A stretch of 64,000 nt of DNA from Polaribacter sp. L3A8 (lineage in GTDB: Bacteria > Bacteroidota > Bacteroidia > Flavobacteriales > Flavobacteriaceae), in assembly GCF_009796785.1 (NCBI RefSeq), contig NZ_CP047026.1:1882001-1946000 (forward strand). Reading direction: 5' to 3'. Below are positions 1 to 64,000 of the stretch, one piece after another. Numbering within the stretch: position 1 is the first letter of the stretch; each line of letters begins with the position of its first letter. Under the pieces are notes generated by a model. It had not been told where the DNA came from and did no database searches. It worked only from the letters and a program-made list of their open reading frames with translations. Position numbers and translations under genes: made by a program.

Positions 1-975
<975 letters not shown>

Positions 976-984
976 TTAATTATT

Positions 985-1968
985 CTATGTTGTTATAATA
1001 TCAGAAATTCTAAGTAATTCATAGTTTATTGAATGACCACCTGAAATTGCTTCTTTAATATCTGTACTAATTACTTTATTATCTTTTAAACCTACCATTA
1101 GATTGGTTTTACCATCTAACAATAACTCTACTGCTTTTACACCTAATCTACTCGCTAAAACCCTATCAAAACAAGAAGGAGATCCTCCTCTTTGCATATG
1201 ACCAAGAATAGAAACTCTTACATCGTATTCTGGTAAGTTTTCTTCTACATATTTAGCTAGTTCGTAAACATTTTTACCAGATTTATCACCTTCTGCCACT
1301 ACAACAATACTAGATGATTTACCTGCTCTTCTACTTTTCTCTAAAGACTCTAATAATCTATCTAAACCTAAGTCCTCTTCTGGAATTAAAATCTCCTCAG
1401 CACCTGCTCCTACACCTGCGTTTAAAGCAATAAAACCGGCATCACGCCCCATAACCTCTACAAAGAAAAGTCTGTTATGTGAAGATGCTGTATCTCTAAT
1501 TTTATCAATTGCCTCTACGGCTGTATTTAAAGCGGTATCATACCCTAGTGTATGTGATGTTCCAAAAATATCATTATCAATAGTTCCTGGAATCCCTATT
1601 ACAGGAAAACCAAATTCTTCGTTAAACAATACTGCTCCGGTAAAAGATCCATCTCCACCAATTACAACCATGGCATCTACTTCACGTTCTACTAAGTTTT
1701 CGTACGCTTTTTGTCTACCTTCTTTAGTTCTAAATCCTTTAGATCTAGCCGATTTTAAAATAGTTCCTCCTTTGTTAATAATATTATGAACGCTTCTTGC
1801 ATTTAAATCTACTAGATCGTCTTCAATTAAACCTTCATATCCTCTATAAATCCCTGCACAACCTAAACTATAATAAGCACAAGCTCTAACTACAGCTCTA
1901 ATTGCGGCGTTCATTCCTGGAGCGTCTCCCCCAGAAGTCATAACTGCTATTTTTTTTATTTTCTTCAT
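985..1968 (-). CDS. pfkA: ATP-dependent 6-phosphofructokinase
   Basis: Phosphorylates fructose-6-phosphate to fructose-1,6-bisphosphate. The 327-residue length is that of the compact bacterial PfkA. Visible motifs are MTSGGDAPGMNAAIR at residues 9-23 (nucleotide loop, GGDAPG), GGDGSFTGA (residues about 104-112), PGTIDNDI with the catalytic Asp region, and MGRDAGFIAL. GGDGS with Gly after Asp is the usual signature of the ATP-dependent rather than the pyrophosphate-dependent enzyme. It lies directly upstream of gap on the same strand with 24 nt between them. Upstream on the minus strand is a near -7 match, but I could not assign a confident promoter. Confidence 0.97.
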   Translation of the reverse strand: MKKIKKIAVMTSGGDAPGMNAAIRAVVRACAYYSLGCAGIYRGYEGLIEDDLVDLNARSVHNIINKGGTILKSARSKGFRTKEGRQKAYENLVEREVDAMVVIGGDGSFTGAVLFNEEFGFPVIGIPGTIDNDIFGTSHTLGYDTALNTAVEAIDKIRDTASSHNRLFFVEVMGRDAGFIALNAGVGAGAEEILIPEEDLGLDRLLESLEKSRRAGKSSSIVVVAEGDKSGKNVYELAKYVEENLPEYDVRVSILGHMQRGGSPSCFDRVLASRLGVKAVELLLDGKTNLMVGLKDNKVISTDIKEAISGGHSINYELLRISDIITT

Positions 1969-2090
1969 ATATCTGATGTAAATTTACTGCTTTATACCCA
2001 TTTAAAATAATAAAACTACGAAATCGTTTTAGGCTAATTACCGCAATTATAGGTGAAAAATAACTGCTTTTTGTAGAACAATTTGGATCG

Positions 2091-2142
2091 TTTTCATTAT
2101 TAATTTGTTAATTTTTTGAAACACAAAATTAACAACGAAAAC
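2091..2142. terminator. Inverted repeat between tamB and pfkA, possible terminator
   Basis: TTGTTAATTTT (2105-2115) pairs with AAAATTAACAA (2125-2135), and an imperfect outer arm pairs GTTTTC (2091-2096) with GAAAAC (2137-2142). It lies in the 222-nt gap downstream of tamB and upstream of pfkA. It is AT-rich, so weak as a hairpin; it could equally be an operator for pfkA. Confidence 0.35.
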
Positions 2143-2191
2143 AAGAAAATTAAATGACAAAAATCACATTTAATAATAAATAGTAACTTTT

Positions 2192-5100
2192 TTAGTTTCC
2201 TTCAAAATTAATTAAATTATCTTTTAACTTCTTAAGAGAATCTTTCTTAACAGTTGCTTTTGGTTTTCTGGGTTCTCTTTTCTTACCTCTTATTTTCCTT
2301 AATAAGCCAGAAAGGGTGTTAAAATTTACTTGATAAGAAAGACCTACTCCTTGTGTATAGCCATCTTCTTCTGTAGAATATTGTATTTCGTTTTGTCTAT
2401 TAAAAACAACTCCTCTAAAGTTACCCTCTCTATTTAATAAAACTTCTACTTTAACTTCACCAACAACACTAGATTGAGTTTGCGTACCTACAGGCACACC
2501 TACTTTTCCATTAATAATCACTTTATCCCCCACTTGTGTACTTACAGAAACATCTACCTGATTATCTATATTAAGCCTATCTACATCACTTCCGCTATAT
2601 CCTTGTTGATAATCTACACCTAATTGAAATTTACCATCAGGATTATTTAATAAACTAGAAAAAGCTGTAGAAACTGCACTAGAAGCTGTATTAGAAAAAG
2701 TTTCACTAGCACTAAAATCTGCTTTATCTGGGTTTGCAAAATTACCAAAAGCAAGTAATGATATAAATTGTGTGGTTTTTTCGTTTACATTATTATCATT
2801 TAAAATAAATTCTAACTCACTTGCTATTGTTGGGTCTACGTTGGTTAATTGAATATCTAAATCTTGCTTAGAGCTAAACAACCCTCCTGTTATTCTGGTT
2901 ACCAAATCTACTTCTATCTTTCTATTAGAATTAAAATTCTGTAATAAAACACCTGGGTTTGCCTTTGCTTTATAAATTGCGGTAACATCTAAATTTGCCT
3001 CATAAGGGTTTCCATTCCAAGAAACAGTTCCTCCTTTTTGTATTAAGAATGGTTTGTTTACAATACCTCCATATTTAAAATCATAAACTCCACTATTAAT
3101 GGTATAGTCACCAAACATATTAAATTTACCTCGCGTATTTATTTCTATTCGAAGATTTCCGTTACCTGAACCGGTTAACTGACTTCCATTTACCTCATCT
3201 ATAACTACCTGAGCTGTGGCATCTTTTGTAACATCTAAATCGATATTTAAAGACAATCCTTTAATAGCTTCTAAAGCAACTTCTTTTTGATTTTTTTTAA
3301 CTTCAGAGTCTTTCGATTTAAAATGAATCAAACTATAACTATCTACCGTTTCTACATCTTTAAGAGGAACTACAAATCTGGTTCCGGCCATTGTTTTAGC
3401 ATTGATATCTATAGATAGTTGATCTGTTAAACCTGTAATATTAGCAACACCATCTATAAAAGCGGTACCATAATACAGTGCTTCATCTGTATTTTCGGTA
3501 TCTAAAACCAATAAATTATTACTTTCTATTTCAATATTTAAAAACCATTTCTTAAAATTTAAATGGGTAATATCTCCAATAAGTTTCCCTTTGCTTTTAT
3601 GTTTAGTGTCTATTAATGAAACTCCTTCAAATATAAAAGACTGTTCTTGTAGGCTTATAATAGATTCCCCTTCAAAATCATAATCTACATTTAAATACGG
3701 AAACTTTAAACCTGCATTTTTTAGCCTAAGTATCCCTTCCATTTCTGGGTTTCCTAAAAAACCTCTTAAAGAAAAATCGCCACTTGCTACTCCTCTTATA
3801 GAGGATAAAACGTCTTGCCCAAGTGGACTAAAAGCATCTAGACCAAACTCTTCTAAATACACCTCTAAATCTATCAATGGTCTTTTTTCTGAAAAATCTA
3901 AAGAACCTGTTGCTGCAATACTTTTTACTTTTTCATTATTTATAGACAAATCAACATGATACTTTTCATAAGAATTATCTCCTTTAACATTTAAAGACAA
4001 ATCTCCTTGCTTAAAATTGTTCACCTGAAAATCGTTAATAGATAACAAAGCTTCTGGACTATAAATACCTTTATTTTGTACAAAGTCTAAATGGCCAGAA
4101 AGTTTTCCTTTTAAAGACAAACTATCTATTTTAGGTAAAAAACTTTGCAGTTTTACTTTTGTAAAATCTGCTAAAAGTATTTTTTCTGAATCTCCTTTTA
4201 AAGTGCCTGAAAATTCTATTTTTTGTTCGCCTGAGGTTAATTTAAATTGACTAAAATTAAAATCATTTTCTTTTATATTGAAAGTAACTTTGTTTTTATT
4301 AAACACATCCGGATTAATTTCCCACGTATTTTCTTTAAATATAAATGACGATTTTTCAAAACCAACCACAGATTTTCCTTCTGGATTAAAGGTATAAAAG
4401 AAATCTAGGTTAAAATCTTCGTTTTTCTTTACCCCTCCTTTAAATACCGATTTAAAATATAATGTGTCATTCTGATTTAAACTTAAGAGGTTTAACTTAG
4501 AAACATCATAATATTTTGTATGTACTTCAGAGGCTGTTAAATGCGAATTATAAAGCGGGTTTTGATTATCTGTCCTTAACAAAAGATCTTTTACTTCATT
4601 GCCATAAGCTTCAATTTTTGGAGAAGAAACAGTTAATCTCAATTGATTTTTATCTGCCTTTATTTTTCCTTTAATTTTTGTATTATCGTCTATAGAAATA
4701 TCAGGAAAAAATACGGTTACAATTTGATTATAAATGGTAAAATTAAAATCTAAAAACTGATTAGGCGCTACAGGGTAAGGTGTATAATTTGTATAAATAC
4801 TACCCAAAGCATTTTGTGCAACGGGTAACAATTCAGAAAAAGAAAACTTACCAGAAAGGTATCCTTTTGCGATGTCTTTAGAAGCTACTTCTATCGTTTT
4901 AATACTATCTTTTAAAGAAGATGTTACATTAAATTCTTTAAAGTTATACTCTTCTGATTGATTGGTATATAAAACATTTTTAAACGTAGCTTTACCTGTT
5001 ATATCATCAAATGTATTCCCTTCTACATCTAACTCTATATCTCCTTTTAAAACAGCAATACTATCTCTTGTAAAAAGGTTTGTTTCTTTTAAATTTAGAT

Positions 5101-6604
5101 ATTCAATATTAGATTTAAAATCAAACTTATTTACATCGGTAGATAAATCTGCCAACCCATTAAATTTCATTTTAAAATTAACGTCATCAATTTTTAAATC
5201 TCCATCAAATTTATTGTTTTGGTATTGCCCATTTGCATCAATATTTTTATACGTATAATTTTTAAAATTGAGCTCAGAAACGGTACCAATAAAAGAAGTA
5301 TTAATGTTTTCTAGCTTAAATCCACTACCTTTTACATCTCCTTCTAAAGAGGCTTCCCCAAATAAAGGGTCGTTAAATAATTCGCCAATATTAAATTTAT
5401 TTAATGCAATTTTTCCGTTATAAGCTGCATAATCAATATCATCAATATTAGAAATTTGCAAATCGGAAACAACAGCACCTATTTCCGACTCTAAATCTAA
5501 ATTTGCTTTTATTTCCTTGGGTGTAACATGTACTGTTCCTTTAATTGTAAACTTTCCGAATTTTATAAATTCAGAGGGTAACGTTTTTCCTAAAACATTT
5601 GGTAAAACACTTTTTAAATCGCTATAAGTTGCTGTTAAATCTCTTAAATCACCTCTAAAAACAAAACCTTTTTCAAAGTCAACAGCATTTACAAAATCTA
5701 AATCGCCAATTACTTTAATTCCTTTTCTAGAAGTTAACCAAAGCTTATTTAAAGAAAAATTATTCAATTTTCCCTTTAAACCTCCAGAGAAATATATATC
5801 ATCATTTCCGCTTAGCTCATTATAATACTTTTTTAAGTCTTGCACAGAAATTTTACTTTTAACAAAGGATGCTGTTATATCTACTTTATTATTAAAGTCT
5901 ACCAAATCTTCTCTCTTGTATGCAAAATTTATGGTTGCTTTAATTTCTGACTCTCTAGTTTGTAATGTTGTATTTACAAAATGCATTGCAGTTTTAGAAT
6001 ACGAAAAATCGGTAGTAAGACTTGTTACTTCTAACCCTCTATTATCAGTTAAATAGAGTCCTCTTATTTTTGAAGAAAAATCCGGTCCGTAAACTAACAT
6101 ATCTTGTAAATTTCCGCCTACATTGGATGCCGTAAATAAGACTGGACTTTTACGATTATTATCAATCAATTTATAGTTTAAATCATTTACATAAACATTA
6201 GATGATCTTAATATAAATTTAGGTGCCAATGAATCTTTTGGAGAACCATCATTAAAACCATCTATAAAAACAGCCATACTATCATCCTCTTCTCCCTTAT
6301 ATTTTTTCATATAAACATACCCACCGTCTAAAGAAATATCACCTAAATTAACTTCGCTTTCTAAAACTTTTTTTGCGTTTAAAATAGAAGTAGTTAATTT
6401 TTTTACAAAGATTAAAGTATCTTGATGATGATCTCTAACTTCAACTCCTTTTAACTGTACATTTCCTAAAAAAGATAAATCTATTTTTTCTATAGAAATA
6501 TTCGTTTTAAAATCTTCATTTAGTTTTTGAGTAGCGTAGTTCCCTAATTTTGTTTGAATAGCGGGCACAGAAAGCAAAACACTTATAAATAGCAAAAAGA
6601 GCAC
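2192..6604 (-). CDS. tamB: TamB-like translocation/assembly module (DUF490/AsmA-type envelope protein)
   Basis: Very long (1470 residues from the GTG used here) inner-membrane-anchored periplasmic protein. The N-terminal hydrophobic anchor is followed by an AsmA-like start (TKLGNYATQKLNEDFKTNIS, about residues 19-38), then monotonous beta-rich sequence. The C-terminal 350 residues carry the DUF490 domain: a stretch like YTINSGVYDFKYGG, the SxLxNPDG region and GVDYQQGYSG. Known TamB-family proteins form hydrophobic grooves bridging inner and outer membranes and act in outer-membrane protein assembly or lipid transport. It is divergent from tsaD, an arrangement I recall in other Flavobacteria. 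There is no in-frame ATG: the open frame continues upstream to base 6661 and encodes a Lys-rich lead-in (KKVGKIILKWLGYI) that would suit a signal anchor, so the true start may be a rare codon upstream. Confidence 0.88.
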   Translation of the reverse strand: MLFLLFISVLLSVPAIQTKLGNYATQKLNEDFKTNISIEKIDLSFLGNVQLKGVEVRDHHQDTLIFVKKLTTSILNAKKVLESEVNLGDISLDGGYVYMKKYKGEEDDSMAVFIDGFNDGSPKDSLAPKFILRSSNVYVNDLNYKLIDNNRKSPVLFTASNVGGNLQDMLVYGPDFSSKIRGLYLTDNRGLEVTSLTTDFSYSKTAMHFVNTTLQTRESEIKATINFAYKREDLVDFNNKVDITASFVKSKISVQDLKKYYNELSGNDDIYFSGGLKGKLNNFSLNKLWLTSRKGIKVIGDLDFVNAVDFEKGFVFRGDLRDLTATYSDLKSVLPNVLGKTLPSEFIKFGKFTIKGTVHVTPKEIKANLDLESEIGAVVSDLQISNIDDIDYAAYNGKIALNKFNIGELFNDPLFGEASLEGDVKGSGFKLENINTSFIGTVSELNFKNYTYKNIDANGQYQNNKFDGDLKIDDVNFKMKFNGLADLSTDVNKFDFKSNIEYLNLKETNLFTRDSIAVLKGDIELDVEGNTFDDITGKATFKNVLYTNQSEEYNFKEFNVTSSLKDSIKTIEVASKDIAKGYLSGKFSFSELLPVAQNALGSIYTNYTPYPVAPNQFLDFNFTIYNQIVTVFFPDISIDDNTKIKGKIKADKNQLRLTVSSPKIEAYGNEVKDLLLRTDNQNPLYNSHLTASEVHTKYYDVSKLNLLSLNQNDTLYFKSVFKGGVKKNEDFNLDFFYTFNPEGKSVVGFEKSSFIFKENTWEINPDVFNKNKVTFNIKENDFNFSQFKLTSGEQKIEFSGTLKGDSEKILLADFTKVKLQSFLPKIDSLSLKGKLSGHLDFVQNKGIYSPEALLSINDFQVNNFKQGDLSLNVKGDNSYEKYHVDLSINNEKVKSIAATGSLDFSEKRPLIDLEVYLEEFGLDAFSPLGQDVLSSIRGVASGDFSLRGFLGNPEMEGILRLKNAGLKFPYLNVDYDFEGESIISLQEQSFIFEGVSLIDTKHKSKGKLIGDITHLNFKKWFLNIEIESNNLLVLDTENTDEALYYGTAFIDGVANITGLTDQLSIDINAKTMAGTRFVVPLKDVETVDSYSLIHFKSKDSEVKKNQKEVALEAIKGLSLNIDLDVTKDATAQVVIDEVNGSQLTGSGNGNLRIEINTRGKFNMFGDYTINSGVYDFKYGGIVNKPFLIQKGGTVSWNGNPYEANLDVTAIYKAKANPGVLLQNFNSNRKIEVDLVTRITGGLFSSKQDLDIQLTNVDPTIASELEFILNDNNVNEKTTQFISLLAFGNFANPDKADFSASETFSNTASSAVSTAFSSLLNNPDGKFQLGVDYQQGYSGSDVDRLNIDNQVDVSVSTQVGDKVIINGKVGVPVGTQTQSSVVGEVKVEVLLNREGNFRGVVFNRQNEIQYSTEEDGYTQGVGLSYQVNFNTLSGLLRKIRGKKREPRKPKATVKKDSLKKLKDNLINFEGN

Positions 6605-6790
6605 AATATACCCCAGCCATTTTAGTATTATTTTCCCAACTTTTTTGATAATGATTTCTATTTAAAATGAATGTAACAAAGATGATATAAACGAATCAAA
6701 AACATTGCCAATTATTACAAAGAACGTGCAAATTTAACAAAGAATTAAATTTCTATTCTCTAAAAAAGGACGACAACCTAAAATTATCCT

Positions 6791-6798
6791 TAATTTTG
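6791..6798 (+). promoter_or_regulatory. -7 promoter element of tsaD
   Basis: TAATTTTG matches the Bacteroidota -7 consensus TAnnTTTG and lies 19 nt before the tsaD ATG. No TTTG is visible at the expected -33 spacing. Confidence 0.5.
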
Positions 6799-6817
6799 CT
6801 TTAAATTATCATTTTTA

Positions 6818-7849
6818 ATGGAAAAACAGGTTTATATATTAGGAATTGAATCTTCTTGTGACGACACAAGTGCTTCTGTAATTTGTAACGCAAAAGTGTT
6901 AAGTAATGTTGTAGCAAACCAAGAAATACATTCTAAATATGGCGGTGTTGTTCCAGAATTAGCATCTAGAGCACATCAACAAAACATTGTACCGGTGGTA
7001 CAACAAGCAATAGAACAAGCAAATATTAGTAAAGAAGATTTGTCTGCAATTGCATTTACAAGAGGTCCTGGTTTAATGGGCTCTTTGTTAGTAGGTACTT
7101 CTTTTGCAAAATCTTTAGCCTTAGGTTTACAAGTTCCTTTAATTGATGTAAACCACATGCAAGCGCATATTTTATCGCATTTTATTGAAGAAAAAGACTG
7201 CAAAATGCCTCCTTTTCCTTTTATCTGTTTAACTATTAGTGGCGGACATACACAAATTGTAAAAGTAACCAATCACTTTGAAATGGAAGTTTTAGGTGAA
7301 ACCATAGATGATGCTGTTGGTGAAGCTTTTGATAAATCTGCAAAAATTTTAGGTTTAAAATATCCTGGTGGTCCATTAATAGACAAACATGCAAAATTAG
7401 GAAACCCTAAAGCATTTCAATTTACAAAACCTAAAGTAGGTGATTTAGATTTTAGTTTTAGTGGATTAAAAACCGGAATTTTATACTTTATTCAGAAACA
7501 GGTAAGAATAAACCCAAACTTTATTGAAGAGAACTTAAATGACATTTGTGCTTCCATTCAATATACTATTGTAGAAATTTTAATGGATAAATTAAAAAAT
7601 GCTGTTAAACAAACAGGTATTAAACACATTGCAATAGCTGGTGGGGTTTCTGCAAATTCTGAAATTAGAGCTCGTTTACAATTAGCCGAAAAACATTTTG
7701 GATGGACAACCTATGTTCCTAAATTTGAATATACAACGGATAATGCTGCAATGATTGCCATTACTGGATATTTAAAGTATTTAAACAACTATTATTCTGA
7801 TGTTTCTGTAACTGCAAAGGCCCGCTTAAAAGTATCTGAAAACTCTTAA
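6818..7849 (+). CDS. tsaD: tRNA threonylcarbamoyladenosine synthase subunit TsaD
   Basis: Transfers the threonylcarbamoyl group to A37 of tRNAs reading ANN codons, working with TsaB and TsaE in the cytoplasm. The 343-residue length is normal. Visible motifs are GIESSCDDTSAS at residues 9-20, the metal-binding HMQAH at residues 113-117 (His113 and His117), SGGHTQ, and GGVSANSEIR near residue 274. It starts at an ATG with a -7 promoter element just upstream and is divergent from tamB. The downstream LtaS-like gene is on the same strand 51 nt later, but no functional link is obvious. Confidence 0.98.
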   Translation: MEKQVYILGIESSCDDTSASVICNAKVLSNVVANQEIHSKYGGVVPELASRAHQQNIVPVVQQAIEQANISKEDLSAIAFTRGPGLMGSLLVGTSFAKSLALGLQVPLIDVNHMQAHILSHFIEEKDCKMPPFPFICLTISGGHTQIVKVTNHFEMEVLGETIDDAVGEAFDKSAKILGLKYPGGPLIDKHAKLGNPKAFQFTKPKVGDLDFSFSGLKTGILYFIQKQVRINPNFIEENLNDICASIQYTIVEILMDKLKNAVKQTGIKHIAIAGGVSANSEIRARLQLAEKHFGWTTYVPKFEYTTDNAAMIAITGYLKYLNNYYSDVSVTAKARLKVSENS

Positions 7850-7900
7850 TTTTTTTATCACAAAAAAGTAACACCAATTAACTCATAGAATTCCTACTCC

Positions 7901-9757
7901 TTGAAAACATTTAAAAACAGACTTTTATTTAATATTTACTATTATCTTTTATGGATTGGATACTTTGCGTTTGCCCGTTTATTTTTTCTGTTTTTTTATT
8001 TTGATAAAACAAAAGAGCTAGGAATCTTAACTACACTAAAAACATTTGTTTACGGCTTACGACTAGACAGTTCTTTTGCTGCTTATTTATGTTTCATCCC
8101 TTTTTTAGCAATCCTTTTTTCTGTTTTTATCAACCCAAAAAAAATAGGTGGTTTCATAAAATGGTATTCTGCAATTCTTCTTATTTTTTTAAGCTTATTA
8201 TTAATTATTGATGCTAGTTTATACCAATCTTGGGGCACTCGTTTAGACACTTCTTTATTAAAGTATTTAAATACTCCAGAAATTATGATTGCTTCTGCAT
8301 CTACGTTTCAAAAAATTACGGGCACACTTTTCTGGGTAATAACTTCATTTGTTTTTATTAAAATTTTTAATAAAGTAATTACTAAGAGAATTGGTAAAGT
8401 TAAACGAGCTTTCTGGCTACAATCTCTTATTTTTCTATTGATAACTGCCGCCCTAATTATACCTGTAAGAGGTGGTTTACAAACCATACCTGTTAACCAA
8501 AGCAACGTTTATTTTTCTAGTAAAATGTTTGCTAACCATGCATCCATTAATTATGTTTGGAACTTTTTTAACGCACTTACTCACAAATCTAGTACTAAAA
8601 ATGTGTATAAATTTTTTGATACTGAAGTAGCAAAAGGCATCATCAACAAAAGAAGAAATCAACTTTTAACAGCAAATACAGATAGCATTTTAAATACAAC
8701 AAAACCCAATGTAATTTTAATTGTTTGGGAAAGTTTAACCGCAAAAGTTGTTGGCTGTTTAGGTGGCGAGCCTAACGTTACAGAAAACCTCAACAAACTT
8801 TCTAAAGAAGGAATTCTATTCACAAATTTTTATGCAAATGGAGATAGAACAGATAAAGGAATTCCTGCTATTTTAAGCGGTTATTATCCACAACCGACTC
8901 AGAGCATTATGAAAATGCCAAATAAAACAAGAAGCTTACCAATGTTACCTAAAAAAATGATTGATTTAGGTTACAAAACTTCCTTTTATTACGGTGGAGA
9001 TTTAAACTTTGGTAACATGAATACCTATTTACGAAATGCAGGAATTACCAATTTTGTGGATGGAAATGATTTTGACAAAAAAGACTGGAACTCTAAATGG
9101 GGCGCTCATGATCATGTTTTTATAAAACGTTTTGCTAAAGATTTATCCGAAAAACAAAGCCAACCTTTTTTTAAAATTGCATTAACGCTTACAAGTCATG
9201 AGCCTTATGAATTTCCTGATGAATATAAATTTGGTAAAGATACGGATGAGAATAAGTTTAGAAGCGCACACGCATACACAGATAAAACAATAGGTAATTT
9301 TATAAAATTTGCAAAGCAGCAACCTTGGTATAAAAACACCTTAATTATTATTGTTGCAGATCACGGACATTCCTCTCCAAAACACGAAGGAGCTTTTAAT
9401 TCACCTAAAAAATTTAAAATACCAATGCTATGGTTGGGCGGTGCATTAACCAAAAAAGGAATTGAAATTGATAATATTTCAAGTCAAATAGATTTACCTT
9501 ATACACTACTAGACTTGCTAAAAGGAGATAATACAGACTTTAAATTCAGTAAAAACATCTTTAACACCTCTAACAAACAATATTCACATTATATATTTAA
9601 TAAAGGGTTTGGCACATTAACTAAAAACGGACTTTATTTATATGATTATGTAGGCAAAAAGCCAATATTAGAAGAAGGTAAAGCGGCTACAGAATTAGAT
9701 TCTTTAGGTAAAGCAATTAGTCAAGATGCTTTTCAAGATTTTATGGAGCGTAAATAA
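7901..9757 (+). CDS. LTA synthase family protein (membrane sulfatase-fold phospho-transferase)
   Basis: Inner-membrane enzyme with an N-terminal block of about five membrane helices (residues 12-34, 58-78, 88-104, 138-158, 170-188) and a periplasmic alkaline-phosphatase/sulfatase-fold domain from about residue 268. Visible catalytic features are the metal-binding WESLT (Glu277), the presumed nucleophile Thr317 in GDRTDKG, LTSHEPYEFPD, and VADHGHSSPKHEG. In Gram-positives this fold polymerises lipoteichoic acid; Gram-negative homologues transfer phosphoglycerol or phosphoethanolamine to glycans or lipids, which is the likelier role here, but the acceptor is unknown. The start is TTG (7901), chosen because it begins MKTFKNRLLF immediately before the first helix and no ATG precedes it in frame. 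Confidence 0.85.
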   Translation: MKTFKNRLLFNIYYYLLWIGYFAFARLFFLFFYFDKTKELGILTTLKTFVYGLRLDSSFAAYLCFIPFLAILFSVFINPKKIGGFIKWYSAILLIFLSLLLIIDASLYQSWGTRLDTSLLKYLNTPEIMIASASTFQKITGTLFWVITSFVFIKIFNKVITKRIGKVKRAFWLQSLIFLLITAALIIPVRGGLQTIPVNQSNVYFSSKMFANHASINYVWNFFNALTHKSSTKNVYKFFDTEVAKGIINKRRNQLLTANTDSILNTTKPNVILIVWESLTAKVVGCLGGEPNVTENLNKLSKEGILFTNFYANGDRTDKGIPAILSGYYPQPTQSIMKMPNKTRSLPMLPKKMIDLGYKTSFYYGGDLNFGNMNTYLRNAGITNFVDGNDFDKKDWNSKWGAHDHVFIKRFAKDLSEKQSQPFFKIALTLTSHEPYEFPDEYKFGKDTDENKFRSAHAYTDKTIGNFIKFAKQQPWYKNTLIIIVADHGHSSPKHEGAFNSPKKFKIPMLWLGGALTKKGIEIDNISSQIDLPYTLLDLLKGDNTDFKFSKNIFNTSNKQYSHYIFNKGFGTLTKNGLYLYDYVGKKPILEEGKAATELDSLGKAISQDAFQDFMERK

Positions 9758-9852
9758 TTATTATGTTTGTTTATTCAAAAACATAAATTTAAAAAATCAT
9801 CAATTGCTTGATTCGTGTTGCAACTCTTCCACTATTCTCTAGACACTAAGTA

Positions 9853-11373
9853 TTACAAAGCAGCTTTAATTTTATCTACAAAACCAGCAATTGTATAAGG
9901 TTTAGAAATTACACCAGAAAAACCTAAAGCTAAATACCTTTCTAAATCTTCATTAGACGTATTTGCAGTTAAAGCTATAAACGGTGTTTTTGAATTCATA
10001 TTTACAGTAGGTAACTTTCTCATCAACTCCTCACCAGTCATATTTGGCATGTTAATGTCTAATAAAACAACATCAAAAGTTTCTTTTTCTATTTTAGCTA
10101 GCGCCTCTAAACCATCGTTTACAAGGGTTAAATTAGATTTTTCTTTCCCTAAAATATGTGCAACTATTGTTTGATTCATAATATCATCATCAGCCACTAA
10201 AATATTTTTACCTTTTAAAGACTTATTACCTTGTTTAAGACTTTCTCCTTCTAATGGTTTTGGTAATTCTTTTATTTTAGAAAAAGGAATTTCAACAAAA
10301 AAAGAAGTTCCTATATTTAGTTCACTTTCAACAGAAATATTTCCATTCATAGCAGAAATTAAGCGATTTACAATCGCCAAACCTAAACCTGCTCCACCAT
10401 GAATTCTATTATCATCTAATTCGTTTTGTTGGTATTCTTCAAATATTTTTAAGCATTGCTCTTTAGACATTCCTCTACCAAAATCCGTAACTTCAAAAAT
10501 GATCTTCACCAATTTCGCTGACTCAGAAGCCACTTTTACACTTGTAATAACACGTCCTTTACTCGTAAATTTTATAGCATTACCTATTAAATTTGCTAGT
10601 ATTTGTTGAATTCTAACAGCATCTCCTAAAACAAGTTTAGGTAACTTACTAGAAGTAATAAAAACGAGCTCTACTGCTTGGTTTGTATGTAACTGTTCAA
10701 AATCATTTTTACAATTCTGAATAATTTTTTGAATAGAAACTTGCTCAGACGCCAATCTTAATTTACCTGCTTCAATACGAGATAAATCTAAAATATCTTC
10801 AACAATAACTTTTAAGTTTTTACCAGAAGTTGATAAATTTGCTATATATGTTGCAGCCTTTTCATTCAGTTTCTCTGATGTAATCATTTCTGCATAGCCA
10901 AGAATTGAGTTCAGTGGGTTTCGAATTTCATGGCTCATAATTGCTAAAAATCGTGATTTTTCTTCATTTGCCTTGTCAGCAATTTTTCGCAATACATCTA
11001 ATTCAATGTTCTTTTCTGCAAGTTCTCTTTTGATAAAGAAAATATCATTTCTATTCTGATTCAGTTCACTTACATACTTATATACATTTGTTCTATTATG
11101 TATTAAAATATCTATTGAACTATCAGATTTAAAAATTTCTAAATCTATGTTGTATTCTATTGACTCCGAACTCAGAATCATCCCTTCTAAAAGAAAAGAC
11201 TCTTTTAAAGGTAGCGCTTCTAAAGTACCTTCTAAAAAAGGGCAAGCATCATAGATAGATTCTTTAAGTACAAATTCTTTTTTAGTAAATTTTCCCGCAA
11301 TAATATTTGTTATAACTCCTGAATAATCAGTAGTTAGTTGTAAAAAAACATCTTCTATTTTTGCAGGTATCAA
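9853..11373 (-). CDS. Soluble hybrid histidine kinase / response regulator
   Basis: Cytoplasmic two-component sensor of 506 residues without membrane segments. Order: an uncharacterised PAS-like N-terminal region (about 1-110), a short coiled coil (112-140), HisKA with phospho-acceptor His148 in MSHEIRNPLNS, HATPase_c with N-box Asn265 (NLIGNAIKFT), G1 box DFGRGM (Asp297) and G2 GGAGLGLAI (326-334), then a C-terminal receiver with the acidic cluster Asp395-397, phospho-acceptor Asp439 (LLDINMP), Thr469 and Lys491. No output domain is present, so phosphate is probably relayed to another protein. It is the last gene of a four-gene operon, 6 nt downstream of the small-GTPase gene, which suggests that GTPase state and kinase activity are coupled. 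No neighbouring Hpt protein or DNA-binding regulator was seen. Confidence 0.93.
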   Translation of the reverse strand: MIPAKIEDVFLQLTTDYSGVITNIIAGKFTKKEFVLKESIYDACPFLEGTLEALPLKESFLLEGMILSSESIEYNIDLEIFKSDSSIDILIHNRTNVYKYVSELNQNRNDIFFIKRELAEKNIELDVLRKIADKANEEKSRFLAIMSHEIRNPLNSILGYAEMITSEKLNEKAATYIANLSTSGKNLKVIVEDILDLSRIEAGKLRLASEQVSIQKIIQNCKNDFEQLHTNQAVELVFITSSKLPKLVLGDAVRIQQILANLIGNAIKFTSKGRVITSVKVASESAKLVKIIFEVTDFGRGMSKEQCLKIFEEYQQNELDDNRIHGGAGLGLAIVNRLISAMNGNISVESELNIGTSFFVEIPFSKIKELPKPLEGESLKQGNKSLKGKNILVADDDIMNQTIVAHILGKEKSNLTLVNDGLEALAKIEKETFDVVLLDINMPNMTGEELMRKLPTVNMNSKTPFIALTANTSNEDLERYLALGFSGVISKPYTIAGFVDKIKAAL

Positions 11374-11379
11374 TAAATA

Positions 11380-11865
11380 TTATTTTAAAGTTTCACTGGT
11401 TAATTTCATAAAAGCATCGGCTACATTTTCATCTTCTTTTGCACTCGTAATTAGATCTATGTCTACAGAAACCTTCTGTATTACGTTTTCTAATTCTTTA
11501 TCAGAAAGTAAATCTTTTTTATTACCAACAATAGTTATATTCTGCAAACCAGACAACTCCCTAATCATGTTTAAGTTTTCATCAATCGTCACATAAGTTT
11601 CCTCTCTACTAAGATCAAACACAAACATTGCTGCATGAGAGCCTAAAAAATAGGCTTTCGGTATTTTCTCATTACCATTTGTACCTGCAACATCCCAAAT
11701 CATTAATTTAATAGTTTCGTTCTTATACTCCACTACCTTTTTGCTTACTCTTACGCCAATAGTACTAATGTAATCCTCAGAAAACTCATTTAAAACAAAC
11801 CTTCTAATTAATGAAGTTTTACCAACACCAAAATTACCAACTAGTAGTACTTTTTTTGCTTTCAT
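11380..11865 (-). CDS. Ras/Rab-like small GTPase
   Basis: A 161-residue stand-alone P-loop GTPase of the Ras/Rab type. All five G motifs are visible: G1 GNFGVGKTS (residues 10-18), G2 Thr35 in STIGV, G3 WDVAG (Asp58, Gly61), G4 NKKD (115-118), G5 SAK (141-143). The position equivalent to Ras Gln61 is Thr62 (DVAGTNG instead of the usual DTAGQE), predicting slow intrinsic hydrolysis and dependence on a partner. There is no C-terminal cysteine for prenylation. It lies between a predicted longin/roadblock protein (17 nt upstream) and a hybrid histidine kinase (6 nt downstream), so it most likely acts as the switch of this signalling operon, as MglA works with the roadblock protein MglB. Effector unknown. 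Confidence 0.93.
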   Translation of the reverse strand: MKAKKVLLVGNFGVGKTSLIRRFVLNEFSEDYISTIGVRVSKKVVEYKNETIKLMIWDVAGTNGNEKIPKAYFLGSHAAMFVFDLSREETYVTIDENLNMIRELSGLQNITIVGNKKDLLSDKELENVIQKVSVDIDLITSAKEDENVADAFMKLTSETLK

Positions 11866-11882
11866 AAATTATGATTGATTAT

Positions 11883-12692
11883 TTATTCTTTAATTAATTC
11901 GTTAAATATTAATTGGTTTAAGCGTTCTTCATCAGACAAATAAGAACGATCTCTTAAAATAATTTCAGTTAAATTATTTATATTATCAGATAGTTCTTCT
12001 GTATGTTCTTCCGTTAAAACACCCGAGGTTGCAATGGCAATATAAATTGTTTTAAAATTTTTAATAGAAAGCTGAAAAGTTTCAAACTTTATATTTTCTA
12101 AATCTTGGCCTTCTTTAGAAAAAGCATCTTCGGCAAAAGATTTAATAGCCGTTAACATACCAGAAATCATGTCTTTATCTGCAATACTACCTCTAGAATA
12201 GCTTCCAGAAAGTAAACCAGATTCTTTTTCAATCACAAAAATTTCTTCGATAACAAATTCAAAAACTTCTTCTAAAACAATACCTGCATCGTTTCTTTTT
12301 CCTTTAAAGAATCTTTTAAGAATTTCTTGAATAGAGAATTTTTCTTTTATCGTTTTATTAATTCTATCGGATAACTTTGTAATTTCTGCAACAATAAATT
12401 TCTTAACCATTTTACCCATAATTGGGTATAAGGCTTCTACAACTTCGTCTTGAGAGTCTCTAATTTGAACTTTTATAGTTTCTGTAATTGTATCTCCAAA
12501 ATCTCTTGAAAAGTTTTTACGTAAATCTAAGATTTTCTCATCTACAAGTGGAGCAACTCTTTTAGATAGTTTTTCTCTTAGAATAATTTCTTCACTAAGG
12601 GAATTAAACTTTTCTCTATCTTCAGTTAATAAAAGGTCTCTGAGCAACTCAAAACGATTGTCTTTATTGTTATCTACAGTTTTTTTTTTCAT
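11883..12692 (-). CDS. Predicted GTPase-platform protein with longin/roadblock-like domain
   Basis: A 269-residue soluble protein. Residues 13-40 hold a motif RFELLRDLLLTEDREKFNSL; residues 41-135 are helical and charged; residues 145-225 (IEEIFVIEKESGLL ... DKDMISGMLTAIKSF ... TIYIAIATSGV) resemble the profile of small-GTPase-binding longin/roadblock domains, with the hydrophobic strand, GLL turn, a helix with SGMLTAI, and a final strand. From memory the same N-terminal motif plus this domain occurs in the N-terminal half of certain large bacterial OmpA-family proteins next to small GTPases; here the OmpA part is absent. It sits between a coiled-coil gene that it abuts without a gap and the GTPase gene. 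Probable role: GTPase regulator or docking platform. The fold assignment is by pattern only. Confidence 0.65.
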   Translation of the reverse strand: MKKKTVDNNKDNRFELLRDLLLTEDREKFNSLSEEIILREKLSKRVAPLVDEKILDLRKNFSRDFGDTITETIKVQIRDSQDEVVEALYPIMGKMVKKFIVAEITKLSDRINKTIKEKFSIQEILKRFFKGKRNDAGIVLEEVFEFVIEEIFVIEKESGLLSGSYSRGSIADKDMISGMLTAIKSFAEDAFSKEGQDLENIKFETFQLSIKNFKTIYIAIATSGVLTEEHTEELSDNINNLTEIILRDRSYLSDEERLNQLIFNELIKE

Positions 12693-13046
12693 TTATTCTT
12701 GCAACATCAATGCAATTTTCTCTAAAGCTTTACCTAGTTTTTTTCTATCTGCTTTTTCATCATCTAAATCGGCTAATTTTTTATCTAAATCGTCATTTAA
12801 GTCTTGAAACTTGTGTTCCATCAAACTTTCTAAATCAGCTAATTTATTTTCTAGGTTTGTAACAGACTCTGAAATATTTTTTTCAGTTTGATCTTTAAGT
12901 GTTTTAATTTTGTCGTAAACATCAGCAAATTCACTGCTGTATTGTTGCATGTTTTCGCCAAAAATTAAATCTCTTACTGCTGCAATTCTATCATCAATTT
13001 TATGATTTTCAACTACAGGCTGTTTATTTTCTGAATTTTTTTCCAT
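12693..13046 (-). CDS. Coiled-coil protein, first gene of the GTPase/kinase operon
   Basis: A 117-residue hydrophilic protein of unassigned function. Residues 20-40 (RIAAVRDLIFGENMQQYSSEF) resemble the N-terminal motif of the next gene's product (RFELLRDLLLTEDREKFNSL), so the two proteins share a module. Residues 45-100 form a long acidic coiled coil (heptad-like LENKLADLESLMEHKFQDL), and the end KADRKKLGKALEKIALML is amphipathic. Its stop codon touches the next start codon with no spacer, indicating translational coupling. It is probably a scaffold or oligomerisation partner in the GTPase module. A -7 promoter element lies 71 nt upstream. Confidence 0.75.
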   Translation of the reverse strand: MEKNSENKQPVVENHKIDDRIAAVRDLIFGENMQQYSSEFADVYDKIKTLKDQTEKNISESVTNLENKLADLESLMEHKFQDLNDDLDKKLADLDDEKADRKKLGKALEKIALMLQE

Positions 13047-13117
13047 TTATACTAAAAGTTGGTTACTAAAAAGAGTTGTTTTATTCTTTATAAGTTTTTA
13101 AAAAGAAGCACTCCTAA

Positions 13118-13125
13118 CAAAGATA
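13118..13125 (-). promoter_or_regulatory. -7 promoter element of the GTPase/kinase operon
   Basis: On the minus strand the sequence reads TATCTTTG, a full match to TAnnTTTG, with transcription expected to begin near 13112 and a leader of about 66 nt before the coiled-coil gene. No convincing -33 TTTG is visible. Confidence 0.5.
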
Positions 13126-13149
13126 CATTAAAAAAAAGTTTATAAAAAC

Positions 13150-13932
13150 CTAAATGGTTATTTTTAGGCCATCGTACGCCAAAAAAACGTTATTTGGTAG
13201 TATTTTAGAAACAGCATCATGAAAGCCTAACTTATGACTTATATGCGTTAAATATGCTTTTTTTGGTTTTAATTCGGCTATAAAATCTAATGCTTCTTGC
13301 AAATTAAAATGAGTTGAATGTTCTTCTATTCTTAACGCATTAACTACTAAAACATCTAAATTTTTCAATTTTAATTTTTCATCCTCAGAAACATATTTTA
13401 CATCTGTTAAATACCCGAAATCGCCAAATCTATACGCTTTTATTGGTAAATTTCCGTGTAAAACTTCTATAGGTGTTACTTTTAATTCATCAACATAAAA
13501 ACTAGTGCTACCAACAATTTTGGGCAACACACTTGGCGCTCCTGGATACCTGTTTTCTGTACTAAAAATATATTCAAACCGCTTTTCTAAACTGTGTAAT
13601 GTTCTCTCATTTAAATAAATAGGCATCTCTCCTATTTGATAGCAAAAAGCTCTTAAATCATCTAAACCTCCTATATGATCTGCATGTTCATGTGTAAAAA
13701 AGACCCCGTTTAAAGACTGTACATTCTCTCTTAACATTTGCTGTCTAAAATCTAAACCACAATCTACAGTGTAAGAAACATTGTCCCAAGATATTAAAAC
13801 AGAAGACCGCAAACGCTTATCTTTTAGGTTCTTAGACAAACAAACAGGGTCATTATTTGCAATCATAGGGATTCCTTGAGAAGTACCTGTTCCTAAAAAG
13901 GTAATATTTAGTTGTTTCTTGGTAAAGTTCAT
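13150..13932 (-). CDS. MBL-fold metal-dependent hydrolase (PhnP/RNase Z-like group)
   Basis: A 260-residue metallo-beta-lactamase-fold hydrolase. The N-terminus TFLGTGTSQGIP (residues 11-22) is typical of the PhnP/ElaC side of the superfamily, and the zinc motif HEHADH is at residues 81-86, followed by further ligands near GDFGYLTDV and THISHKLGF. PhnP cleaves cyclic ribose phosphates, and related proteins act on cyclic nucleotides or phosphodiesters; the substrate here is not determined. It is divergent from the 482-residue conserved gene at 14010, and the two share a 77-nt promoter region. Its own -7 element ends only 5 nt before the ATG, predicting a leaderless or nearly leaderless mRNA. 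Confidence 0.88.
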   Translation of the reverse strand: MNFTKKQLNITFLGTGTSQGIPMIANNDPVCLSKNLKDKRLRSSVLISWDNVSYTVDCGLDFRQQMLRENVQSLNGVFFTHEHADHIGGLDDLRAFCYQIGEMPIYLNERTLHSLEKRFEYIFSTENRYPGAPSVLPKIVGSTSFYVDELKVTPIEVLHGNLPIKAYRFGDFGYLTDVKYVSEDEKLKLKNLDVLVVNALRIEEHSTHFNLQEALDFIAELKPKKAYLTHISHKLGFHDAVSKILPNNVFLAYDGLKITI

Positions 13933-13937
13933 TAGAA

Positions 13938-13945
13938 CAAAAATA
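13938..13945 (-). promoter_or_regulatory. -7 promoter element of the MBL-fold gene
   Basis: Minus strand reads TATTTTTG, a match to TAnnTTTG, ending 5 nt before the ATG at 13932. Confidence 0.5.
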
Positions 13946-13954
13946 ACATAAAAA

Positions 13955-13986
13955 TTGACTCATAGCAGTCTATTTTAGTACATTTG
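13955..13986 (+). promoter_or_regulatory. Promoter of the 482-residue conserved gene
   Basis: A TTG (13955-13957) within ATTGAC is followed 21 nt later by TACATTTG (13979-13986), giving both Bacteroidota promoter elements at acceptable spacing 23 nt before the ATG at 14010. Confidence 0.6.
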
Positions 13987-14009
13987 TTTCAACCTAAAAA
14001 TCGTTATAT

Positions 14010-15458
14010 ATGGCAATTTCTTTAAAAGGAGACCAAGAAATTAGTAGTGTTCCTACTATAAAAAGCAAAGCGTTACGAATTAACCTAAATAGAGATATTT
14101 ACGGAACCTTTGCGGAAATTGGGGCAGGGCAAGAAACTGCTCGTAACTTTTTTAGATCTGGAGCTGCTTCTGGAACCATAGCTAAAGCAATGAGTGCTTA
14201 TGATAAAGATTTTTCTGATGCTATTTATGGCATAGAAGAAGATAAGCGTTATGTAACACAGCCTAGATTAAAAAAAATGTTAGGTCACGAAATCGATTTA
14301 ATGGAAGATCGTTTAAGCCGACAAAAACATCCTGACAAATTATTTTTCAGTTATGCAAATACAGTTACTACCATAGATTTTGCAAAACAATTTAAAGGTC
14401 ATGGTTGGGTAGGTATCCGTTTTCAGTTAGATCCACTAGAGGGTTATAATGAAATTGTTTTACACTTACGTTTTAAAGAAACGGATGCTCGTTTACAACA
14501 AGAAACCTTAGGTATTTTAGGTGTAAATTTAATTTACGGTGCTTTTTATTTAAATGACAATCCTAAAGACTTAGTAAAATCTTTTTACGATAATTTAAGT
14601 AGCGACCATTTAGAAATTGATATGATTAATTTCTCTGGACCGCGTTTTATGTATGTAGACAACAGATTAATGAGTTTACAGTTACTTAAAAATGGTATGA
14701 CCAATGCTGTAATGTTTGGCCCAGACGGAAACAACTTATTACCTGCTCAGGTTTTATACAAAAAAAACATTTTAGCTTTACGTGGAAGTTTTAGACCTGT
14801 TACTAAGGTAAATATGGACATGTATGAAAAATCTAAAAAATTATTTTTATCAGAAAATAAAGTTGAAGAAATTAAAACACAAGTTATTTTTGAAATTACA
14901 TTAAGTAACTTAACAGCTGAAGGTAAAATTAATGAAAGAGATTTCTTAGATAGAGCAGAATTATTGTGTTCTTTAGGACAAAATGTAATGATTACTAGTT
15001 TTCAACAATACTTTAAATTAGTAGAATATTTTAGTGAATTTACTAAAGAAAGAATGGGGTTAACGATGGGAACTCAAAACCTTATTCAAATTTTTGATGA
15101 AAAATATTATAGAAATTTAAGTGGAGGAATTTTAGAAGCTTTTGGAAAACTATTTAATAGAGACCTAAAGGTATATATGTATCCTTACCATGATGTAGCT
15201 ACTGGAGAGTATATAGATAGTGAAAGCTTAAAGGTACACCCTAGAATGAAAGAACTTTATAAATTCTTTAAGAACAATGGTAAACTTGTAAATATTGATG
15301 ATTTTGACAAAGAAATACTAGATATTTTTTCTCGTACGGTTTTAAAAATGATTTTAAACGGAGAACAAGGTTGGGAAGAAATGCTACCAGAAGGAATTGC
15401 AGATACTATTAAACAAAAAAGACTATTTGGCTACTCTAGATCTAGAATAAAAAAATAA
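14010..15458 (+). CDS. Conserved protein of unassigned function (482 aa)
   Basis: I recognise this as a family conserved in Flavobacteria but cannot assign a reaction. It is a soluble protein with no signal peptide or membrane helix. The N-terminal part is strongly patterned: KSKALRINLNRDIYGTFAEI (residues 19-38) continuing with GAGQETARNFFRSG and SGTIAKAMSAYDKDFSDAIYG, which suggests a phosphate- or nucleotide-handling loop. Later features include YANTVTTIDF, GWVGIRFQLDP, and FSGPRFMYVDNRLMSLQL. I recall homologues being labelled as nicotinate-nucleotide adenylyltransferases, but no HxGH nucleotidyltransferase motif is present, so I do not accept that. It has its own promoter and precedes the ECF sigma gene by 50 nt. 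Confidence 0.8.
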   Translation: MAISLKGDQEISSVPTIKSKALRINLNRDIYGTFAEIGAGQETARNFFRSGAASGTIAKAMSAYDKDFSDAIYGIEEDKRYVTQPRLKKMLGHEIDLMEDRLSRQKHPDKLFFSYANTVTTIDFAKQFKGHGWVGIRFQLDPLEGYNEIVLHLRFKETDARLQQETLGILGVNLIYGAFYLNDNPKDLVKSFYDNLSSDHLEIDMINFSGPRFMYVDNRLMSLQLLKNGMTNAVMFGPDGNNLLPAQVLYKKNILALRGSFRPVTKVNMDMYEKSKKLFLSENKVEEIKTQVIFEITLSNLTAEGKINERDFLDRAELLCSLGQNVMITSFQQYFKLVEYFSEFTKERMGLTMGTQNLIQIFDEKYYRNLSGGILEAFGKLFNRDLKVYMYPYHDVATGEYIDSESLKVHPRMKELYKFFKNNGKLVNIDDFDKEILDIFSRTVLKMILNGEQGWEEMLPEGIADTIKQKRLFGYSRSRIKK

Positions 15459-15508
15459 GTATTAAACCTTTTTATATTTTTAAAGTCTAAACAATAGAAA
15501 CTACTTAA

Positions 15509-16057
15509 TTGACAGACGAAACTCTTTTAATAGAACAGTTAAAAAACGTTAAGACTAAAGAAAAAGCGTTTAGAGAACTCATTACGCTCTACAAAGAACG
15601 CTTGTATTGGCACATTCGTAAAATTGTGATTTCTCATGATGATGCAGATGATGTTTTGCAAAATACTTTTATTAAAGTTTTTAAAAACATCGATAAATTT
15701 AATCAAGAGAGTAAACTATTTTCTTGGATGTATAGAATTGCAACCAATGAATCCATTACTTTTATCAACAAAAGAGCAAAAAATAGAAATGTCGATATTT
15801 CTGATTATCAACAAGAATTAGCTTCTACGCTAGCGAGTGATGATTTTTTTACTGGTGACGAAATTCAGGTTATTTTACAAAAAGCAGTTGCTACTTTACC
15901 ACAAAAACAACAACTTGTTTTTAACATGAAATATTTTGATGAAATAAAATATGAAGAAATGTCTAACATACTAGAAACCTCTGTAGGAGCATTAAAAGCC
16001 TCTTATTTTCATGCAGTTAAGAAAATTGAACTTTATATTAAAAAGGAAACCAATTAA
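15509..16057 (+). CDS. ECF-type RNA polymerase sigma factor
   Basis: A 182-residue sigma-70 family factor with region 2 (LYKERLYWHIRKIVISHDDADDVLQNTFIKVFKNI, residues about 25-59, including the DDADDVLQ core) and a C-terminal region 4 helix-turn-helix (LPQKQQLVFNMKYFDEIKYEEMSNIL). There is no additional domain. The start is TTG at 15509, the only plausible initiator before the conserved region. It is followed 33 nt later by a single-pass membrane protein that is probably its anti-sigma factor and then by a periplasmic Spy-like protein, the usual layout of an envelope-signal sigma module. Confidence 0.93.
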   Translation: MTDETLLIEQLKNVKTKEKAFRELITLYKERLYWHIRKIVISHDDADDVLQNTFIKVFKNIDKFNQESKLFSWMYRIATNESITFINKRAKNRNVDISDYQQELASTLASDDFFTGDEIQVILQKAVATLPQKQQLVFNMKYFDEIKYEEMSNILETSVGALKASYFHAVKKIELYIKKETN

Positions 16058-16090
16058 ACCTTTTAATAAATAAAAGGTCTAAAAAGTATC

Positions 16091-16630
16091 ATGGAAAACA
16101 ACATAAAAAATAGCGAACAATATTTAAACTCAATTTTAGGAGAAGAAACTGGTTTTTCTGTTCCTAAAGATTATTTTGCCAGCATTGAAGAGAGTATAGC
16201 AACAAAGTTGTCTGAAGAAGTGCTAACAAAAGAGCACGGTTTTACAATGCCTGATACTTATTTTAAAGAACTAGAAAACGAGATTTTAGCTAAAGTTGCA
16301 GTACCTAAAAAAGAAACAAAAGTTATTTCTTTTAAAGAACGAATTTTTAAAATGATTCCTATTGCGGCGGCAGCCTCTATTATTTTATTTATTGGATTAA
16401 ATTCTTTTGTATTTAATACTAATGAAGAACTTACTATAGATTCTCTTTCTGATGATGATATTGAATTCTGGCTAGACTCTAACACTATAAACACCACAGA
16501 CATGGCTATTGTGTTAGAAAATGACGTATTAGAAGAAGGTGACTTTTACTTTTCATCATTAGAGGATGAAAATATTGAAGATTACATAAACTCTATTGAT
16601 AACACTTCGTTTTTAAACGAAATAAATTAA
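16091..16630 (+). CDS. Putative anti-sigma factor, single-pass membrane protein with a duplicated motif
   Basis: A 179-residue protein with a cytoplasmic N-terminal half, one membrane helix at about residues 103-121 (MIPIAAAASIILFIGLNSF) and a very acidic C-terminal half that would face the periplasm. The cytoplasmic part contains two copies of a short motif: GFSVPKDYFASIEESI (about residues 21-36) and GFTMPDTYFKELENEI (about 55-70). Position directly after an ECF sigma gene and topology both suggest that it sequesters the sigma factor at the membrane, but it lacks the zinc-finger HxxxCxxC motif of classic anti-sigma factors. Function is inferred from context. Confidence 0.7.
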   Translation: MENNIKNSEQYLNSILGEETGFSVPKDYFASIEESIATKLSEEVLTKEHGFTMPDTYFKELENEILAKVAVPKKETKVISFKERIFKMIPIAAAASIILFIGLNSFVFNTNEELTIDSLSDDDIEFWLDSNTINTTDMAIVLENDVLEEGDFYFSSLEDENIEDYINSIDNTSFLNEIN

Positions 16631-16640
16631 AATTAAGGAT

Positions 16641-17096
16641 ATGAAAAAATTAATAACTATTACATGTATAGCCCTTTTTTGTACTCTTACTTTATCTGCA
16701 CAAGAAAGAAAAGATAGTAGAGAAAAAATTAAGGCCCTTAAAGTTTCTTACATCACAGAACAATTAAACTTAACACCAAATGAAGCCGAAAAATTTTGGC
16801 CTCTTTACAATGCCTACTCTAAAGAGCAGTATTCTTTAAGATACAAACTTAAGTCGGAAATAAAAGGCGCTATTAAAGATGATAAAAATGCTGTTTCTGA
16901 AAACGAGGCGGAAAGGTTAATACTATTAAAATTAGCTACAGATAAGAAGTTTTATGAAGCTCAAAAAGATTTTATAAGCAACATTAAAAAAGTAATTTCT
17001 TATAAAAAAATAATTCAACTGCAATTAGCCGAAATGGAATTTGGCAGAAAATTAATGAGAAAATATAAGCATAGAAGAGAAGATTCTAAAAATTAA
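16641..17096 (+). CDS. Periplasmic Spy/CpxP-like protein of the ECF sigma module
   Basis: A 151-residue exported protein with an N-terminal signal peptide (MKKLITITCIALFCTLTLSAQ, cleavage likely after Ala20). The mature part is nearly all helical and charged, with NLTPNEAEKFWPLYNAYSKEQY reminiscent of the LTxxQ-type helix of Spy/CpxP and zinc-resistance-associated proteins. In Flavobacteria such proteins next to ECF factors are often named sensors of ECF sigma factor. It begins 10 nt after the putative anti-sigma gene, so the three genes are one operon ending at the terminator at 17101-17137. It may sense misfolded envelope protein or metal. Confidence 0.75.
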   Translation: MKKLITITCIALFCTLTLSAQERKDSREKIKALKVSYITEQLNLTPNEAEKFWPLYNAYSKEQYSLRYKLKSEIKGAIKDDKNAVSENEAERLILLKLATDKKFYEAQKDFISNIKKVISYKKIIQLQLAEMEFGRKLMRKYKHRREDSKN

Positions 17097-17100
17097 AGAC

Positions 17101-17137
17101 AAAAAAAAAAGGAAGCAATTAGCTTCCTTTTTTTTTA
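17101..17137. terminator. Bidirectional intrinsic terminator
   Basis: GGAAGC (17111-17116) and GCTTCC (17122-17127) form a hairpin with a 5-nt loop, flanked by an A-run on the left and a T-run on the right. It can serve the ECF sigma operon on the plus strand and the 64-residue gene on the minus strand, whose stop codon lies at its edge. Confidence 0.9.
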
Positions 17138-17329
17138 CTTAATTAATGCTAGGCAAGAATATAACTCTGGTTTGTTAGATGTAAACTGCTTTAACCAAAT
17201 TGTTAGCTCATCTATTTCATAAGGTAACAATTGACTTAATGCTTTTTCAACTTCTTTACAAAATAAATCCGAATTAAAACTCACCTTTTTTAGCACCGTT
17301 TTAGTGTACTCAAACATTGCTCTAGCCAT
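17135..17329 (-). CDS. Small conserved protein (64 aa)
   Basis: A 64-residue protein starting MARAMFEYTKTVLKKVSFNSDLF. It has no signal peptide, cysteine motif or membrane helix and looks like a compact helical domain. I recall very similar small proteins in many Flavobacteria, always uncharacterised. Support comes from the coding pattern, the strong terminator exactly at its 3' end, and its position between two well-defined units. It is on the opposite strand to the sigma operon. Confidence 0.72.
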   Translation of the reverse strand: MARAMFEYTKTVLKKVSFNSDLFCKEVEKALSQLLPYEIDELTIWLKQFTSNKPELYSCLALIK

Positions 17330-17403
17330 TTTTAAGAATTAAGTTATACAATAAGAACGTTTACTATATCGTTTTAGTATGTTCGATCAAATTTAATGAA
17401 AAA

Positions 17404-17427
17404 ACCATCATTTTTTCAAATGATGGT
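17404..17427 (-). terminator. Terminator of the 86-residue gene
   Basis: ACCATCATTT (17404-17413) pairs with AAATGATGGT (17418-17427); on the minus strand the hairpin is followed by TTTTTT. It lies 30 nt after the stop codon at 17457. Confidence 0.8.
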
Positions 17428-17456
17428 CTTAAATTTTGCTTAAAAATTTGTTAAGA

Positions 17457-17717
17457 TTATAAAGTATTAATCTTTTCAACCAAACCTTTTGCTTTAACTT
17501 CTAATTCTTCATTAATCGCTTTAAAGTGCGCTTTCTTATTTTCTACCTTACTATTGTTAACTTTAGAAACTAAAGTATCAAAAGTTTCGATAGCTTCATC
17601 TATAATTGCTTCACCTTTTTCTGGTGCATTTTTTAAGATTGAAACATCTAATGCATATTCGATAACATCACCTAAAACGTAATTGATATCTTTTTTTAAG
17701 TTTTTTATACTTGCCAT
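17457..17717 (-). CDS. Small conserved helical protein (86 aa)
   Basis: An 86-residue soluble, all-helical, acidic/basic protein (MASIKNLKKDINYVLGDVIEYALDV...). There is no export signal and no recognisable catalytic motif. I recall orthologues across Flavobacteriaceae annotated only as hypothetical. It is followed by its own terminator and separated from the CAT-like gene by 29 nt, so it may be the last cistron of the idi operon or transcribed separately. Confidence 0.72.
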   Translation of the reverse strand: MASIKNLKKDINYVLGDVIEYALDVSILKNAPEKGEAIIDEAIETFDTLVSKVNNSKVENKKAHFKAINEELEVKAKGLVEKINTL

Positions 17718-17746
17718 AACTTATTTTAAATTTTAATTTTGCAAAG

Positions 17747-18376
17747 TTAGGTGTTTTTATCTAATTGCCTTTGATATTCTTCAAAAAATAAACCAATGTG
17801 GTAACCGTCTACCAATGCATGGTTTGCAGAAATAGCCACAGGCATTATAAATCTTGAGTTTTCTTTAAATATTTTACCAAATGCTAACTTTGGGATACTT
17901 TCGTTTTTTTGTCCAGAATTGGGCTCTTTATGACCTGTAAACGAAACCCAAGGTAACGCAGAGCAGTAGATACACTCATCTGAATTTACAAGAGGAAACA
18001 AGTCTGTGGAATTTAAAATTCGTGTTTTTTCTTCTAGAAAATTTTGATGGAAGGTTTTAAAGTCTTTAGAAAATTTTATAAATGAAAAACCAAAAGTATT
18101 ATCTTCTCTTGCAATTGTAGCCGATGCATGTAACACATCGCGAATAACAATTTTATCCTCTTTAAGAATTCTATACCTAAAATTTTCTATCTTATTTAAC
18201 GCTATTAAACAAGCGTGTAAATACATAGCGAATAAAGATTCTTTTTGTTTTTTAGATGTATTAAAAATTTTAGTAACATCTAAATTTGCTGTTATTCCAA
18301 AATAAGGATCTTCTAAATTAATAAAGTGTTGAAAATGTTGTTTTCTATTCCAGTTTCCAATATCTAAATAATTCAT
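17747..18376 (-). CDS. Chloramphenicol acetyltransferase-like acyltransferase
   Basis: A 209-residue protein of the CAT fold, the usual length of a CAT trimer subunit. The catalytic signature HxxxDG is present as NHALVDGYH with His186 and Asp190, and the substrate-side motif FTGHKEPNSG (residues 146-155) is recognisable. It overlaps the upstream HAD gene by 4 nt (ATGA), so it is translationally coupled within a housekeeping operon. Chromosomal CAT-like proteins are common in Flavobacteria and do not by themselves imply chloramphenicol resistance; the natural acyl acceptor is unknown. Confidence 0.85.
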   Translation of the reverse strand: MNYLDIGNWNRKQHFQHFINLEDPYFGITANLDVTKIFNTSKKQKESLFAMYLHACLIALNKIENFRYRILKEDKIVIRDVLHASATIAREDNTFGFSFIKFSKDFKTFHQNFLEEKTRILNSTDLFPLVNSDECIYCSALPWVSFTGHKEPNSGQKNESIPKLAFGKIFKENSRFIMPVAISANHALVDGYHIGLFFEEYQRQLDKNT

Positions 18377-19074
18377 AAAAAATCAATTATATCTCTAATG
18401 TTAGCAAGTGTTTTATAGTCAACCTCTAATTTTTCTTCATCACTCACTTCTTCATGCATCCAAGTGGTATGAAACGGAACGTGAATAGCAGAAGCCCCTA
18501 ATTCTATTAAAGGTAAAACATCTGATTTTAAAGAATTACCAATCATTAAAAATTCTGATGGAGCAACATCTAAATGACTGATTAACTTCTTATAGTCTTT
18601 CTTCTTTTTATCACTCATTACCTCTATATGATGAAAGTATTTTAGCAAATTAGATTTTTCTAATTTTCTTTCTTGGTCTAACAAATCTCCTTTGGTAGCA
18701 ACAATTAATTTATACTTGCCTTGTAACGACTGTAGCACCTCTTCTACTCCATCTAACAATTCTATAGGTTTTTCTATCATTTCTTTACCTATCTCTAAAA
18801 TTGCTTCTATTGTTTTTTGTTTTACTTGGTAATTAGACAATTCTAAAGCACATTCTACCATAGATAAAACAAAGCCTTTAACACCGTAACCATAGAGTTT
18901 TAAGTTTTTAATTTCCTTCTTAAAAAGCTCTTGATCTATTTTATTTTCGGTCTCGTACTTTGCTAGTAGTTTTGCAAACTGATGCTCTGCATCTCTAAAA
19001 TAAGTTTCATTTACCCATAAAGTATCATCTGCATCAAAAGCAATTACTTTTATGTTTTTACCTATTTTAGTCAT
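18373..19074 (-). CDS. HAD-superfamily hydrolase
   Basis: A 233-residue HAD phosphatase-like enzyme. Motif I is FDADDTLW (nucleophile Asp15), motif II the VATKG region near residue 127, and motif IV GNSLKSDV near residue 174. The cap is a small helical insert, as in subfamily I phosphatases such as phosphoglycolate or nucleotide phosphatases. It starts 3 nt after kdsB and overlaps the CAT-like gene by 4 nt. Being next to kdsB raises the possibility of KDO-8-phosphate phosphatase, but KdsC-type proteins are shorter (about 170 residues) and lack a cap, so this is not claimed. Confidence 0.88.
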   Translation of the reverse strand: MTKIGKNIKVIAFDADDTLWVNETYFRDAEHQFAKLLAKYETENKIDQELFKKEIKNLKLYGYGVKGFVLSMVECALELSNYQVKQKTIEAILEIGKEMIEKPIELLDGVEEVLQSLQGKYKLIVATKGDLLDQERKLEKSNLLKYFHHIEVMSDKKKKDYKKLISHLDVAPSEFLMIGNSLKSDVLPLIELGASAIHVPFHTTWMHEEVSDEEKLEVDYKTLANIRDIIDFL

Positions 19075-19077
19075 AAT

Positions 19078-19809
19078 TTATGCCTTTAAAAATTGAATTG
19101 CTTTTTCTAAATCTTCTGGAGTATCTATACCAACAGCTTCTACATCTGTTTCTACCATTTTAATTTTCTTACCAATTTCTTGATATCTAATGGCTTCTAT
19201 TTTTTCTGCCGCTTCTAAAGGCGTCATCGGTGTATTATAAAAATCTATTAATGCTTGTTTTCTAAACGCATAGACTCCTTTATGTTTATAGTATTTTACA
19301 GCTACATCTTTATCTCTATGGTAAGGAATTACGCTTCTAGAAAAGTAAATAGCTAAATTATTTACATCGGTAATTACCTTAACATTATTAGGGTTTTCTA
19401 TATCTTCTTTATTGGTAATTTGTACTTTTAACGAAGCTAAATCAATTTCTTTTTTATCGTCTTTTTTAAAGACATCAATTAATTTAGATAATGAAACTTC
19501 ATCAATAAAAGGTTCATCTCCCTGAACATTAATCACAATATCTGCTTCTATATTTTCTACCGCTTCGGCAATTCTATCAGAACCACATTCGTGTTCTTTG
19601 GTACTCATAATTGCTTTTCCACCTGCTTTTTCTATGGTTTTAAAAATAATATCAGAATCTGTTACAATATAAACATCATCAAATAGGTTGGTATGCAAAG
19701 CTGCTTCATACGTTCTTAAAATAACGGGTTTACCTCCTAAATCTTTCATTAATTTCCCTGGAAAACGAGATGCACTATAACGTGCAGGAATCATGGCAAT
19801 TATTTTCAT
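19078..19809 (-). CDS. kdsB: 3-deoxy-manno-octulosonate cytidylyltransferase
   Basis: Activates KDO as CMP-KDO for lipopolysaccharide core synthesis, in the cytoplasm. The 243-residue length matches KdsB. Visible motifs are [15 protein letters not shown] at residues 7-21 (the nucleotidyltransferase loop), [17 protein letters not shown] (metal-binding Asp) and the [10 protein letters not shown] segment. It lies in an operon downstream of queD with 34 nt between them and 3 nt before the HAD gene. This shows the organism makes KDO-containing LPS. Confidence 0.97.
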
Positions 19810-19843
19810 AAATTATATTTAATGTAGATGCTTGTAAAAGAGA

Positions 19844-20257
19844 TTACTCTCCTGTATAACGCACAAAATTTCTTCGTGTTTCGTATAAAGTTACTTCTAT
19901 TTCTAAATGTGCTGGTATATGAGGACGTAATTTATTGTAAATAACAATTGAAATATTTTCTGCCGTAGGATTCAAACTTTTAAATTCTGCTACTTCAATA
20001 TTTAAGTTTTTATGATCAAACGGATCTTCTACTTCGTTTTTAATCAACTCTCTTAACAAGCCTAAATCATACACAAAACCAGTTATAGGATCTACCTCAC
20101 CAAACAAAGCTATAATCATCTCGTAATTATGACCATGGTAATTAGGGTTGCTACATTTGCCAAATACTTCTGCATTTTTGGCATCAGACCAAGCAGGATT
20201 AAACAACCTATGTGCAGCATTAAAATGGGCTCTTCTATAAACTTTTACTTTAGGCAT
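19844..20257 (-). CDS. queD: 6-carboxytetrahydropterin synthase / 6-pyruvoyl-tetrahydropterin synthase family
   Basis: A 137-residue member of the PTPS/QueD family. Zinc ligands are visible in HFNAAHRL (residue 13 region) and NYHGHNYE (residues about 47-54), with the catalytic Cys in GKCSNPNYHGH and the late Glu in TLYETRRNF. In most bacteria this enzyme makes 6-carboxytetrahydropterin for queuosine, so queD is the likelier function. It overlaps the idi gene by 8 nt and is probably translated from the same message. Other queuosine genes are not in the window. Confidence 0.9.
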   Translation of the reverse strand: MPKVKVYRRAHFNAAHRLFNPAWSDAKNAEVFGKCSNPNYHGHNYEMIIALFGEVDPITGFVYDLGLLRELIKNEVEDPFDHKNLNIEVAEFKSLNPTAENISIVIYNKLRPHIPAHLEIEVTLYETRRNFVRYTGE

Positions 20258-20768
20258 TTGTTAATTTTTCAAAAGATTTGTCAAAAATAATTTTAAACCA
20301 CTCTGTATATTCTTGCGGATTCTCTGTCATGTCTTTTTTAACATCAATTAAAGTCATCCATTTATAAGCCTCTACTTCTTCTTTGTTAATTTTAGGTGCA
20401 TCATTATAATACCCAATCATAACATGGTCTAATTCGTGTTCTGTTAAACCATTGTCAAAAGGCGCTTTGTAAATAAACGAAAAAACTTCCTTAATTTCGG
20501 TAACAAACCCCATTTCTTCTTCTAATCTTCTTTTACCTGCTGCTAAATTAGTTTCCCCATCTCTTTGATGAGAACAACAAGTGTTTGTCCATAATAAAGG
20601 CGAATGGTATTTACTTGCTGCTCTTTGTTGCAACATTAACTCTCCTTTTTTATTAAACACAAATACAGAAAAAGCTCTATGTAAAAGGGCTTTTTCGTGG
20701 GCTTCCATTTTTGGCATCAATCCTATCGGATTGTCTTTTTCATCAACTAAAACTACTTGTTCTTCCAT
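20250..20768 (-). CDS. idi: Isopentenyl-diphosphate delta-isomerase, type I
   Basis: Interconverts IPP and DMAPP. The Nudix-fold type I enzyme is shown by TNTCCSH (active-site Cys), HxRD-type contacts, and RRLEEEMGF with the catalytic Glu cluster. I place the start at the ATG at 20768 (MEEQVVLVDEK, 172 residues); the open frame extends ten codons further upstream, but a -7 promoter element (20774-20781) sits inside that extension, so transcription would start at about the chosen ATG. First gene of the idi-queD-kdsB-HAD-cat operon. Confidence 0.95.
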   Translation of the reverse strand: MEEQVVLVDEKDNPIGLMPKMEAHEKALLHRAFSVFVFNKKGELMLQQRAASKYHSPLLWTNTCCSHQRDGETNLAAGKRRLEEEMGFVTEIKEVFSFIYKAPFDNGLTEHELDHVMIGYYNDAPKINKEEVEAYKWMTLIDVKKDMTENPQEYTEWFKIIFDKSFEKLTNA

Positions 20769-20773
20769 AGTTA

Positions 20774-20781
20774 CAAAAATA
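20774..20781 (-). promoter_or_regulatory. -7 promoter element of the idi operon
   Basis: Minus strand reads TATTTTTG (TAnnTTTG), ending 5 nt before the idi ATG at 20768, so the mRNA is predicted to be leaderless. Confidence 0.5.
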
Positions 20782-20857
20782 AGAAAATCAACTATCAATA
20801 AATCATAAATTAATTACAAAAACCATAAGACTTTTCTATTCTTTTATTATGATACCA

Positions 20858-20865
20858 TATATTTG
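20858..20865 (+). promoter_or_regulatory. -7 promoter element of the cyclophilin lipoprotein
   Basis: TATATTTG, a full -7 match 25 nt upstream of the ATG at 20891. Confidence 0.55.
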
Positions 20866-20890
20866 TAAGAATTAACATCTAATTGCTTTC

Positions 20891-21577
20891 ATGAAAACTT
20901 TATTTAAACTCTTTTTAGTGCTCGCTTTCATCACTTTTTATCAATGTAAAGACGAAAACAAATCTGTAGAAAAAAAGACCTTAACCTTAAAAAATAAGAA
21001 AGTTAAAAAAGAGGTTATTAAAGCTTGGGATAGTTTAAATAGTAATAATACAGAAGCTTTTTTAACCGAATTTGGCAATCAGAATTCAGAAACAAAAGTA
21101 TTGATTAAGACAGATTTTGGTGATATAAAAATCCGCTTATATGATGATGTTCCTATCCACAGAGCTAATTTTATATTCTTAACCAAAATAAAATATTTTA
21201 ATACGACTGTTTTTTATAGAATTGCTAAAAATTTTGTAATTCAAGGTGGTAATTCCGATGAAATGTACACGCAACGAGAACGTAGAAAATATGGAAATTA
21301 TTTATTAAAACCCGAATTCAGAAAAAACAGAAAACATAAATACGGAGCATTGGCCGCTGCCAGACAGTGGGATCATAATCCTAATAAATTATCAAGTCCT
21401 TTTGAGTTTTATATTGTTCAGAAAAAAAGTGGCGCACATCATTTAGACAATGAGCACACTGTTTTTGGTGAAGTAATTTCTGGTTTTTCTACCATGGAAA
21501 AAATATCTAAAGTAGCTGTTGGTGTTGATGAATGGCCAATTGACGATGTAAAAATGACTGTAGAAATTATAGATTAG
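20891..21577 (+). CDS. Cyclophilin-type peptidyl-prolyl isomerase, lipoprotein
   Basis: A 228-residue envelope prolyl isomerase. The N-terminus is a lipoprotein signal (MKTLFKLFLVLAFITFYQC) with the lipidated Cys at residue 19, followed by a Lys-rich linker. The cyclophilin domain spans about residues 75-228: IKTDFGDIKIRLYDDVPIHRANF, FYRIAKNFVIQGG (catalytic Arg region), and HLDNEHTVFGEVISG. It presumably assists folding of periplasmic or outer-membrane proteins. It has its own -7 promoter element and is followed by prfC, with which it shares no obvious function. Confidence 0.92.
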   Translation: MKTLFKLFLVLAFITFYQCKDENKSVEKKTLTLKNKKVKKEVIKAWDSLNSNNTEAFLTEFGNQNSETKVLIKTDFGDIKIRLYDDVPIHRANFIFLTKIKYFNTTVFYRIAKNFVIQGGNSDEMYTQRERRKYGNYLLKPEFRKNRKHKYGALAAARQWDHNPNKLSSPFEFYIVQKKSGAHHLDNEHTVFGEVISGFSTMEKISKVAVGVDEWPIDDVKMTVEIID

Positions 21578-21702
21578 TAAAAAAAACACTGAAATTTTAT
21601 ACTTTTTTTTGATAGTTTTATGCGGTAAAACGATTAAAAAAACAAACAATTACTACATTTTACAACCCTTTAAATTGACTATAAAATATCGTATATAAAC
21701 CC

Positions 21703-21710
21703 TATCTTTG
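21703..21710 (+). promoter_or_regulatory. -7 promoter element of prfC
   Basis: TATCTTTG, a full -7 match, 17 nt before the prfC ATG. A TTGAC lies further upstream (21675) but at longer than normal spacing. Confidence 0.55.
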
Positions 21711-21727
21711 CACCTCAAATTTTGTAG

Positions 21728-23320
21728 ATGACTTTTTTAGAAGAAATAGCACGTAGAAGAACCTTTGGTATTATATCGCATCCAGATGCTGGTAAAACCA
21801 CATTAACAGAGAAATTGTTACTTTTTGGAGGGGCAATTCAAGAAGCAGGTGCTGTAAAAAATAATAAGATAAAAAAGGGAGCAACTTCCGATTTTATGGA
21901 GATTGAACGTCAGCGTGGTATCTCTGTAGCTACTTCTGTTTTAGCTTTCATCTATCAAGATAAAAAAATAAACATTTTAGACACACCTGGTCACAAAGAT
22001 TTTGCAGAAGATACTTTTAGAACTTTAACAGCTGTAGATAGTGTTATTGTTGTAATTGATGTTGCAAAAGGTGTAGAACCACAAACTGAGAAATTAGTTG
22101 AAGTTTGTAGAATGAGAAATATTCCAATGTTGGTTTTTATCAACAAGTTGGATAGAGAAGGAAAAGATGCCTTTGATTTATTAGACGAAGTTGAACAAAA
22201 ATTAGGCTTAACCGTTACACCAATGAGTTTTCCTATTGGAATGGGATACGACTTTAAAGGAATTTACAATATCTGGGAAAAGAAATTAAATCTTTTTTCT
22301 GGTGATAATAAAACTTCTATTTCTGAAGGTGTTGAGTTTGATGATTTATCAAACCCAGAATTAGACACTATAGTTGGTAAAAAAGCTGCTGATACTTTAC
22401 GTGAAGAAATAGAATTAATTAGTGAAGTATATCCAGAATTTGACAGAGATGAATACTTAAAAGGCTTGCTACAACCTGTATTTTTTGGTTCTGCTTTAAA
22501 TAACTTTGGAGTAAAAGAATTATTAGATGCATTTATTAAGATTGCTCCTTCTCCGCAACCTAAAAAAGCAGAAGAGCGTTTAGTAGATTCTAAAGAGAAA
22601 AAAATGACTGGTTTTGTGTTTAAAATCCATGCAAACATGGATCCTAAACATAGAGATAGACTGGCTTTTATTAAAATTGTATCGGGTACTTTTAAAAGAA
22701 ATGCGCCTTATTTACATGTTAGAAACGGTAAAAAAGTAAAATTTTCTAGTCCGAATGCATTTTTTGCTGAAAAGAAAGAAATTGTAGACGAGTCATTTCC
22801 TGGAGATATTGTTGGTATTCATGATACCGGAAACTTTAAAATTGGAGATACTTTAACAGAAGGAGAAGAATTGAATTTTAAAGGAATTCCAAGTTTTTCT
22901 CCAGAGCATTTCCGTTATGTAAATAACGCAGACCCAATGAAATCTAAACAATTGTACAAAGGTTTAGACCAATTAATGGATGAAGGTGTTGCCCAATTAT
23001 TTACGTTAGATATGAATGGTCGTAAGGTAATTGGTACTGTTGGTGCATTACAATACGAGGTTATTCAATATCGATTAGAGCATGAATATGGAGCAAAATG
23101 TTCTTACGAAAACTTAAGTGTTCATAAAGCTTGTTGGGTAGAACCAGAAGATATAAAGAACGATGAGTTTAAAGAATTTAAACGTGTTAAACAACGCTAT
23201 TTAGCAAAAGACAAACAAGGTCAGTTAGTATTTTTAGCAGACTCTGAGTTTACAATACAAATGACTCAAAGTAAATATCCAACGGTGAAATTACATTTCA
23301 CGAGTGAATTTAAAAAATAG
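21728..23320 (+). CDS. prfC: Peptide chain release factor 3
   Basis: Ribosome-associated GTPase that recycles RF1/RF2 after termination. The 530-residue length is standard. Motifs seen are SHPDAGKTTLTEKLL (G1, residues about 18-32), RGISVATSV (G2), DTPGHKDFAEDTFR (G3) and NKLDREG (G4, residues about 140-146), followed by the RF3-specific C-terminal domains. It begins with MTFLEEIARRRTFGIISHPDAGKTT, the characteristic RF3 opening. The downstream outer-membrane gene starts 3 nt after its stop, so both are probably on one transcript. Confidence 0.98.
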   Translation: MTFLEEIARRRTFGIISHPDAGKTTLTEKLLLFGGAIQEAGAVKNNKIKKGATSDFMEIERQRGISVATSVLAFIYQDKKINILDTPGHKDFAEDTFRTLTAVDSVIVVIDVAKGVEPQTEKLVEVCRMRNIPMLVFINKLDREGKDAFDLLDEVEQKLGLTVTPMSFPIGMGYDFKGIYNIWEKKLNLFSGDNKTSISEGVEFDDLSNPELDTIVGKKAADTLREEIELISEVYPEFDRDEYLKGLLQPVFFGSALNNFGVKELLDAFIKIAPSPQPKKAEERLVDSKEKKMTGFVFKIHANMDPKHRDRLAFIKIVSGTFKRNAPYLHVRNGKKVKFSSPNAFFAEKKEIVDESFPGDIVGIHDTGNFKIGDTLTEGEELNFKGIPSFSPEHFRYVNNADPMKSKQLYKGLDQLMDEGVAQLFTLDMNGRKVIGTVGALQYEVIQYRLEHEYGAKCSYENLSVHKACWVEPEDIKNDEFKEFKRVKQRYLAKDKQGQLVFLADSEFTIQMTQSKYPTVKLHFTSEFKK

Positions 23321-23323
23321 ATT

Positions 23324-24886
23324 ATGAAGAAAATATTTTTTTTACTAATTACTTTTGTAGCCCTAAATACTTTTTCTCAAACAGATAATCTATCCTATTT
23401 AAAAGGTAATGAACTACGCAACAGTATTCGTTTAAATTATATTTTAGTTCATCAGCCAGTAAGTCAAGTTAGCTATGGCTTAGAGCCAACAATGGGCTTT
23501 ATTGGTTTAAATTATAACTTCCCTTTAAATGATTGGTTGTATACAGGTATTGGTTTCCACACAGCAATTACAGGAGATCAAGGTGGTTTGTTTACTCTTG
23601 GTGTAAATTTAGGGGTAAATAAACAAATTTATAAAAACTTATATTTTGATGCTAACGTTCACTTTGGTGGCGGTGGTGGCTTTAGAAGTTTGGTTAACGG
23701 AGGAGGTATTATTTACCCTAATGCAGGTTTACAATACAAAGCTAATGGGTATTCCTTTGGAGTGCAGTATGGTTACGTAAACTTTTTTACGGGAATTCAA
23801 AAAAGTGATAATATTTCGTTTTTTGTAGAAATACCAACTTCTTTAAGATCTACTTCTTATGCAGATGCTCAAAAATCTTTTATCAACAAAAACGAATCTA
23901 AAGATGAATTTTGGACAAAACCAGCCGTAAAAAGTGTGCAACAAGTAACTTTCGACTACTTTTTTCCTTTTGGAGATTCTAGAACAGATGCTAGTACAAC
24001 ACCAAAATACAAACCTATAGATCATACATTATCTATTATCGGTTTTGAGTACCAACGTTACCTAACAAATAATACTTTTATCTATGCACATGTAGATGCC
24101 ATGTATGCAGGTTTAACTGCTGGTTTTATGGATTTATTTATGGGTGTTGGAAAAAATTTTATTGAAACCAAATATGTAAATTTCTTTGGTAAGTTTGGTA
24201 TTGGAGCTGCAGGTGGTAGAATTTACCCAGAAGGAGGTTTAACCATGTACCCAAGTGTTGGTGCCGATGTAAAAATTACAGAAAAATTTGGTTTAAGTGC
24301 TCATGGTGGTTATCACAGATCTATTGGCGGTACATTCGAAGCTTATACGGCAGGTTTTAGTATTAAATATTATGGCTTAAGTGGAGGAACTAAAGATCCT
24401 TTTTCGGGTGAAGAAGCAACAAGTATAAAAACACAAGGAATACAAATTGGCGTTCAAAATCAAACATATTTTGATGTTGCTAAATTTGGAATTCCAGCAA
24501 GTGATTTACAATTAATTGCCATAAAAGTAAACTACGATTTAAATCATCGTTTTTACATTACTGGAGAAGCTTCTTTTGCATACGAAGGAGAATCTGGTGG
24601 GTATGCACACGGTATTTTTGGTTTGGGCGTAAAATCAAATAGATTTGCAAACGATAAACTTTCTTTATTTGTAGAAGCTGCTGCTGGTGTAGCTGGTGGT
24701 GGAAGAGTAGATTCTGGTGAAGGTATTTTAGTAAGACCAACCGCAGGTATTAATTACCACGTAAACGATAATTTTTCTTTTAATATTGCAGGCGGACAAA
24801 TGTGGTCTCCTTATGGTAATGTAAATTCATCTAACATCAATATTGGTTTATCTTATGGTCTATCAATTTTAAATGCTAAAAAATAA
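23324..24886 (+). CDS. Outer-membrane beta-barrel protein of unknown function
   Basis: A 520-residue exported protein: signal peptide MKKIFFLLITFVALNTFSQ (cleavage after about residue 18) followed by alternating aromatic/hydrophobic beta strands with many glycines throughout (WLYTGIGFHTAI, FGGGGGFRSL, KFGIGAAGGRIYP, FSFNIAGGQMW). The pattern repeats in the two halves, each with a glycine-rich strand followed by YP..G, so an internal duplication is likely. It ends in Leu-Ser-Ile-Leu-Asn-Ala-Lys-Lys rather than a terminal Phe. It starts 3 nt after prfC and is followed by a terminator. Substrate or role unknown. Confidence 0.75.
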   Translation: MKKIFFLLITFVALNTFSQTDNLSYLKGNELRNSIRLNYILVHQPVSQVSYGLEPTMGFIGLNYNFPLNDWLYTGIGFHTAITGDQGGLFTLGVNLGVNKQIYKNLYFDANVHFGGGGGFRSLVNGGGIIYPNAGLQYKANGYSFGVQYGYVNFFTGIQKSDNISFFVEIPTSLRSTSYADAQKSFINKNESKDEFWTKPAVKSVQQVTFDYFFPFGDSRTDASTTPKYKPIDHTLSIIGFEYQRYLTNNTFIYAHVDAMYAGLTAGFMDLFMGVGKNFIETKYVNFFGKFGIGAAGGRIYPEGGLTMYPSVGADVKITEKFGLSAHGGYHRSIGGTFEAYTAGFSIKYYGLSGGTKDPFSGEEATSIKTQGIQIGVQNQTYFDVAKFGIPASDLQLIAIKVNYDLNHRFYITGEASFAYEGESGGYAHGIFGLGVKSNRFANDKLSLFVEAAAGVAGGGRVDSGEGILVRPTAGINYHVNDNFSFNIAGGQMWSPYGNVNSSNINIGLSYGLSILNAKK

Positions 24887-24889
24887 TGT

Positions 24890-24914
24890 ATGCTGAATGA
24901 ATTTCAGCATTTTA
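24890..24914 (+). terminator. Terminator after the outer-membrane protein gene
   Basis: ATGCTGAAT pairs with ATTTCAGCAT around a 2-nt loop, followed by TTTTAT. It begins 3 nt after the stop codon. Confidence 0.75.
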
Positions 24915-24954
24915 TCAATAATAAAATCTTAAGTTATTTTAAGATTACAATTAA

Positions 24955-25017
24955 GGTCAGTTCGAGCGCAGTCGAGAACTAATAAATGAATAAAACCTCT
25001 CGACTGCGCTCGAGAAC
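24955..25017. repeat. TCGAG palindromic repeat, copy 1 (paired inverted units)
   Basis: TCGAGCGCAGTCGAGA (24962-24977) and its exact reverse complement (24998-25013) form a 16-bp stem around a 20-nt spacer, with flanking GGTCAG and GAACAC. It sits just upstream of the cyclophilin-FKBP ATG at 25040. This is the best preserved of a repeat family with members at 26355, 32086, 52448, 56449 and 57899. Confidence 0.9.
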
Positions 25018-25039
25018 ACAAAAAAGTAAATTAAAGATT

Positions 25040-25972
25040 ATGAATAACGGAATTTATGCAAAATTCACCACTCCAAAAGGTGAGATTTTAGTACAATTAG
25101 AACACGAAAAAACTCCTGGAACTGTTGGTAATTTTGTTGCTTTAACAGAAGGTAATTTAGAAAATGCTGTAAAAGAGCAAGGAACTCCTTATTATGACGG
25201 ATTAAAATTCCACAGAGTAATTCCAGAATTTATGGTACAAGGTGGTTGTCCACAAGGTTCAGGTACTGGTAACCCAGGTTATAAATTTGATGATGAATTT
25301 CATCCAGATTTAAAACATGATGCTCCTGGTAAATTAGCAATGGCTAATTCTGGACCTGCAACAAACGGAAGTCAGTTTTACATTACCCACGTTCCTACTC
25401 CATGGTTAGACGGTAAACATACTGTTTTTGGTTCTGTAATAGAAGGACAAGATGTTGTTGATGCAATTGCGCAAGGAGATGAAATAACAACTGTAGAAAT
25501 TATTAAAGTTGGTGCAGAAGCAGAAGCTTTTAATGCGGTTGAAGCTTTTAGAACTTTTGAAGGATCTAGAGAAAAGCGTGAAGCTGCTGAAATAGCAAAA
25601 CAAAAAGCATTGTTAGATACAGTTGCTGCTGGTTATGACGAAACTGCAAGTGGTTTGCGTTACCAAATTTTACAAAAAGGTGATGGAAAAAAAGCAACAA
25701 AAGGCGCTGGAGTTTCTGTACACTATAAAGGTCAATTATTAGACGGTACTGTTTTTGATTCTTCTTACAAGAGAAAAGAACCAATCGACTTTAATGTTGG
25801 TGTAGGTCAGGTTATTGCTGGTTGGGATGAAGGAATTTTATTATTACAAGTTGGCGATAAAGCTCGTTTTGTAATTCCTTCTAATTTAGCGTATGGTTCT
25901 GCAGGTGCAGGAGGAGTAATTCCACCAGATGCAACACTTATTTTTGATGTTGAATTAATGGCTGTAAAATAA
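25040..25972 (+). CDS. Cyclophilin-FKBP fusion peptidyl-prolyl isomerase
   Basis: A two-domain prolyl isomerase of 310 residues. Residues 1-155 are cyclophilin-like (NGIYAKFTTPKGEILVQLEHEKTPGTVGNF, FHRVIPEFMVQGG, NGSQFYITHVPTPWLDGKHTVFG); residues 200-310 are FKBP-like (VSVHYKGQLLDGTVFDSSY, GVGQVIAGWDEGILLLQVGDKARFVIPSNLAYG). A Lys/Glu-rich helix links them. I chose the ATG at 25040 (MNNGIYAK) rather than the longer open frame from 24986, because that extension is encoded by the palindromic repeat and is not protein-like. There is no export signal, so it is predicted to be cytoplasmic. Confidence 0.93.
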   Translation: MNNGIYAKFTTPKGEILVQLEHEKTPGTVGNFVALTEGNLENAVKEQGTPYYDGLKFHRVIPEFMVQGGCPQGSGTGNPGYKFDDEFHPDLKHDAPGKLAMANSGPATNGSQFYITHVPTPWLDGKHTVFGSVIEGQDVVDAIAQGDEITTVEIIKVGAEAEAFNAVEAFRTFEGSREKREAAEIAKQKALLDTVAAGYDETASGLRYQILQKGDGKKATKGAGVSVHYKGQLLDGTVFDSSYKRKEPIDFNVGVGQVIAGWDEGILLLQVGDKARFVIPSNLAYGSAGAGGVIPPDATLIFDVELMAVK

Positions 25973-26003
25973 GAATAACATTCTTTACAAGTTATATAAT
26001 TAC

Positions 26004-26037
26004 AAAAAGCTCTCTGATTTCAGGGAGCTTTTTTTTA
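26004..26037 (+). terminator. Terminator after the cyclophilin-FKBP gene
   Basis: AAAAGCTC pairs with GAGCTTTT around an internal TCTGA/TCAGG region, followed by TTTTTT; 31 nt after the stop codon. Confidence 0.88.
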
Positions 26038-26107
26038 TGTAAAAATTTAACTTCTTAGACCTATATTATAAGTTCTTAAAAAAATTATACTAAACTAGTT
26101 GCGAGTC

Positions 26108-26332
26108 TTACTCGTAATCTTTCATTTCTAAATCATAAAAAGCACCTGCTTTATCCATTAAATCGGCTAATTCAGTTGCAATATCTTCTTCACTTTCTCC
26201 TGTTAAATCCTCAAACCACTCTATTTCATCATCTTTTAAATTAATTAAAAAACGAGGAAACTCTGTATGGAGTACAAAAATATCTTCAGGAAAGTTACTG
26301 TTATCTGCTAATAAAAATTTAGGTAAAGTCAT
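26108..26332 (-). CDS. Small conserved acidic protein (74 aa)
   Basis: A 74-residue acidic protein, MTLPKFLLADNSNFPEDIFVLHTEFPRFLINL, ending LADLMDKAGAFYDLEMKDYE. I recall near-identical hypothetical proteins across Flavobacteriales. The start at 26332 is preferred; the open frame extends to 26410, but the upstream part overlaps palindromic repeat copy 2 and reads like non-coding sequence. It is downstream of, and probably co-oriented with, the MATE gene on the minus strand. Confidence 0.78.
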   Translation of the reverse strand: MTLPKFLLADNSNFPEDIFVLHTEFPRFLINLKDDEIEWFEDLTGESEEDIATELADLMDKAGAFYDLEMKDYE

Positions 26333-26354
26333 TGTTATTTTATTAATTATATCT

Positions 26355-26416
26355 GTTCGAGCGCAGTCGAAAATTAATTTAAACTTCTTAAAACAACCTC
26401 TCAACTGCACTCGAGA
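26355..26416. repeat. TCGAG palindromic repeat, copy 2 (diverged)
   Basis: GTTCGAGCGCAGTCGA (26355-26370) pairs imperfectly with CTCAACTGCACTCGAG further right (to 26414). Same organisation as copy 1, with several substitutions. It lies in the gap between the MATE gene stop and the 74-residue gene. Confidence 0.8.
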
Positions 26417-26424
26417 GGACTCAA

Positions 26425-27801
26425 TTATTCTTTTTCTCTTATTAACTTTAAAGTTAATCTATTAAACCTTATAAACAACAAAATAGAAGCTGTTGTTAAA
26501 CCAGCAAGCAAACCTAACCAAATTCCAAAACTACCATACATTTCTTCGCTTCCAAAATAATAAGAAACAGGAAAACCTACAATCCAATAAGAAATAAAAG
26601 TAAGAATTGTAGGCACTTTCACGTCTTGCAAACCACGTAAAGCACCTAAAAACACAACTTGTATACTATCTGATATTTGAAAGAATGCTGCTGCTAATAA
26701 TAAGCTAGAAGCAATGGAAACTACCTCCATATTATCTACATAATTTGCAGTGTCATTTAAATCTACATAAATCATTGGTAAACTTTCATGAAAAACAAAG
26801 AAAAGTAATGCAAAAAACATTGCTAATAAAACTCCTAATAAAAAGATAGAAAAAGCAATTCTACGCAATTCTTTATAATTCTGCAACCCTTTCTGATTCC
26901 CTACTCTAATCATAGCAGCAACACTTAACCCAGTTGCAACCATAAATGTCATAGAAGATAAGTTTAATGCTATTTGATTTGCCGCTTGCGGATTCTTCCC
27001 TAACAAACCACTTAACCAAACTGCAGCAGTAAAAATAGCGACTTCAAAAAACATTTGCATAGCGCTTAAAGAACCTAAATTAACAATTTTTTTTATTGTT
27101 AAAATATCTAAAACAAAGAACTTTATATTTTTTACTATTTCTGCAGATCTTTCTTTATAACGAAGTAATAGCCATAAGTAAATAACCATTATAATTCTAG
27201 AAATTAACGTACCATAAGCTGCGCCAACAATACCCATCTCTGGAAAACCAAATTTTCCGAAAATTAATAAATAATTTAAAACAATATTTACAATATTTGC
27301 TATTAAGGTAGCATACATTGGGTATTTTGTCATAGACATACCATCACTAAATTGCTTAATAGCTTGAAAAATAATTAATGGAATTAATGAAAAGGCAACC
27401 AAATCTAAATACGGAATAGCCAATTCTACAACCTCTTTTGGCTGTTTCATTAAATACATAAAAGGTTTAGAAAAATAAACCCCTAAAAATAAAGCAATCC
27501 CCAAAGTTGTACATAAAAACAAGCCACTTTTATAAGTAGACCTTGCTTCTTGTATATTACCAGACGAGTCTGCTTCTGCAATTAATGGTGTAATAGCTGT
27601 AGAAAAACCAATACCTATAGACATTGCAATAAACATAAAACTGTTTCCTAAAGAAACTGCAGCCAATTGCGCTGTTCCCATTTGCCCAACCATAATATTA
27701 TCTACAAAACTCACAAAAGTATGCCCTAACATACCTAACATTACAGGTGCTGCAAGCTTCCAATTGTATTTAAATTCTGATGTATATTGAGAAATATTCA
27801 C
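26425..27801 (-). CDS. MATE-family multidrug/sodium antiporter
   Basis: A 458-residue inner-membrane exporter with about 12 hydrophobic helices in two similar halves. The N-terminus (ISQYTSEFKYNWKLAAPVMLGMLGHTFVSFVDNIMVGQMGTAQLAAVSLGNSF, residues 3-55) carries the MATE-typical APVMLG...VDNIMVG pattern. It likely exports cationic drugs or metabolites driven by Na+ or H+. It is preceded on the minus strand by a -7-like TATTTTTG (27826-27833) and has no obvious linked regulator. Substrate unknown. Confidence 0.93.
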   Translation of the reverse strand: MNISQYTSEFKYNWKLAAPVMLGMLGHTFVSFVDNIMVGQMGTAQLAAVSLGNSFMFIAMSIGIGFSTAITPLIAEADSSGNIQEARSTYKSGLFLCTTLGIALFLGVYFSKPFMYLMKQPKEVVELAIPYLDLVAFSLIPLIIFQAIKQFSDGMSMTKYPMYATLIANIVNIVLNYLLIFGKFGFPEMGIVGAAYGTLISRIIMVIYLWLLLRYKERSAEIVKNIKFFVLDILTIKKIVNLGSLSAMQMFFEVAIFTAAVWLSGLLGKNPQAANQIALNLSSMTFMVATGLSVAAMIRVGNQKGLQNYKELRRIAFSIFLLGVLLAMFFALLFFVFHESLPMIYVDLNDTANYVDNMEVVSIASSLLLAAAFFQISDSIQVVFLGALRGLQDVKVPTILTFISYWIVGFPVSYYFGSEEMYGSFGIWLGLLAGLTTASILLFIRFNRLTLKLIREKE

Positions 27802-27888
27802 TTTTATTATTTATTTTTAAGACTGCAAAAATACAACTTGTAAACAGAATAAATTGCAGCTATTATATAAAATAAAAAGCACAAAAAA

Positions 27889-27907
27889 ACCACTTATATA
27901 AAGTGGT
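27889..27907 (-). terminator. Terminator of the fasciclin gene
   Basis: ACCACTT (27889-27895) pairs with AAGTGGT (27901-27907); on the minus strand it is followed by a T-run. It lies 28 nt after the stop codon at 27935. Confidence 0.85.
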
Positions 27908-27934
27908 CTTTCAATTTAAATAATTAAATATTTT

Positions 27935-28504
27935 CTACATTGTTGGTCTTGGTAATAAAACAGCATCAATAACATGAATAACTCCGTTAGATTGATTTAC
28001 ATCTGCAATAGTAACTTTAGCTTTCCCTCCGTTTTCATCAGAAATATAAACGTTTTTGCCTTTCATCCAAGCAGTAATTGTTCCACCACTTACTGTTTTA
28101 ATAGCAGCTTTACCCTTTCCTTTTTTTATCAATGCGATAATTTCTTTCGCATTCCATTTACCTGCAACAACATGGTATTTTAAAATTATTTGCAACTTCA
28201 TTTTATTATCTGCCATTAACAAAGTGCTTACAGTGCCTTCTGGTAACATGTTAAAAGCCTTGTTTGTTGGTGCAAAAACAGTAAAAGGACCTTCACTAGT
28301 TAGAACATCTACTAAATCTGCTGCTTTAACCGCTGCAACCAAAGTGGTATGGTCTTTAGAGTTTACCGCATTTTCTACAATGTTTTTAGAAGGATACATT
28401 TCTGCTCCTCCAACCATTTTTGATTTTTCTTGTGCAAGAAAATTTTGACTGATAAATATACTAAATACTAGAACTGTTGCTTTTAAAAAATTTAAAGTTT
28501 TCAT
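27935..28504 (-). CDS. Secreted fasciclin (FAS1) domain protein
   Basis: A 189-residue exported protein: signal peptide MKTLNFLKATVLVFSIFISQNFLAQ, then a single FAS1 domain (residues about 42-186) with the characteristic FTVFAPTNKAFNMLPEGT, LKYHVVAGKW and NGVIHVIDAVLLP segments. FAS1 domains mediate adhesion; single-domain bacterial forms are secreted or attached to the cell surface. It is a separate transcription unit with its own terminator, next to MATE by position only. Confidence 0.93.
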   Translation of the reverse strand: MKTLNFLKATVLVFSIFISQNFLAQEKSKMVGGAEMYPSKNIVENAVNSKDHTTLVAAVKAADLVDVLTSEGPFTVFAPTNKAFNMLPEGTVSTLLMADNKMKLQIILKYHVVAGKWNAKEIIALIKKGKGKAAIKTVSGGTITAWMKGKNVYISDENGGKAKVTIADVNQSNGVIHVIDAVLLPRPTM

Positions 28505-28634
28505 AATTTGATTTTAAAAATTAATAATAATTTTGTGTTCAATATATCTACGAAATTTATTTACTTATGGTTTTAAAAAAAATTTAAATCTAAATGAATC
28601 GCTAGATTATTTCCATAAATAATTTAATTATCAT

Positions 28635-28642
28635 TACTTTTG
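28635..28642 (+). promoter_or_regulatory. -7 promoter element of tpx
   Basis: TACTTTTG, a full -7 match, 23 nt before the tpx ATG at 28666. It would drive the tpx-dgkA pair and possibly ftsK. Confidence 0.5.
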
Positions 28643-28665
28643 AAGTTCCAAAAAAACATACTAAA

Positions 28666-29163
28666 ATGGCAAATATCACATTAAAAGGAAATGCAATAAA
28701 CACAATAGGTAGTTTACCAGAAACAGGAACTAAAGCTCCTGACTTTAAGTTAACTGGCGCAGATTTATCTCAAAAAAGTTTATCAGATTTTTCTGGTAAA
28801 AAAGTAATTTTAAATATTTTTCCAAGTGTAGACACAGGTACTTGTGCTACGTCTGTTAGAGAATTTAACAAAAAAGCAGCAGATTTAGAAAACACAGTAG
28901 TTTTATGTATTTCTAAAGATTTACCATTTGCTCAGGCTCGTTTTTGTGGTGCAGAAGGTATTGATAATGTAGTTATGTTATCTGATTTTGCTGATGGAAA
29001 CTTTGGGTTGTCTTACAAATTAGAAATTGCAGATGGTCCTTTAGCTCATTTACACTCTAGAGCAATTGTTATTATTGATGAAAATGGTAAAGTAATTTAT
29101 ACAGAACAAGTTTCTGAAATTGTGGACGAACCAAATTACACAGCTGCTTTAAACGTAATTTAG
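28666..29163 (+). CDS. tpx: Thiol peroxidase (Tpx-type peroxiredoxin)
   Basis: Thioredoxin-dependent peroxidase reducing lipid and hydrogen peroxides. The 165-residue length is that of Tpx. The peroxidatic Cys60 (FPSVDTGTCATSVREF) and resolving Cys94 (ARFCGAEG) have the Tpx spacing. It starts MANITLKGNAINTIGSLPETG, the familiar Tpx opening, and is immediately followed (3 nt) by dgkA. Confidence 0.97.
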   Translation: MANITLKGNAINTIGSLPETGTKAPDFKLTGADLSQKSLSDFSGKKVILNIFPSVDTGTCATSVREFNKKAADLENTVVLCISKDLPFAQARFCGAEGIDNVVMLSDFADGNFGLSYKLEIADGPLAHLHSRAIVIIDENGKVIYTEQVSEIVDEPNYTAALNVI

Positions 29164-29166
29164 TCT

Positions 29167-29547
29167 ATGAAGAATCCTAATGATAGCTTTTTAAGAGGAA
29201 GACTTCGTAGTTTTAAGTTTGCATTGAGAGGAATGTGGCTTTTAACAACTACTGAAGATAGCATTAAAGCACAACTATTTATTGCTATTCTTGCTACTAT
29301 TTTAGGTTTTTATTTTAAGATTTCTAATGTAGAATGGATGTTTCAGTTTATTGTAATCGGGCTCGTTTTAGTTGCTGAAGCTTTAAACACCGCCATAGAA
29401 AAAATGGCTGATTTTGTACATCCAGATTATCATGAGAAAATAGGTTTTATAAAAGATATAGCTGCAGGTGCACCAAGCTTTGCAGCTTTTACTTCATTAA
29501 TTATTGCGGGTTTTATATACCTGCCTAAAATAGCGTTACTATTTTAA
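29167..29547 (+). CDS. dgkA: Diacylglycerol kinase family protein
   Basis: A 126-residue inner-membrane protein of the DgkA/undecaprenol kinase family. Three membrane helices are visible at about residues 37-52, 56-74 and 101-122, and the conserved ALNTAIEKMADFV motif (catalytic Glu plus metal ligands) is at residues 72-84. It phosphorylates diacylglycerol or undecaprenol, recycling lipid intermediates of envelope synthesis. It starts 3 nt after tpx and ends 42 nt before ftsK. Confidence 0.93.
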   Translation: MKNPNDSFLRGRLRSFKFALRGMWLLTTTEDSIKAQLFIAILATILGFYFKISNVEWMFQFIVIGLVLVAEALNTAIEKMADFVHPDYHEKIGFIKDIAAGAPSFAAFTSLIIAGFIYLPKIALLF

Positions 29548-29589
29548 GTAAATATGTATATTTACTGCTAATACGACCAAAAATCATTA

Positions 29590-32085
29590 ATGGCCAAAAG
29601 GAAAACAATCACAAAAAAACCCTTAAATTCTTCGGAAAATAAACCGAATATTTTTGCCTTCTTTAAAACAAGACAGGCACAAACAATTTTAGGTACCTTC
29701 TTAATTTTATTCTCATTTTTTCTTTGTATTGCTTTTATTTCTTTTTTCTTTAACTGGCAAGAAGATCAAAGTACACTTACAGAAATGGCTGATAAAACGG
29801 TTAGAAGCAAAAATTTATTAGGTAAAGTTGGTGCTAATTTAAGTAACTTTTTTGTTTATAATGGTTTTGGTATTGCTGCTTTTATAATTGCTTTTCAAGT
29901 GTTCTTAACAGGTTTATACATTCTTGTTCAAAAGAAATTATCTGCAGTAATTATTTCTTGGAATTGGGGTATTATAACAATGTTATGGATTTCTATTTCT
30001 CTAGGCTTTGTAAATAACAACTATGCGCTTTTATCAGGAACTATTGGTTTTGAAGTTCATCAATATTTAAAAGCTTTTATAGGTAATACTGGCTTAGTAA
30101 TTCTATTAACATTTTTATTAATTACCTATTTAGTTGTACGTTATAGAGTAACTTTTGATAACCATATAGAAAATTTAAAAATAAAAAGAGAAGAAAGAAA
30201 AGCAAAAGCTCTTTTAGAAGAAGAAGAGGAAGAAAATGTAACAGAAACAGATATAGTAGTAGAGCCTGCTAAAACCAACCAAGAAACCACAACAAACTCC
30301 TTAAAAAAGGATAAAAAGGAAAAATCTGATGTTGAGCTTTCTTTAGAAAACCTACAACCAACAATTTCTAAACATTCTGATGTACCTTCTAAAACTGAAG
30401 AAATTACTTTAAATGTTGACAAAAATGAAGGTCCAGTATTAAAAACTGAAATTGCTAAAGAAGAGGAAAAAGGAATTGAGGAAGAGATAGAAATGGAAGT
30501 TGAGATTGATGTTGCTATCGGTAGGGATGAAGAGCACTCTACAGAGAATTTAGCCAATCAATTGGTAAAAGATTTTGGAGAATTTGATCCTAGATTAGAG
30601 TTAGGTAACTTTAAATTTCCAACTTTTAATCTTTTAAAACAATATAATGAATCTATTTCTATAGATCCAGAAGAACTAGAAGCTAATAAAGATAGAATTG
30701 TTGATACCTTAAAGAATTACAAAATTGGTATTGCAGAAATAAAAGCAACGGTTGGACCTACAATTACTTTGTATGAAATTGTACCAGAAGCCGGAATTAG
30801 AATTTCTAAAATTAAAAATTTAGAAGATGATATTGCACTTTCTTTATCTGCATTAGGTATTAGAATTATTGCTCCTATTCCTGGTAAAGGAACCATTGGT
30901 ATTGAAGTTCCTAATAAAAAATCTACCATTGTTTCTATGCATTCTGTTATTTCATCAAAGAAATTTCAAGAATCTACTATGGAATTACCTATTGCTTTAG
31001 GTAAAACAATTTCTAATGAAACCTTTGTGGTAGATTTAGCTAAAATGCCACACTTATTAATGGCAGGTGCAACAGGTCAGGGTAAATCTGTTGGTTTAAA
31101 TGCAGTTTTAACATCACTCTTGTATAAAAAACATCCTGCAGAAGTAAAATTTATTTTAGTAGACCCAAAGAAAGTAGAACTTACTTTATTTAATAAAATA
31201 GAACGTCATTACTTAGCAAAGCTACCAGATGTAGAAGAAGCTATTATTACAGATACCACTAAAGTTGTACACACGTTAAACTCGTTGTGTATAGAAATGG
31301 ACAATCGTTACGACTTGCTAAAAGCTGCAATGGTTCGTAATATTAAAGAATACAATGTTAAATTTAAACAACGTAAATTAAACCCAAATGATGGGCATCA
31401 ATTTTTGCCATACATTGTTTTGGTTATTGATGAATTTGCCGATTTAATTATGACCGCTGGTAAAGAAGTAGAAACACCAATTGCACGTTTAGCACAACTT
31501 GCTAGAGCTATCGGTATTCATCTAATTGTAGCAACACAAAGACCTTCTGTAAATGTTATTACAGGTATTATTAAAGCAAATTTCCCTGCAAGAATAGCTT
31601 TTAGAGTTACTTCTAAAATAGATTCTAGAACCATTTTAGATGCTGGTGGAGCAGACCAATTAATAGGACGTGGAGATTTACTTTATACTGCAGGTAATAA
31701 CCTTAGTAGAATACAATGTGCCTTTGTAGACACGCCAGAAGTAGAAAAGATTACAGATTTTATTGGGTCTCAAAAAGCTTATGCAGAAGCGTATCAATTA
31801 CCAGAGTATGTAGATGATGAAAGTGGCACGAGTCTTGATATAGATATTTCCGATAGAGACAAACTATTTAAAGATGCAGCAGAAATTATTGTTACCGCAC
31901 AACAAGGATCTGCTTCTCTATTGCAAAGAAAATTAAAATTAGGATATAATAGAGCTGGTAGGTTAATAGATCAGTTAGAAGCTGCCGGTATTGTTGGTGG
32001 TTTTGAAGGAAGCAAGGCAAGACAAGTTTTAGTACCCGATTTTATAGCTTTAGAACAATTATTAGAAAACGAAAAGAACCAATAG
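29590..32085 (+). CDS. ftsK: DNA translocase FtsK
   Basis: An 831-residue division-site DNA pump that resolves chromosome dimers with XerC/D. The N-terminus has about four membrane helices (residues 33-55, 88-112, 120-140, 162-180), then an acidic linker rich in Glu (residues about 200-320). The RecA-like motor contains Walker A GATGQGKSVGLN (about residue 493), Walker B VLVIDEFADL and the late TQRPSVNVITG segment. The C-terminal gamma winged helix (SASLLQRKLKLGYNRAGRLIDQLE...) recognises KOPS sites. It is next to lolA and the lptF/G-like gene, a conserved Flavobacterial neighbourhood. Confidence 0.97.
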   Translation: MAKRKTITKKPLNSSENKPNIFAFFKTRQAQTILGTFLILFSFFLCIAFISFFFNWQEDQSTLTEMADKTVRSKNLLGKVGANLSNFFVYNGFGIAAFIIAFQVFLTGLYILVQKKLSAVIISWNWGIITMLWISISLGFVNNNYALLSGTIGFEVHQYLKAFIGNTGLVILLTFLLITYLVVRYRVTFDNHIENLKIKREERKAKALLEEEEEENVTETDIVVEPAKTNQETTTNSLKKDKKEKSDVELSLENLQPTISKHSDVPSKTEEITLNVDKNEGPVLKTEIAKEEEKGIEEEIEMEVEIDVAIGRDEEHSTENLANQLVKDFGEFDPRLELGNFKFPTFNLLKQYNESISIDPEELEANKDRIVDTLKNYKIGIAEIKATVGPTITLYEIVPEAGIRISKIKNLEDDIALSLSALGIRIIAPIPGKGTIGIEVPNKKSTIVSMHSVISSKKFQESTMELPIALGKTISNETFVVDLAKMPHLLMAGATGQGKSVGLNAVLTSLLYKKHPAEVKFILVDPKKVELTLFNKIERHYLAKLPDVEEAIITDTTKVVHTLNSLCIEMDNRYDLLKAAMVRNIKEYNVKFKQRKLNPNDGHQFLPYIVLVIDEFADLIMTAGKEVETPIARLAQLARAIGIHLIVATQRPSVNVITGIIKANFPARIAFRVTSKIDSRTILDAGGADQLIGRGDLLYTAGNNLSRIQCAFVDTPEVEKITDFIGSQKAYAEAYQLPEYVDDESGTSLDIDISDRDKLFKDAAEIIVTAQQGSASLLQRKLKLGYNRAGRLIDQLEAAGIVGGFEGSKARQVLVPDFIALEQLLENEKNQ

Positions 32086-32104
32086 CCTCTCGACTACCTT
32101 TGAG
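32086..32104 (+). repeat. TCGAG repeat, degraded half-copy 3
   Basis: CCTCTCGACTACCTTTGAGA, beginning right after the ftsK stop codon, resembles the right half of copy 1 (CCTCTCGACTGCGCTCGAGA) with four substitutions. No partner arm is visible. Confidence 0.5.
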
Positions 32105-32122
32105 ATGACAAGAAATAAAATT

Positions 32123-32779
32123 ATGAAAAAAATAGGAATCTTATTTTTAAGTTTATTTTTAACAACCATTACTTTTTCTCAAAATGCAAAACAAGCTAAA
32201 TCACTTTTAGACGAAGTTTCCACCAAAATGGGAGCTTATAAAAACATGTCTATCAGTTTTAGTCAGACATTAAGTAATGAAGATGCAGGTATTATGGAAG
32301 GTGACGAACCACCGATTAGAGGAAAAATTACCTTACAAGGAGAAAAATATAGCCTTAATTACTTAGGAAATAGATTTATTTTTGACGGAAAAAAATTATA
32401 TGTAATTAATAATGATGAAAAAGAGGTTACCGTTACAAATGGAGATATGGGTGGAGACGACGGTTTTATTTATCCTTCTAAATTATTAACATTTTACAAA
32501 GATGGTTACAATTTTGAAATGGGTAATTTACAAAACTTAAATGGCAGAAAAATTCAACTAATCATCTTAAATCCAATAGATAGCAATTCTGATATTGTAA
32601 AAGTTGAGTTAGCAATAGATGCTAAAACAAAACATATTTACAAGTTAATTCAGATAGGTACAAATAGCTCTAAAACTACATTTACAATTACAGAGTTTAA
32701 AAGCGATCAGACTTTGTCTAGCAGTTTTTTCTCGTTTGATGAGGAAAAATACAAAAAGCTACATTTTTCAATAGATTAA
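32123..32779 (+). CDS. lolA: Outer-membrane lipoprotein carrier LolA-like
   Basis: A 218-residue exported protein; I start at the second ATG (32123, MKKIGILFLSLFLTTITFSQ), because the open frame from 32105 begins inside the repeat remnant and would put six charged residues ahead of a normal signal peptide. The mature part has the LolA half-barrel pattern (KLLDEVSTKMGAYKNMSISFSQ, GKITLQGEKYSLNYLGNRFIFDGKKLYV, SKLLTFYKDGYNFEMG). In Gram-negatives LolA ferries lipoproteins through the periplasm. It sits between ftsK and an LptF/G-like permease. Confidence 0.9.
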   Translation: MKKIGILFLSLFLTTITFSQNAKQAKSLLDEVSTKMGAYKNMSISFSQTLSNEDAGIMEGDEPPIRGKITLQGEKYSLNYLGNRFIFDGKKLYVINNDEKEVTVTNGDMGGDDGFIYPSKLLTFYKDGYNFEMGNLQNLNGRKIQLIILNPIDSNSDIVKVELAIDAKTKHIYKLIQIGTNSSKTTFTITEFKSDQTLSSSFFSFDEEKYKKLHFSID

Positions 32780-32828
32780 TAATAGTCCAATTAACAGAAA
32801 ATTAGTAGCTTCTTTCATCTTAAGAAAC

Positions 32829-32836
32829 TACTTTTG
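32829..32836 (+). promoter_or_regulatory. -7 promoter element of the lptF/G-like gene
   Basis: TACTTTTG, ending 5 nt before the ATG at 32842; another case predicting a leaderless message. Confidence 0.5.
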
Positions 32837-32841
32837 CCGAG

Positions 32842-34287
32842 ATGAAAATTTTAGACAAATACATCCTAAAAACATTTTTAGTTCCTTTTGTAGCTACATT
32901 TCTAATTGTGCTTTTTGTTTTGGTGATGCAGGTTTTATGGCAAACCTTCGAAAACATTGCAGGTAAAGGGATTAGCTTGCCTTTTATTTTAAAATTTCTA
33001 TATTACTCTACCTTAATCATTACACCACAAGCGTTGCCCATCGGAGTGCTGTTATCTTCTATTATGGCATTAGGTAATTTAGGAGAGAACTACGAATTTG
33101 CTGCGGCAAAATCTGCTGGTATTTCTTTACAACGTTTAGTTAGACCGTTGGTTTTCTTAACATTAATTCTTAGTGGAATCAATTTTTTATTTTTAAATAA
33201 TATTTATCCTTATGCTGTTTTAAAGCAAAAGAACTTGTATTTAAATATTAAAAAGAAAAAACCCGCTATGGCTTTAGTTCCAGGAAGTTTTAATAGTGAC
33301 ATTCCAGGGTTTCAAATAAAATTTGATGAAAAATATGGTGAAGATGAAAATTTACTAAAAAAAGTTTTAATCTACGATTTATCTGAAGGAAAAGGAAATC
33401 AGAAAGTAATTACTGCCGAAAGAGGTAAAATTATTTCTGAAGAAGGAAGTAGATACATGACCCTTGTTTTATATAATGGTTACTTTTACCAAGAACATGT
33501 AAAATCTGCAAAGACAAGTCTTCAAATAAAAAAAATGGCAGCCTCCAATGCTACATTTAAAGAATATGAATTTAACATTGATATTTCATCTGTAACAGGA
33601 GATGGCGACTTAGACAAAACAGATCATACCAAGAACTACATGATGCTAAGTTTAAATCAATTAGGAGATACAATTCCAGATTTAAAAGCAAGTTATGATG
33701 AAGTGTTATTACTTAAATCTAAAAACTTATATGCAACAACTATTGCTAGAGATTTATACCAATATCCAGATTCATTAAAAACAGAAAATATTAATATTGA
33801 TATTTTAGAAAACTTTAATTTAAGCTCTAAAATTAACATTCTAAATTCAGCCTCTACAAAGGCAAGTAGAGCTTTAAGTTCTATAAAAAACAACATGACT
33901 TCTATTAAATACAAAAGAAAAAATCTTAATTTCTTTGATACAGAATATTATAATAGAATTGCATTTTCACTTTCTTGCCTAATTTTATTTTTTATAGGTG
34001 CGCCTTTAGGTTCTATTATTAGAAAAGGAGGTTTTGGTTTACCAATGATACTTGCAATAGCCATTTATGTAACCTATTTCTTTAGCAATACTTTTGGTAA
34101 AAATTTAGCAGAAGAAAGTACAATTTCATCATTTTTAGGGTCTTGGGTAGCGGCTTTTATTATGATTCCATTAGCTATTCTATTAACAAGAAGAGCTACA
34201 AAAGACAAAGGGATTTTTAATTTAGATGCTATTACGCAGCCTATTATTAATTTCTTTAAAAAAATATTTTCAAAAAAAGAAGCATAA
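32842..34287 (+). CDS. LptF/LptG family LPS-export permease
   Basis: A 481-residue inner-membrane protein with the LptF/LptG layout: three N-terminal helices (about residues 12-35, 55-77, 100-122), a large periplasmic beta-jellyroll domain, and three C-terminal helices (about 373-395, 403-423, 430-452). The start MKILDKYILKTFLVPFVATFLIVLFVLVMQ is the canonical LptF/G opening. It would pair with LptB ATPase to extract LPS from the inner membrane. Only one member is in the window; the partner must lie elsewhere. It is followed 5 nt later by ribBA. Confidence 0.93.
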   Translation: MKILDKYILKTFLVPFVATFLIVLFVLVMQVLWQTFENIAGKGISLPFILKFLYYSTLIITPQALPIGVLLSSIMALGNLGENYEFAAAKSAGISLQRLVRPLVFLTLILSGINFLFLNNIYPYAVLKQKNLYLNIKKKKPAMALVPGSFNSDIPGFQIKFDEKYGEDENLLKKVLIYDLSEGKGNQKVITAERGKIISEEGSRYMTLVLYNGYFYQEHVKSAKTSLQIKKMAASNATFKEYEFNIDISSVTGDGDLDKTDHTKNYMMLSLNQLGDTIPDLKASYDEVLLLKSKNLYATTIARDLYQYPDSLKTENINIDILENFNLSSKINILNSASTKASRALSSIKNNMTSIKYKRKNLNFFDTEYYNRIAFSLSCLILFFIGAPLGSIIRKGGFGLPMILAIAIYVTYFFSNTFGKNLAEESTISSFLGSWVAAFIMIPLAILLTRRATKDKGIFNLDAITQPIINFFKKIFSKKEA

Positions 34288-34292
34288 CTATT

Positions 34293-35438
34293 ATGACAGT
34301 TCAAAATAATAAAACAACTACACAATTAAACCCTATTTCTGAAGCAATTGAAGACATAAGAAATGGTAAAATTATTATTGTTGTAGATGATGAAAATAGA
34401 GAAAATGAAGGCGACTTTTTAGCTGCAGCAGAAAAAGTAACTCCAGAGATGATTAATTTCATGGCAACTCATGGTAGAGGATTAATTTGTGCTCCTTTAA
34501 CAGAAACTCGTTGTAAAGAACTAGACTTACATGTTATGGTTAACAACAACACAGACCCTATGGAAACCGCGTTTACAGTATCTGTAGATTTACGCGGAAA
34601 AGGTGTTACAACAGGTATTTCTGCCCGAGATAGAGCTTTAACCGTAAAAGCATTAGTAGAAAAAGATACAAAACCTTTCGACTTGGCTAGACCGGGTCAT
34701 ATATTTCCTTTAATAGCCAAAGAAGGCGGTGTTTTAAGAAGAACTGGTCATACAGAAGCTGCTATAGACTTTGCTCGTTTAGCAGGTTTACAACCAGCCG
34801 GTGTTATTGTAGAAATTATGAATGAGGACGGAACCATGGCTCGTTTACCTCAACTTTTAGAAGTAGCCAAAAAGTTCGATATTAAAATTGTTTCAATAGA
34901 AGATTTAATTGCTTACAGAATGGAACATGATTCTTTAATTGAGATTAAAGAAGATTTTGAAATAAAAACGAGATTTGGAGAATTCAGATTAAGAGCATAC
35001 CAACAAACTACAAATAATCAAGTACATATTTCACTTACAAAAGGTTCATGGACTAAAGACGAACCAATTCTTACAAGAGTAAATTCTACTTTAGTAAATA
35101 ATGATATTTTAGGAACCTTAACAAATGATGCTGATAAAAAATTAGACAAAATGTTTCAGGTGATTAATGAAGAAGGAAAAGGTGCCATTATTTTTGTGAA
35201 TCAACAAAATCAATCTCAAAACTTATTAAGTAGATTAGCTAGTTTAAAAGTAAATCAGCTAAACGGAGAGATAAAAGCGCCAGTAATTAAAATGGACAAT
35301 AAAGATTTTGGAATTGGAGCGCAAATTTTACATGATTTAAACATTCGTAAATTAAAACTAATTACCAATACACAACAAACAAAACGTGTAGGTATTATTG
35401 GCTATGGTTTAGAAATTGTAGATTACGTAGGCTACTAA
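34293..35438 (+). CDS. ribB: RibB (DHBP synthase) with a degenerate RibA domain
   Basis: Riboflavin pathway protein of 381 residues. The N-terminal DHBP synthase domain (residues about 10-210) is intact: [39 protein letters not shown] and [25 protein letters not shown]. The C-terminal domain (about 215-381) has the GTP cyclohydrolase II fold but has lost the zinc-binding cysteines and catalytic loop: the usual SECLTGD is NSTLVNN, RCDCG is TNDAD, and RQEGRGIG is NQQNQSQN. It therefore likely makes only 3,4-dihydroxy-2-butanone-4-phosphate. It begins 5 nt after the LptF/G gene. Confidence 0.92.
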
Positions 35439-35498
35439 TATCTTATACCCTATTTATCAAATTAATATTTTTTAAAATTACAACATTATAAATGTTAA

Positions 35499-35544
35499 AC
35501 AAAGTTAATAAAACATACTACCTAGTATTTTTTATTAACTTTGT
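35499..35544. promoter_or_regulatory. 46-bp operator/promoter palindrome upstream of tetR-type gene
   Basis: ACAAAGTTAATAAAA (35499-35513) is exactly complementary in reverse to 35530-35544, and ATACTA (35515-35520) to TAGTAT (35523-35528) around a central CC. 21 of 22 arm positions pair. The right arm contains the -7 element TAACTTTG (35536-35543), 4 nt before the ATG; by symmetry the left arm carries the same element on the minus strand. It is very probably an autoregulatory operator overlapping a promoter. Confidence 0.85.
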
Positions 35545-35547
35545 GTT

Positions 35548-36150
35548 ATGTTACAGAAGCAAAAATCTGAATTTACAAAACAGTTAATTCTTAATGAATC
35601 ATTTAAACTATTCTATAAAGACGGTTTTAAAACTACTAGTGTAGATAAGATAATGATAAAAACAAAGCTTACAAAAGGAGCCTTTTATTACCATTATAAA
35701 AACAAAAAAGAATTAGGTCTTGATGTAATTAAACTAAAAATACAGAAGAGAGTTTGTGATGGTATGATTTCTCCTCTTTATACTTCTGGTAATGCCATAG
35801 ACATCTTAAAAGCTACTTTTTTAAACAGAATAAAAGCATTTCCTTTAGAAGAAAAACAACAAGGTTGCCCAATGAATAATTTTATCAATGAAATTGGAGA
35901 TTCAGAAAAAGTATACCAAACGGCATTAAAAAGTATTATAGAAGAGTGGAAAACGGCATTAATTAATTTAATCGATAAAGGAAAAAAACAAAAAACTATT
36001 AAAAACGCTATTTCCAGTGAAGCAACCGCTGTTTATTTAATCAGTGCCTTTGAAGGTATGAGAGGAATACGTAAACTATATGATACGGATGAAATTATAG
36101 ATGAATATGTATTAGGTTTATCCATGTACATCAATCAAATAAAAGTATAA
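35548..36150 (+). CDS. TetR-family transcriptional regulator (NemR/AcuR-like)
   Basis: A 200-residue repressor. The N-terminal helix-turn-helix is visible as LILNESFKLFYKDGFKTTSVDKIMIKTKLTKGAFYYHYKNKKEL (residues 13-56), the TetR signature. The ligand domain contains KQQGCPMNNFINEIGD (residues about 108-123); the Gly-Cys at this place resembles the redox/electrophile-sensing cysteine region of NemR-type regulators. A 46-bp palindrome lies directly upstream and a related 12-bp site lies between it and the SDR gene, so it likely represses both. mRNA is predicted to be leaderless. Confidence 0.92.
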   Translation: MLQKQKSEFTKQLILNESFKLFYKDGFKTTSVDKIMIKTKLTKGAFYYHYKNKKELGLDVIKLKIQKRVCDGMISPLYTSGNAIDILKATFLNRIKAFPLEEKQQGCPMNNFINEIGDSEKVYQTALKSIIEEWKTALINLIDKGKKQKTIKNAISSEATAVYLISAFEGMRGIRKLYDTDEIIDEYVLGLSMYINQIKV

Positions 36151-36169
36151 TTTTTTTTATCTCAAAAAA

Positions 36170-36185
36170 GGTACTAGTTGGTATC
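36170..36185. promoter_or_regulatory. Probable second TetR operator, in front of the SDR gene
   Basis: TACTAGTTGGTA (36172-36183) matches the inner TACTACCTAGTA of the upstream palindrome at 9 of 12 positions and is itself an imperfect dyad (TACTA/TGGTA). It lies 30 nt before the SDR ATG at 36215. Confidence 0.5.
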
Positions 36186-36214
36186 TTTTGTATAAAATAT
36201 TAAAAAATAAAAGA

Positions 36215-36949
36215 ATGAAACTAACAGACAAAGTAGTAATTGTAACGGGGGCTTCTAAAGGAATAGGAAAAGAAATAGCAATACTATTAGCAGAAAACAA
36301 TGCTAAAGTAATTGTTAATTATTCTAATAGTGAAACTGAAGCTAATGAAACGGTAAGTACCATCATTAATAAAGGAGGAACTGCTTTTGCCATAAAAGCA
36401 GATGTTAGTAAACGAAAAGAAGTTACCAATCTGTTTGATAAAACAATTGAAGTTTACGGAAAAATAGATGTATTGGTTAACAATGCAGGTGTTATGGCAT
36501 CAAAAGAACTTAAAGATATTACAGAAGATGATTTTGACCATCATTTTAATGTAAATGTTAAAGGTTTATACAACACATTACAAGAGGCAGAAAGTAAACT
36601 TGCCGATAATGGTAATATCATAAATATTTCTTCGAGTACCGTAAAACTTATGTTACCAACTTATGCTATTTATTCTGCAACAAAAGCTGCTGTAGAACAA
36701 ATAACACGTGTGTTTTCTAAAGAAATTGGTAGAGGAATTTCTGTGAATGCTCTTGCTCCTGGCCCTACCGAAACCGAATTATTTTTAAAAGGAAAATCAC
36801 CCGAATTTATAGAAACATTAAGCGCTATGAATGCCTTTAACAGATTAGCAAAACCTATAGATATTGCTCGTGTAGTTCTGTTTCTAGCCAGCGATGATTC
36901 TAAGTGGGTTTCTGGTCAAGTAATTGGTGCAAACGGCGCTATGGTTTAG
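36215..36949 (+). CDS. SDR-family NAD(P)-dependent oxidoreductase (TetR-linked)
   Basis: A 244-residue classical short-chain dehydrogenase/reductase of the FabG type. NAD(P) motif VTGASKGIGKEIA (residues about 9-21), NNAG near residue 90, catalytic Ser in NISSST and YSATK (Tyr-x-x-x-Lys, about residue 155). The start at 36215 (MKLTDKVVIVTG) is preferred over the longer frame from 36188. Its location directly behind a TetR regulator with shared operator-like sites suggests a detoxifying carbonyl reductase induced by reactive aldehydes or quinones; this is an inference. Confidence 0.93.
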   Translation: MKLTDKVVIVTGASKGIGKEIAILLAENNAKVIVNYSNSETEANETVSTIINKGGTAFAIKADVSKRKEVTNLFDKTIEVYGKIDVLVNNAGVMASKELKDITEDDFDHHFNVNVKGLYNTLQEAESKLADNGNIINISSSTVKLMLPTYAIYSATKAAVEQITRVFSKEIGRGISVNALAPGPTETELFLKGKSPEFIETLSAMNAFNRLAKPIDIARVVLFLASDDSKWVSGQVIGANGAMV

Positions 36950-36954
36950 TCTAT

Positions 36955-37656
36955 TTAAAATTTTAATAAGTCCCCACTTTTTAATTCAATTGGCTGTTCG
37001 TTGTTTTTAAATAAACGAGCAGTCAATTTTCCTCTTAAAAAAACAGCCTCATTATCAACTTCTAACCAACTTCCTTCACGCAAACCTAAAACCGGAGTTT
37101 CATTAAACACATGAAACTCTTTAATGCGCGTTTCTCTGGTTTCTCCCATGTGTGTAGAACCTTCAATAGGATCTAAATAATGGGCATTGATATTAAAATT
37201 GATACATCCCAATGTTGTAAAACTTGGGGGATATACAATTGGCATATCATTAGTGTTTTTCATATTAATACCGCAAATATTACTTCCGGCACTTGTACCT
37301 AAATAAGGTGTTCCGTTTTCAATCACCTCTTTTAAGGTATTTAAAACATCATTTTTATACAATTGATTTACTAATTCAAAAGTATTTCCTCCGCCTGTAA
37401 AAATTGCTTCGGCGTTTTTAACGGTTTCTTTAGCATTCTCAAATTCGTGAATCCCTTTTACATCAATATTTATTTCTGAAAAGGCTTTTTTAGCTATTGC
37501 CGTGTATTCGTCGTAAGAAATTCCACTTGGTCTAGCGTACGGAATAAATAACAATTCTTTTACTCCAATAAAATGTGTCTTTAAAGTAGGTAATAAATAC
37601 GCTAAATATTTACTTCCATGTACTGTTGATGTACTTGCAATAATCATTTTTTTCAT
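36955..37656 (-). CDS. pepE: Dipeptidase E (peptidase S51)
   Basis: A 233-residue cytoplasmic aspartyl dipeptidase that cleaves Asp-X dipeptides. The nucleophile Ser122 lies in GTSAGSN, the catalytic His159 in NINAHYLDP, and the oxyanion/substrate region FTGGGNTFEL at residues 86-95. It is convergent with the SDR gene, with only 5 nt between stop codons, and no terminator is evident there. Confidence 0.94.
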   Translation of the reverse strand: MKKMIIASTSTVHGSKYLAYLLPTLKTHFIGVKELLFIPYARPSGISYDEYTAIAKKAFSEINIDVKGIHEFENAKETVKNAEAIFTGGGNTFELVNQLYKNDVLNTLKEVIENGTPYLGTSAGSNICGINMKNTNDMPIVYPPSFTTLGCINFNINAHYLDPIEGSTHMGETRETRIKEFHVFNETPVLGLREGSWLEVDNEAVFLRGKLTARLFKNNEQPIELKSGDLLKF

Positions 37657-37751
37657 AATTCAAAAATAAGAATTTTAAAACTTTTATTTTAACACAAGTT
37701 TACAATTCTCTTAATAGAGTTTTAAGACGTATTCCTACTTTCTTTGTAATA

Positions 37752-38534
37752 ATGAAACAAATACTTACTTTACTAACTCTTTTTATCTGTCTGACTTTCT
37801 TAAATGCACAAGAAAAAAGAAAATTGATAGTAGGTAAAATTGTATTAGACAGTTTGTCTATTGTTAATATGCATATTATCAATCAAAATACAAATATTGG
37901 AACAATAAGTAATGATAAAGGTGCTTTTGAAATTCCGGTTCATCTTGGTGACACCTTATTTTGCTCTCATCTAAAATATCAAGACAAAATTATTATCATC
38001 ACAGATAAAACAATTGTTAATCGAAAAATCAACATTTCTTTAGAAGAAAAAACAGTTGTTTTAAAAGAAATGGTATTAGAAAAACAACAAAGTATTTTTT
38101 ATCAAGATCCAGAAATAACCACTTATAAAGGTCCTATTGTAAATGCAGAGAAACTAAACCTACCTTATGCAAATACATTTGCTAAAGAAGATAAATCTAT
38201 CATTAATTTTAGCTCTGGAGCTGCCATTAGTTTAGATAATTTAATAGGTGCTTTAAACGGTAGTAAAAAAAGAGAAAAACAGTTAAAAGAAATGGCTTTA
38301 GAAGATAGTGAACTCATAAAAATTAGAAAGCATTTTACAGACGACTTTTTTATTACTGATTTAAAAATCAAGAAACTTTATATCAATCAGTTTTTAAATG
38401 ATTGTATTGATAAAAATATAATTCCTATTTTTAAAAGGGATAATAAATTAGATGTACTCAAATTATTAATGAAAGAAAGTCAACTTTTTCCTCATAAAAT
38501 AGTAAAGGAAGATATCTATTTAACCAACCATTAA
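37752..38534 (+). CDS. Secreted CarboxypepD_reg-like protein, paralogue 1
   Basis: A 260-residue exported protein: signal peptide MKQILTLLTLFICLTFLNAQ, then a CarboxypepD_reg-like beta-sandwich (residues about 25-100: GKIVLDSLSIVNMHIINQNT...GTISNDKGAFEIPVHLGD). The remainder, residues about 110-260, is helical and unassigned and lacks a TonB-dependent barrel. Paralogue of the next two genes, sharing the DSL.IVN..IIN...GT.S.D.G.F.I....GD pattern, but the most diverged of the three. It is 10 nt from the next gene. Role unknown. Confidence 0.82.
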   Translation: MKQILTLLTLFICLTFLNAQEKRKLIVGKIVLDSLSIVNMHIINQNTNIGTISNDKGAFEIPVHLGDTLFCSHLKYQDKIIIITDKTIVNRKINISLEEKTVVLKEMVLEKQQSIFYQDPEITTYKGPIVNAEKLNLPYANTFAKEDKSIINFSSGAAISLDNLIGALNGSKKREKQLKEMALEDSELIKIRKHFTDDFFITDLKIKKLYINQFLNDCIDKNIIPIFKRDNKLDVLKLLMKESQLFPHKIVKEDIYLTNH

Positions 38535-38543
38535 TACTCGTAA

Positions 38544-39356
38544 ATGGAAAAAAGACTACTTCAACTACTTTTTGTTTTTTTATCATTTACTGCCTTGGGG
38601 CAAGAAAGTAAAACATTAATATCGGGTAGAATTATAGATTCTTTAGGTATAGTTAAAAATGCGAATATCATCAACTTAAAAACAAAGCAAGGTACTTTTT
38701 CTTTTGATGATGGCCGTTTTCAAATCTATGTTTCAGAAGGCGATACCTTACAAATTTCAAACATACAATACAGTACTAAAACAATTATAATTAACAGAAA
38801 AAACATAACAGACAAAGCATTAATTGTTACTTTAAAACAAAGCACCTATGTTTTAGATGAATTCGAATTAAAAAGAAACCATTTAATTGGGCAGTTAGCT
38901 GTAGATATTAAATCTGTCCCCAAAAATGAAAAAATTGCTTTGTTAAAAAGTAATATGGATTTTTCTAATGTTGATTTCTCTTTAAAAGACCATAGAATTG
39001 ATGCTAATGATAGAGCAAAAACTAAAGTAGTAAACACGGTTGCTAATTCGTATTCTGGACTTAATGTAGGCGGAATTATAGGTGGTTTATTTTCTTCTAA
39101 AAAGTTTAAAAAAGCACAATCTAGAGATAAAGAATTTGATCGTAAAAAGGTGTTTAAAGATAAAATATTGGTTGAGTTCGGTGATACCTTTTTCTTTGAT
39201 AAATTAAAAATTCCTAAAGAAAAATACTTTCATTTTATAGAATATTGTTTACCTTTTGATATTGAAAAAATGTATGCCGAAAATAGACTTTTAAAGATTA
39301 TAGAAATATTTCAACAAGAAAGTGCATCTTACTTAGAAACTTTAAACAAAGAATAA
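38544..39356 (+). CDS. Secreted CarboxypepD_reg-like protein, paralogue 2
   Basis: A 270-residue exported protein with signal peptide MEKRLLQLLFVFLSFTALGQ and a CarboxypepD_reg-like domain (GRIIDSLGIVKNANIINLKT, GTFSFDDGRFQIYVSEGD). It continues with LDEFELKRNHLIGQLAVDIKSVP and a Gly-rich hinge (YSGLNVGGIIGGLFSS) before a C-terminal helical part (IPKEKYFHFIEYCLPFDIE). Very similar to paralogue 3 along its full length, so a recent tandem duplication. Starts 9 nt after paralogue 1. Confidence 0.82.
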   Translation: MEKRLLQLLFVFLSFTALGQESKTLISGRIIDSLGIVKNANIINLKTKQGTFSFDDGRFQIYVSEGDTLQISNIQYSTKTIIINRKNITDKALIVTLKQSTYVLDEFELKRNHLIGQLAVDIKSVPKNEKIALLKSNMDFSNVDFSLKDHRIDANDRAKTKVVNTVANSYSGLNVGGIIGGLFSSKKFKKAQSRDKEFDRKKVFKDKILVEFGDTFFFDKLKIPKEKYFHFIEYCLPFDIEKMYAENRLLKIIEIFQQESASYLETLNKE

Positions 39357-39367
39357 ATCTATCTGAC

Positions 39368-40168
39368 ATGGTAAAAAAACTATTTACAATTTTAGTGTTT
39401 TTTGTAACGTTTACTACTTTATCACAAGAAACAAAAATATTACTATCTGGTAAAGTTATAGATTCTTTGGGCATTGTTAAAAATGCAAATATTATTAACA
39501 TACAAACAAACCAAGGTACTTTTTCTTCGGATGATGGCCGCTTTAGAATTTTTGTTTCGGAAGGAGATTCATTACAAGTTTCAACAGTACAACACATAAC
39601 TAAGAAAATAAGGATTACCAAAACAATTAAAGATTTAAAATCTCTAACTGTTACACTAACATCAACTACTTATGTTTTGGATGCATTTGATTTAAAACGA
39701 AATGATTTAATGGGCAGATTAACTGCAGATTTAAAAGAAGTTCCTAGAAATAGAAAAGACTCTTTATTAAGTAAGGTTTTAGATTTTTCTAACATCAATT
39801 TTAAACAAAAAGACCCTACAATTGATGCCGTTGTAAAAGCAAAACCACCTACTGTAAACACCGTACCCAATTCCTTTGGAGGCGCAGGAGCTGGTGCTAA
39901 AATTCCTTTTCGTGATTCTGAACGCTTATGGGCATTGCGTAAAAAATTAGAACGCAAAAAACAATTTCCTTATAAAATAATGTCAAAATTAGGTGAAAAA
40001 TTCTTTTTCGAAAAATTAAAAATCCCTGTAGATCAATATTTTCATTTTTTAGAATACTGTAATCCTTTGGGTATAGAAGAATTACATAAAGAAAAAAGGA
40101 TTTTAGAGCTTATAAAAATCTTTCAGAAAGAAAGTGTTCCTTATTTAAAAATCATAAAAAAAGAGTAA
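39368..40168 (+). CDS. Secreted CarboxypepD_reg-like protein, paralogue 3
   Basis: A 266-residue exported protein: MVKKLFTILVFFVTFTTLSQ signal, CarboxypepD_reg-like domain (GKVIDSLGIVKNANIINIQT, GTFSSDDGRFRIFVSEGD), the same LDAFDLKRNDLMGRLTADLKEVP segment as paralogue 2, a Gly/Ala hinge (FGGAGAGAKIP) and the same C-terminal helix (IPVDQYFHFLEYCNPLGIEEL). It starts 11 nt after paralogue 2 and is followed 29 nt later by the DUF6702-like gene. Location is expected to be periplasmic or outer-membrane associated; no lipobox is present. Confidence 0.82.
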   Translation: MVKKLFTILVFFVTFTTLSQETKILLSGKVIDSLGIVKNANIINIQTNQGTFSSDDGRFRIFVSEGDSLQVSTVQHITKKIRITKTIKDLKSLTVTLTSTTYVLDAFDLKRNDLMGRLTADLKEVPRNRKDSLLSKVLDFSNINFKQKDPTIDAVVKAKPPTVNTVPNSFGGAGAGAKIPFRDSERLWALRKKLERKKQFPYKIMSKLGEKFFFEKLKIPVDQYFHFLEYCNPLGIEELHKEKRILELIKIFQKESVPYLKIIKKE

Positions 40169-40197
40169 TTTGGCGCAATAATTGTTTTATCACCTAC

Positions 40198-40695
40198 ATG
40201 AATACTAAAAAAACTATTTTACTTTTATTTATAATTCCGCTTCTCTCCTTCTCTGCTCACAAGTATTATTTGAGCTTAACCCAAATTGAATATAGAAGTG
40301 AATTACATACGGTACAAATTACAATTAATGTTTTTATTGATGATATAGAAAAAGCATTAAATAGCGATTACAATATAGACTTACAGTTAGATACCAAAAA
40401 CGAATTAAAAGATAACGACGTATATTTTAAGAAATATCTTAACAAAAAACTACATTTAAAAATTGACGAGGTTTCTAGAAGCTTTAATTACATCGGTAAA
40501 GAATACGATGGAGATTTAGTTTATTTTTATCTAGAGATTGAAGATGTAGCCCAATTAAACACAATAGAAGTTTCTAATAAAATATTAACAACACATTTTC
40601 CTCAACAACAAAATTTAATAAAATCTAAAGTGGGTAAAGAACACAAAAGTATTTTATTAAATGCAAAAAATGATAAAGGTTTGTTAAAATTTTAA
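40198..40695 (+). CDS. DUF6702-like exported protein
   Basis: A 165-residue exported protein: MNTKKTILLLFIIPLLSFSAH signal, then a beta-rich region (KYYLSLTQIEYRSELHTVQITINVFIDDIEKAL) that I associate with the DUF6702 family. In Flavobacteria this family lies next to the CarboxypepD_reg-like and M1 peptidase genes, exactly as here. No catalytic residues are recognisable. Its start lies 29 nt behind paralogue 3, so it is probably part of the same operon; the M1 gene follows 61 nt later. Confidence 0.78.
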   Translation: MNTKKTILLLFIIPLLSFSAHKYYLSLTQIEYRSELHTVQITINVFIDDIEKALNSDYNIDLQLDTKNELKDNDVYFKKYLNKKLHLKIDEVSRSFNYIGKEYDGDLVYFYLEIEDVAQLNTIEVSNKILTTHFPQQQNLIKSKVGKEHKSILLNAKNDKGLLKF

Positions 40696-40756
40696 CTCTT
40701 TTTAACTTTTTTACCTACTAATCCTTAATTTGTACGCTAATTCAACTCAGGTACAA

Positions 40757-42886
40757 ATGAAAAAAATTACTTTACTCTTACTCTCTGTATTTTTTATTGG
40801 GACTGCTACGTATGCCCAAGAACAAAATATTACCAAACAAGGTCATACCAATCAAAACAAATTTAAACAACTTAAAGATGAACTAGCTACCCCAAATAGC
40901 CAAAGAACAGCTTCTGGTGCTCCCGGTGTAAATTACACGCAGCAAAAGGTAGATTATGTAATGGATATTGTTTTAGATGATGAAAATCAAAAAATAACAG
41001 GTAAAGAAACCATTACCTATCATAACAACTCTAAAGATGATTTATCTTATTTATGGGTGCAATTAGACCAAAATATGAGGGCTAAAGATTCTAAAACGCC
41101 AGATATTCAGCCAAATAAAATTTCTAAAAGCATCAGTAAAAAGAAATTTGAGAGCACTTATTCTGCTGAACCTTTTGATGGTGGTTTTAAAATTACAAGT
41201 GTAACAAACACAAACGGTAGCAACTTATCTCATACTATTAACCAAACAATGATGCGTATTAATTTACAAAAACCTTTGGCTTCTGGAGAAACTTTTTCTT
41301 TTAAAATAAATTGGTGGTACAATATTAATAACCACAGAACACAAGGTGGTCGCTCTGGATTTGAACATTTTACAGAAAATGACAATAACAATTATGTAAT
41401 TGCACAGTTTTACCCAAGATTGTGTGTATATGATAATGTAGAAGGATGGCAAAACGGTCAGTTTTGGGGAAGAAGTGAATTTGCTTTAGAATTTGGAGAT
41501 TTTACGGTAAATATTACAACACCCAAAGACCACATGTTAGGTGCAACGGGAGTTTTACAAAATGAAAGTGATGTTTTTACAAAAACAGAATTAAAGAGAT
41601 TAGCTAAAGCTAGAAAAACTTTTGACAACCCTGTTGTTATTCGTACTCAAAAAGAAGCAACTAAAATTGAAAAAAGTAAATCTAAAGAAACTAAAACTTG
41701 GAAATTTATTGCTAAAAACGTGCGTGATTACGCATTTGCAACTTCAAGAAAGTTTATTTGGGATGCCATGGCAGTAGATATTAATGGTAAAACGGTAATG
41801 GCATATTCTTTATATTCTAAAGAAGCAAATCCTTTATATGGAGAGCATTCTACAAGAGCAGTTGCACAAACCTTAAAAACATATTCTAAATATACATTTG
41901 ATTATCCGTATCATAAAGCAATTTCTGTAGACGGACAAATGGGAATGGAATACCCTCAAATTTGTTTCAACCCAGGAAGACCAGATGCAGACGGCACCTA
42001 TTCTGATAGAGTAAAATACAGAATGATAAAAGTAACGATTCACGAAGTTGGTCATAACTTTTTTCCGATGATTGTAAATTCTGATGAAAGACAATGGACT
42101 TGGATGGACGAAGGTTTAAATTCTTATGTAGAAATGCAAGCCGAATTAGCGTATGATAAAGATTTCCCTATTACTAGAGGATATCCTAAAAATATTGTAA
42201 AATATATGGCAGGAGATCAATCTAAGATTGCTCCAATTATGTCTAAAGGAGATCATGTGTATGAATTTGGTAACAATGCGTACGGTAAACCTGCTACCGC
42301 TTTATGGATTCTAAGAGAAACAATTATGGGTAAAGAATTGTTTGACCATGCTTTTAGAACTTATTCTCAACGTTGGATGTTTAAACACCCAACGCCTGCA
42401 GACTTTTTTAGAACAATGGAAGATGCCTCTGGTGTAGATTTAGACTGGTTTTGGAGGGGATGGTTTTACACTACAGATGTAACAGATATTGGTATTAAAA
42501 GTGTAAAAAAATACTACACAAAAGCAAATGGTGAAAATGTAGATTTTATAGAGGACACAACAGAAGGTTTAGCTTTTGGCACTGCTAAAAACAAAAAATC
42601 TAAATTTCATTATGAAATTACATACAACAAACCAGGTGGATTAGTTATGCCAATTATTGTACAATTTAACTATACCGATGGTACAACAGAAAGAAAAGTA
42701 TATCCTGCACAAATTTGGAGACTTAACGATCAAGAAATAACCAAAGTGTTTTCTTCTGACAAAGAAGTTTCTAAAATTACTATAGATCCTAATCAAGAAA
42801 CTGCAGACGTAGATACCTCAAATAATAGTTGGCCAAAAGAACAAAATAATAAATTCGAAAAATTTAAAAGCAAAGTAAAAGGATAA
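40757..42886 (+). CDS. Secreted M1-family zinc metallopeptidase, copy 1
   Basis: A 709-residue exported aminopeptidase-type protein (start at 40757, MKKITLLLLSVFFIGTATYAQ signal; the longer frame from 40730 has no signal-like beginning). The M1 zinc motif is HEVGHNFF with the distal Glu in WMDEGLNS, and the substrate-side motif is GQMGMEYPQ instead of the usual GAMEN. N-terminal M1 beta domain at about residues 60-270. A hairpin terminator follows. Paralogue of the next gene. Probably periplasmic or surface-exposed, processing peptides; it may act on the preceding secreted proteins, which is speculative. Confidence 0.93.
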   Translation: MKKITLLLLSVFFIGTATYAQEQNITKQGHTNQNKFKQLKDELATPNSQRTASGAPGVNYTQQKVDYVMDIVLDDENQKITGKETITYHNNSKDDLSYLWVQLDQNMRAKDSKTPDIQPNKISKSISKKKFESTYSAEPFDGGFKITSVTNTNGSNLSHTINQTMMRINLQKPLASGETFSFKINWWYNINNHRTQGGRSGFEHFTENDNNNYVIAQFYPRLCVYDNVEGWQNGQFWGRSEFALEFGDFTVNITTPKDHMLGATGVLQNESDVFTKTELKRLAKARKTFDNPVVIRTQKEATKIEKSKSKETKTWKFIAKNVRDYAFATSRKFIWDAMAVDINGKTVMAYSLYSKEANPLYGEHSTRAVAQTLKTYSKYTFDYPYHKAISVDGQMGMEYPQICFNPGRPDADGTYSDRVKYRMIKVTIHEVGHNFFPMIVNSDERQWTWMDEGLNSYVEMQAELAYDKDFPITRGYPKNIVKYMAGDQSKIAPIMSKGDHVYEFGNNAYGKPATALWILRETIMGKELFDHAFRTYSQRWMFKHPTPADFFRTMEDASGVDLDWFWRGWFYTTDVTDIGIKSVKKYYTKANGENVDFIEDTTEGLAFGTAKNKKSKFHYEITYNKPGGLVMPIIVQFNYTDGTTERKVYPAQIWRLNDQEITKVFSSDKEVSKITIDPNQETADVDTSNNSWPKEQNNKFEKFKSKVKG

Positions 42887-42908
42887 CAGTAGTTCTTTAA
42901 TTAAAAAA

Positions 42909-42935
42909 AGCGATATCTCTGGGTATCGCTTTTTC
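42909..42935 (+). terminator. Terminator after M1 copy 1
   Basis: AGCGATA (42909-42915) pairs with TATCGCT at 42924-42930, followed by TTTTC; 22 nt after the stop codon. Confidence 0.85.
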
Positions 42936-42944
42936 TTATAAAAA

Positions 42945-42977
42945 TTTGTTAATTTTTTAACATTCAACCAACCTTTG
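42945..42977 (+). promoter_or_regulatory. Promoter of M1 copy 2
   Basis: TTTG (42945-42948) followed after 21 nt by AACCTTTG (42970-42977), which fits -33 TTTG and -7 TAnnTTTG with one mismatch. It lies 47 nt before the ATG at 43025. Confidence 0.5.
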
Positions 42978-43024
42978 TAGACTTATCACTAATTTTATCG
43001 ATAATTAAACCCAAATTAAAACAA

Positions 43025-45226
43025 ATGAAAAAACTATCTTTATTCATGTTTTCTTTATTTTTTATTGCAGCAGGTACATTTGCTCAAGAAAAAAAAGAAG
43101 AAAGTAAAGCTCCTCAAGGACACACAGACCAAAATAAGTTTAGACAATTAAAAGATGTTTTGGCAACTCCTAACGATCAACATACAGCTTCAGGTGCTCC
43201 TGGAAGCCAATACAGTCAACAAAAAGTTGATTATGTAATGGACATCCGTTTAGAAGAAAGTACTAACAAAATTTATGGTAGCGAAAAAATTACATATCAC
43301 AACAACTCTAAAGATGCTTTAGAATATTTATGGGTTCAATTAGACCAAAATATGAGAGCCGATGATTCTAAAACACCTTTAGCAAAATCTACAGGGGCTA
43401 CTCCTTTTATTACTCCAGAGAAATTTAAAAAAGAGTATATGAAAGAAAGTAATGGGTTTGGTTTTAATATCGAAAAAGTAGAAAGTGATGGTAAGCCTTT
43501 ATCACACTTTATCAATAGAACTATGATGCGTATTAATTTACCAAAACCATTAGCTTCTGGAGATACTTTTAAATTTAGTATTCAATGGAATTATAAAATT
43601 AACGACATCAACAAAGATGGTGGGCGTTCTGGTTTAGAATCTTTTCCTGACGGAAACAACAACTACACAATTGCTCAATTTTTTCCAAGATTAGCAGTGT
43701 ATAACAATGTAGAAGGATGGCAAAATATGCAATTCTGGGGACGTAGTGAATTTGCTTTAGAATTTGGAGATTACGAAGTAAACTTAACAGTACCTGCAGA
43801 TCATATTGTAGACGCTACCGGTGTTTTACAAAATGAAAAAAATGTTTTAAGTAAGACGCAACGTAACCGTTGGGAAAAAGCAAGAAAAACTTTTGATAAC
43901 CCAGTGATGATTGTAACGCAAGCTGAAGCTGAAGAAGCAGAAAAAGGACGTGCTACAAATACAAAAACTTGGAAATTTAAAGCAGAAAAGGTAAGAGACT
44001 TTGCCTTTGCATCTTCTAGAAAATATATTTGGGATGCCATGGCAACCAAAATAAACGGTAAAACAGTAATGGCTGTTTCATTATATCCTAAAGAAGGAAA
44101 CCCATTATGGGAAGAGCACTCTACAAGAGCTGTGGCTCACACTTTAATTGAATATTCTAAATTAACATTCGATTATCCGTATCCTAAAGCTATTTCTGTA
44201 CACTCAGAAAGACAAGGAATGGAATACCCAATGATTTGTTTCAACTTTGGACGTCCAAACCCAGACGGAACTTATTCTGATAGAACTAAAAAAGGAATGT
44301 TAGGTGTAATTATACATGAAGTAGGACATAACTTTTTTCCGATGATTGTAAATTCTGATGAAAGACAATGGACTTGGATGGATGAAGGTTTAAATTCATT
44401 TGTAGAAATTTTAGCAGAATATAGTTACGATTATGATTTATTTGCAAATAATCCTGCAAAAGAAATTACAAGATACATGAGCGGGGACCAAAGTAACATC
44501 TCTCCTATTATGTCTCAAGGTGATTATGTAAAACAATTTGGACCTAATGCATACACCAAGCCTGCAGCAGGTTTATTTATATTGCGTAAAACAATTATGG
44601 GTCCAGAATTATTTGACCATGCATTTAGAACTTACGCTAAAAGATGGATGTTTAAGCACCCTACTCCTGCAGATTTCTTTAGATCTATGGAAGATGCTTC
44701 TGCAATGGATTTAGATTGGTTTTGGAGAGGTTGGTTTTATACTACAGATGTAAATGACATAGGTATTAAAACAGTAAAACCACTATATTTAACAGACAAA
44801 CCTAATGAAAGAGTTACCAAATTAAAAGAACAATACAAACAGTATTTTGATGGTTTAGGAGACTTAGTCTACATTACAGATAAAAAAGAAGACGCTAACG
44901 CTAAAGCGATGGATGAGCATGCAGAAGGTAAAGAAGTGCCTGCTTATATTTATGCAGTAGAATTTGAAAAACCAGGAGGATTAATTATGCCATTAATTGT
45001 AGAGTTAACCTATGCTGATGGTACAAAAGAAAAACAGACATTTCCTGCTCAAATTTGGATGAAAAATGATACTTCTGTAAAAAGAGTATTTGCTTCATCA
45101 CAAGAAATTAAAAGCATACAAGTAGATCCTGAATTTGAAACGGCAGATGTAGATACGTCTAACAATAGCTGGCCAAAGAAAGAATCTAATGAGTTTGATA
45201 AATTTAAAAAGAAAGTAAAAGAATAA
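43025..45226 (+). CDS. Secreted M1-family zinc metallopeptidase, copy 2
   Basis: A 733-residue exported M1 peptidase (signal MKKLSLFMFSLFFIAAGTFAQ). It matches copy 1 along its whole length: the same HEVGHNFFPMIVNSDERQW stretch with WMDEGLNS, and the same C-terminal DVDTSNNSWPK. It differs by an insert of about 40 residues near residues 590-640 (LYLTDKPNERVTKLKEQYKQ...) replaced in copy 1 by a shorter loop. Both zinc-binding motifs are intact, so both are probably active. Tandem duplication with separate promoter and terminator suggests different regulation. Confidence 0.93.
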   Translation: MKKLSLFMFSLFFIAAGTFAQEKKEESKAPQGHTDQNKFRQLKDVLATPNDQHTASGAPGSQYSQQKVDYVMDIRLEESTNKIYGSEKITYHNNSKDALEYLWVQLDQNMRADDSKTPLAKSTGATPFITPEKFKKEYMKESNGFGFNIEKVESDGKPLSHFINRTMMRINLPKPLASGDTFKFSIQWNYKINDINKDGGRSGLESFPDGNNNYTIAQFFPRLAVYNNVEGWQNMQFWGRSEFALEFGDYEVNLTVPADHIVDATGVLQNEKNVLSKTQRNRWEKARKTFDNPVMIVTQAEAEEAEKGRATNTKTWKFKAEKVRDFAFASSRKYIWDAMATKINGKTVMAVSLYPKEGNPLWEEHSTRAVAHTLIEYSKLTFDYPYPKAISVHSERQGMEYPMICFNFGRPNPDGTYSDRTKKGMLGVIIHEVGHNFFPMIVNSDERQWTWMDEGLNSFVEILAEYSYDYDLFANNPAKEITRYMSGDQSNISPIMSQGDYVKQFGPNAYTKPAAGLFILRKTIMGPELFDHAFRTYAKRWMFKHPTPADFFRSMEDASAMDLDWFWRGWFYTTDVNDIGIKTVKPLYLTDKPNERVTKLKEQYKQYFDGLGDLVYITDKKEDANAKAMDEHAEGKEVPAYIYAVEFEKPGGLIMPLIVELTYADGTKEKQTFPAQIWMKNDTSVKRVFASSQEIKSIQVDPEFETADVDTSNNSWPKKESNEFDKFKKKVKE

Positions 45227-45252
45227 CTAACTATAGTTTTCCTTATAATGCT

Positions 45253-45285
45253 AAAGCCTCACAAATTTGTGAGGTTTTTTTGGCT
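45253..45285 (+). terminator. Terminator after M1 copy 2
   Basis: CCTCACAAA (45257-45265) pairs with TTTGTGAGG (45266-45274), followed by TTTTTT. The same CCTCAC/GTGAGG hairpin recurs after cysK (46353-46370). Confidence 0.9.
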
Positions 45286-45391
45286 TTAAATTAGCCTTTT
45301 ATCTTATGATATTTATCCTAAAAAACATAACTTCGTTAGAGGGAACAAACTGACTTTTAAGAAACAAAACCCTGATAAATAAAAAAACAGT

Positions 45392-46306
45392 ATGAAAATT
45401 GACAATATATTAGAATCTATTGGTAACACACCCGTTGTAAGATTAGCTAAATTATTTCCAGATGCGAATGTTTGGATGAAACTAGAAAAAGCAAATCCTG
45501 GTGGTAGCATTAAAGACAGAATTGCATTAGCAATGATTGAAGATGCCGAAAAAAGAAACCTTATAAATAAAGACACCGAAATTATAGAGCCAACTTCTGG
45601 TAATACAGGTATTGGCTTAGCAATGGTTGCTGCTATTAAAGGCTACAAACTTACACTAGTAATGCCAGAATCTATGTCTGTAGAAAGACGTGCTTTAATG
45701 AAAGCTTACGGTGCTAACCTTGTATTAACTCCTAAAGAATTAGGTTTAAGTGGTACAATTGCAAAAGCAAAAGAAATGGTTGCTCAAAATAAAAATTCGT
45801 GGATGCCATCTCAATTTACAAATCCTGCAAACCCACAAATACACTATAACACAACAGCTATAGAAGTTGTTAACGATTTTCCGGAAGGAGTAGATTATTT
45901 AATTACTGGTGTTGGTACAGGTGGTCATATTACGGGTATGGCAGAAGTTTTAAAAGAAACATTTCCTACCATAAAAGTACTTGCCGTAGAACCAAACGAT
46001 TCTGCTATTATTTCTGGAGATAAACCAGGACCTCATGCATTACAAGGTATCGGACCCGGTTTCTTCCCAGAAGTATTTAATACAGATTTAATTGATGGTG
46101 CTATTAGAATTACCAAAGAAGAAGCTTTTACAGAAGTAAGAAATATAGCAAAAACAGAAGGTATTTTAGTTGGTATTTCTACAGGAGCATCTTTAGCTGC
46201 GGTTAGAAAACAACTGCAATCTTTAAAAGGAGAAGAAACAATACTAACCATGAATTATGATACTGGTGAACGTTACCTTTCTATTGATGGTCTTTTAACA
46301 GAATAA
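45392..46306 (+). CDS. cysK: Cysteine synthase (O-acetylserine sulfhydrylase)
   Basis: PLP enzyme making cysteine from O-acetylserine and sulfide. A 304-residue protein, slightly shorter than E. coli CysK. PLP lysine Lys41 in NPGGSIKDR, phosphate loop GTGGHITG, substrate loop TSGNTG at residues about 69-74. Sequence is closest to the CysK/CysM type-fold; isoform cannot be separated by eye. It is a monocistronic unit with a hairpin terminator after it. Confidence 0.94.
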
Positions 46307-46348
46307 TACATTTAGAAGATATTAAAACCATTAGATAATACAGAACCT

Positions 46349-46374
46349 AAAGCCTCACAATTTTGTGAGGTTTT
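46349..46374 (+). terminator. Terminator after cysK
   Basis: CCTCACAA (46353-46360) pairs with TTGTGAGG (46363-46370), followed by TTTT; 43 nt after the stop codon. Confidence 0.85.
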
Positions 46375-46420
46375 ATCTTTTAAACAAACCTTATAAATCT
46401 TTTTTTAAGCTTGAAAAAGT

Positions 46421-46428
46421 TAACTTTG
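46421..46428 (+). promoter_or_regulatory. -7 promoter element of the CDF transporter
   Basis: TAACTTTG, full -7 match, 71 nt upstream of the ATG at 46500. Confidence 0.45.
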
Positions 46429-46499
46429 CTGCTTCTACTTAACTCTATTGATAATTATTCTTATCTAAACTAGCATTAGATACAACCATAAAAATTAGA

Positions 46500-47369
46500 A
46501 TGACAAACGAAGAAAGCGCCATAAAGACAACTTACTTTAGCCTTGTATCAAATTTTATTTTAGCAATTATAAAAGGTCTTGCAGGTTTTTTTGGTAATTC
46601 TTATGCGCTAATTGCAGATGCTATTGAATCTACCACAGATATTTTTGCCTCATTTTTAGTTTTATTAGGTTTTAAGTATGCAAAACGTCCTGCGGATGAA
46701 AATCATCCCTATGGTCACGGAAAAATAGAACCTTTAATTACATTTGCTGTTGTTGCTTTTTTAGTTATTTCTGCAACAATCATCGCCTATAAAAGTATTT
46801 TAAATATTCAAACACCACATAAGGTTCCAAAATCTTGGACTTTAATCGTATTGGCGATCATCATAATTTGGAAAGAAATTTCATATCAAGTTGTAATAAA
46901 GAAAAGTAAAGAAACAAAGAGCACATCCCTTAAAGCAGATGCTTGGCATCATAGAAGCGATGCCATTACGTCTATAATGGCTTTTATTGGTATCTCCATT
47001 GCCATTCTATTTGGTAAAGGTTATGAAACTGCTGATGATTGGGCTGCATTATTTGCTGCTGGTTTTATTTTATACAATAGCTATTTAATTTTAAGACCCG
47101 CTTTAGGAGAGGTAATGGATGAACAACTTTATGACAGTCTTATCATAGAGATTAGAAAAAAATCGATAAAAGTACCTGGTATATTAGATACCGAAAAATG
47201 TTTTATCAGAAAATCTGGAATGAAGTTTCACGTAGATTTACATGCCATTGTAGATAGTGAGATTTCTGTAAAAGTAGGACATGATATTGCACACCAATTA
47301 AAAGATTATTTACAATCAGAAATACCAAACTTAGAGCATGTATTAATACATATTGAACCGAATAGATAA
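46500..47369 (+). CDS. Cation diffusion facilitator (CDF) metal exporter
   Basis: A 289-residue inner-membrane protein exporting Zn2+, Fe2+ or similar. Membrane helices at about residues 12-32, 40-58, 80-98, 112-128, 155-176 and 183-200, then a cytoplasmic C-terminal ferredoxin-like domain. The metal-binding residues are visible: IADAIESTTD in helix II and AWHHRSDAI (HxxxD) in helix V. The latter site supports divalent-metal transport; specificity is not determined. Monocistronic, with a terminator shared with ftsY. Confidence 0.94.
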   Translation: MTNEESAIKTTYFSLVSNFILAIIKGLAGFFGNSYALIADAIESTTDIFASFLVLLGFKYAKRPADENHPYGHGKIEPLITFAVVAFLVISATIIAYKSILNIQTPHKVPKSWTLIVLAIIIIWKEISYQVVIKKSKETKSTSLKADAWHHRSDAITSIMAFIGISIAILFGKGYETADDWAALFAAGFILYNSYLILRPALGEVMDEQLYDSLIIEIRKKSIKVPGILDTEKCFIRKSGMKFHVDLHAIVDSEISVKVGHDIAHQLKDYLQSEIPNLEHVLIHIEPNR

Positions 47370-47374
47370 AAAGA

Positions 47375-47403
47375 ATCCCTGTGTATTAAAAATACACAGG
47401 GAT
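47375..47403. terminator. Bidirectional terminator between CDF gene and ftsY
   Basis: ATCCCTGTGTATT (47375-47387) pairs with AATACACAGGGAT (47391-47403), a 13-bp stem with a short loop. Positioned between convergent genes. Confidence 0.85.
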
Positions 47404-47431
47404 CTATAAATTTTAAAAAGATAATAAGTTC

Positions 47432-48385
47432 TTATTTAAAGAAAGAATCTACAAATTCGTATTTATTAAATACTTGTAAATCATCTATTCCTTCTCCTAC
47501 TCCAATGTATTTTACAGGAATTTTAAATTGATCTGAAATACCTATTACAACACCACCTTTTGCAGTACCATCTAATTTGGTAACGGCTAGAGAAGTTACT
47601 TCTGTTGCCAAAGTAAATTGTTTTGCTTGCTCAAATGCATTTTGTCCTGTAGAGCCATCTAAAACTAATAATACTTCATGTGGAGCATCTGTAACCACTT
47701 TTTGCATTACACGTTTAATCTTTGTCAACTCATTCATTAAATTGACTTTATTATGCAAACGACCAGCGGTATCTATAATTACAACATCTGCATTTTGAGT
47801 AACGGCAGATTTTAAGGTATCGAATGCTACAGAAGCAGGGTCAGAGCCCATTTCTTGGCGCACAATTGGCACGTCTGTTCTGTCTGCCCAAACTTGTAAT
47901 TGATCTATTGCTGCAGCTCTAAAAGTATCTGCTGCTCCTAAAACAACCTTTAAACCTTGTTTCTTAAACTGACTTGCTAATTTACCAATAGTGGTTGTTT
48001 TACCAACGCCATTTACACCAACAACCATTATTACATAAGGTTTTTTACCTTCTGAAATCGTAAACTCGGTTTCATTACCAATATTGGTTTCAGACAAAAG
48101 TCCTGCAATTTCTTCTCGAAGAATTTTGTTTAACTCATCTGTACCAACATATTTATCTTTAGCAACTCTAGCTTCAATTCTATCAATAACTTTAAGAGTT
48201 GTACTTACACCAACATCAGATGCTACTAAAATCTCTTCTAAATTATCTAAAACATCATCATCTACTTTAGATTTACCTGCAACTGCTTTTGTTAACTTAC
48301 CAAAAAAACTTTCTTTAGACTTTTCTAATCCTTTGTCTAAGGTTTCTTTTTTTTCTTTTGAAAATATTCTTTTAAAAAAACTCAT
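47432..48385 (-). CDS. ftsY: Signal recognition particle receptor FtsY
   Basis: SRP receptor GTPase docking ribosomes to the Sec translocon. 317 residues, the short form lacking a long acidic A domain. SRP GTPase motifs: GVNGVGKTTTIGKLA (G1), DTFRAAAIDQL (G2 insertion box), DTAGRLHN (G3), TKLDGTAKGG (G4). Together with the SRP RNA at 59.1 kb it supports the usual SRP system. Upstream, the 305-nt gap holds a structured repeat (48466-48609) and the terminator of the DUF4295 operon. Confidence 0.98.
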   Translation of the reverse strand: MSFFKRIFSKEKKETLDKGLEKSKESFFGKLTKAVAGKSKVDDDVLDNLEEILVASDVGVSTTLKVIDRIEARVAKDKYVGTDELNKILREEIAGLLSETNIGNETEFTISEGKKPYVIMVVGVNGVGKTTTIGKLASQFKKQGLKVVLGAADTFRAAAIDQLQVWADRTDVPIVRQEMGSDPASVAFDTLKSAVTQNADVVIIDTAGRLHNKVNLMNELTKIKRVMQKVVTDAPHEVLLVLDGSTGQNAFEQAKQFTLATEVTSLAVTKLDGTAKGGVVIGISDQFKIPVKYIGVGEGIDDLQVFNKYEFVDSFFK

Positions 48386-48465
48386 TTTTATTTTTTATAC
48401 TATATGACAATACGTTAAAAAACGTGCCACATGTTAGGTTTGGTCAAATTGTCACTTAAAAGCTT

Positions 48466-48609
48466 GCGTTAGCGATTGAAATGGCATCCTTTTCTTTTAA
48501 AAATTATTACTTCTTTTTTAAGTAAAAGGTTGTCATTTAAAGGTAAAACGCTCTTTGCTATAACAGTATAAGAAAAGATATAATGTAAAGCGCGACCTTT
48601 AGGTAACGC
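48466..48609 (+). repeat. Structured intergenic element, copy A (144 nt)
   Basis: Bounded by GCGTTA (48466-48471) and TAACGC (48604-48609), which pair. Inside are GATTGAAATGGCATCCTTTT and, after a variable 60-nt loop, GAAAAGATATAATGTAAAGC. The same organisation recurs at 57008-57083 and, in reverse orientation, at 57858-57978. It reads as a possible RNA element or mobile palindrome family. Confidence 0.7.
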
Positions 48610-48641
48610 CCAAAAATACGCAATTATAAGGCACAAAAAAA

Positions 48642-48666
48642 ACTACTTTCTAAATTAGAAAGTAGT
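48642..48666 (-). terminator. Terminator of the rpmB-rpmG-DUF4295 operon
   Basis: ACTACTTTCT (48642-48651) pairs with AGAAAGTAGT (48657-48666), followed on the minus strand by a run of T; 25 nt after the DUF4295 stop codon. Confidence 0.88.
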
Positions 48667-48690
48667 TTTATATATTTTGTGTAGTAAAAA

Positions 48691-48843
48691 TTACTTTTTA
48701 GCTAAAAAAGCATCTACTTTTTCTGGTTGCATAATTGACTCTACAAATGTGTAAGCTCCTGATTTTGGAGATTTTACCATTTTGATCGCTTTACTTAATC
48801 TTTTTGAAGATGTTTGTAAAGATGCTACTGTTTTTTTTGCCAT
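48691..48843 (-). CDS. DUF4295 small ribosome-associated protein
   Basis: A 50-residue basic protein, MAKKTVASLQTSSKRLSKAI... ending VDAFLAKK, too short for the supplied frame list but unmistakable. The start is the ATG at 48843. The DUF4295 family occurs in Bacteroidota immediately downstream of rpmB and rpmG, as here. I recall a Flavobacterium ribosome structure naming an extra 50S protein bL38 that may be this family, but I am not certain. Its position, charge and length favour a ribosomal protein. Confidence 0.88.
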   Translation of the reverse strand: MAKKTVASLQTSSKRLSKAIKMVKSPKSGAYTFVESIMQPEKVDAFLAKK

Positions 48844-48894
48844 TGTCTAAGTTTTTTAATCTATGTGCTCTATTCTGAGTTCTAGACAGTTTAA

Positions 48895-49077
48895 TTATTT
48901 AATTTCTTTGTGAACAGTCATTTTCTTTAAGATAGGATTGAATTTTTTAATTTCCATTCTATCTGGAGTGTTCTTTTTGTTCTTTGTTGTAATGTATCTA
49001 GAAGTACCTGCTTTACCAGAAGCTTTATGCTCTGTGCATTCTAAAATTACCTGAACTCTGTTTCCTTTTTTTGCCAT
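48895..49077 (-). CDS. rpmG: 50S ribosomal protein bL33
   Basis: A 60-residue basic ribosomal protein, [21 protein letters not shown]...[21 protein letters not shown], the Bacteroidota L33 form with a single Cys (ECTEH) and no CxxC zinc ribbon (the zinc-free type). It is 27 nt downstream of rpmB and 51 nt upstream of DUF4295, in one ribosomal-protein operon. Confidence 0.97.
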
Positions 49078-49107
49078 CTGTATAAAATTTTAAATTGCTT
49101 GAGCTTA

Positions 49108-49344
49108 TTTAGTTAAAAATCCGTTAGCTCTCGCGTCTTTTATAACTGAAGAAATTCCTTTCTTGTTAATATTTTTTAATGCAGAAGCAGAAACTTTTAA
49201 TGTTATCCATTTATCTTCTTCTGGGATATAAAAACGCTTGGTCATTAGATTAGCGTCAAACTTTCTCTTAGTTCTATTTAAAGCGTGAGATACATTGTTC
49301 CCAACCATTGCTTTTTTTCCTGTTAATTCACAAACTCTAGACAT
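49108..49344 (-). CDS. rpmB: 50S ribosomal protein bL28
   Basis: A 78-residue ribosomal protein, MSRVCELTGKKAMVGNNVSHALNRTKRKFDANLM. The stop codon is at 49105-49107 (the coding part ends at 49108). I start it at the ATG at 49344; the open frame continues to 49395, but that extension contains the 5' leader and lies downstream of an excellent promoter. First gene of the operon with rpmG and DUF4295. Confidence 0.97.
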
Positions 49345-49384
49345 CTTTTCGACAGTATTTATAGTGTTATCTCTAAACGAGGTG

Positions 49385-49416
49385 CAAATATACAACTAAT
49401 TCTAAATCTGAACAAA
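49385..49416 (-). promoter_or_regulatory. Promoter of rpmB operon (textbook -33/-7)
   Basis: On the minus strand TTTG (49413-49416) is followed after 20 nt by TATATTTG (49385-49392), a full match to the Bacteroidota promoter consensus. Transcription would begin near 49379, giving a 35-nt leader before rpmB. Confidence 0.8.
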
Positions 49417-49510
49417 ACAATTTTTATAATTTTTTAATTTTATTTACCAAATACTCCTAACTTATTAAAAATGAATGTTTTTACACTCGTTTTATACAAA
49501 TAAGCAATAA

Positions 49511-50752
49511 TTACAATAATTCTTTATAAAGCATTTCTAAAGCTTTACTTACAGTTCTATTGATTACCTTTTCTCTTGGTTGCCCAAAATTAAATTCTTG
49601 TACAACTTCTTTTTCATCAGATATTAGAGCAATATAAACGATTCCTACACTTTTATCTGTGTTATCTGTTGTTGGACCAGCATTACCTGTTACGGCAATT
49701 GCATAATTTGTTTGCAATTTTCTTTTAGCCCCTTTTGCCATTTCTAAAGCAACTTCTTTACTTACTACTGAATATATTTTAATAGTTTCTTTAAAAACAT
49801 CTAATTGACTTATTTTAGTTTCTGCTGAATAGGTTATAAAACCACCTTTAAAATAGGCAGAAGAACCTGGTACAGAAACTAAATTTGCAGCTATCTGTCC
49901 GCCTGTTAAACTTTCTGCAGTAGCAATAGTTTGTTCTTTTTTCGTTAACAACTCGCCTACTCTTTTTTCTAAAGAACTATCATCATCTATACCGGTAATA
50001 ATTTCTGGTATTAGTTGATAAATGGCAGCTACTTTTTCATTTAACTCTTTTTCTAGAATTTCTTTTGTATCGCCTTTGGCAGATAAACGCAGCCTAACTT
50101 TACCAAATGATGGCAAATAGGCTAACTTTATATAAGGTGGTAAATTGTTTTCAAAATCTTCAATTCTTTCTGCAATCATACTTTCTCCAGCTCCATACGT
50201 CATAATTGTTTTATGGATGATGAAGGGCAGTTGAAATTGTTTTTGAATTTTTGGTAAAACTTGATTGGTAATTAAACCTTTCATTTCATACGGAACTCCT
50301 GGTAATGACACAAAGACAGTCTCATTTTCATAAAACCACATGCCAGGTGCTGTACCAAAACTATTTTTTAATAAAGTAGCTTTTGATGGTAATTGTGCTT
50401 GATATCTTTGAATTTCTTTAAATGGATGACCAATTTTCTGAAACATCTCTTTAATATGAGCAATCACTTCTGGATATTCTATTAGTTGATCATCATTAAA
50501 GAATTTTGCAATTGTTTTTTTGGTGATATCGTCTTTTGTTGGCCCTAAACCTCCTGTTAGAATAACAATATCTACTCTTTCTTGTGCTTCCTTTAAAGCA
50601 TTTAGAATATGTTGCTCGTCATCTTGGATGGAAGTTATCTGATAAACCGAAACTCCAATTTTATTTAATTCCTGACCAATAAATTGCGAATTTGTATCTA
50701 CAATTTGTCCGATAAGAATTTCATCTCCAATAGTTATAATTTCTGCTTTCAT
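49511..50752 (-). CDS. cinA: CinA-family nicotinamide-nucleotide amidohydrolase
   Basis: A 413-residue two-domain protein. The N-terminal COG1058/MoCF-like domain (MKAEIITIGDEILIGQIVDTNSQFI, GGLGPTKDDITKK) is residues 1-170 or so; the C-terminal amidohydrolase (TIATAESLTGGQIAANLVSVPGSSAYFKGGFITYSAETK, about 275-313) deamidates nicotinamide mononucleotide to nicotinate mononucleotide for NAD recycling. It lies between rpmB and the FAH-family gene, separated from the latter by a repeat-filled 101-nt gap. Confidence 0.95.
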   Translation of the reverse strand: MKAEIITIGDEILIGQIVDTNSQFIGQELNKIGVSVYQITSIQDDEQHILNALKEAQERVDIVILTGGLGPTKDDITKKTIAKFFNDDQLIEYPEVIAHIKEMFQKIGHPFKEIQRYQAQLPSKATLLKNSFGTAPGMWFYENETVFVSLPGVPYEMKGLITNQVLPKIQKQFQLPFIIHKTIMTYGAGESMIAERIEDFENNLPPYIKLAYLPSFGKVRLRLSAKGDTKEILEKELNEKVAAIYQLIPEIITGIDDDSSLEKRVGELLTKKEQTIATAESLTGGQIAANLVSVPGSSAYFKGGFITYSAETKISQLDVFKETIKIYSVVSKEVALEMAKGAKRKLQTNYAIAVTGNAGPTTDNTDKSVGIVYIALISDEKEVVQEFNFGQPREKVINRTVSKALEMLYKELL

Positions 50753-50760
50753 TGTCTGTT

Positions 50761-50852
50761 TTTAAACGCAAAGGTTTCAGAGTTTTTGCAAAAACCTCAA
50801 AGAATTATTTCTTTGCGAACGCTGCTTATTCTTTGCGTACTTTGCGGTTTAA
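50761..50852. repeat. CGCAAAG inverted-repeat element between cinA and FAH genes
   Basis: TTTAAACGCAAAG (50761-50773) and CTTTGCGGTTTAA (50840-50852) form the outer arms; internal units read TTTGC or CTTTGCG at 50785, 50811, 50831 and 50841. It fills the whole gap between the two genes. Confidence 0.75.
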
Positions 50853-50853
50853 C

Positions 50854-51462
50854 CTATTTTACTCTAATATTAAAAGCTTCTTTACCTTCAATTACTCCTT
50901 TTAAGTTATCGTTTTCTACAACTTTTCCAACACCTGCGGGTGTACCTGTAAAAATGATATCTCCTTTTTTTAAGGTGAAATATTGAGAAACATAAGCAAT
51001 TAATTCATCTGTTTTCCACAACATTGCATTTGTGTTTCCGTCCTGAACAATTTCATCATTTTTATATAATTGAAATTTTAAGTTTTCCAAATCAAATTCT
51101 TCCTTCGGATAAAACTCTCCAACAACGGCACTTCCATCAAATGCTTTTGCTTTTTCCCACGGTAATCCCTTTTCTTTGCATTTTGCTTGCACATCTCTTG
51201 CTGTAAAATCGATTCCTAAACCAATTTCATCATAATATTTATGAGCAAACTTTGCATCAATATGTTTACCTACTTTATTTATTTTTACCAAAACCTCTAC
51301 TTCATAATGAACGTCATCAGAAAAAGGAGGAATAAAAAATGGATTTTTTCTTGGTAAAATTGCCGAATCTGGCTTTAGAAAAACAACAGGATTTTCTGGT
51401 CTTTCATTTGCCAATTCTTCGATGTGTTTTGCGTAATTGCGCCCAATACAGATTATTTTCAT
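50854..51462 (-). CDS. Fumarylacetoacetate hydrolase-family enzyme
   Basis: A 202-residue single-domain FAH-family protein like YcgM/FAHD1 (acylpyruvase or oxaloacetate decarboxylase type). Motifs: IGRNYAKHIEEL (residues about 5-16), metal-binding HYEVEVLVKI with the Glu ligands, and GDIIFTGTPAGVG near the C-terminus. The substrate cannot be assigned by eye. It precedes cinA on the minus strand. Confidence 0.93.
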   Translation of the reverse strand: MKIICIGRNYAKHIEELANERPENPVVFLKPDSAILPRKNPFFIPPFSDDVHYEVEVLVKINKVGKHIDAKFAHKYYDEIGLGIDFTARDVQAKCKEKGLPWEKAKAFDGSAVVGEFYPKEEFDLENLKFQLYKNDEIVQDGNTNAMLWKTDELIAYVSQYFTLKKGDIIFTGTPAGVGKVVENDNLKGVIEGKEAFNIRVK

Positions 51463-51502
51463 TTATATACGTTGAAAATTAAATGATTCAAAATTTATAA
51501 TT

Positions 51503-51555
51503 AAAGTAGGTTTTAATTCTAAACTGCCAACTCCAACTGAATTACTGCCTACTTT
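51503..51555. repeat. AGTAGG/CCTACT inverted repeat, copy 1
   Basis: AAAGTAGG (51503-51510) pairs with CCTACTTT (51548-51555) across a 37-nt spacer containing CTGCCAACTCCAACTGAAT. A sister copy with the same spacing lies at 54598-54653. Confidence 0.6.
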
Positions 51556-51557
51556 TT

Positions 51558-52427
51558 TTATTCTCCTGCTTCTGGAAAAACAATTGCTCTATTTCCTGAA
51601 ACAATGATCTGATGATTTAAATGGTTTTTTACAGCTCTTGCCAAAACCAATTTTTCTATATCTGCACCAATTCTCTTTAAAGTTACTGGTGTACTTTCAT
51701 GCGTTACTGGTTTTACATCTTGCTCTATAATTGGACCTTCATCTAAATCTACCGTTGCATAATGTGCCGTTGCGCCTATTAACTTCACTCCTCTTTCATA
51801 CGCTTTTCTATAAGGATTTGCTCCTTGAAAAGCAGGTAAAAAAGAATGATGAATATTGATGATTTTCTCTGGATAATGATTGATAAAATCTGCTGATAAA
51901 ATTTGCATATATCTTGCCATAATAACCAAATCTATTTCGTTAGTATCTAACAAATCTTTAACTTTAGCTTCCTGCTCTAATTTGGTTTCTTTTGTTACAG
52001 GTAAATAATGAAAAGGAATATTAAACATTTCTGCAATATATCTTAACTTATTATGATTACTAATAATCATTTTTACAGTACAATCTAATCTTCCTTCTTT
52101 AGATCGCTCTAACAAATCATACAAATTATGACTTGTATGCGAAACCATAATGGCTACATTTTGTTTTCTATCATCATAATTTACAGACCATTCTATATCT
52201 AAAGGAGTTGCCAACTCTAAAAAACTACTTTCTAACTCTTTTTTAGAAAGCGTGGTTCCATCCGCGTTTAAGCGAACTCTCATAAAATAAGTGTCTTCAA
52301 TAGCATTTACATACTGTTGTGAGCTTACAATATTGAATCCTTTTTCATAAAAAAAACTGGTAATTTTTGCTACCAACCCTTTTTGATCTGGACATTTTAT
52401 TAAAAAAGAAACTACTTGTGATTTCAT
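51558..52427 (-). CDS. purU: Formyltetrahydrofolate deformylase
   Basis: Hydrolyses 10-formyl-THF to formate and THF. The 289-residue protein has an N-terminal ACT domain (VVSFLIKCPDQKGLVAKITSFF, residues 5-26), then the formyl-hydrolase domain with NHNKLRYIAEMFNIPFHYLPV and the catalytic INIHHSFLPAFQGA. The start at the ATG at 52427 gives the normal N-terminus. It is transcribed with no close neighbour; a palindromic repeat lies directly upstream. Confidence 0.96.
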   Translation of the reverse strand: MKSQVVSFLIKCPDQKGLVAKITSFFYEKGFNIVSSQQYVNAIEDTYFMRVRLNADGTTLSKKELESSFLELATPLDIEWSVNYDDRKQNVAIMVSHTSHNLYDLLERSKEGRLDCTVKMIISNHNKLRYIAEMFNIPFHYLPVTKETKLEQEAKVKDLLDTNEIDLVIMARYMQILSADFINHYPEKIINIHHSFLPAFQGANPYRKAYERGVKLIGATAHYATVDLDEGPIIEQDVKPVTHESTPVTLKRIGADIEKLVLARAVKNHLNHQIIVSGNRAIVFPEAGE

Positions 52428-52447
52428 TGTTTATTCAAAATTTAAAT

Positions 52448-52495
52448 GTTCTCGATACAAATTTATTCATACTTCATAAATTCACTCGAACTGAC
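52448..52495. repeat. TCGAG palindromic repeat, copy 4
   Basis: GTTCTCGATACAAATTTAT (52448-52466) pairs with ATAAATTCACTCGAAC around an ATTCATACTTC loop, ending CTGAC (52491-52495). It lies between purU and menB. Confidence 0.8.
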
Positions 52496-52525
52496 AAACT
52501 GATACTGTTAACTGAATACTAAAAC

Positions 52526-53365
52526 CTATGGTATCCATTTTTTAGGAAAGTTTGGTTTTCTTTTTTCTAGAAAAGCATCTCTTCCTTCTTTAGCCTCATC
52601 CGTCATATAAGCAAGTCTTGTTGCTTCACCAGCAAAAACTTGTTGCCCAACCATTCCATCGTCTGTTAAGTTCATAGCGAATTTTAACATTTTTATAGAA
52701 GTTGGAGATTTTTCTAAAATTTCTTGTGCCCATTCATAAGCAGTAGATTCTAATTCTTCATGCGGAATAACAGCATTTACCATTCCCATATCATACGCCT
52801 CTTGTGCTGAATAATTTCTTCCTAAAAAGAAAATTTCACGGGCTCTTTTTTGTCCCACCATTTTTGCCAAATATGCAGAACCATAACCACCGTCAAAAGA
52901 AGTTACATCTGCATCTGTTTGTTTAAAAATAGCATGTTCTTTAGATGCCAAAGTTAAATCGCAAACAACATGTAAACTGTGTCCGCCACCAACTGCCCAA
53001 CCAGGTACTACCGCAATTACTGCTTTTGGCATAAACCTAATTAAACGTTGTACTTCTAATATATTTAATCTGTGGTAACCATCATCGCCAACATAACCTT
53101 GATGTCCACGTGCTTTTTGATCTCCGCCTGAACAGAACGAATAAACTCCGTCTTTTGTACTTGGTCCTTCCGCAGAAAGTAGCACAACACCAATGTTTAC
53201 ATCTTCGCCAGCATCATAAAATGCATCGTATAATTCTTTGGTTGTTTTAGGTCTAAAAGCATTTCTAACATTAGGTCTATTAAATGCTATTCTTGCCACT
53301 CCATTACACTTTTTATAGGTAATGTCTTCGTATTCTTTAACAGTTTTCCACTCGGGTTGTATCAT
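52526..53365 (-). CDS. menB: 1,4-dihydroxy-2-naphthoyl-CoA synthase
   Basis: Crotonase-fold enzyme closing the naphthoate ring in menaquinone biosynthesis. 279 residues with MenB markers: VARIAFNRPNVRNAFRPKT (residues 23-41), the CoA-oxyanion segment YSFCSGGDQKARG (residues about 73-85), and VVPGWAVGGGHSLHVVCDLTLAS. It is divergent from the degenerate esterase and near menD, so it is part of a menaquinone locus. Confidence 0.97.
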   Translation of the reverse strand: MIQPEWKTVKEYEDITYKKCNGVARIAFNRPNVRNAFRPKTTKELYDAFYDAGEDVNIGVVLLSAEGPSTKDGVYSFCSGGDQKARGHQGYVGDDGYHRLNILEVQRLIRFMPKAVIAVVPGWAVGGGHSLHVVCDLTLASKEHAIFKQTDADVTSFDGGYGSAYLAKMVGQKRAREIFFLGRNYSAQEAYDMGMVNAVIPHEELESTAYEWAQEILEKSPTSIKMLKFAMNLTDDGMVGQQVFAGEATRLAYMTDEAKEGRDAFLEKRKPNFPKKWIP

Positions 53366-53412
53366 AATTTTGTATTTTGGACGTTCTTTTAGAAGAACAA
53401 AATAATTGGGTA

Positions 53413-53420
53413 CAAAAATA
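53413..53420 (-). promoter_or_regulatory. -7 promoter element of menB
   Basis: Minus strand TATTTTTG, 47 nt before the ATG at 53365. Confidence 0.4.
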
Positions 53421-53434
53421 AAAGATTCAAATTT

Positions 53435-54592
53435 ATGATAAAGAAATCGTTCACACTAATATTTATGCTATTTTGCCTTAACGGGTTTGCTCAAAAAATC
53501 ATAAAAAAAACAATTGCATCTGACTACGCAGATGACCAGAGAGAAATAAAAATCTATTTACCAGAAGGTTATAATGACAAAGAAGAAAAAAACTACCCAC
53601 TAGCTGTTGTTTTAGATAGTGAGTTTATGTTTGATACTTATGTTGGTAATTCTGTTTTATTTGCAGCAAAAGACAAAGCTCCAAAGCAAATTGTTGTAGG
53701 TATTGATATGGCAAAAACTAGAAAAAAAGACACCTATTTTAATATTACAAACGGAGAATTAACAACAGATAACAAAAAGTTTTATCAATTTATAAAAGAT
53801 GAAGTTATTTTAAATATAGAAAGCACTTACAAAACATCTCCTTTTATTACACTTGTAGGCGAAGGTACTTCTGCAAACTTAGTTTCTTATTTTTTAGGAG
53901 AAAAAGCTCCGTTTATCAATTCTTATATCTGCATAAACCCTACGTTTTCAGATTTTATTGGGCAACAAATGGAGTCTTATAATTTACCTAGATACCTAAA
54001 AGAAGACAATACTTTTTACTTATACATAAACAACGCTACCTCTTTTTCTGCTGCTAAACAGACACAAATAGGAGAATTACAAACTCTTTTAAATTCTGTA
54101 GAATTAAAAAACTTTAATATTATAAATGACACTATACAGACGTCAAGTAGTATTTCTGCTATGAGCGAAGCAATACCTAGAGCTTTAAACCAAGTGTTTC
54201 AAGTTTATTCTGCTATTTCTAAAGAAGAATTTAATGAAAACATAAAAGATTTATCGCCTGCAGATGCTATTGCTTATTTAGAAAATAAATATGTAGAAAT
54301 AGAATTTCTTTTCGGAAGTAGCTTAGACATTAGAGAAAACGATGTGTATGCGGTAGAAAAAATAGTTATGGAAAAAGAAAACGGAAATCAGTTACTTCCG
54401 TTTGGTAAAATGATTTTAAAACTATTTCCCAACTCTCCTTTAGGCGACTATTATATTGGTAAATATTACGAAAAAGGAAAACAAATTAGAAAAGCAATCT
54501 TACAATATAAAATAGGCTATGGTAAAATGGATCCTGCAGACCCAAATGCCGATAAATTTTATGACAATATTTTAAGACTTGGTGGGAGATAA
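53435..54592 (+). CDS. Esterase-fold exported protein with degenerate active site plus helical C-terminus
   Basis: A 385-residue exported protein: signal MIKKSFTLIFMLFCLNGFAQ, an esterase-D/putative-esterase fold (residues about 22-260: SDYADDQREIKIYLPEGYN, YPLAVVLDSEFMF) and a helical TPR-like end (LGDYYIGKYYEKGKQIRKAILQYKIGYGKMD). The expected nucleophile motif GxSxG is replaced by GEGTSA near residue 143, so the Ser position is Gly, and the usual C-terminal catalytic His is not visible in TIQTSSSISAMSEAI. Probably a non-catalytic binding protein. Neighbours menB and menD suggest, at most, a loose link to menaquinone genes. Confidence 0.75.
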   Translation: MIKKSFTLIFMLFCLNGFAQKIIKKTIASDYADDQREIKIYLPEGYNDKEEKNYPLAVVLDSEFMFDTYVGNSVLFAAKDKAPKQIVVGIDMAKTRKKDTYFNITNGELTTDNKKFYQFIKDEVILNIESTYKTSPFITLVGEGTSANLVSYFLGEKAPFINSYICINPTFSDFIGQQMESYNLPRYLKEDNTFYLYINNATSFSAAKQTQIGELQTLLNSVELKNFNIINDTIQTSSSISAMSEAIPRALNQVFQVYSAISKEEFNENIKDLSPADAIAYLENKYVEIEFLFGSSLDIRENDVYAVEKIVMEKENGNQLLPFGKMILKLFPNSPLGDYYIGKYYEKGKQIRKAILQYKIGYGKMDPADPNADKFYDNILRLGGR

Positions 54593-54597
54593 AAAAA

Positions 54598-54653
54598 GTA
54601 GGCAGTAGGCTAAATTAAAAATTCTATATCTAAAAAACATTTTTACTGCCTAC
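54598..54653. repeat. AGTAGG/CCTACT inverted repeat, copy 2
   Basis: GTAGGCAGTA (54598-54607) is the exact reverse complement of TACTGCCTAC (54644-54653), 36-nt spacer; followed by AACTGACGACTGAATACTTA, a phrase resembling the tail of copy 1's surroundings. It lies between convergent genes and could act as a terminator. Confidence 0.65.
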
Positions 54654-54679
54654 TGCTAACTGACGACTGAATACTTATG

Positions 54680-55171
54680 TTACACCAACTCTATTCTATC
54701 TTCTTTAATTAAAATAAGTTTCTGTCTATATAAATTTCCAACTGCTTTTTTAAATGCTTTTTTACTCATTTTCATGTGAAAACGAATAGAATCTGGAGAA
54801 CTTTTATCTGTTAATAACAAAAAGCCTTCTCTACTTTCTTTTAACTTAGTAAGCACTTTATCTACGTCAGAATCAATTACGTTTCTAAAACCTTGTGGAC
54901 GCAAAGAAACATCAATTTTTCCGTCTTCACGGATTTGTTTTATGTAACCAACAACTTCCATATTCTCTTCTAATTCCTGAAAAACTTCACTTCTAAAAAG
55001 CAAACCATCAAACTCTTCATTAATTAAAACAGTGTAACCTAAACCTGTTTCTGTTTCAATGACTAAGTTTACTTTATCGCCTTCTTTTAAGTACATATCT
55101 ACCTCCTCCGAATTATTTTCGTCTTCTTGTAAATTTTCTTCTCCTTCGTATAAATCTTCTTGTGAATCCAT
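54680..55171 (-). CDS. Mini CvfB-like RNA-binding protein (S1 plus winged helix)
   Basis: A 163-residue acidic-tailed protein matching the C-terminal half of the CvfB/YitL family: an S1-like domain (LKEGDKVNLVIETETGLGYTVLINEEFDGLLF, residues 28-59) and the family's SxPDSIRFHMKMSKKAFKKAVGNLYRQKLI winged-helix segment. Full-length CvfB is about 280 residues, so about three N-terminal S1-type modules are missing. It overlaps the menD stop codon by 1 nt (TAATG), so it is translationally coupled to menD. Confidence 0.85.
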   Translation of the reverse strand: MDSQEDLYEGEENLQEDENNSEEVDMYLKEGDKVNLVIETETGLGYTVLINEEFDGLLFRSEVFQELEENMEVVGYIKQIREDGKIDVSLRPQGFRNVIDSDVDKVLTKLKESREGFLLLTDKSSPDSIRFHMKMSKKAFKKAVGNLYRQKLILIKEDRIELV

Positions 55172-56883
55172 TATTGTATATATTTAAAATATGCTTTTAA
55201 AATTAAATCATTTTCTTCACTTGGCGTAAAGATTTCTAATATTTTTGGTTTTTTCGTAAGTACTGAATTTATTTCAGTATCTGTTTCATAAAAACCGTCT
55301 AATTGTTCTTGTACTGTTTCTGTAGAATCTGCTTTTAAATAATCGAAATTATACATTTTACATAAATGTGCTGCAGTTAAAGAATGCGGAGTTTCAAAAT
55401 ATTTAGCAGCGTTTGTGGTTCCTGGTCCTGGAATAATTTTAAAAATTCCGCCACCAGAATTATTAATTAAAATAATTCTAAAGTTTTTAGGAATAGCAGC
55501 ATTCCACAACGCATTACTGTCATAAAAAAAACTAATATCTCCTGTTATAAAAACAGTCTGATTTTTAGCCGCAAAAGCCGCTCCAATAGCCGTACTTGTG
55601 CTACCATCAATTCCGCTTGTTCCTCTATTACAATAAACATTGTTTGTTTTATCTATAGAAAATAATTGCGCGTATCTAATAATAGAACTGTTGCTAATTT
55701 GCAACTGACTATTAGTAGGCACACTTGCTATAATTTGCTCAAAAACTTTAAAGTCAGAATGTGTTGTTTTTGATAAATAGGCAGTATGTTTCTCGCGCTT
55801 CTCATCACGAAATTGCAACCATTTTTGCTGATAGTTACTTTCTTTTTTTACGATTGTTGTGTTAAATTTAGAAAAGAAATCTACAGGTTCTATTTGAATA
55901 AATTCTGATAAACAAAAAAACGTGTTCATTGCTTTTTTCTTATCAATATTCCAATGATGTTTTGGTGGATATTTTCTTAAAAACTGCTTTACCTTTTTAG
56001 AAACAATCATTCCTCCAAAAGTGATTAACACGTCTGGTTTTAAATCTATAAACTGAGTATCGTCTAAAGAAAAAATTAATTGATCTATAGAATCGATTGC
56101 TTTCTGTTGATGTAAATTAGAAGTCGTTTCTGTTAAAATTAAAACAGAAGTATCATCTGCATAAAAATCCATTAATTGATGTAGTTCTTCATCCGGATAA
56201 TTAACTCCAACAAGAATCATTTTCTTTTCGGCTGCATTCCAAATTGAAGCTAGTTTTTTATAATCTGTATCGTCATTACGAGGAGTAAACAACGAAGTAA
56301 TCTCTTCAAAAGATTGCTTCACTTTGTTTGCAATGACCGTATCAATTGTAGAAACAGTTTCATACAAAGGCTCATCAAACGGAACATTTATATGGACAGG
56401 TCCTTTTTGCGAAATCGCTATTTGCAAAGCCTCACAAATGAGTTTTGAGTTCTCGACAGCACTCGAACTGACAACTTCATCAATTAAATTGGCAGAAAAC
56501 AAAATATGGTTTTCAAAGACATTTTCTTGTCGAATGGTTTGTCCGTCTCCAATATCAATTAAATGTTTTGGTCTGTCTGCAGAAATTACCACTAACGGAA
56601 TGTTGCTATAAAAAGCTTCTGCAATTGCAGGATAATAATTTAACAAAGCAGAACCAGAAGTACATGAAATTGCTACAGGTTTCTGAGTTTGTTGCGCAAT
56701 ACCCAAAGCAAAAAAAGCAGCACAACGCTCGTCTACCACACTTAATGTTTCTATTTCTGGATGATTAGAAAAACCAACCGTTAAAGGAGCATTACGTGAA
56801 CCTGGAGAAATAACAACCGTATCAATATTAAATTGACTACATGCTGAAATTACAATTTGTGCGAGTTCTTTTTTAGGGTACAT
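55171..56883 (-). CDS. menD: 2-succinyl-5-enolpyruvyl-6-hydroxy-3-cyclohexene-1-carboxylate synthase
   Basis: Thiamine-diphosphate enzyme of menaquinone synthesis. 570 residues, the family's usual length. N-terminal MYPKKELAQIVISACSQFNI and ISPGSRNAPL; CTSGSALLNYYPAIAEAF; C-terminal ThDP/metal binding GDISFFYDSNALWNA and NNSGGGIFKIIPG. Codons 138-145 (VSSSAVEN, bases 56449-56472) are a copy of the genome's TCGAG palindromic repeat unit read in frame, 22 of 24 bases identical to copy 1. Translationally coupled to the mini-CvfB gene. Confidence 0.97.
   Translation of the reverse strand: MYPKKELAQIVISACSQFNIDTVVISPGSRNAPLTVGFSNHPEIETLSVVDERCAAFFALGIAQQTQKPVAISCTSGSALLNYYPAIAEAFYSNIPLVVISADRPKHLIDIGDGQTIRQENVFENHILFSANLIDEVVSSSAVENSKLICEALQIAISQKGPVHINVPFDEPLYETVSTIDTVIANKVKQSFEEITSLFTPRNDDTDYKKLASIWNAAEKKMILVGVNYPDEELHQLMDFYADDTSVLILTETTSNLHQQKAIDSIDQLIFSLDDTQFIDLKPDVLITFGGMIVSKKVKQFLRKYPPKHHWNIDKKKAMNTFFCLSEFIQIEPVDFFSKFNTTIVKKESNYQQKWLQFRDEKREKHTAYLSKTTHSDFKVFEQIIASVPTNSQLQISNSSIIRYAQLFSIDKTNNVYCNRGTSGIDGSTSTAIGAAFAAKNQTVFITGDISFFYDSNALWNAAIPKNFRIILINNSGGGIFKIIPGPGTTNAAKYFETPHSLTAAHLCKMYNFDYLKADSTETVQEQLDGFYETDTEINSVLTKKPKILEIFTPSEENDLILKAYFKYIQ
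56449..56472 (-). repeat. TCGAG repeat unit inside menD (copy 5)
   Basis: The minus strand reads GTCAGTTCGAG, T, GC, T, GTCGAGAAC in continuous order, matching copy 1's left arm (24956-24979) at 22 of 24 positions. It codes for residues 138-145 of MenD without disturbing the frame. Confidence 0.8.
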
Positions 56884-56910
56884 TTTTTAAATCTTTTTTA
56901 AGATTTAAAA

Positions 56911-57162
56911 GTTGTTAGTTTTCAGTTCTTAGTTTTTAGTGAGGTTCTAAAACTAAAAAAAACTAAAAACCAAAAACCGTTTTTAATTTTGTTATTAGCT
57001 AATAAATAAGCTTAGCCCTGATTGAAACGATATCCTTTTTGCTTTTTCTGCAAAAAGATAAAGTGTAAAGCAGGAAATAGCTTCTTATTATTTTTAAAAT
57101 TTTAGTTGTTGATTTTAAGTTAAGAGTGGATACTAAAAACTAAAAACCAACAACTAAAAACT
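56911..57162. repeat. AT-rich inverted repeat region enclosing structured element B
   Basis: GTTGTTAGTTTTCAGTTC (from 56911) and AACTAAAAACCAACAAC-type sequence near 57132-57162 form diverged inverted arms about 190 nt apart, built from CTAAAAAC units. Element B lies between them. No gene is visible in the 284-nt gap between fsa and menD. Confidence 0.5.
57008..57083 (+). repeat. Structured intergenic element, copy B (76 nt)
   Basis: AAGCT (57008-57012) pairs with AGCTT (57079-57083); CCCTG (57016-57020) with CAGG (57071-57074); and CTTTTTGC (57035-57042) with GCAAAAAG (57050-57057) around a 7-nt loop. GATTGAAACGATATCC and AAAGATAAAGTGTAAAGC match copy A. Confidence 0.72.
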
Positions 57163-57167
57163 ATACG

Positions 57168-57821
57168 CTAGTTTCCTTTTTTGTAATCTGCTAAAAATGT
57201 AGCTAAACCACTATCTGTTAATGGGTGTTTTAACAAACCTTCTATTGCACTTAAAGGTCCAGTCATAACGTCAGATCCTAATTTTGCACAGTTAATAATG
57301 TGCATTGTATTACGTACAGAAGCTGCTAAAATTTGAGTTTCGAAACCGTAATTGTCATAAATTAAACGAATTTCTTTAATTAAATTCATTCCGTCTGTAG
57401 AAATATCGTCTAAACGACCAATAAATGGAGAAACATACGTTGCACCTGCTTTAGCAGCCAATAAAGCCTGACCTGCAGAAAACACTAACGTTACGTTTGT
57501 TTTAATCCCTTTAGAAGAAAAGTATTTACACGCCTTTACACCGTCTTTTATCATTGGTAATTTTACCACAATCTGAGGGTTTAAAGCAGCTAAAGCTTCA
57601 CCTTCTTTTACCATTCCGTCAAAATCTGTAGAAATCACCTCTGCAGAAACATCACCTTCTACCAAGTTACAAATTTCTTTGTAATGGTTAATAATGTTTA
57701 CTTCGCCAGTAATACCTTCTTTAGCCATTAAAGATGGGTTTGTAGTTACACCGTCTAAAATACCTAAAGCTTGCGCTTCTTTAATTTGCTCTAAATTTGC
57801 AGTATCAATAAAAAATTTCAT
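57168..57821 (-). CDS. tal: Small transaldolase / fructose-6-phosphate aldolase
   Basis: A 217-residue TalC-type transaldolase of the pentose phosphate pathway. Motifs: MKFFIDTANLEQIKEAQALGILDGVTTNPSL (residues 1-31), the Schiff-base lysine in QIVVKLPM (Lys86 region), and FSAGQALLAAKAGATYVSPFIGRLDD. The short class carries either transaldolase or fructose-6-phosphate aldolase activity; which one is not decidable here. A monocistronic unit between the repeat regions. Confidence 0.95.
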   Translation of the reverse strand: MKFFIDTANLEQIKEAQALGILDGVTTNPSLMAKEGITGEVNIINHYKEICNLVEGDVSAEVISTDFDGMVKEGEALAALNPQIVVKLPMIKDGVKACKYFSSKGIKTNVTLVFSAGQALLAAKAGATYVSPFIGRLDDISTDGMNLIKEIRLIYDNYGFETQILAASVRNTMHIINCAKLGSDVMTGPLSAIEGLLKHPLTDSGLATFLADYKKGN

Positions 57822-57857
57822 TTGTATATATTTAGTTGTAATTGTTCTGTTTTATTT

Positions 57858-57978
57858 GGGCGTTCGAGCGGGCTTTTCGCTGCAATCTTTTTTAATTTGT
57901 TCTCGATACAAATTTGCCGAAAAAGCAAATTTACTCGAACCGACATTAAAAAAGGATTTCCACTTCAATCCCTAACGC
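57858..57978 (-). repeat. Structured intergenic element, copy C, interrupted by a TCGAG repeat
   Basis: On the minus strand it begins GCGTTAGGGATTGAAGTGG with ATCCTTTTT, then carries the TCGAG hairpin (57899-57944), then AAAAAAGATTGCAGCGAAAAGCCC and ends at AACGCCC (57858-57864). Both halves align to copy A, so the palindrome lies in the loop position. Confidence 0.72.
57899..57944. repeat. TCGAG palindromic repeat, copy 6 (nested in element C)
   Basis: GTTCTCGATACAAATTTGC pairs with GCAAATTTACTCGAAC around CGAAAAA, ending CGAC; very similar to copy 4. Confidence 0.8.
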
Positions 57979-58064
57979 AAAGATAGTTACTTGCCTGTAA
58001 GTATAAGAAGTGAAATAAAAATATTTTTTTACTACTTATAAACATAAAAACAAATCTTCTAAAA

Positions 58065-58868
58065 CTATAATTTATAATGATCCATTAAGATTTTCTCATA
58101 CATTCTGTCTGGTAAAATTCGTTTTAAAACAATAGAAAATTTCTCCATAAAGCCACCGACCTTATAATGAATTTTAGGGTTTTTAGTATTTATAATTTTA
58201 AAAATAGCATTTGCCATTTCTATAGGATCCATTCCGCCACTTACGTGCGCATCCATCAAATTTAAATTCATTTGATAATTCTCTTTATAAGCAGAAGTTT
58301 CAAAAACCGGCGTATGATATCTTCCGGCAGCAATATTGGTTGCAAAATCTCCAGGAGCAACACATGTTGCTTTAATTCCGAATGGTTTTACCTCCATACT
58401 TGTAGCTTCAGTAATCGTTTCTAAAGCTCCTTTTGTAGCAGAATACAATCCCCTGAAAGGTAAGCCCATATAACCAGCAATAGAAGTTACGTTTATAATA
58501 AGTCCCGATTTTTGTTTACGCATTTGCGGTAAAGCAGCTTTCATAACATCTACAGCTCCAAAAAGATTGGTATTAAAAACAGCGCGCATTTCATCAGTTG
58601 GTGTATCTTCTATGGGACCTGTAATTCCCATTCCCGCATTGTTTACCAAAACATCTAAGCGTCCTTCTTTTTGAATGATAAAATCGATTGCCGAATTAAT
58701 AGTATCAACCTTTAAAACATCTAAAGCAATTAACGTAAAAGAAAAGTTTTCTGTGTTTTTAGGGTTTCTACTTGTTCCGTATACTTTGTACCCTTTTTCA
58801 GATAAAAACGTAGCAATAGATTTTCCTATTCCGGATGAAGCTCCAGTAATTAATACAACTTTAGACAT
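58065..58868 (-). CDS. SDR-family oxidoreductase
   Basis: A 267-residue short-chain dehydrogenase/reductase: VLITGASSGIGKSIATF (residues 4-20), NNAG in LDVLVNNAGMGITG, catalytic SIAGYMG with Ser, and YSATKGALE (Tyr-x-x-x-Lys). Like many SDRs with a long lipid-like C-terminus (YKVGGFMEKFSIVLKRILPDRMYEKILMDHYKL), it may act on lipids or sterol-like acyl substrates, but this is a guess. Separate transcript from the neighbours. Confidence 0.92.
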   Translation of the reverse strand: MSKVVLITGASSGIGKSIATFLSEKGYKVYGTSRNPKNTENFSFTLIALDVLKVDTINSAIDFIIQKEGRLDVLVNNAGMGITGPIEDTPTDEMRAVFNTNLFGAVDVMKAALPQMRKQKSGLIINVTSIAGYMGLPFRGLYSATKGALETITEATSMEVKPFGIKATCVAPGDFATNIAAGRYHTPVFETSAYKENYQMNLNLMDAHVSGGMDPIEMANAIFKIINTKNPKIHYKVGGFMEKFSIVLKRILPDRMYEKILMDHYKL

Positions 58869-58909
58869 GTGATTATAAAAAGATTGATTTATTAAAAATT
58901 TATAGAATA

Positions 58910-58917
58910 CAAACCTA
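58910..58917 (-). promoter_or_regulatory. -7 promoter element of the 58-kb SDR
   Basis: Minus strand reads TAGGTTTG, full -7 match, 41 nt before the ATG at 58868. Confidence 0.45.
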
Positions 58918-59024
58918 AATTTTTTAATAAAATATTTGAATGCTTGAATTTGGATGCAAATATCTTAAAAGTAAACGAGGGAAACTAAAAAGGAGAAAGT
59001 TAATAATTGCTGTAAAAAAGAAAA

Positions 59025-59077
59025 ATTCTGAAGAAATTCAGAATTAAGTTATAAAGATCCTGAAATAAATTCAGGAT
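59025..59077 (-). terminator. Tandem terminator hairpins of the SRP RNA gene
   Basis: ATCCTGAA pairs with TTCAGGAT (59057-59077) and, further on, AATTCTGAA pairs with TTCAGAATT (59025-59046). Both lie on the 3' side of the minus-strand RNA gene. Confidence 0.7.
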
Positions 59078-59085
59078 AAAAAAAT

Positions 59086-59179
59086 GGCAAGCTACCTACA
59101 TCACACCGCTACAACCTAATACCTTTGCTGCGTTCCCGCCCTGGAGGATTCAAAGGGAGCTAGTTGTGTAGGACTTGCC
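59086..59179 (-). ncRNA. ffs: Signal recognition particle RNA, small bacterial type
   Basis: About 94 nt. The minus strand begins GGCAAGTCCTACACAACTAG and ends TGTAGGTAGCTTGCC, closing the long helix. The apical loop holds CCTCCAGGGCGGGAACGCAGCAAAGG, with the conserved GGGAACGCAGCA asymmetric-bulge/tetraloop signature that Ffh binds. A promoter (TTTG, 22 nt, TAAATTTG) ends 4-5 nt before the predicted start, and tandem hairpins follow. It would work with FtsY encoded at 47.4 kb. Exact ends are estimates. Confidence 0.93.
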
Positions 59180-59183
59180 GCGG

Positions 59184-59217
59184 CAAATTTACGAGGTTTT
59201 TTTATTATGACAACAAA
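59184..59217 (-). promoter_or_regulatory. Promoter of the SRP RNA
   Basis: Minus strand TTTG (59214-59217), 22-nt spacer, TAAATTTG (59184-59191); a close fit to the Bacteroidota consensus. Confidence 0.65.
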
Positions 59218-59326
59218 AAAAAGTAATATTTTTTTGTAACATTTTCAACACTCTGAATACTAATGTATTGTTGAGATAAGTTACAATCTTTTTTCGTAAA
59301 GTAAAAACTATCAACAATGAAAACAA

Positions 59327-59334
59327 TATATTTG
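59327..59334 (+). promoter_or_regulatory. -7 promoter element of the DUF4199 gene
   Basis: TATATTTG, 22 nt before the ATG at 59357. Confidence 0.5.
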
Positions 59335-59356
59335 TATCACTAAACTTAAAAAAAAT

Positions 59357-59878
59357 ATGGAAAATCAAGCAAACAGTAAAAACATCATACTAACTTATGG
59401 TGTATACTTAGGATTAATAGGAGTAATTGTTCACCTAATTCTTTTTGCTGCTGGTAGTTTATTAGAATATCAATGGATAAATAGCCTTATTAGTTTTGCA
59501 GCAATGATTGCACTTATTATAATTGGTATTAAAAAGTTTAGAGAAGCAAATGGCGGCTTTATTTCTTGGGGAGAAGGTGTAAAAATAGGTTTAGGAATTA
59601 CAATGATTAGCGCTGTAATTGCTTTAGTTTATACGTTATTATTTATGACTTACATAGATCCTACTTTTCAACAACGAGCAATAGAGGTACAAGAACAAGC
59701 TTGGCTAGATGCTGGTATGACAGAAGAGCAAGTTGACAATGCAACAGCAATGGCTCAAAAATTTCAGACTCCTGGTATTTTATCGGCTATTATTCTTGCC
59801 ACATCTGCCTTTTTTGGTTTTATAATTTCTGCTATTACTGCAGCTATTATGAAAAAAAATGAAGAAGAAACTTACTAA
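59357..59878 (+). CDS. DUF4199 membrane protein
   Basis: A 173-residue inner-membrane protein with about four helices (residues 10-32, 36-57, 76-98, 143-165). The pattern KKFREANGGFISWGEGVKIGLGITMISAV (residues 64-92) is the DUF4199 signature as I remember it. In Flavobacteria it sits in front of a GT2 glycosyltransferase, as here. It may assist the transferase, but no function is known. Confidence 0.85.
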   Translation: MENQANSKNIILTYGVYLGLIGVIVHLILFAAGSLLEYQWINSLISFAAMIALIIIGIKKFREANGGFISWGEGVKIGLGITMISAVIALVYTLLFMTYIDPTFQQRAIEVQEQAWLDAGMTEEQVDNATAMAQKFQTPGILSAIILATSAFFGFIISAITAAIMKKNEEETY

Positions 59879-59940
59879 AACAAAAAAAACATCGTTTAAT
59901 ATTTATATAAATGATGAGTTAAAATTTTTGAATATATAAT

Positions 59941-60897
59941 ATGGATATTTCGGTAGTAATACCACTTCTTAACGAAGATGAATCTTTACAAGAATTATAC
60001 GATTGGATTGCAAAAGTTATGCAATCCAATCGTTATTTTTATGAAGTTATTTTTATAGATGATGGTAGCACAGACAATTCTTGGAAAGTTATAGAAGAAT
60101 TATCTTCTAAAAATGAAGCTGTAAAAGGAATTCGTTTTAAAAAAAATTACGGAAAATCGCAGGCGTTAGATGCTGGTTTTGAAATGGCAAAAGGTAACGT
60201 CGTTATAACTATGGATGCCGATTTACAAGACAATCCAGATGAAATTCCTGAATTATATGATTTAATCGTTAAAGAAGATTTCGATTTAATTTCTGGTTGG
60301 AAAAAGAAACGTTATGACAACGTTATCACCAAAAACATTCCATCAAAATTATTTAATGCTGCCGCTAGAAAAACATCTGGTTTAAAACTAAACGATTTTA
60401 ATTGCGGCTTAAAAGCGTACAAAAACGAAGTTATAAAAGCAGTAAAAGTAAGCGGAGAAATGCACCGATACATTCCTGTTTTAGCTAAAAACGAAGGCTA
60501 TACTAAAATTGGCGAAAAAGTAGTACAACATCAAGCAAGAAAATACGGAGAAACTAAATTTGGAATGGATCGTTTTGTAAATGGTTTTTTAGATTTAATT
60601 ACCATTTCTTTTTTATCTAAATTTGGTAAAAGACCCATGCATATTTTTGGTCTTTGGGGAACTCTAATGTTTTTATTCGGTACTACATCAGCATTTTATA
60701 TTGGAGCCATAAAACTATACAAAGTGTTTAATGGCATTAAAACAATACTGGTAACTGACAATCCTTGGTTTTTTATTGCCCTAACCTCTATGATTTTAGG
60801 AACTTTATTATTTTTAGCAGGATTTATTGGAGAACTCATTATAAAAACAAAAAGTAACGAAAAACACTATACGATTAAAGAAAAACTCAATTTCTAA
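59941..60897 (+). CDS. Family 2 glycosyltransferase, DPM/GtrB-like
   Basis: A 318-residue enzyme with a cytosolic GT-A domain and two C-terminal membrane helices (about residues 238-262 and 274-300). Motifs: VIPLLNEDESLQELYDWI, DDGSTDNSW (metal-binding Asp), DADLQDNPDEIPEL and the QHQARKYGETKF lipid-linked transferase segment. Such proteins transfer a sugar to undecaprenyl or dolichyl phosphate. It starts 62 nt after the DUF4199 gene. Confidence 0.94.
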   Translation: MDISVVIPLLNEDESLQELYDWIAKVMQSNRYFYEVIFIDDGSTDNSWKVIEELSSKNEAVKGIRFKKNYGKSQALDAGFEMAKGNVVITMDADLQDNPDEIPELYDLIVKEDFDLISGWKKKRYDNVITKNIPSKLFNAAARKTSGLKLNDFNCGLKAYKNEVIKAVKVSGEMHRYIPVLAKNEGYTKIGEKVVQHQARKYGETKFGMDRFVNGFLDLITISFLSKFGKRPMHIFGLWGTLMFLFGTTSAFYIGAIKLYKVFNGIKTILVTDNPWFFIALTSMILGTLLFLAGFIGELIIKTKSNEKHYTIKEKLNF

Positions 60898-60901
60898 ATA
60901 G

Positions 60902-60909
60902 TATATTTG
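60902..60909 (+). promoter_or_regulatory. -7 promoter element of the phosphosugar mutase
   Basis: TATATTTG, 31 nt upstream of the ATG at 60941. Confidence 0.5.
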
Positions 60910-60940
60910 TACATCAATTAAGTAATACAACCTTTATACA

Positions 60941-62656
60941 ATGGATAATATTTTAGACAAAGCAAAACAATGGTTAACAGCTACATTTGATGCTGAAACT
61001 CAAACAGAAATTCAAGAATTAATCGCTAATAACCCTGATGCTTTAGCAGACAGATTCTATAAAGACATGGAATTTGGTACTGGTGGAATGCGTGGAATTA
61101 TGGGCGCAGGAACCAATAGAATTAACAAATACACATTAGGTAGAGCTACACAAGGTTTATCTAATTACTTAATAGAAAATGTAAAAAAAGAACAACGTAG
61201 TGTTGTTATTGCTTTCGATTGTAGACATAATAGTAAAAAGTTTGCTAAAGTTGTTGCAGATGTTTTATCTGCAAATAACATAAAAGTATATCTTTTTGAA
61301 GATTTACGTGCAACTCCAGAATTATCTTTTGCAGTACGTCATTTAGGTTGTGATGCTGGTATTGTATTAACTGCTTCTCATAACCCGCCAGAATATAATG
61401 GTTACAAAGTATACTGGGCAGATGGTGGACAAATTGTTCCTCCGCATGATGGTGGAATTATAGCTAAAGTAAATGCTTTAGATTTCTCTGAAATTAAATT
61501 TGATGCAAACGAAAACTTAATTGAAGTTATTGGTAAAGAAGTTGATGATGTTTTTATTGAAGCGTCTGTAAAAAATGGTTCTTTATCTGATAACATTGAT
61601 AGAAAAAATTTAAAAATTGTCTTTACGTCTTTACACGGAACATCTATTGTTTCTGTACCAGATGCATTGGCAAAAGCAGGATATACAGATGTACATATTG
61701 TTGAAGAACAAAGAGTACCTAATGGAGATTTCCCAACAGTAAAATCTCCAAATCCAGAAGAACCAGAAGCTTTAAAAATGGCAACTGATTTAGCAAACAA
61801 AATTGGCGCTGATATTGTTATTGGTACAGATCCTGATTGTGATCGTTTAGGTGTTGCAATTAGAGATACTGATGGAAACATGAAATTAATGAATGGGAAC
61901 CAAACAATGGTTGTTATGACTGAATTTCTATTAAAAAAATGGAAAGAAGAAGGTAAAATCAATGGAAAACAATTTGTAGGTTCTACTATTGTTTCTACAG
62001 AATTGGTAAATGATGTAGCTGCAAATTATGGTGTAGACACCAAAGTTGGTTTAACGGGTTTTAAATGGATAGCCAAAATGGTGAGAGATTTCCCTGAACT
62101 AGATTTTGTTGGTGGTGGAGAAGAAAGTTTTGGTTACATGGTTGGTGGTTTTGTAAGAGATAAAGATGCAGTTACCGCAACACTTTTAGCTTGTGAAGTT
62201 GCTGCCTATGCAAAACAAAACGGAAGTTCTTTTTATGAAGAGTTATTAGCAATCTATGTTAAAAACAGTTATTATAAAGAGCATTTAATTTCTATCACTA
62301 AAAAAGGAATGGATGGTGCTGCAGAAATTCAGCAAATGTTGAGTGACATGCGTAATAATCCTTTAACAGAAATTGATGGAGAAAAAGTAGAATCACTTTG
62401 TGATTACGATGCATCAACAAAAAAGAATTTAATTACCGGTAAAGTAACAACGATTGATTTACCAAAATCGAATGTTTTAATTTATCAAACAGAATCTGGA
62501 ACAAGAATTGCTGCAAGGCCTAGTGGAACAGAACCAAAAATAAAGTTCTACTTTAGTGTAAATACTGCATTAGATAATGCTACAAATGCAGATGCAACAG
62601 AAGCTGCTTTAGATGCTAAGATTCAAAGAATTATTGAAGAAATGAAATTGAATTAA
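60941..62656 (+). CDS. pgcA: Phospho-sugar mutase (phosphoglucomutase/phosphomannomutase)
   Basis: Interconverts glucose- or mannose-1- and 6-phosphates; 571 residues as in PgcA. The active-site phosphoserine motif is TASHNPPEYNGYKVYW (residues 145-160), the metal-binding loop is GTDPDCDRLG, the sugar loop GGGEESFGYMVGG, and the phosphate-binding loop RPSGTEPKIKFY near the C-terminus. It makes sugar nucleotide precursors for glycan synthesis, consistent with the neighbouring GT2 gene. It overlaps the downstream ABC exporter's start by 1 nt (TAATG). Confidence 0.96.
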   Translation: MDNILDKAKQWLTATFDAETQTEIQELIANNPDALADRFYKDMEFGTGGMRGIMGAGTNRINKYTLGRATQGLSNYLIENVKKEQRSVVIAFDCRHNSKKFAKVVADVLSANNIKVYLFEDLRATPELSFAVRHLGCDAGIVLTASHNPPEYNGYKVYWADGGQIVPPHDGGIIAKVNALDFSEIKFDANENLIEVIGKEVDDVFIEASVKNGSLSDNIDRKNLKIVFTSLHGTSIVSVPDALAKAGYTDVHIVEEQRVPNGDFPTVKSPNPEEPEALKMATDLANKIGADIVIGTDPDCDRLGVAIRDTDGNMKLMNGNQTMVVMTEFLLKKWKEEGKINGKQFVGSTIVSTELVNDVAANYGVDTKVGLTGFKWIAKMVRDFPELDFVGGGEESFGYMVGGFVRDKDAVTATLLACEVAAYAKQNGSSFYEELLAIYVKNSYYKEHLISITKKGMDGAAEIQQMLSDMRNNPLTEIDGEKVESLCDYDASTKKNLITGKVTTIDLPKSNVLIYQTESGTRIAARPSGTEPKIKFYFSVNTALDNATNADATEAALDAKIQRIIEEMKLN

Positions 62657-64000
62657 TGGGGTATTTTAAAGACATTTTAAAATATGAAAAAAAGTATAGA
62701 AGGTTTACAGTTTTAAACCTTCTATTCAACATACTTTACGCTATTTTTAATGTATTGTCCGTATTAGCTTTTATACCTGTTTTAGGCATCTTATTTAGCA
62801 CAGATAAAAAGGTTGTAAGTAAACCAACCTACGAGGGGATTACCGGAATTGGAGACTACTTAAAAGAAAGTTTTTATTTCTATATATCAAATAAAATAGA
62901 AACTGAAGGCAATATAAAAACACTTGTTTTTATTTGCTTACTATCTGTTTCTTTATTCTTTTTTAAAAATCTATTTAGATATTTAGCTTCTTATGTAATT
63001 ACCTTTTTAAGAACAGGAATTGTAAAAGATTTACGAGATAAATTATACGAAAAAATTGTAGAATTGCCTATCTCCTACTTTTCCGAAAAAAGAAAAGGAG
63101 ACATAATTGCGCGTATGACCTCTGATGTGCAAGAGGTAGAAAATTCTATTTTAACATCTATAGAAACCATTGTTAGAGAGCCGTTAACCGTAATTATTGC
63201 AATTTCTATTATGCTTTTTATGAGTGTAAAATTAACACTCTTTGTTTTTGTTTTATTACCCGTTTCTGGATTTATAATTTCATCCATCAGTAAAAAATTA
63301 AAAGCAAAATCTGCCAAGGCTCAGAAAGAAAATGGTAATTTTTTATCATTTATAGAAGAAACCTTAACCGGTTTAAGAATTATTAAAGGCTTTAATGCAG
63401 AGGGCGTAATCGCTAAAAAGTTTAACAACTCTACACTTCATTTTAAACAATTAATGACCAGTGTAATTCACAGGCAAACATTGGCTTCTCCAATGAGTGA
63501 ATTTTTAGGTTCGGCAACCATTATTGCCATTCTTTGGTACGGAGGAACAGAGGTTTTAGCAAAGACGAGTACTTTGCAACCAGATGAATTTTTAGGTTAT
63601 ATTGTGTTATTTTACACGGTTTTAAACCCTATAAAATTAATTACTTCTACCTTTTATAATATTCAAAAAGGAGAGGCTTCTGCAGAAAGAATTATGACGG
63701 TTTTAAATACAGAAAATAGTATTAAAGACAAACCAAATGCTATTGTAAAAGAAGATTTTACCAATAAAATTGAATTTAAAAATATCTCTTTTAAATATAA
63801 AGATAATTATGTTTTAAAAGACTTTTCATTAACCATTAACAAAGGAGAAACCGTTGCTTTGGTTGGTCAATCTGGTAGTGGAAAATCTACATTAGCCAAC
63901 CTAATTACTCGTTTTTACGATGTTAATAAAGGTGATGTTCTTATTGATAATCAAAACATTAAAGACGTTACCAAAAAATCTTTAAGAAATTTAATGGGTA
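62656..64000 (+). CDS. MsbA-like ABC exporter (3' end outside window)
   Basis: First 448 codons of an ABC transporter with fused membrane and ATPase domains. Helices are visible at about residues 22-46, 94-112, 170-206 and 275-300; Walker A is GQSGSGKST (about residue 409). The start is the ATG at 62656, overlapping the pgcA stop by 1 nt. It resembles lipid A/multidrug exporters of the MsbA class; the signature motif and Walker B lie beyond the window. Confidence 0.92.
   Translation, partial: MGYFKDILKYEKKYRRFTVLNLLFNILYAIFNVLSVLAFIPVLGILFSTDKKVVSKPTYEGITGIGDYLKESFYFYISNKIETEGNIKTLVFICLLSVSLFFFKNLFRYLASYVITFLRTGIVKDLRDKLYEKIVELPISYFSEKRKGDIIARMTSDVQEVENSILTSIETIVREPLTVIIAISIMLFMSVKLTLFVFVLLPVSGFIISSISKKLKAKSAKAQKENGNFLSFIEETLTGLRIIKGFNAEGVIAKKFNNSTLHFKQLMTSVIHRQTLASPMSEFLGSATIIAILWYGGTEVLAKTSTLQPDEFLGYIVLFYTVLNPIKLITSTFYNIQKGEASAERIMTVLNTENSIKDKPNAIVKEDFTNKIEFKNISFKYKDNYVLKDFSLTINKGETVALVGQSGSGKSTLANLITRFYDVNKGDVLIDNQNIKDVTKKSLRNLMG

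Follow-up and report, generated by a model that had tools for sequence, protein, structure and literature searches.

What does a Rab-like small GTPase do beside a phosphorelay kinase, and does the carrier protein encoded between it and a short, probably coiled-coil protein belong to the same device? The question is raised by four adjacent genes of Polaribacter sp. L3A8, which lie in the 64,000-nucleotide stretch of DNA analysed here (the window). The original prediction, made from the letters alone, had described an operon of four open reading frames (ORFs), and all four were recovered at the coordinates it gave and on the same strand, with gaps of 0, 17 and 6 nt when read from 13046 down to 9853 (Table 1).

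Table 1. Genes of the operon (window 9853..13046), in order of reading
Feature	Position in window	Strand	Length and basis
First gene in the operon: short protein, probably a coiled coil	12693..13046	-	117 aa; ORF list
Platform protein: helical N-terminal part and predicted longin domain (about residues 145-269), without OmpA tail	11883..12692	-	269 aa; ORF and model
Rab-like (Rup) small GTPase with Thr at the G3 glutamine position	11380..11865	-	161 aa; Pfam, PDB, motifs
Hybrid histidine kinase: PAS-like adapter (1 to about 95), next helix with Gln106, His148, receiver Asp439	9853..11373	-	506 aa

Neither the platform protein nor the 117-residue protein matches a Pfam or NCBIfam model above cut-off; the latter is a probable coiled coil, judging by weak coil-type Pfam matches and by the gene neighbourhoods described in the passages of PMC4316618 used here. 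Promoter-like sites occur at the operon at chance level only, and no terminator was seen after its last gene. In six Polaribacter-genus genomes without the system, the flanking genes for a metallo-hydrolase and a 482-residue protein are adjacent in every case, and the flank sequence searched holds no match to any of the four genes; both system-carrying genus genomes examined keep the block. Because the flanking genes adjoin in 6/6 genomes without it, the four-gene system acts like a self-contained unit that the cell can do without. The 482-residue protein itself (14010-15458) scores above cut-off with none of the Pfam or NCBIfam families, and its gene adjoins the metallo-hydrolase gene (13150-13932) in all eight genus genomes examined.

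The presence of a GTPase was confirmed: the 161-residue protein belongs to the Ras family (Pfam Ras, 4.2e-33), and its top sequence matches in the PDB are Rab1 (2.6e-27). The expectation that every G motif would be intact held for the motifs themselves (GNFGVGKTS at 10-18, WDVAGTN at 57-63, GNKKD at 114-118 and TSAKE at 140-144), but not for the catalytic glutamine of G3, whose position is taken by Thr. A regular expression applied to 111 distinct GTPases of the family found Gln at this position in only one. Elsewhere in the genome the Ras model gives four weaker matches, in ORFs of 304-959 residues, which we take as putative translation or ribosome GTPases.

Ras-like G motifs lacking the catalytic G3 glutamine were described for the Group 1 Rup GTPases by Wuichet and Sogaard-Andersen in 2014 (PMC4316618). 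According to the passages of that paper on which we draw, three further proteins are encoded alongside: one with a coiled coil; one in which an unknown conserved domain often precedes a membrane helix and an OmpA domain; and an output protein, in the typical case a histidine kinase or a c-di-GMP enzyme, whose N-terminal part holds an invariant glutamine. The paper suggests that the GTPase receives a glutamine in trans. On its motifs, neighbourhood and output glutamine, the window operon is assigned to the Group 1 Rup systems. The original prediction had held that a link between such a switch and a kinase was not a described system; these neighbourhoods, reported in 2014, overturn that view, as do the conservons of Actinomycetota, in which a roadblock protein and a GTPase are combined with a kinase (passages of PMC4316618 and PMC13343842). 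In 2014, the same passages state, none of the Rup GTPases had been characterised, transcription evidence for one aside. Our search of open-licence full-text literature found no later functional test of a Group 1 Rup system, and the passages that it returned from two later papers only cite the Rup classification.

For the platform protein, a longin/roadblock fold had been claimed at residues 145-225, and structure prediction bears this out over a somewhat longer region: the models show a fold of this type at about residues 145-269, with the predicted strand-strand-helix-strand-strand-strand-helix core. Model quality is middling (mean pLDDT 67, pTM 0.48, one domain block at 50). The 50 structural matches listed are longin or roadblock chains, judged by title, and many belong to complexes with Rab, Arf, Rag or MglA as binding partner. 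At the level of sequence, alignment with a roadblock profile (hhalign) gave a probability of 2.4 and an E value of 0.019, below significance; searching the PDB with the single protein returned no match at E <= 1, and searching with the family alignment returned matches at chance level only. Among the 120 of 840 homologues listed, most of those that carry a name come from Polaribacter and bear the label 'cell envelope biogenesis protein OmpA', yet Pfam finds no OmpA domain in the window protein, whose sequence ends after the conserved domain. A membrane helix is predicted by hydropathy at residues 295-343 in 7/8 platform proteins of other bacteria, and OmpA scores above cut-off in four of seven to eight relatives, namely in three of the seven scanned besides the Polaribacter type (L024, L042, L054, L064, L102, L093, L041) and in L089. 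Since the passage in PMC4316618 says 'often' of the OmpA tail, its absence from the window does not exclude membership of Group 1 Rup. One Bacteroidia genome (G564) also holds a second coiled-coil and longin gene pair (L200, 5777-6879), with the GTPase gene absent beside it.

These genes are read most economically as a Rab/longin switch that is tethered to the envelope and works on an exchangeable output. The balance tips slightly towards a Group 1 Rup system in which a Rab-like switch on a longin platform controls that output by the following route. Through a peptidoglycan-binding protein and the coiled-coil protein, the longin protein would be held at the cell envelope; its longin domain would bind the GTPase and set its nucleotide state; the GTP form would bind the PAS-like adapter of the kinase and alter autophosphorylation of His148; and the phosphoryl group would pass from His148 to Asp439 and on to a further phosphotransfer partner. 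The catalytic Gln that the GTPase lacks may be provided in trans by the adapter glutamine, as proposed for Group 1 Rup in the passages of PMC4316618, in which case the output would also turn the GTPase off. Sequences and models show the association of the genes, the folds as predicted, the absent and the conserved glutamine and the co-occurrence with the peptidoglycan-binding protein; within this scheme we infer the binding, the nucleotide exchange, the hydrolysis in trans, the control of the kinase and the direction of signalling.

The output protein carries HisKA, HATPase_c and Response_reg domains (Pfam). Its kinase and receiver residues are complete, with His148 in SHEIRNP, an N-box at 261-269 and Asp439 in LLDINMP, and hydropathy predicts no membrane segment, so that the earlier description of a soluble hybrid kinase stands. 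Outputs were compared across the best 80 of at least 490 confirmed loci, a sample drawn from a scan of named genomes and skewed to long forms and cyanobacteria. Taking the first downstream same-strand ORF of at least 280 residues within 1.5 kb, or else the longest, yielded a candidate in 73 of the 80; some are wrong genes, as peptidase, integrase and transporter families appear among them. When these were aligned with the window kinase (74 sequences), Gln106 was the sole column conserved at 90% or more. It is present in 67 of the 74, and the seven candidates without it are probably mostly wrong genes. The glutamine is also kept in all five stand-alone adapters without a kinase, an indication that it works with the GTPase core and not within the kinase itself. 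GGDEF and EAL are absent among the 25 of 33 output families listed, a result that, set against the outputs named in the passages of PMC4316618, does not contradict that paper. In one further Bacteroidia genome (G584, family f123) a receiver protein, a LytTR response regulator and an Hpt protein adjoin the system (Pfam; L201, 1991-5126), and they are likely a phosphorelay for the kinase; ORFs similar to these neighbours in size and order occur in G564 (L202).

The catalytic half of the output varies among loci, being a kinase, a cyclase, an HD protein or a sigma-54 activator, while the remainder is constant; one family (f72) has an output protein in which no catalytic domain was found, the adapter standing alone. 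The link to the kinase is thus not the fixed one first supposed. This exchangeability also bears on the direction of signalling. In a reversed scheme, the PAS-like region and kinase would respond to a signal in the cytoplasm and determine the state of the GTPase, which would act with the longin protein at the envelope, much as was proposed in 2014 for conservons, where the GTPase is posited as the output (passages of PMC4316618). The predicted PAS-like fold of the adapter is one that often serves in sensing, and in f72 an adapter without a catalytic domain suffices. Free swapping of the catalytic half against a constant remainder is, however, how an output end behaves, and the receiver of a hybrid kinase already gives it a phosphotransfer route. 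We regard the reversed scheme as unlikely, and retain the direction from GTPase to output.

A candidate for the envelope tie emerged from three short-form relatives (L015, L016, L019), in which a membrane-protein gene ending in PG_binding_1 (assigned by Pfam in L019) lies directly upstream of the coiled-coil gene. The window genome has a homologue of this anchor at C1:123011-123658, about 1.77 Mb from the operon. About 3 kb from that gene (L207, 9378-12000) lie what we take to be a response-regulator-like ORF and a further long ORF, together with a 179-residue ORF that is presumably a heme NO-binding domain. In another Polaribacter genome (G016; L128, L132) the anchor gene is in two pieces in different frames, from either a broken gene or a sequencing error.

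Anchor and platform co-occur in the same 16 of 59 related genomes. A TamB tree of 30 of those 59 (with the G025 sequence shortened to 1046 residues and stop signs removed from the rows) needs only two changes to explain this pattern, one of them due to a genome that is 75% complete (G032). The match within the genus thus amounts to about one event, so we dropped it as independent evidence for the anchor and used a survey of the class instead. A full-length anchor is present in 9 of 396 Bacteroidia genomes, spread over families f1, f22 and f72, and all nine are among the 15 genomes that bear the platform (hypergeometric 8e-15, ancestry ignored). These nine remained from 41 genomes that matched the anchor profile, once 32 had been set aside as partial; nearly all partial matches cover the PG-binding region only, and that of G472 positions 1-102 only. 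Without a full-length anchor are both long-form genomes and 4 of the 13 short-form genomes (G189, G564, G584 and the fragmented G759); G638, classed as long form, has only a weak OmpA match (E 0.006, below cut-off), and G578 was left out of the scan. The anchor gene lies within the operon in two genomes each of f13 and f22. In f72 it stands apart from the platform gene and is followed by the coiled-coil gene in 4/6 genomes; no coiled-coil gene was seen beside it in the other two. The anchor is a probable fifth component of the system. A point against the scheme is that the anchor has almost no cytoplasmic part with which it could reach the longin protein.

Attachment of this kind could serve placement and nothing else: the longin protein and GTPase would put the output at envelope sites, like MglA at cell poles, with no regulation of its enzyme. 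The many relatives with a membrane helix and an OmpA domain, or with a separate peptidoglycan-binding membrane protein, are in keeping with such a device, as are eukaryotic longin and roadblock platforms, which serve as adaptors at membrane sites (passages of PMC10933270). Pure tethering is a poor fit, however, for the one sigma-54 activator output, which must reach DNA, and we think placement without regulation quite improbable. The preferred reading, a switch that controls its output, also accommodates the conservation of the gene set. Where the best 80 of at least 490 loci have enough flank, the platform gene has a coiled-coil gene on its upstream side in 70/73 and a GTPase gene on its downstream side in 70/75, which supports the proposal that these genes are conserved together; in L035, L036 and L037 the GTPase gene is present but divergent. 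The record titles include Cyanobacteria, Nitrospirota, Acidobacteriota, Gemmatimonadota and Planctomycetota. One long-form locus (L074) is on a contig titled Klebsiella pneumoniae MAG, likely a mislabelled bin. The association of the genes exceeds chance: with their order kept in most of these loci and across many phyla, and with the components retained in f72 although divided over two places, it is barely credible that unrelated genes merely came to be adjacent.

The gene set has been known since 2014; what seems to be new is the predicted fold of the carrier protein, its probable cell-wall-binding partner and the exchange of outputs. With the longin prediction, the unknown-domain protein acquires a testable role; the anchor suggests that the input comes from the cell wall; and the swapping of outputs on one adapter suggests a general relay of Ras type, to which bacteria couple phosphorelay, cyclic nucleotide, HD-type or sigma-54 outputs. 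A predicted longin platform next to a bacterial Rab-like GTPase also bears on the origin of the longin-Rab partnership. As a speculative extension that we think unlikely, many phyla may carry a device like TRAPP or Mon1, in which a peptidoglycan-tied longin exchange factor loads a Rab-like GTPase that switches any enzyme fused to a PAS-like adapter; the adapter Gln would complete the active site, making each output its own GAP and timer. If so, the longin-Rab partnership would predate or parallel eukaryotic membrane traffic.

Several known systems invite comparison. Membership of MglA/MglB was rejected, the window genome having no Robl_LC7 match; the window GTPase is of the Rup type, unlike those of Myxococcus and Thermus, and no significant profile-level link connects the platform to roadblock. 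Membership of the conservons (AGPS) was rejected likewise, as no roadblock or other conservon-type Pfam model matches the four proteins and the genome has no roadblock. The passages of PMC13343842 and PMC4316618 describe a conservon as a four-gene operon of kinase-like, platform and unknown-domain proteins with a small GTPase, to which the window operon is alike, and the accessory proteins found where the conservon kinase lacks an extracytoplasmic sensor (PMC13343842) resemble the separate anchor. The conservon, however, has an MglA-type GTPase, an MglB-type roadblock protein and a membrane kinase, whereas the window has a Rab-like GTPase, a longin-type platform without roadblock sequence match and a soluble hybrid kinase. 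With Group 1 Rup systems, as described in the passages of PMC4316618 used here, the operon shares the coiled-coil protein, the conserved-domain protein, the GTPase without G3 Gln and the output with an N-terminal Gln, histidine kinases being among the outputs named. It differs in having a platform without membrane helix or OmpA and a separate, co-occurring peptidoglycan-binding membrane protein; in those passages we found neither the longin fold nor the PAS-like adapter, nor outputs of the cyclase, HD and sigma-54 kinds. TRAPP, Mon1-Ccz1 and Fuzzy-Inturned, which are among the best structural matches, share the longin fold (here predicted) beside a Rab-like GTPase. The window platform has no meaningful sequence match in the PDB, and, in contrast to these multi-subunit complexes, it is the product of one gene and is coupled to bacterial signalling enzymes.
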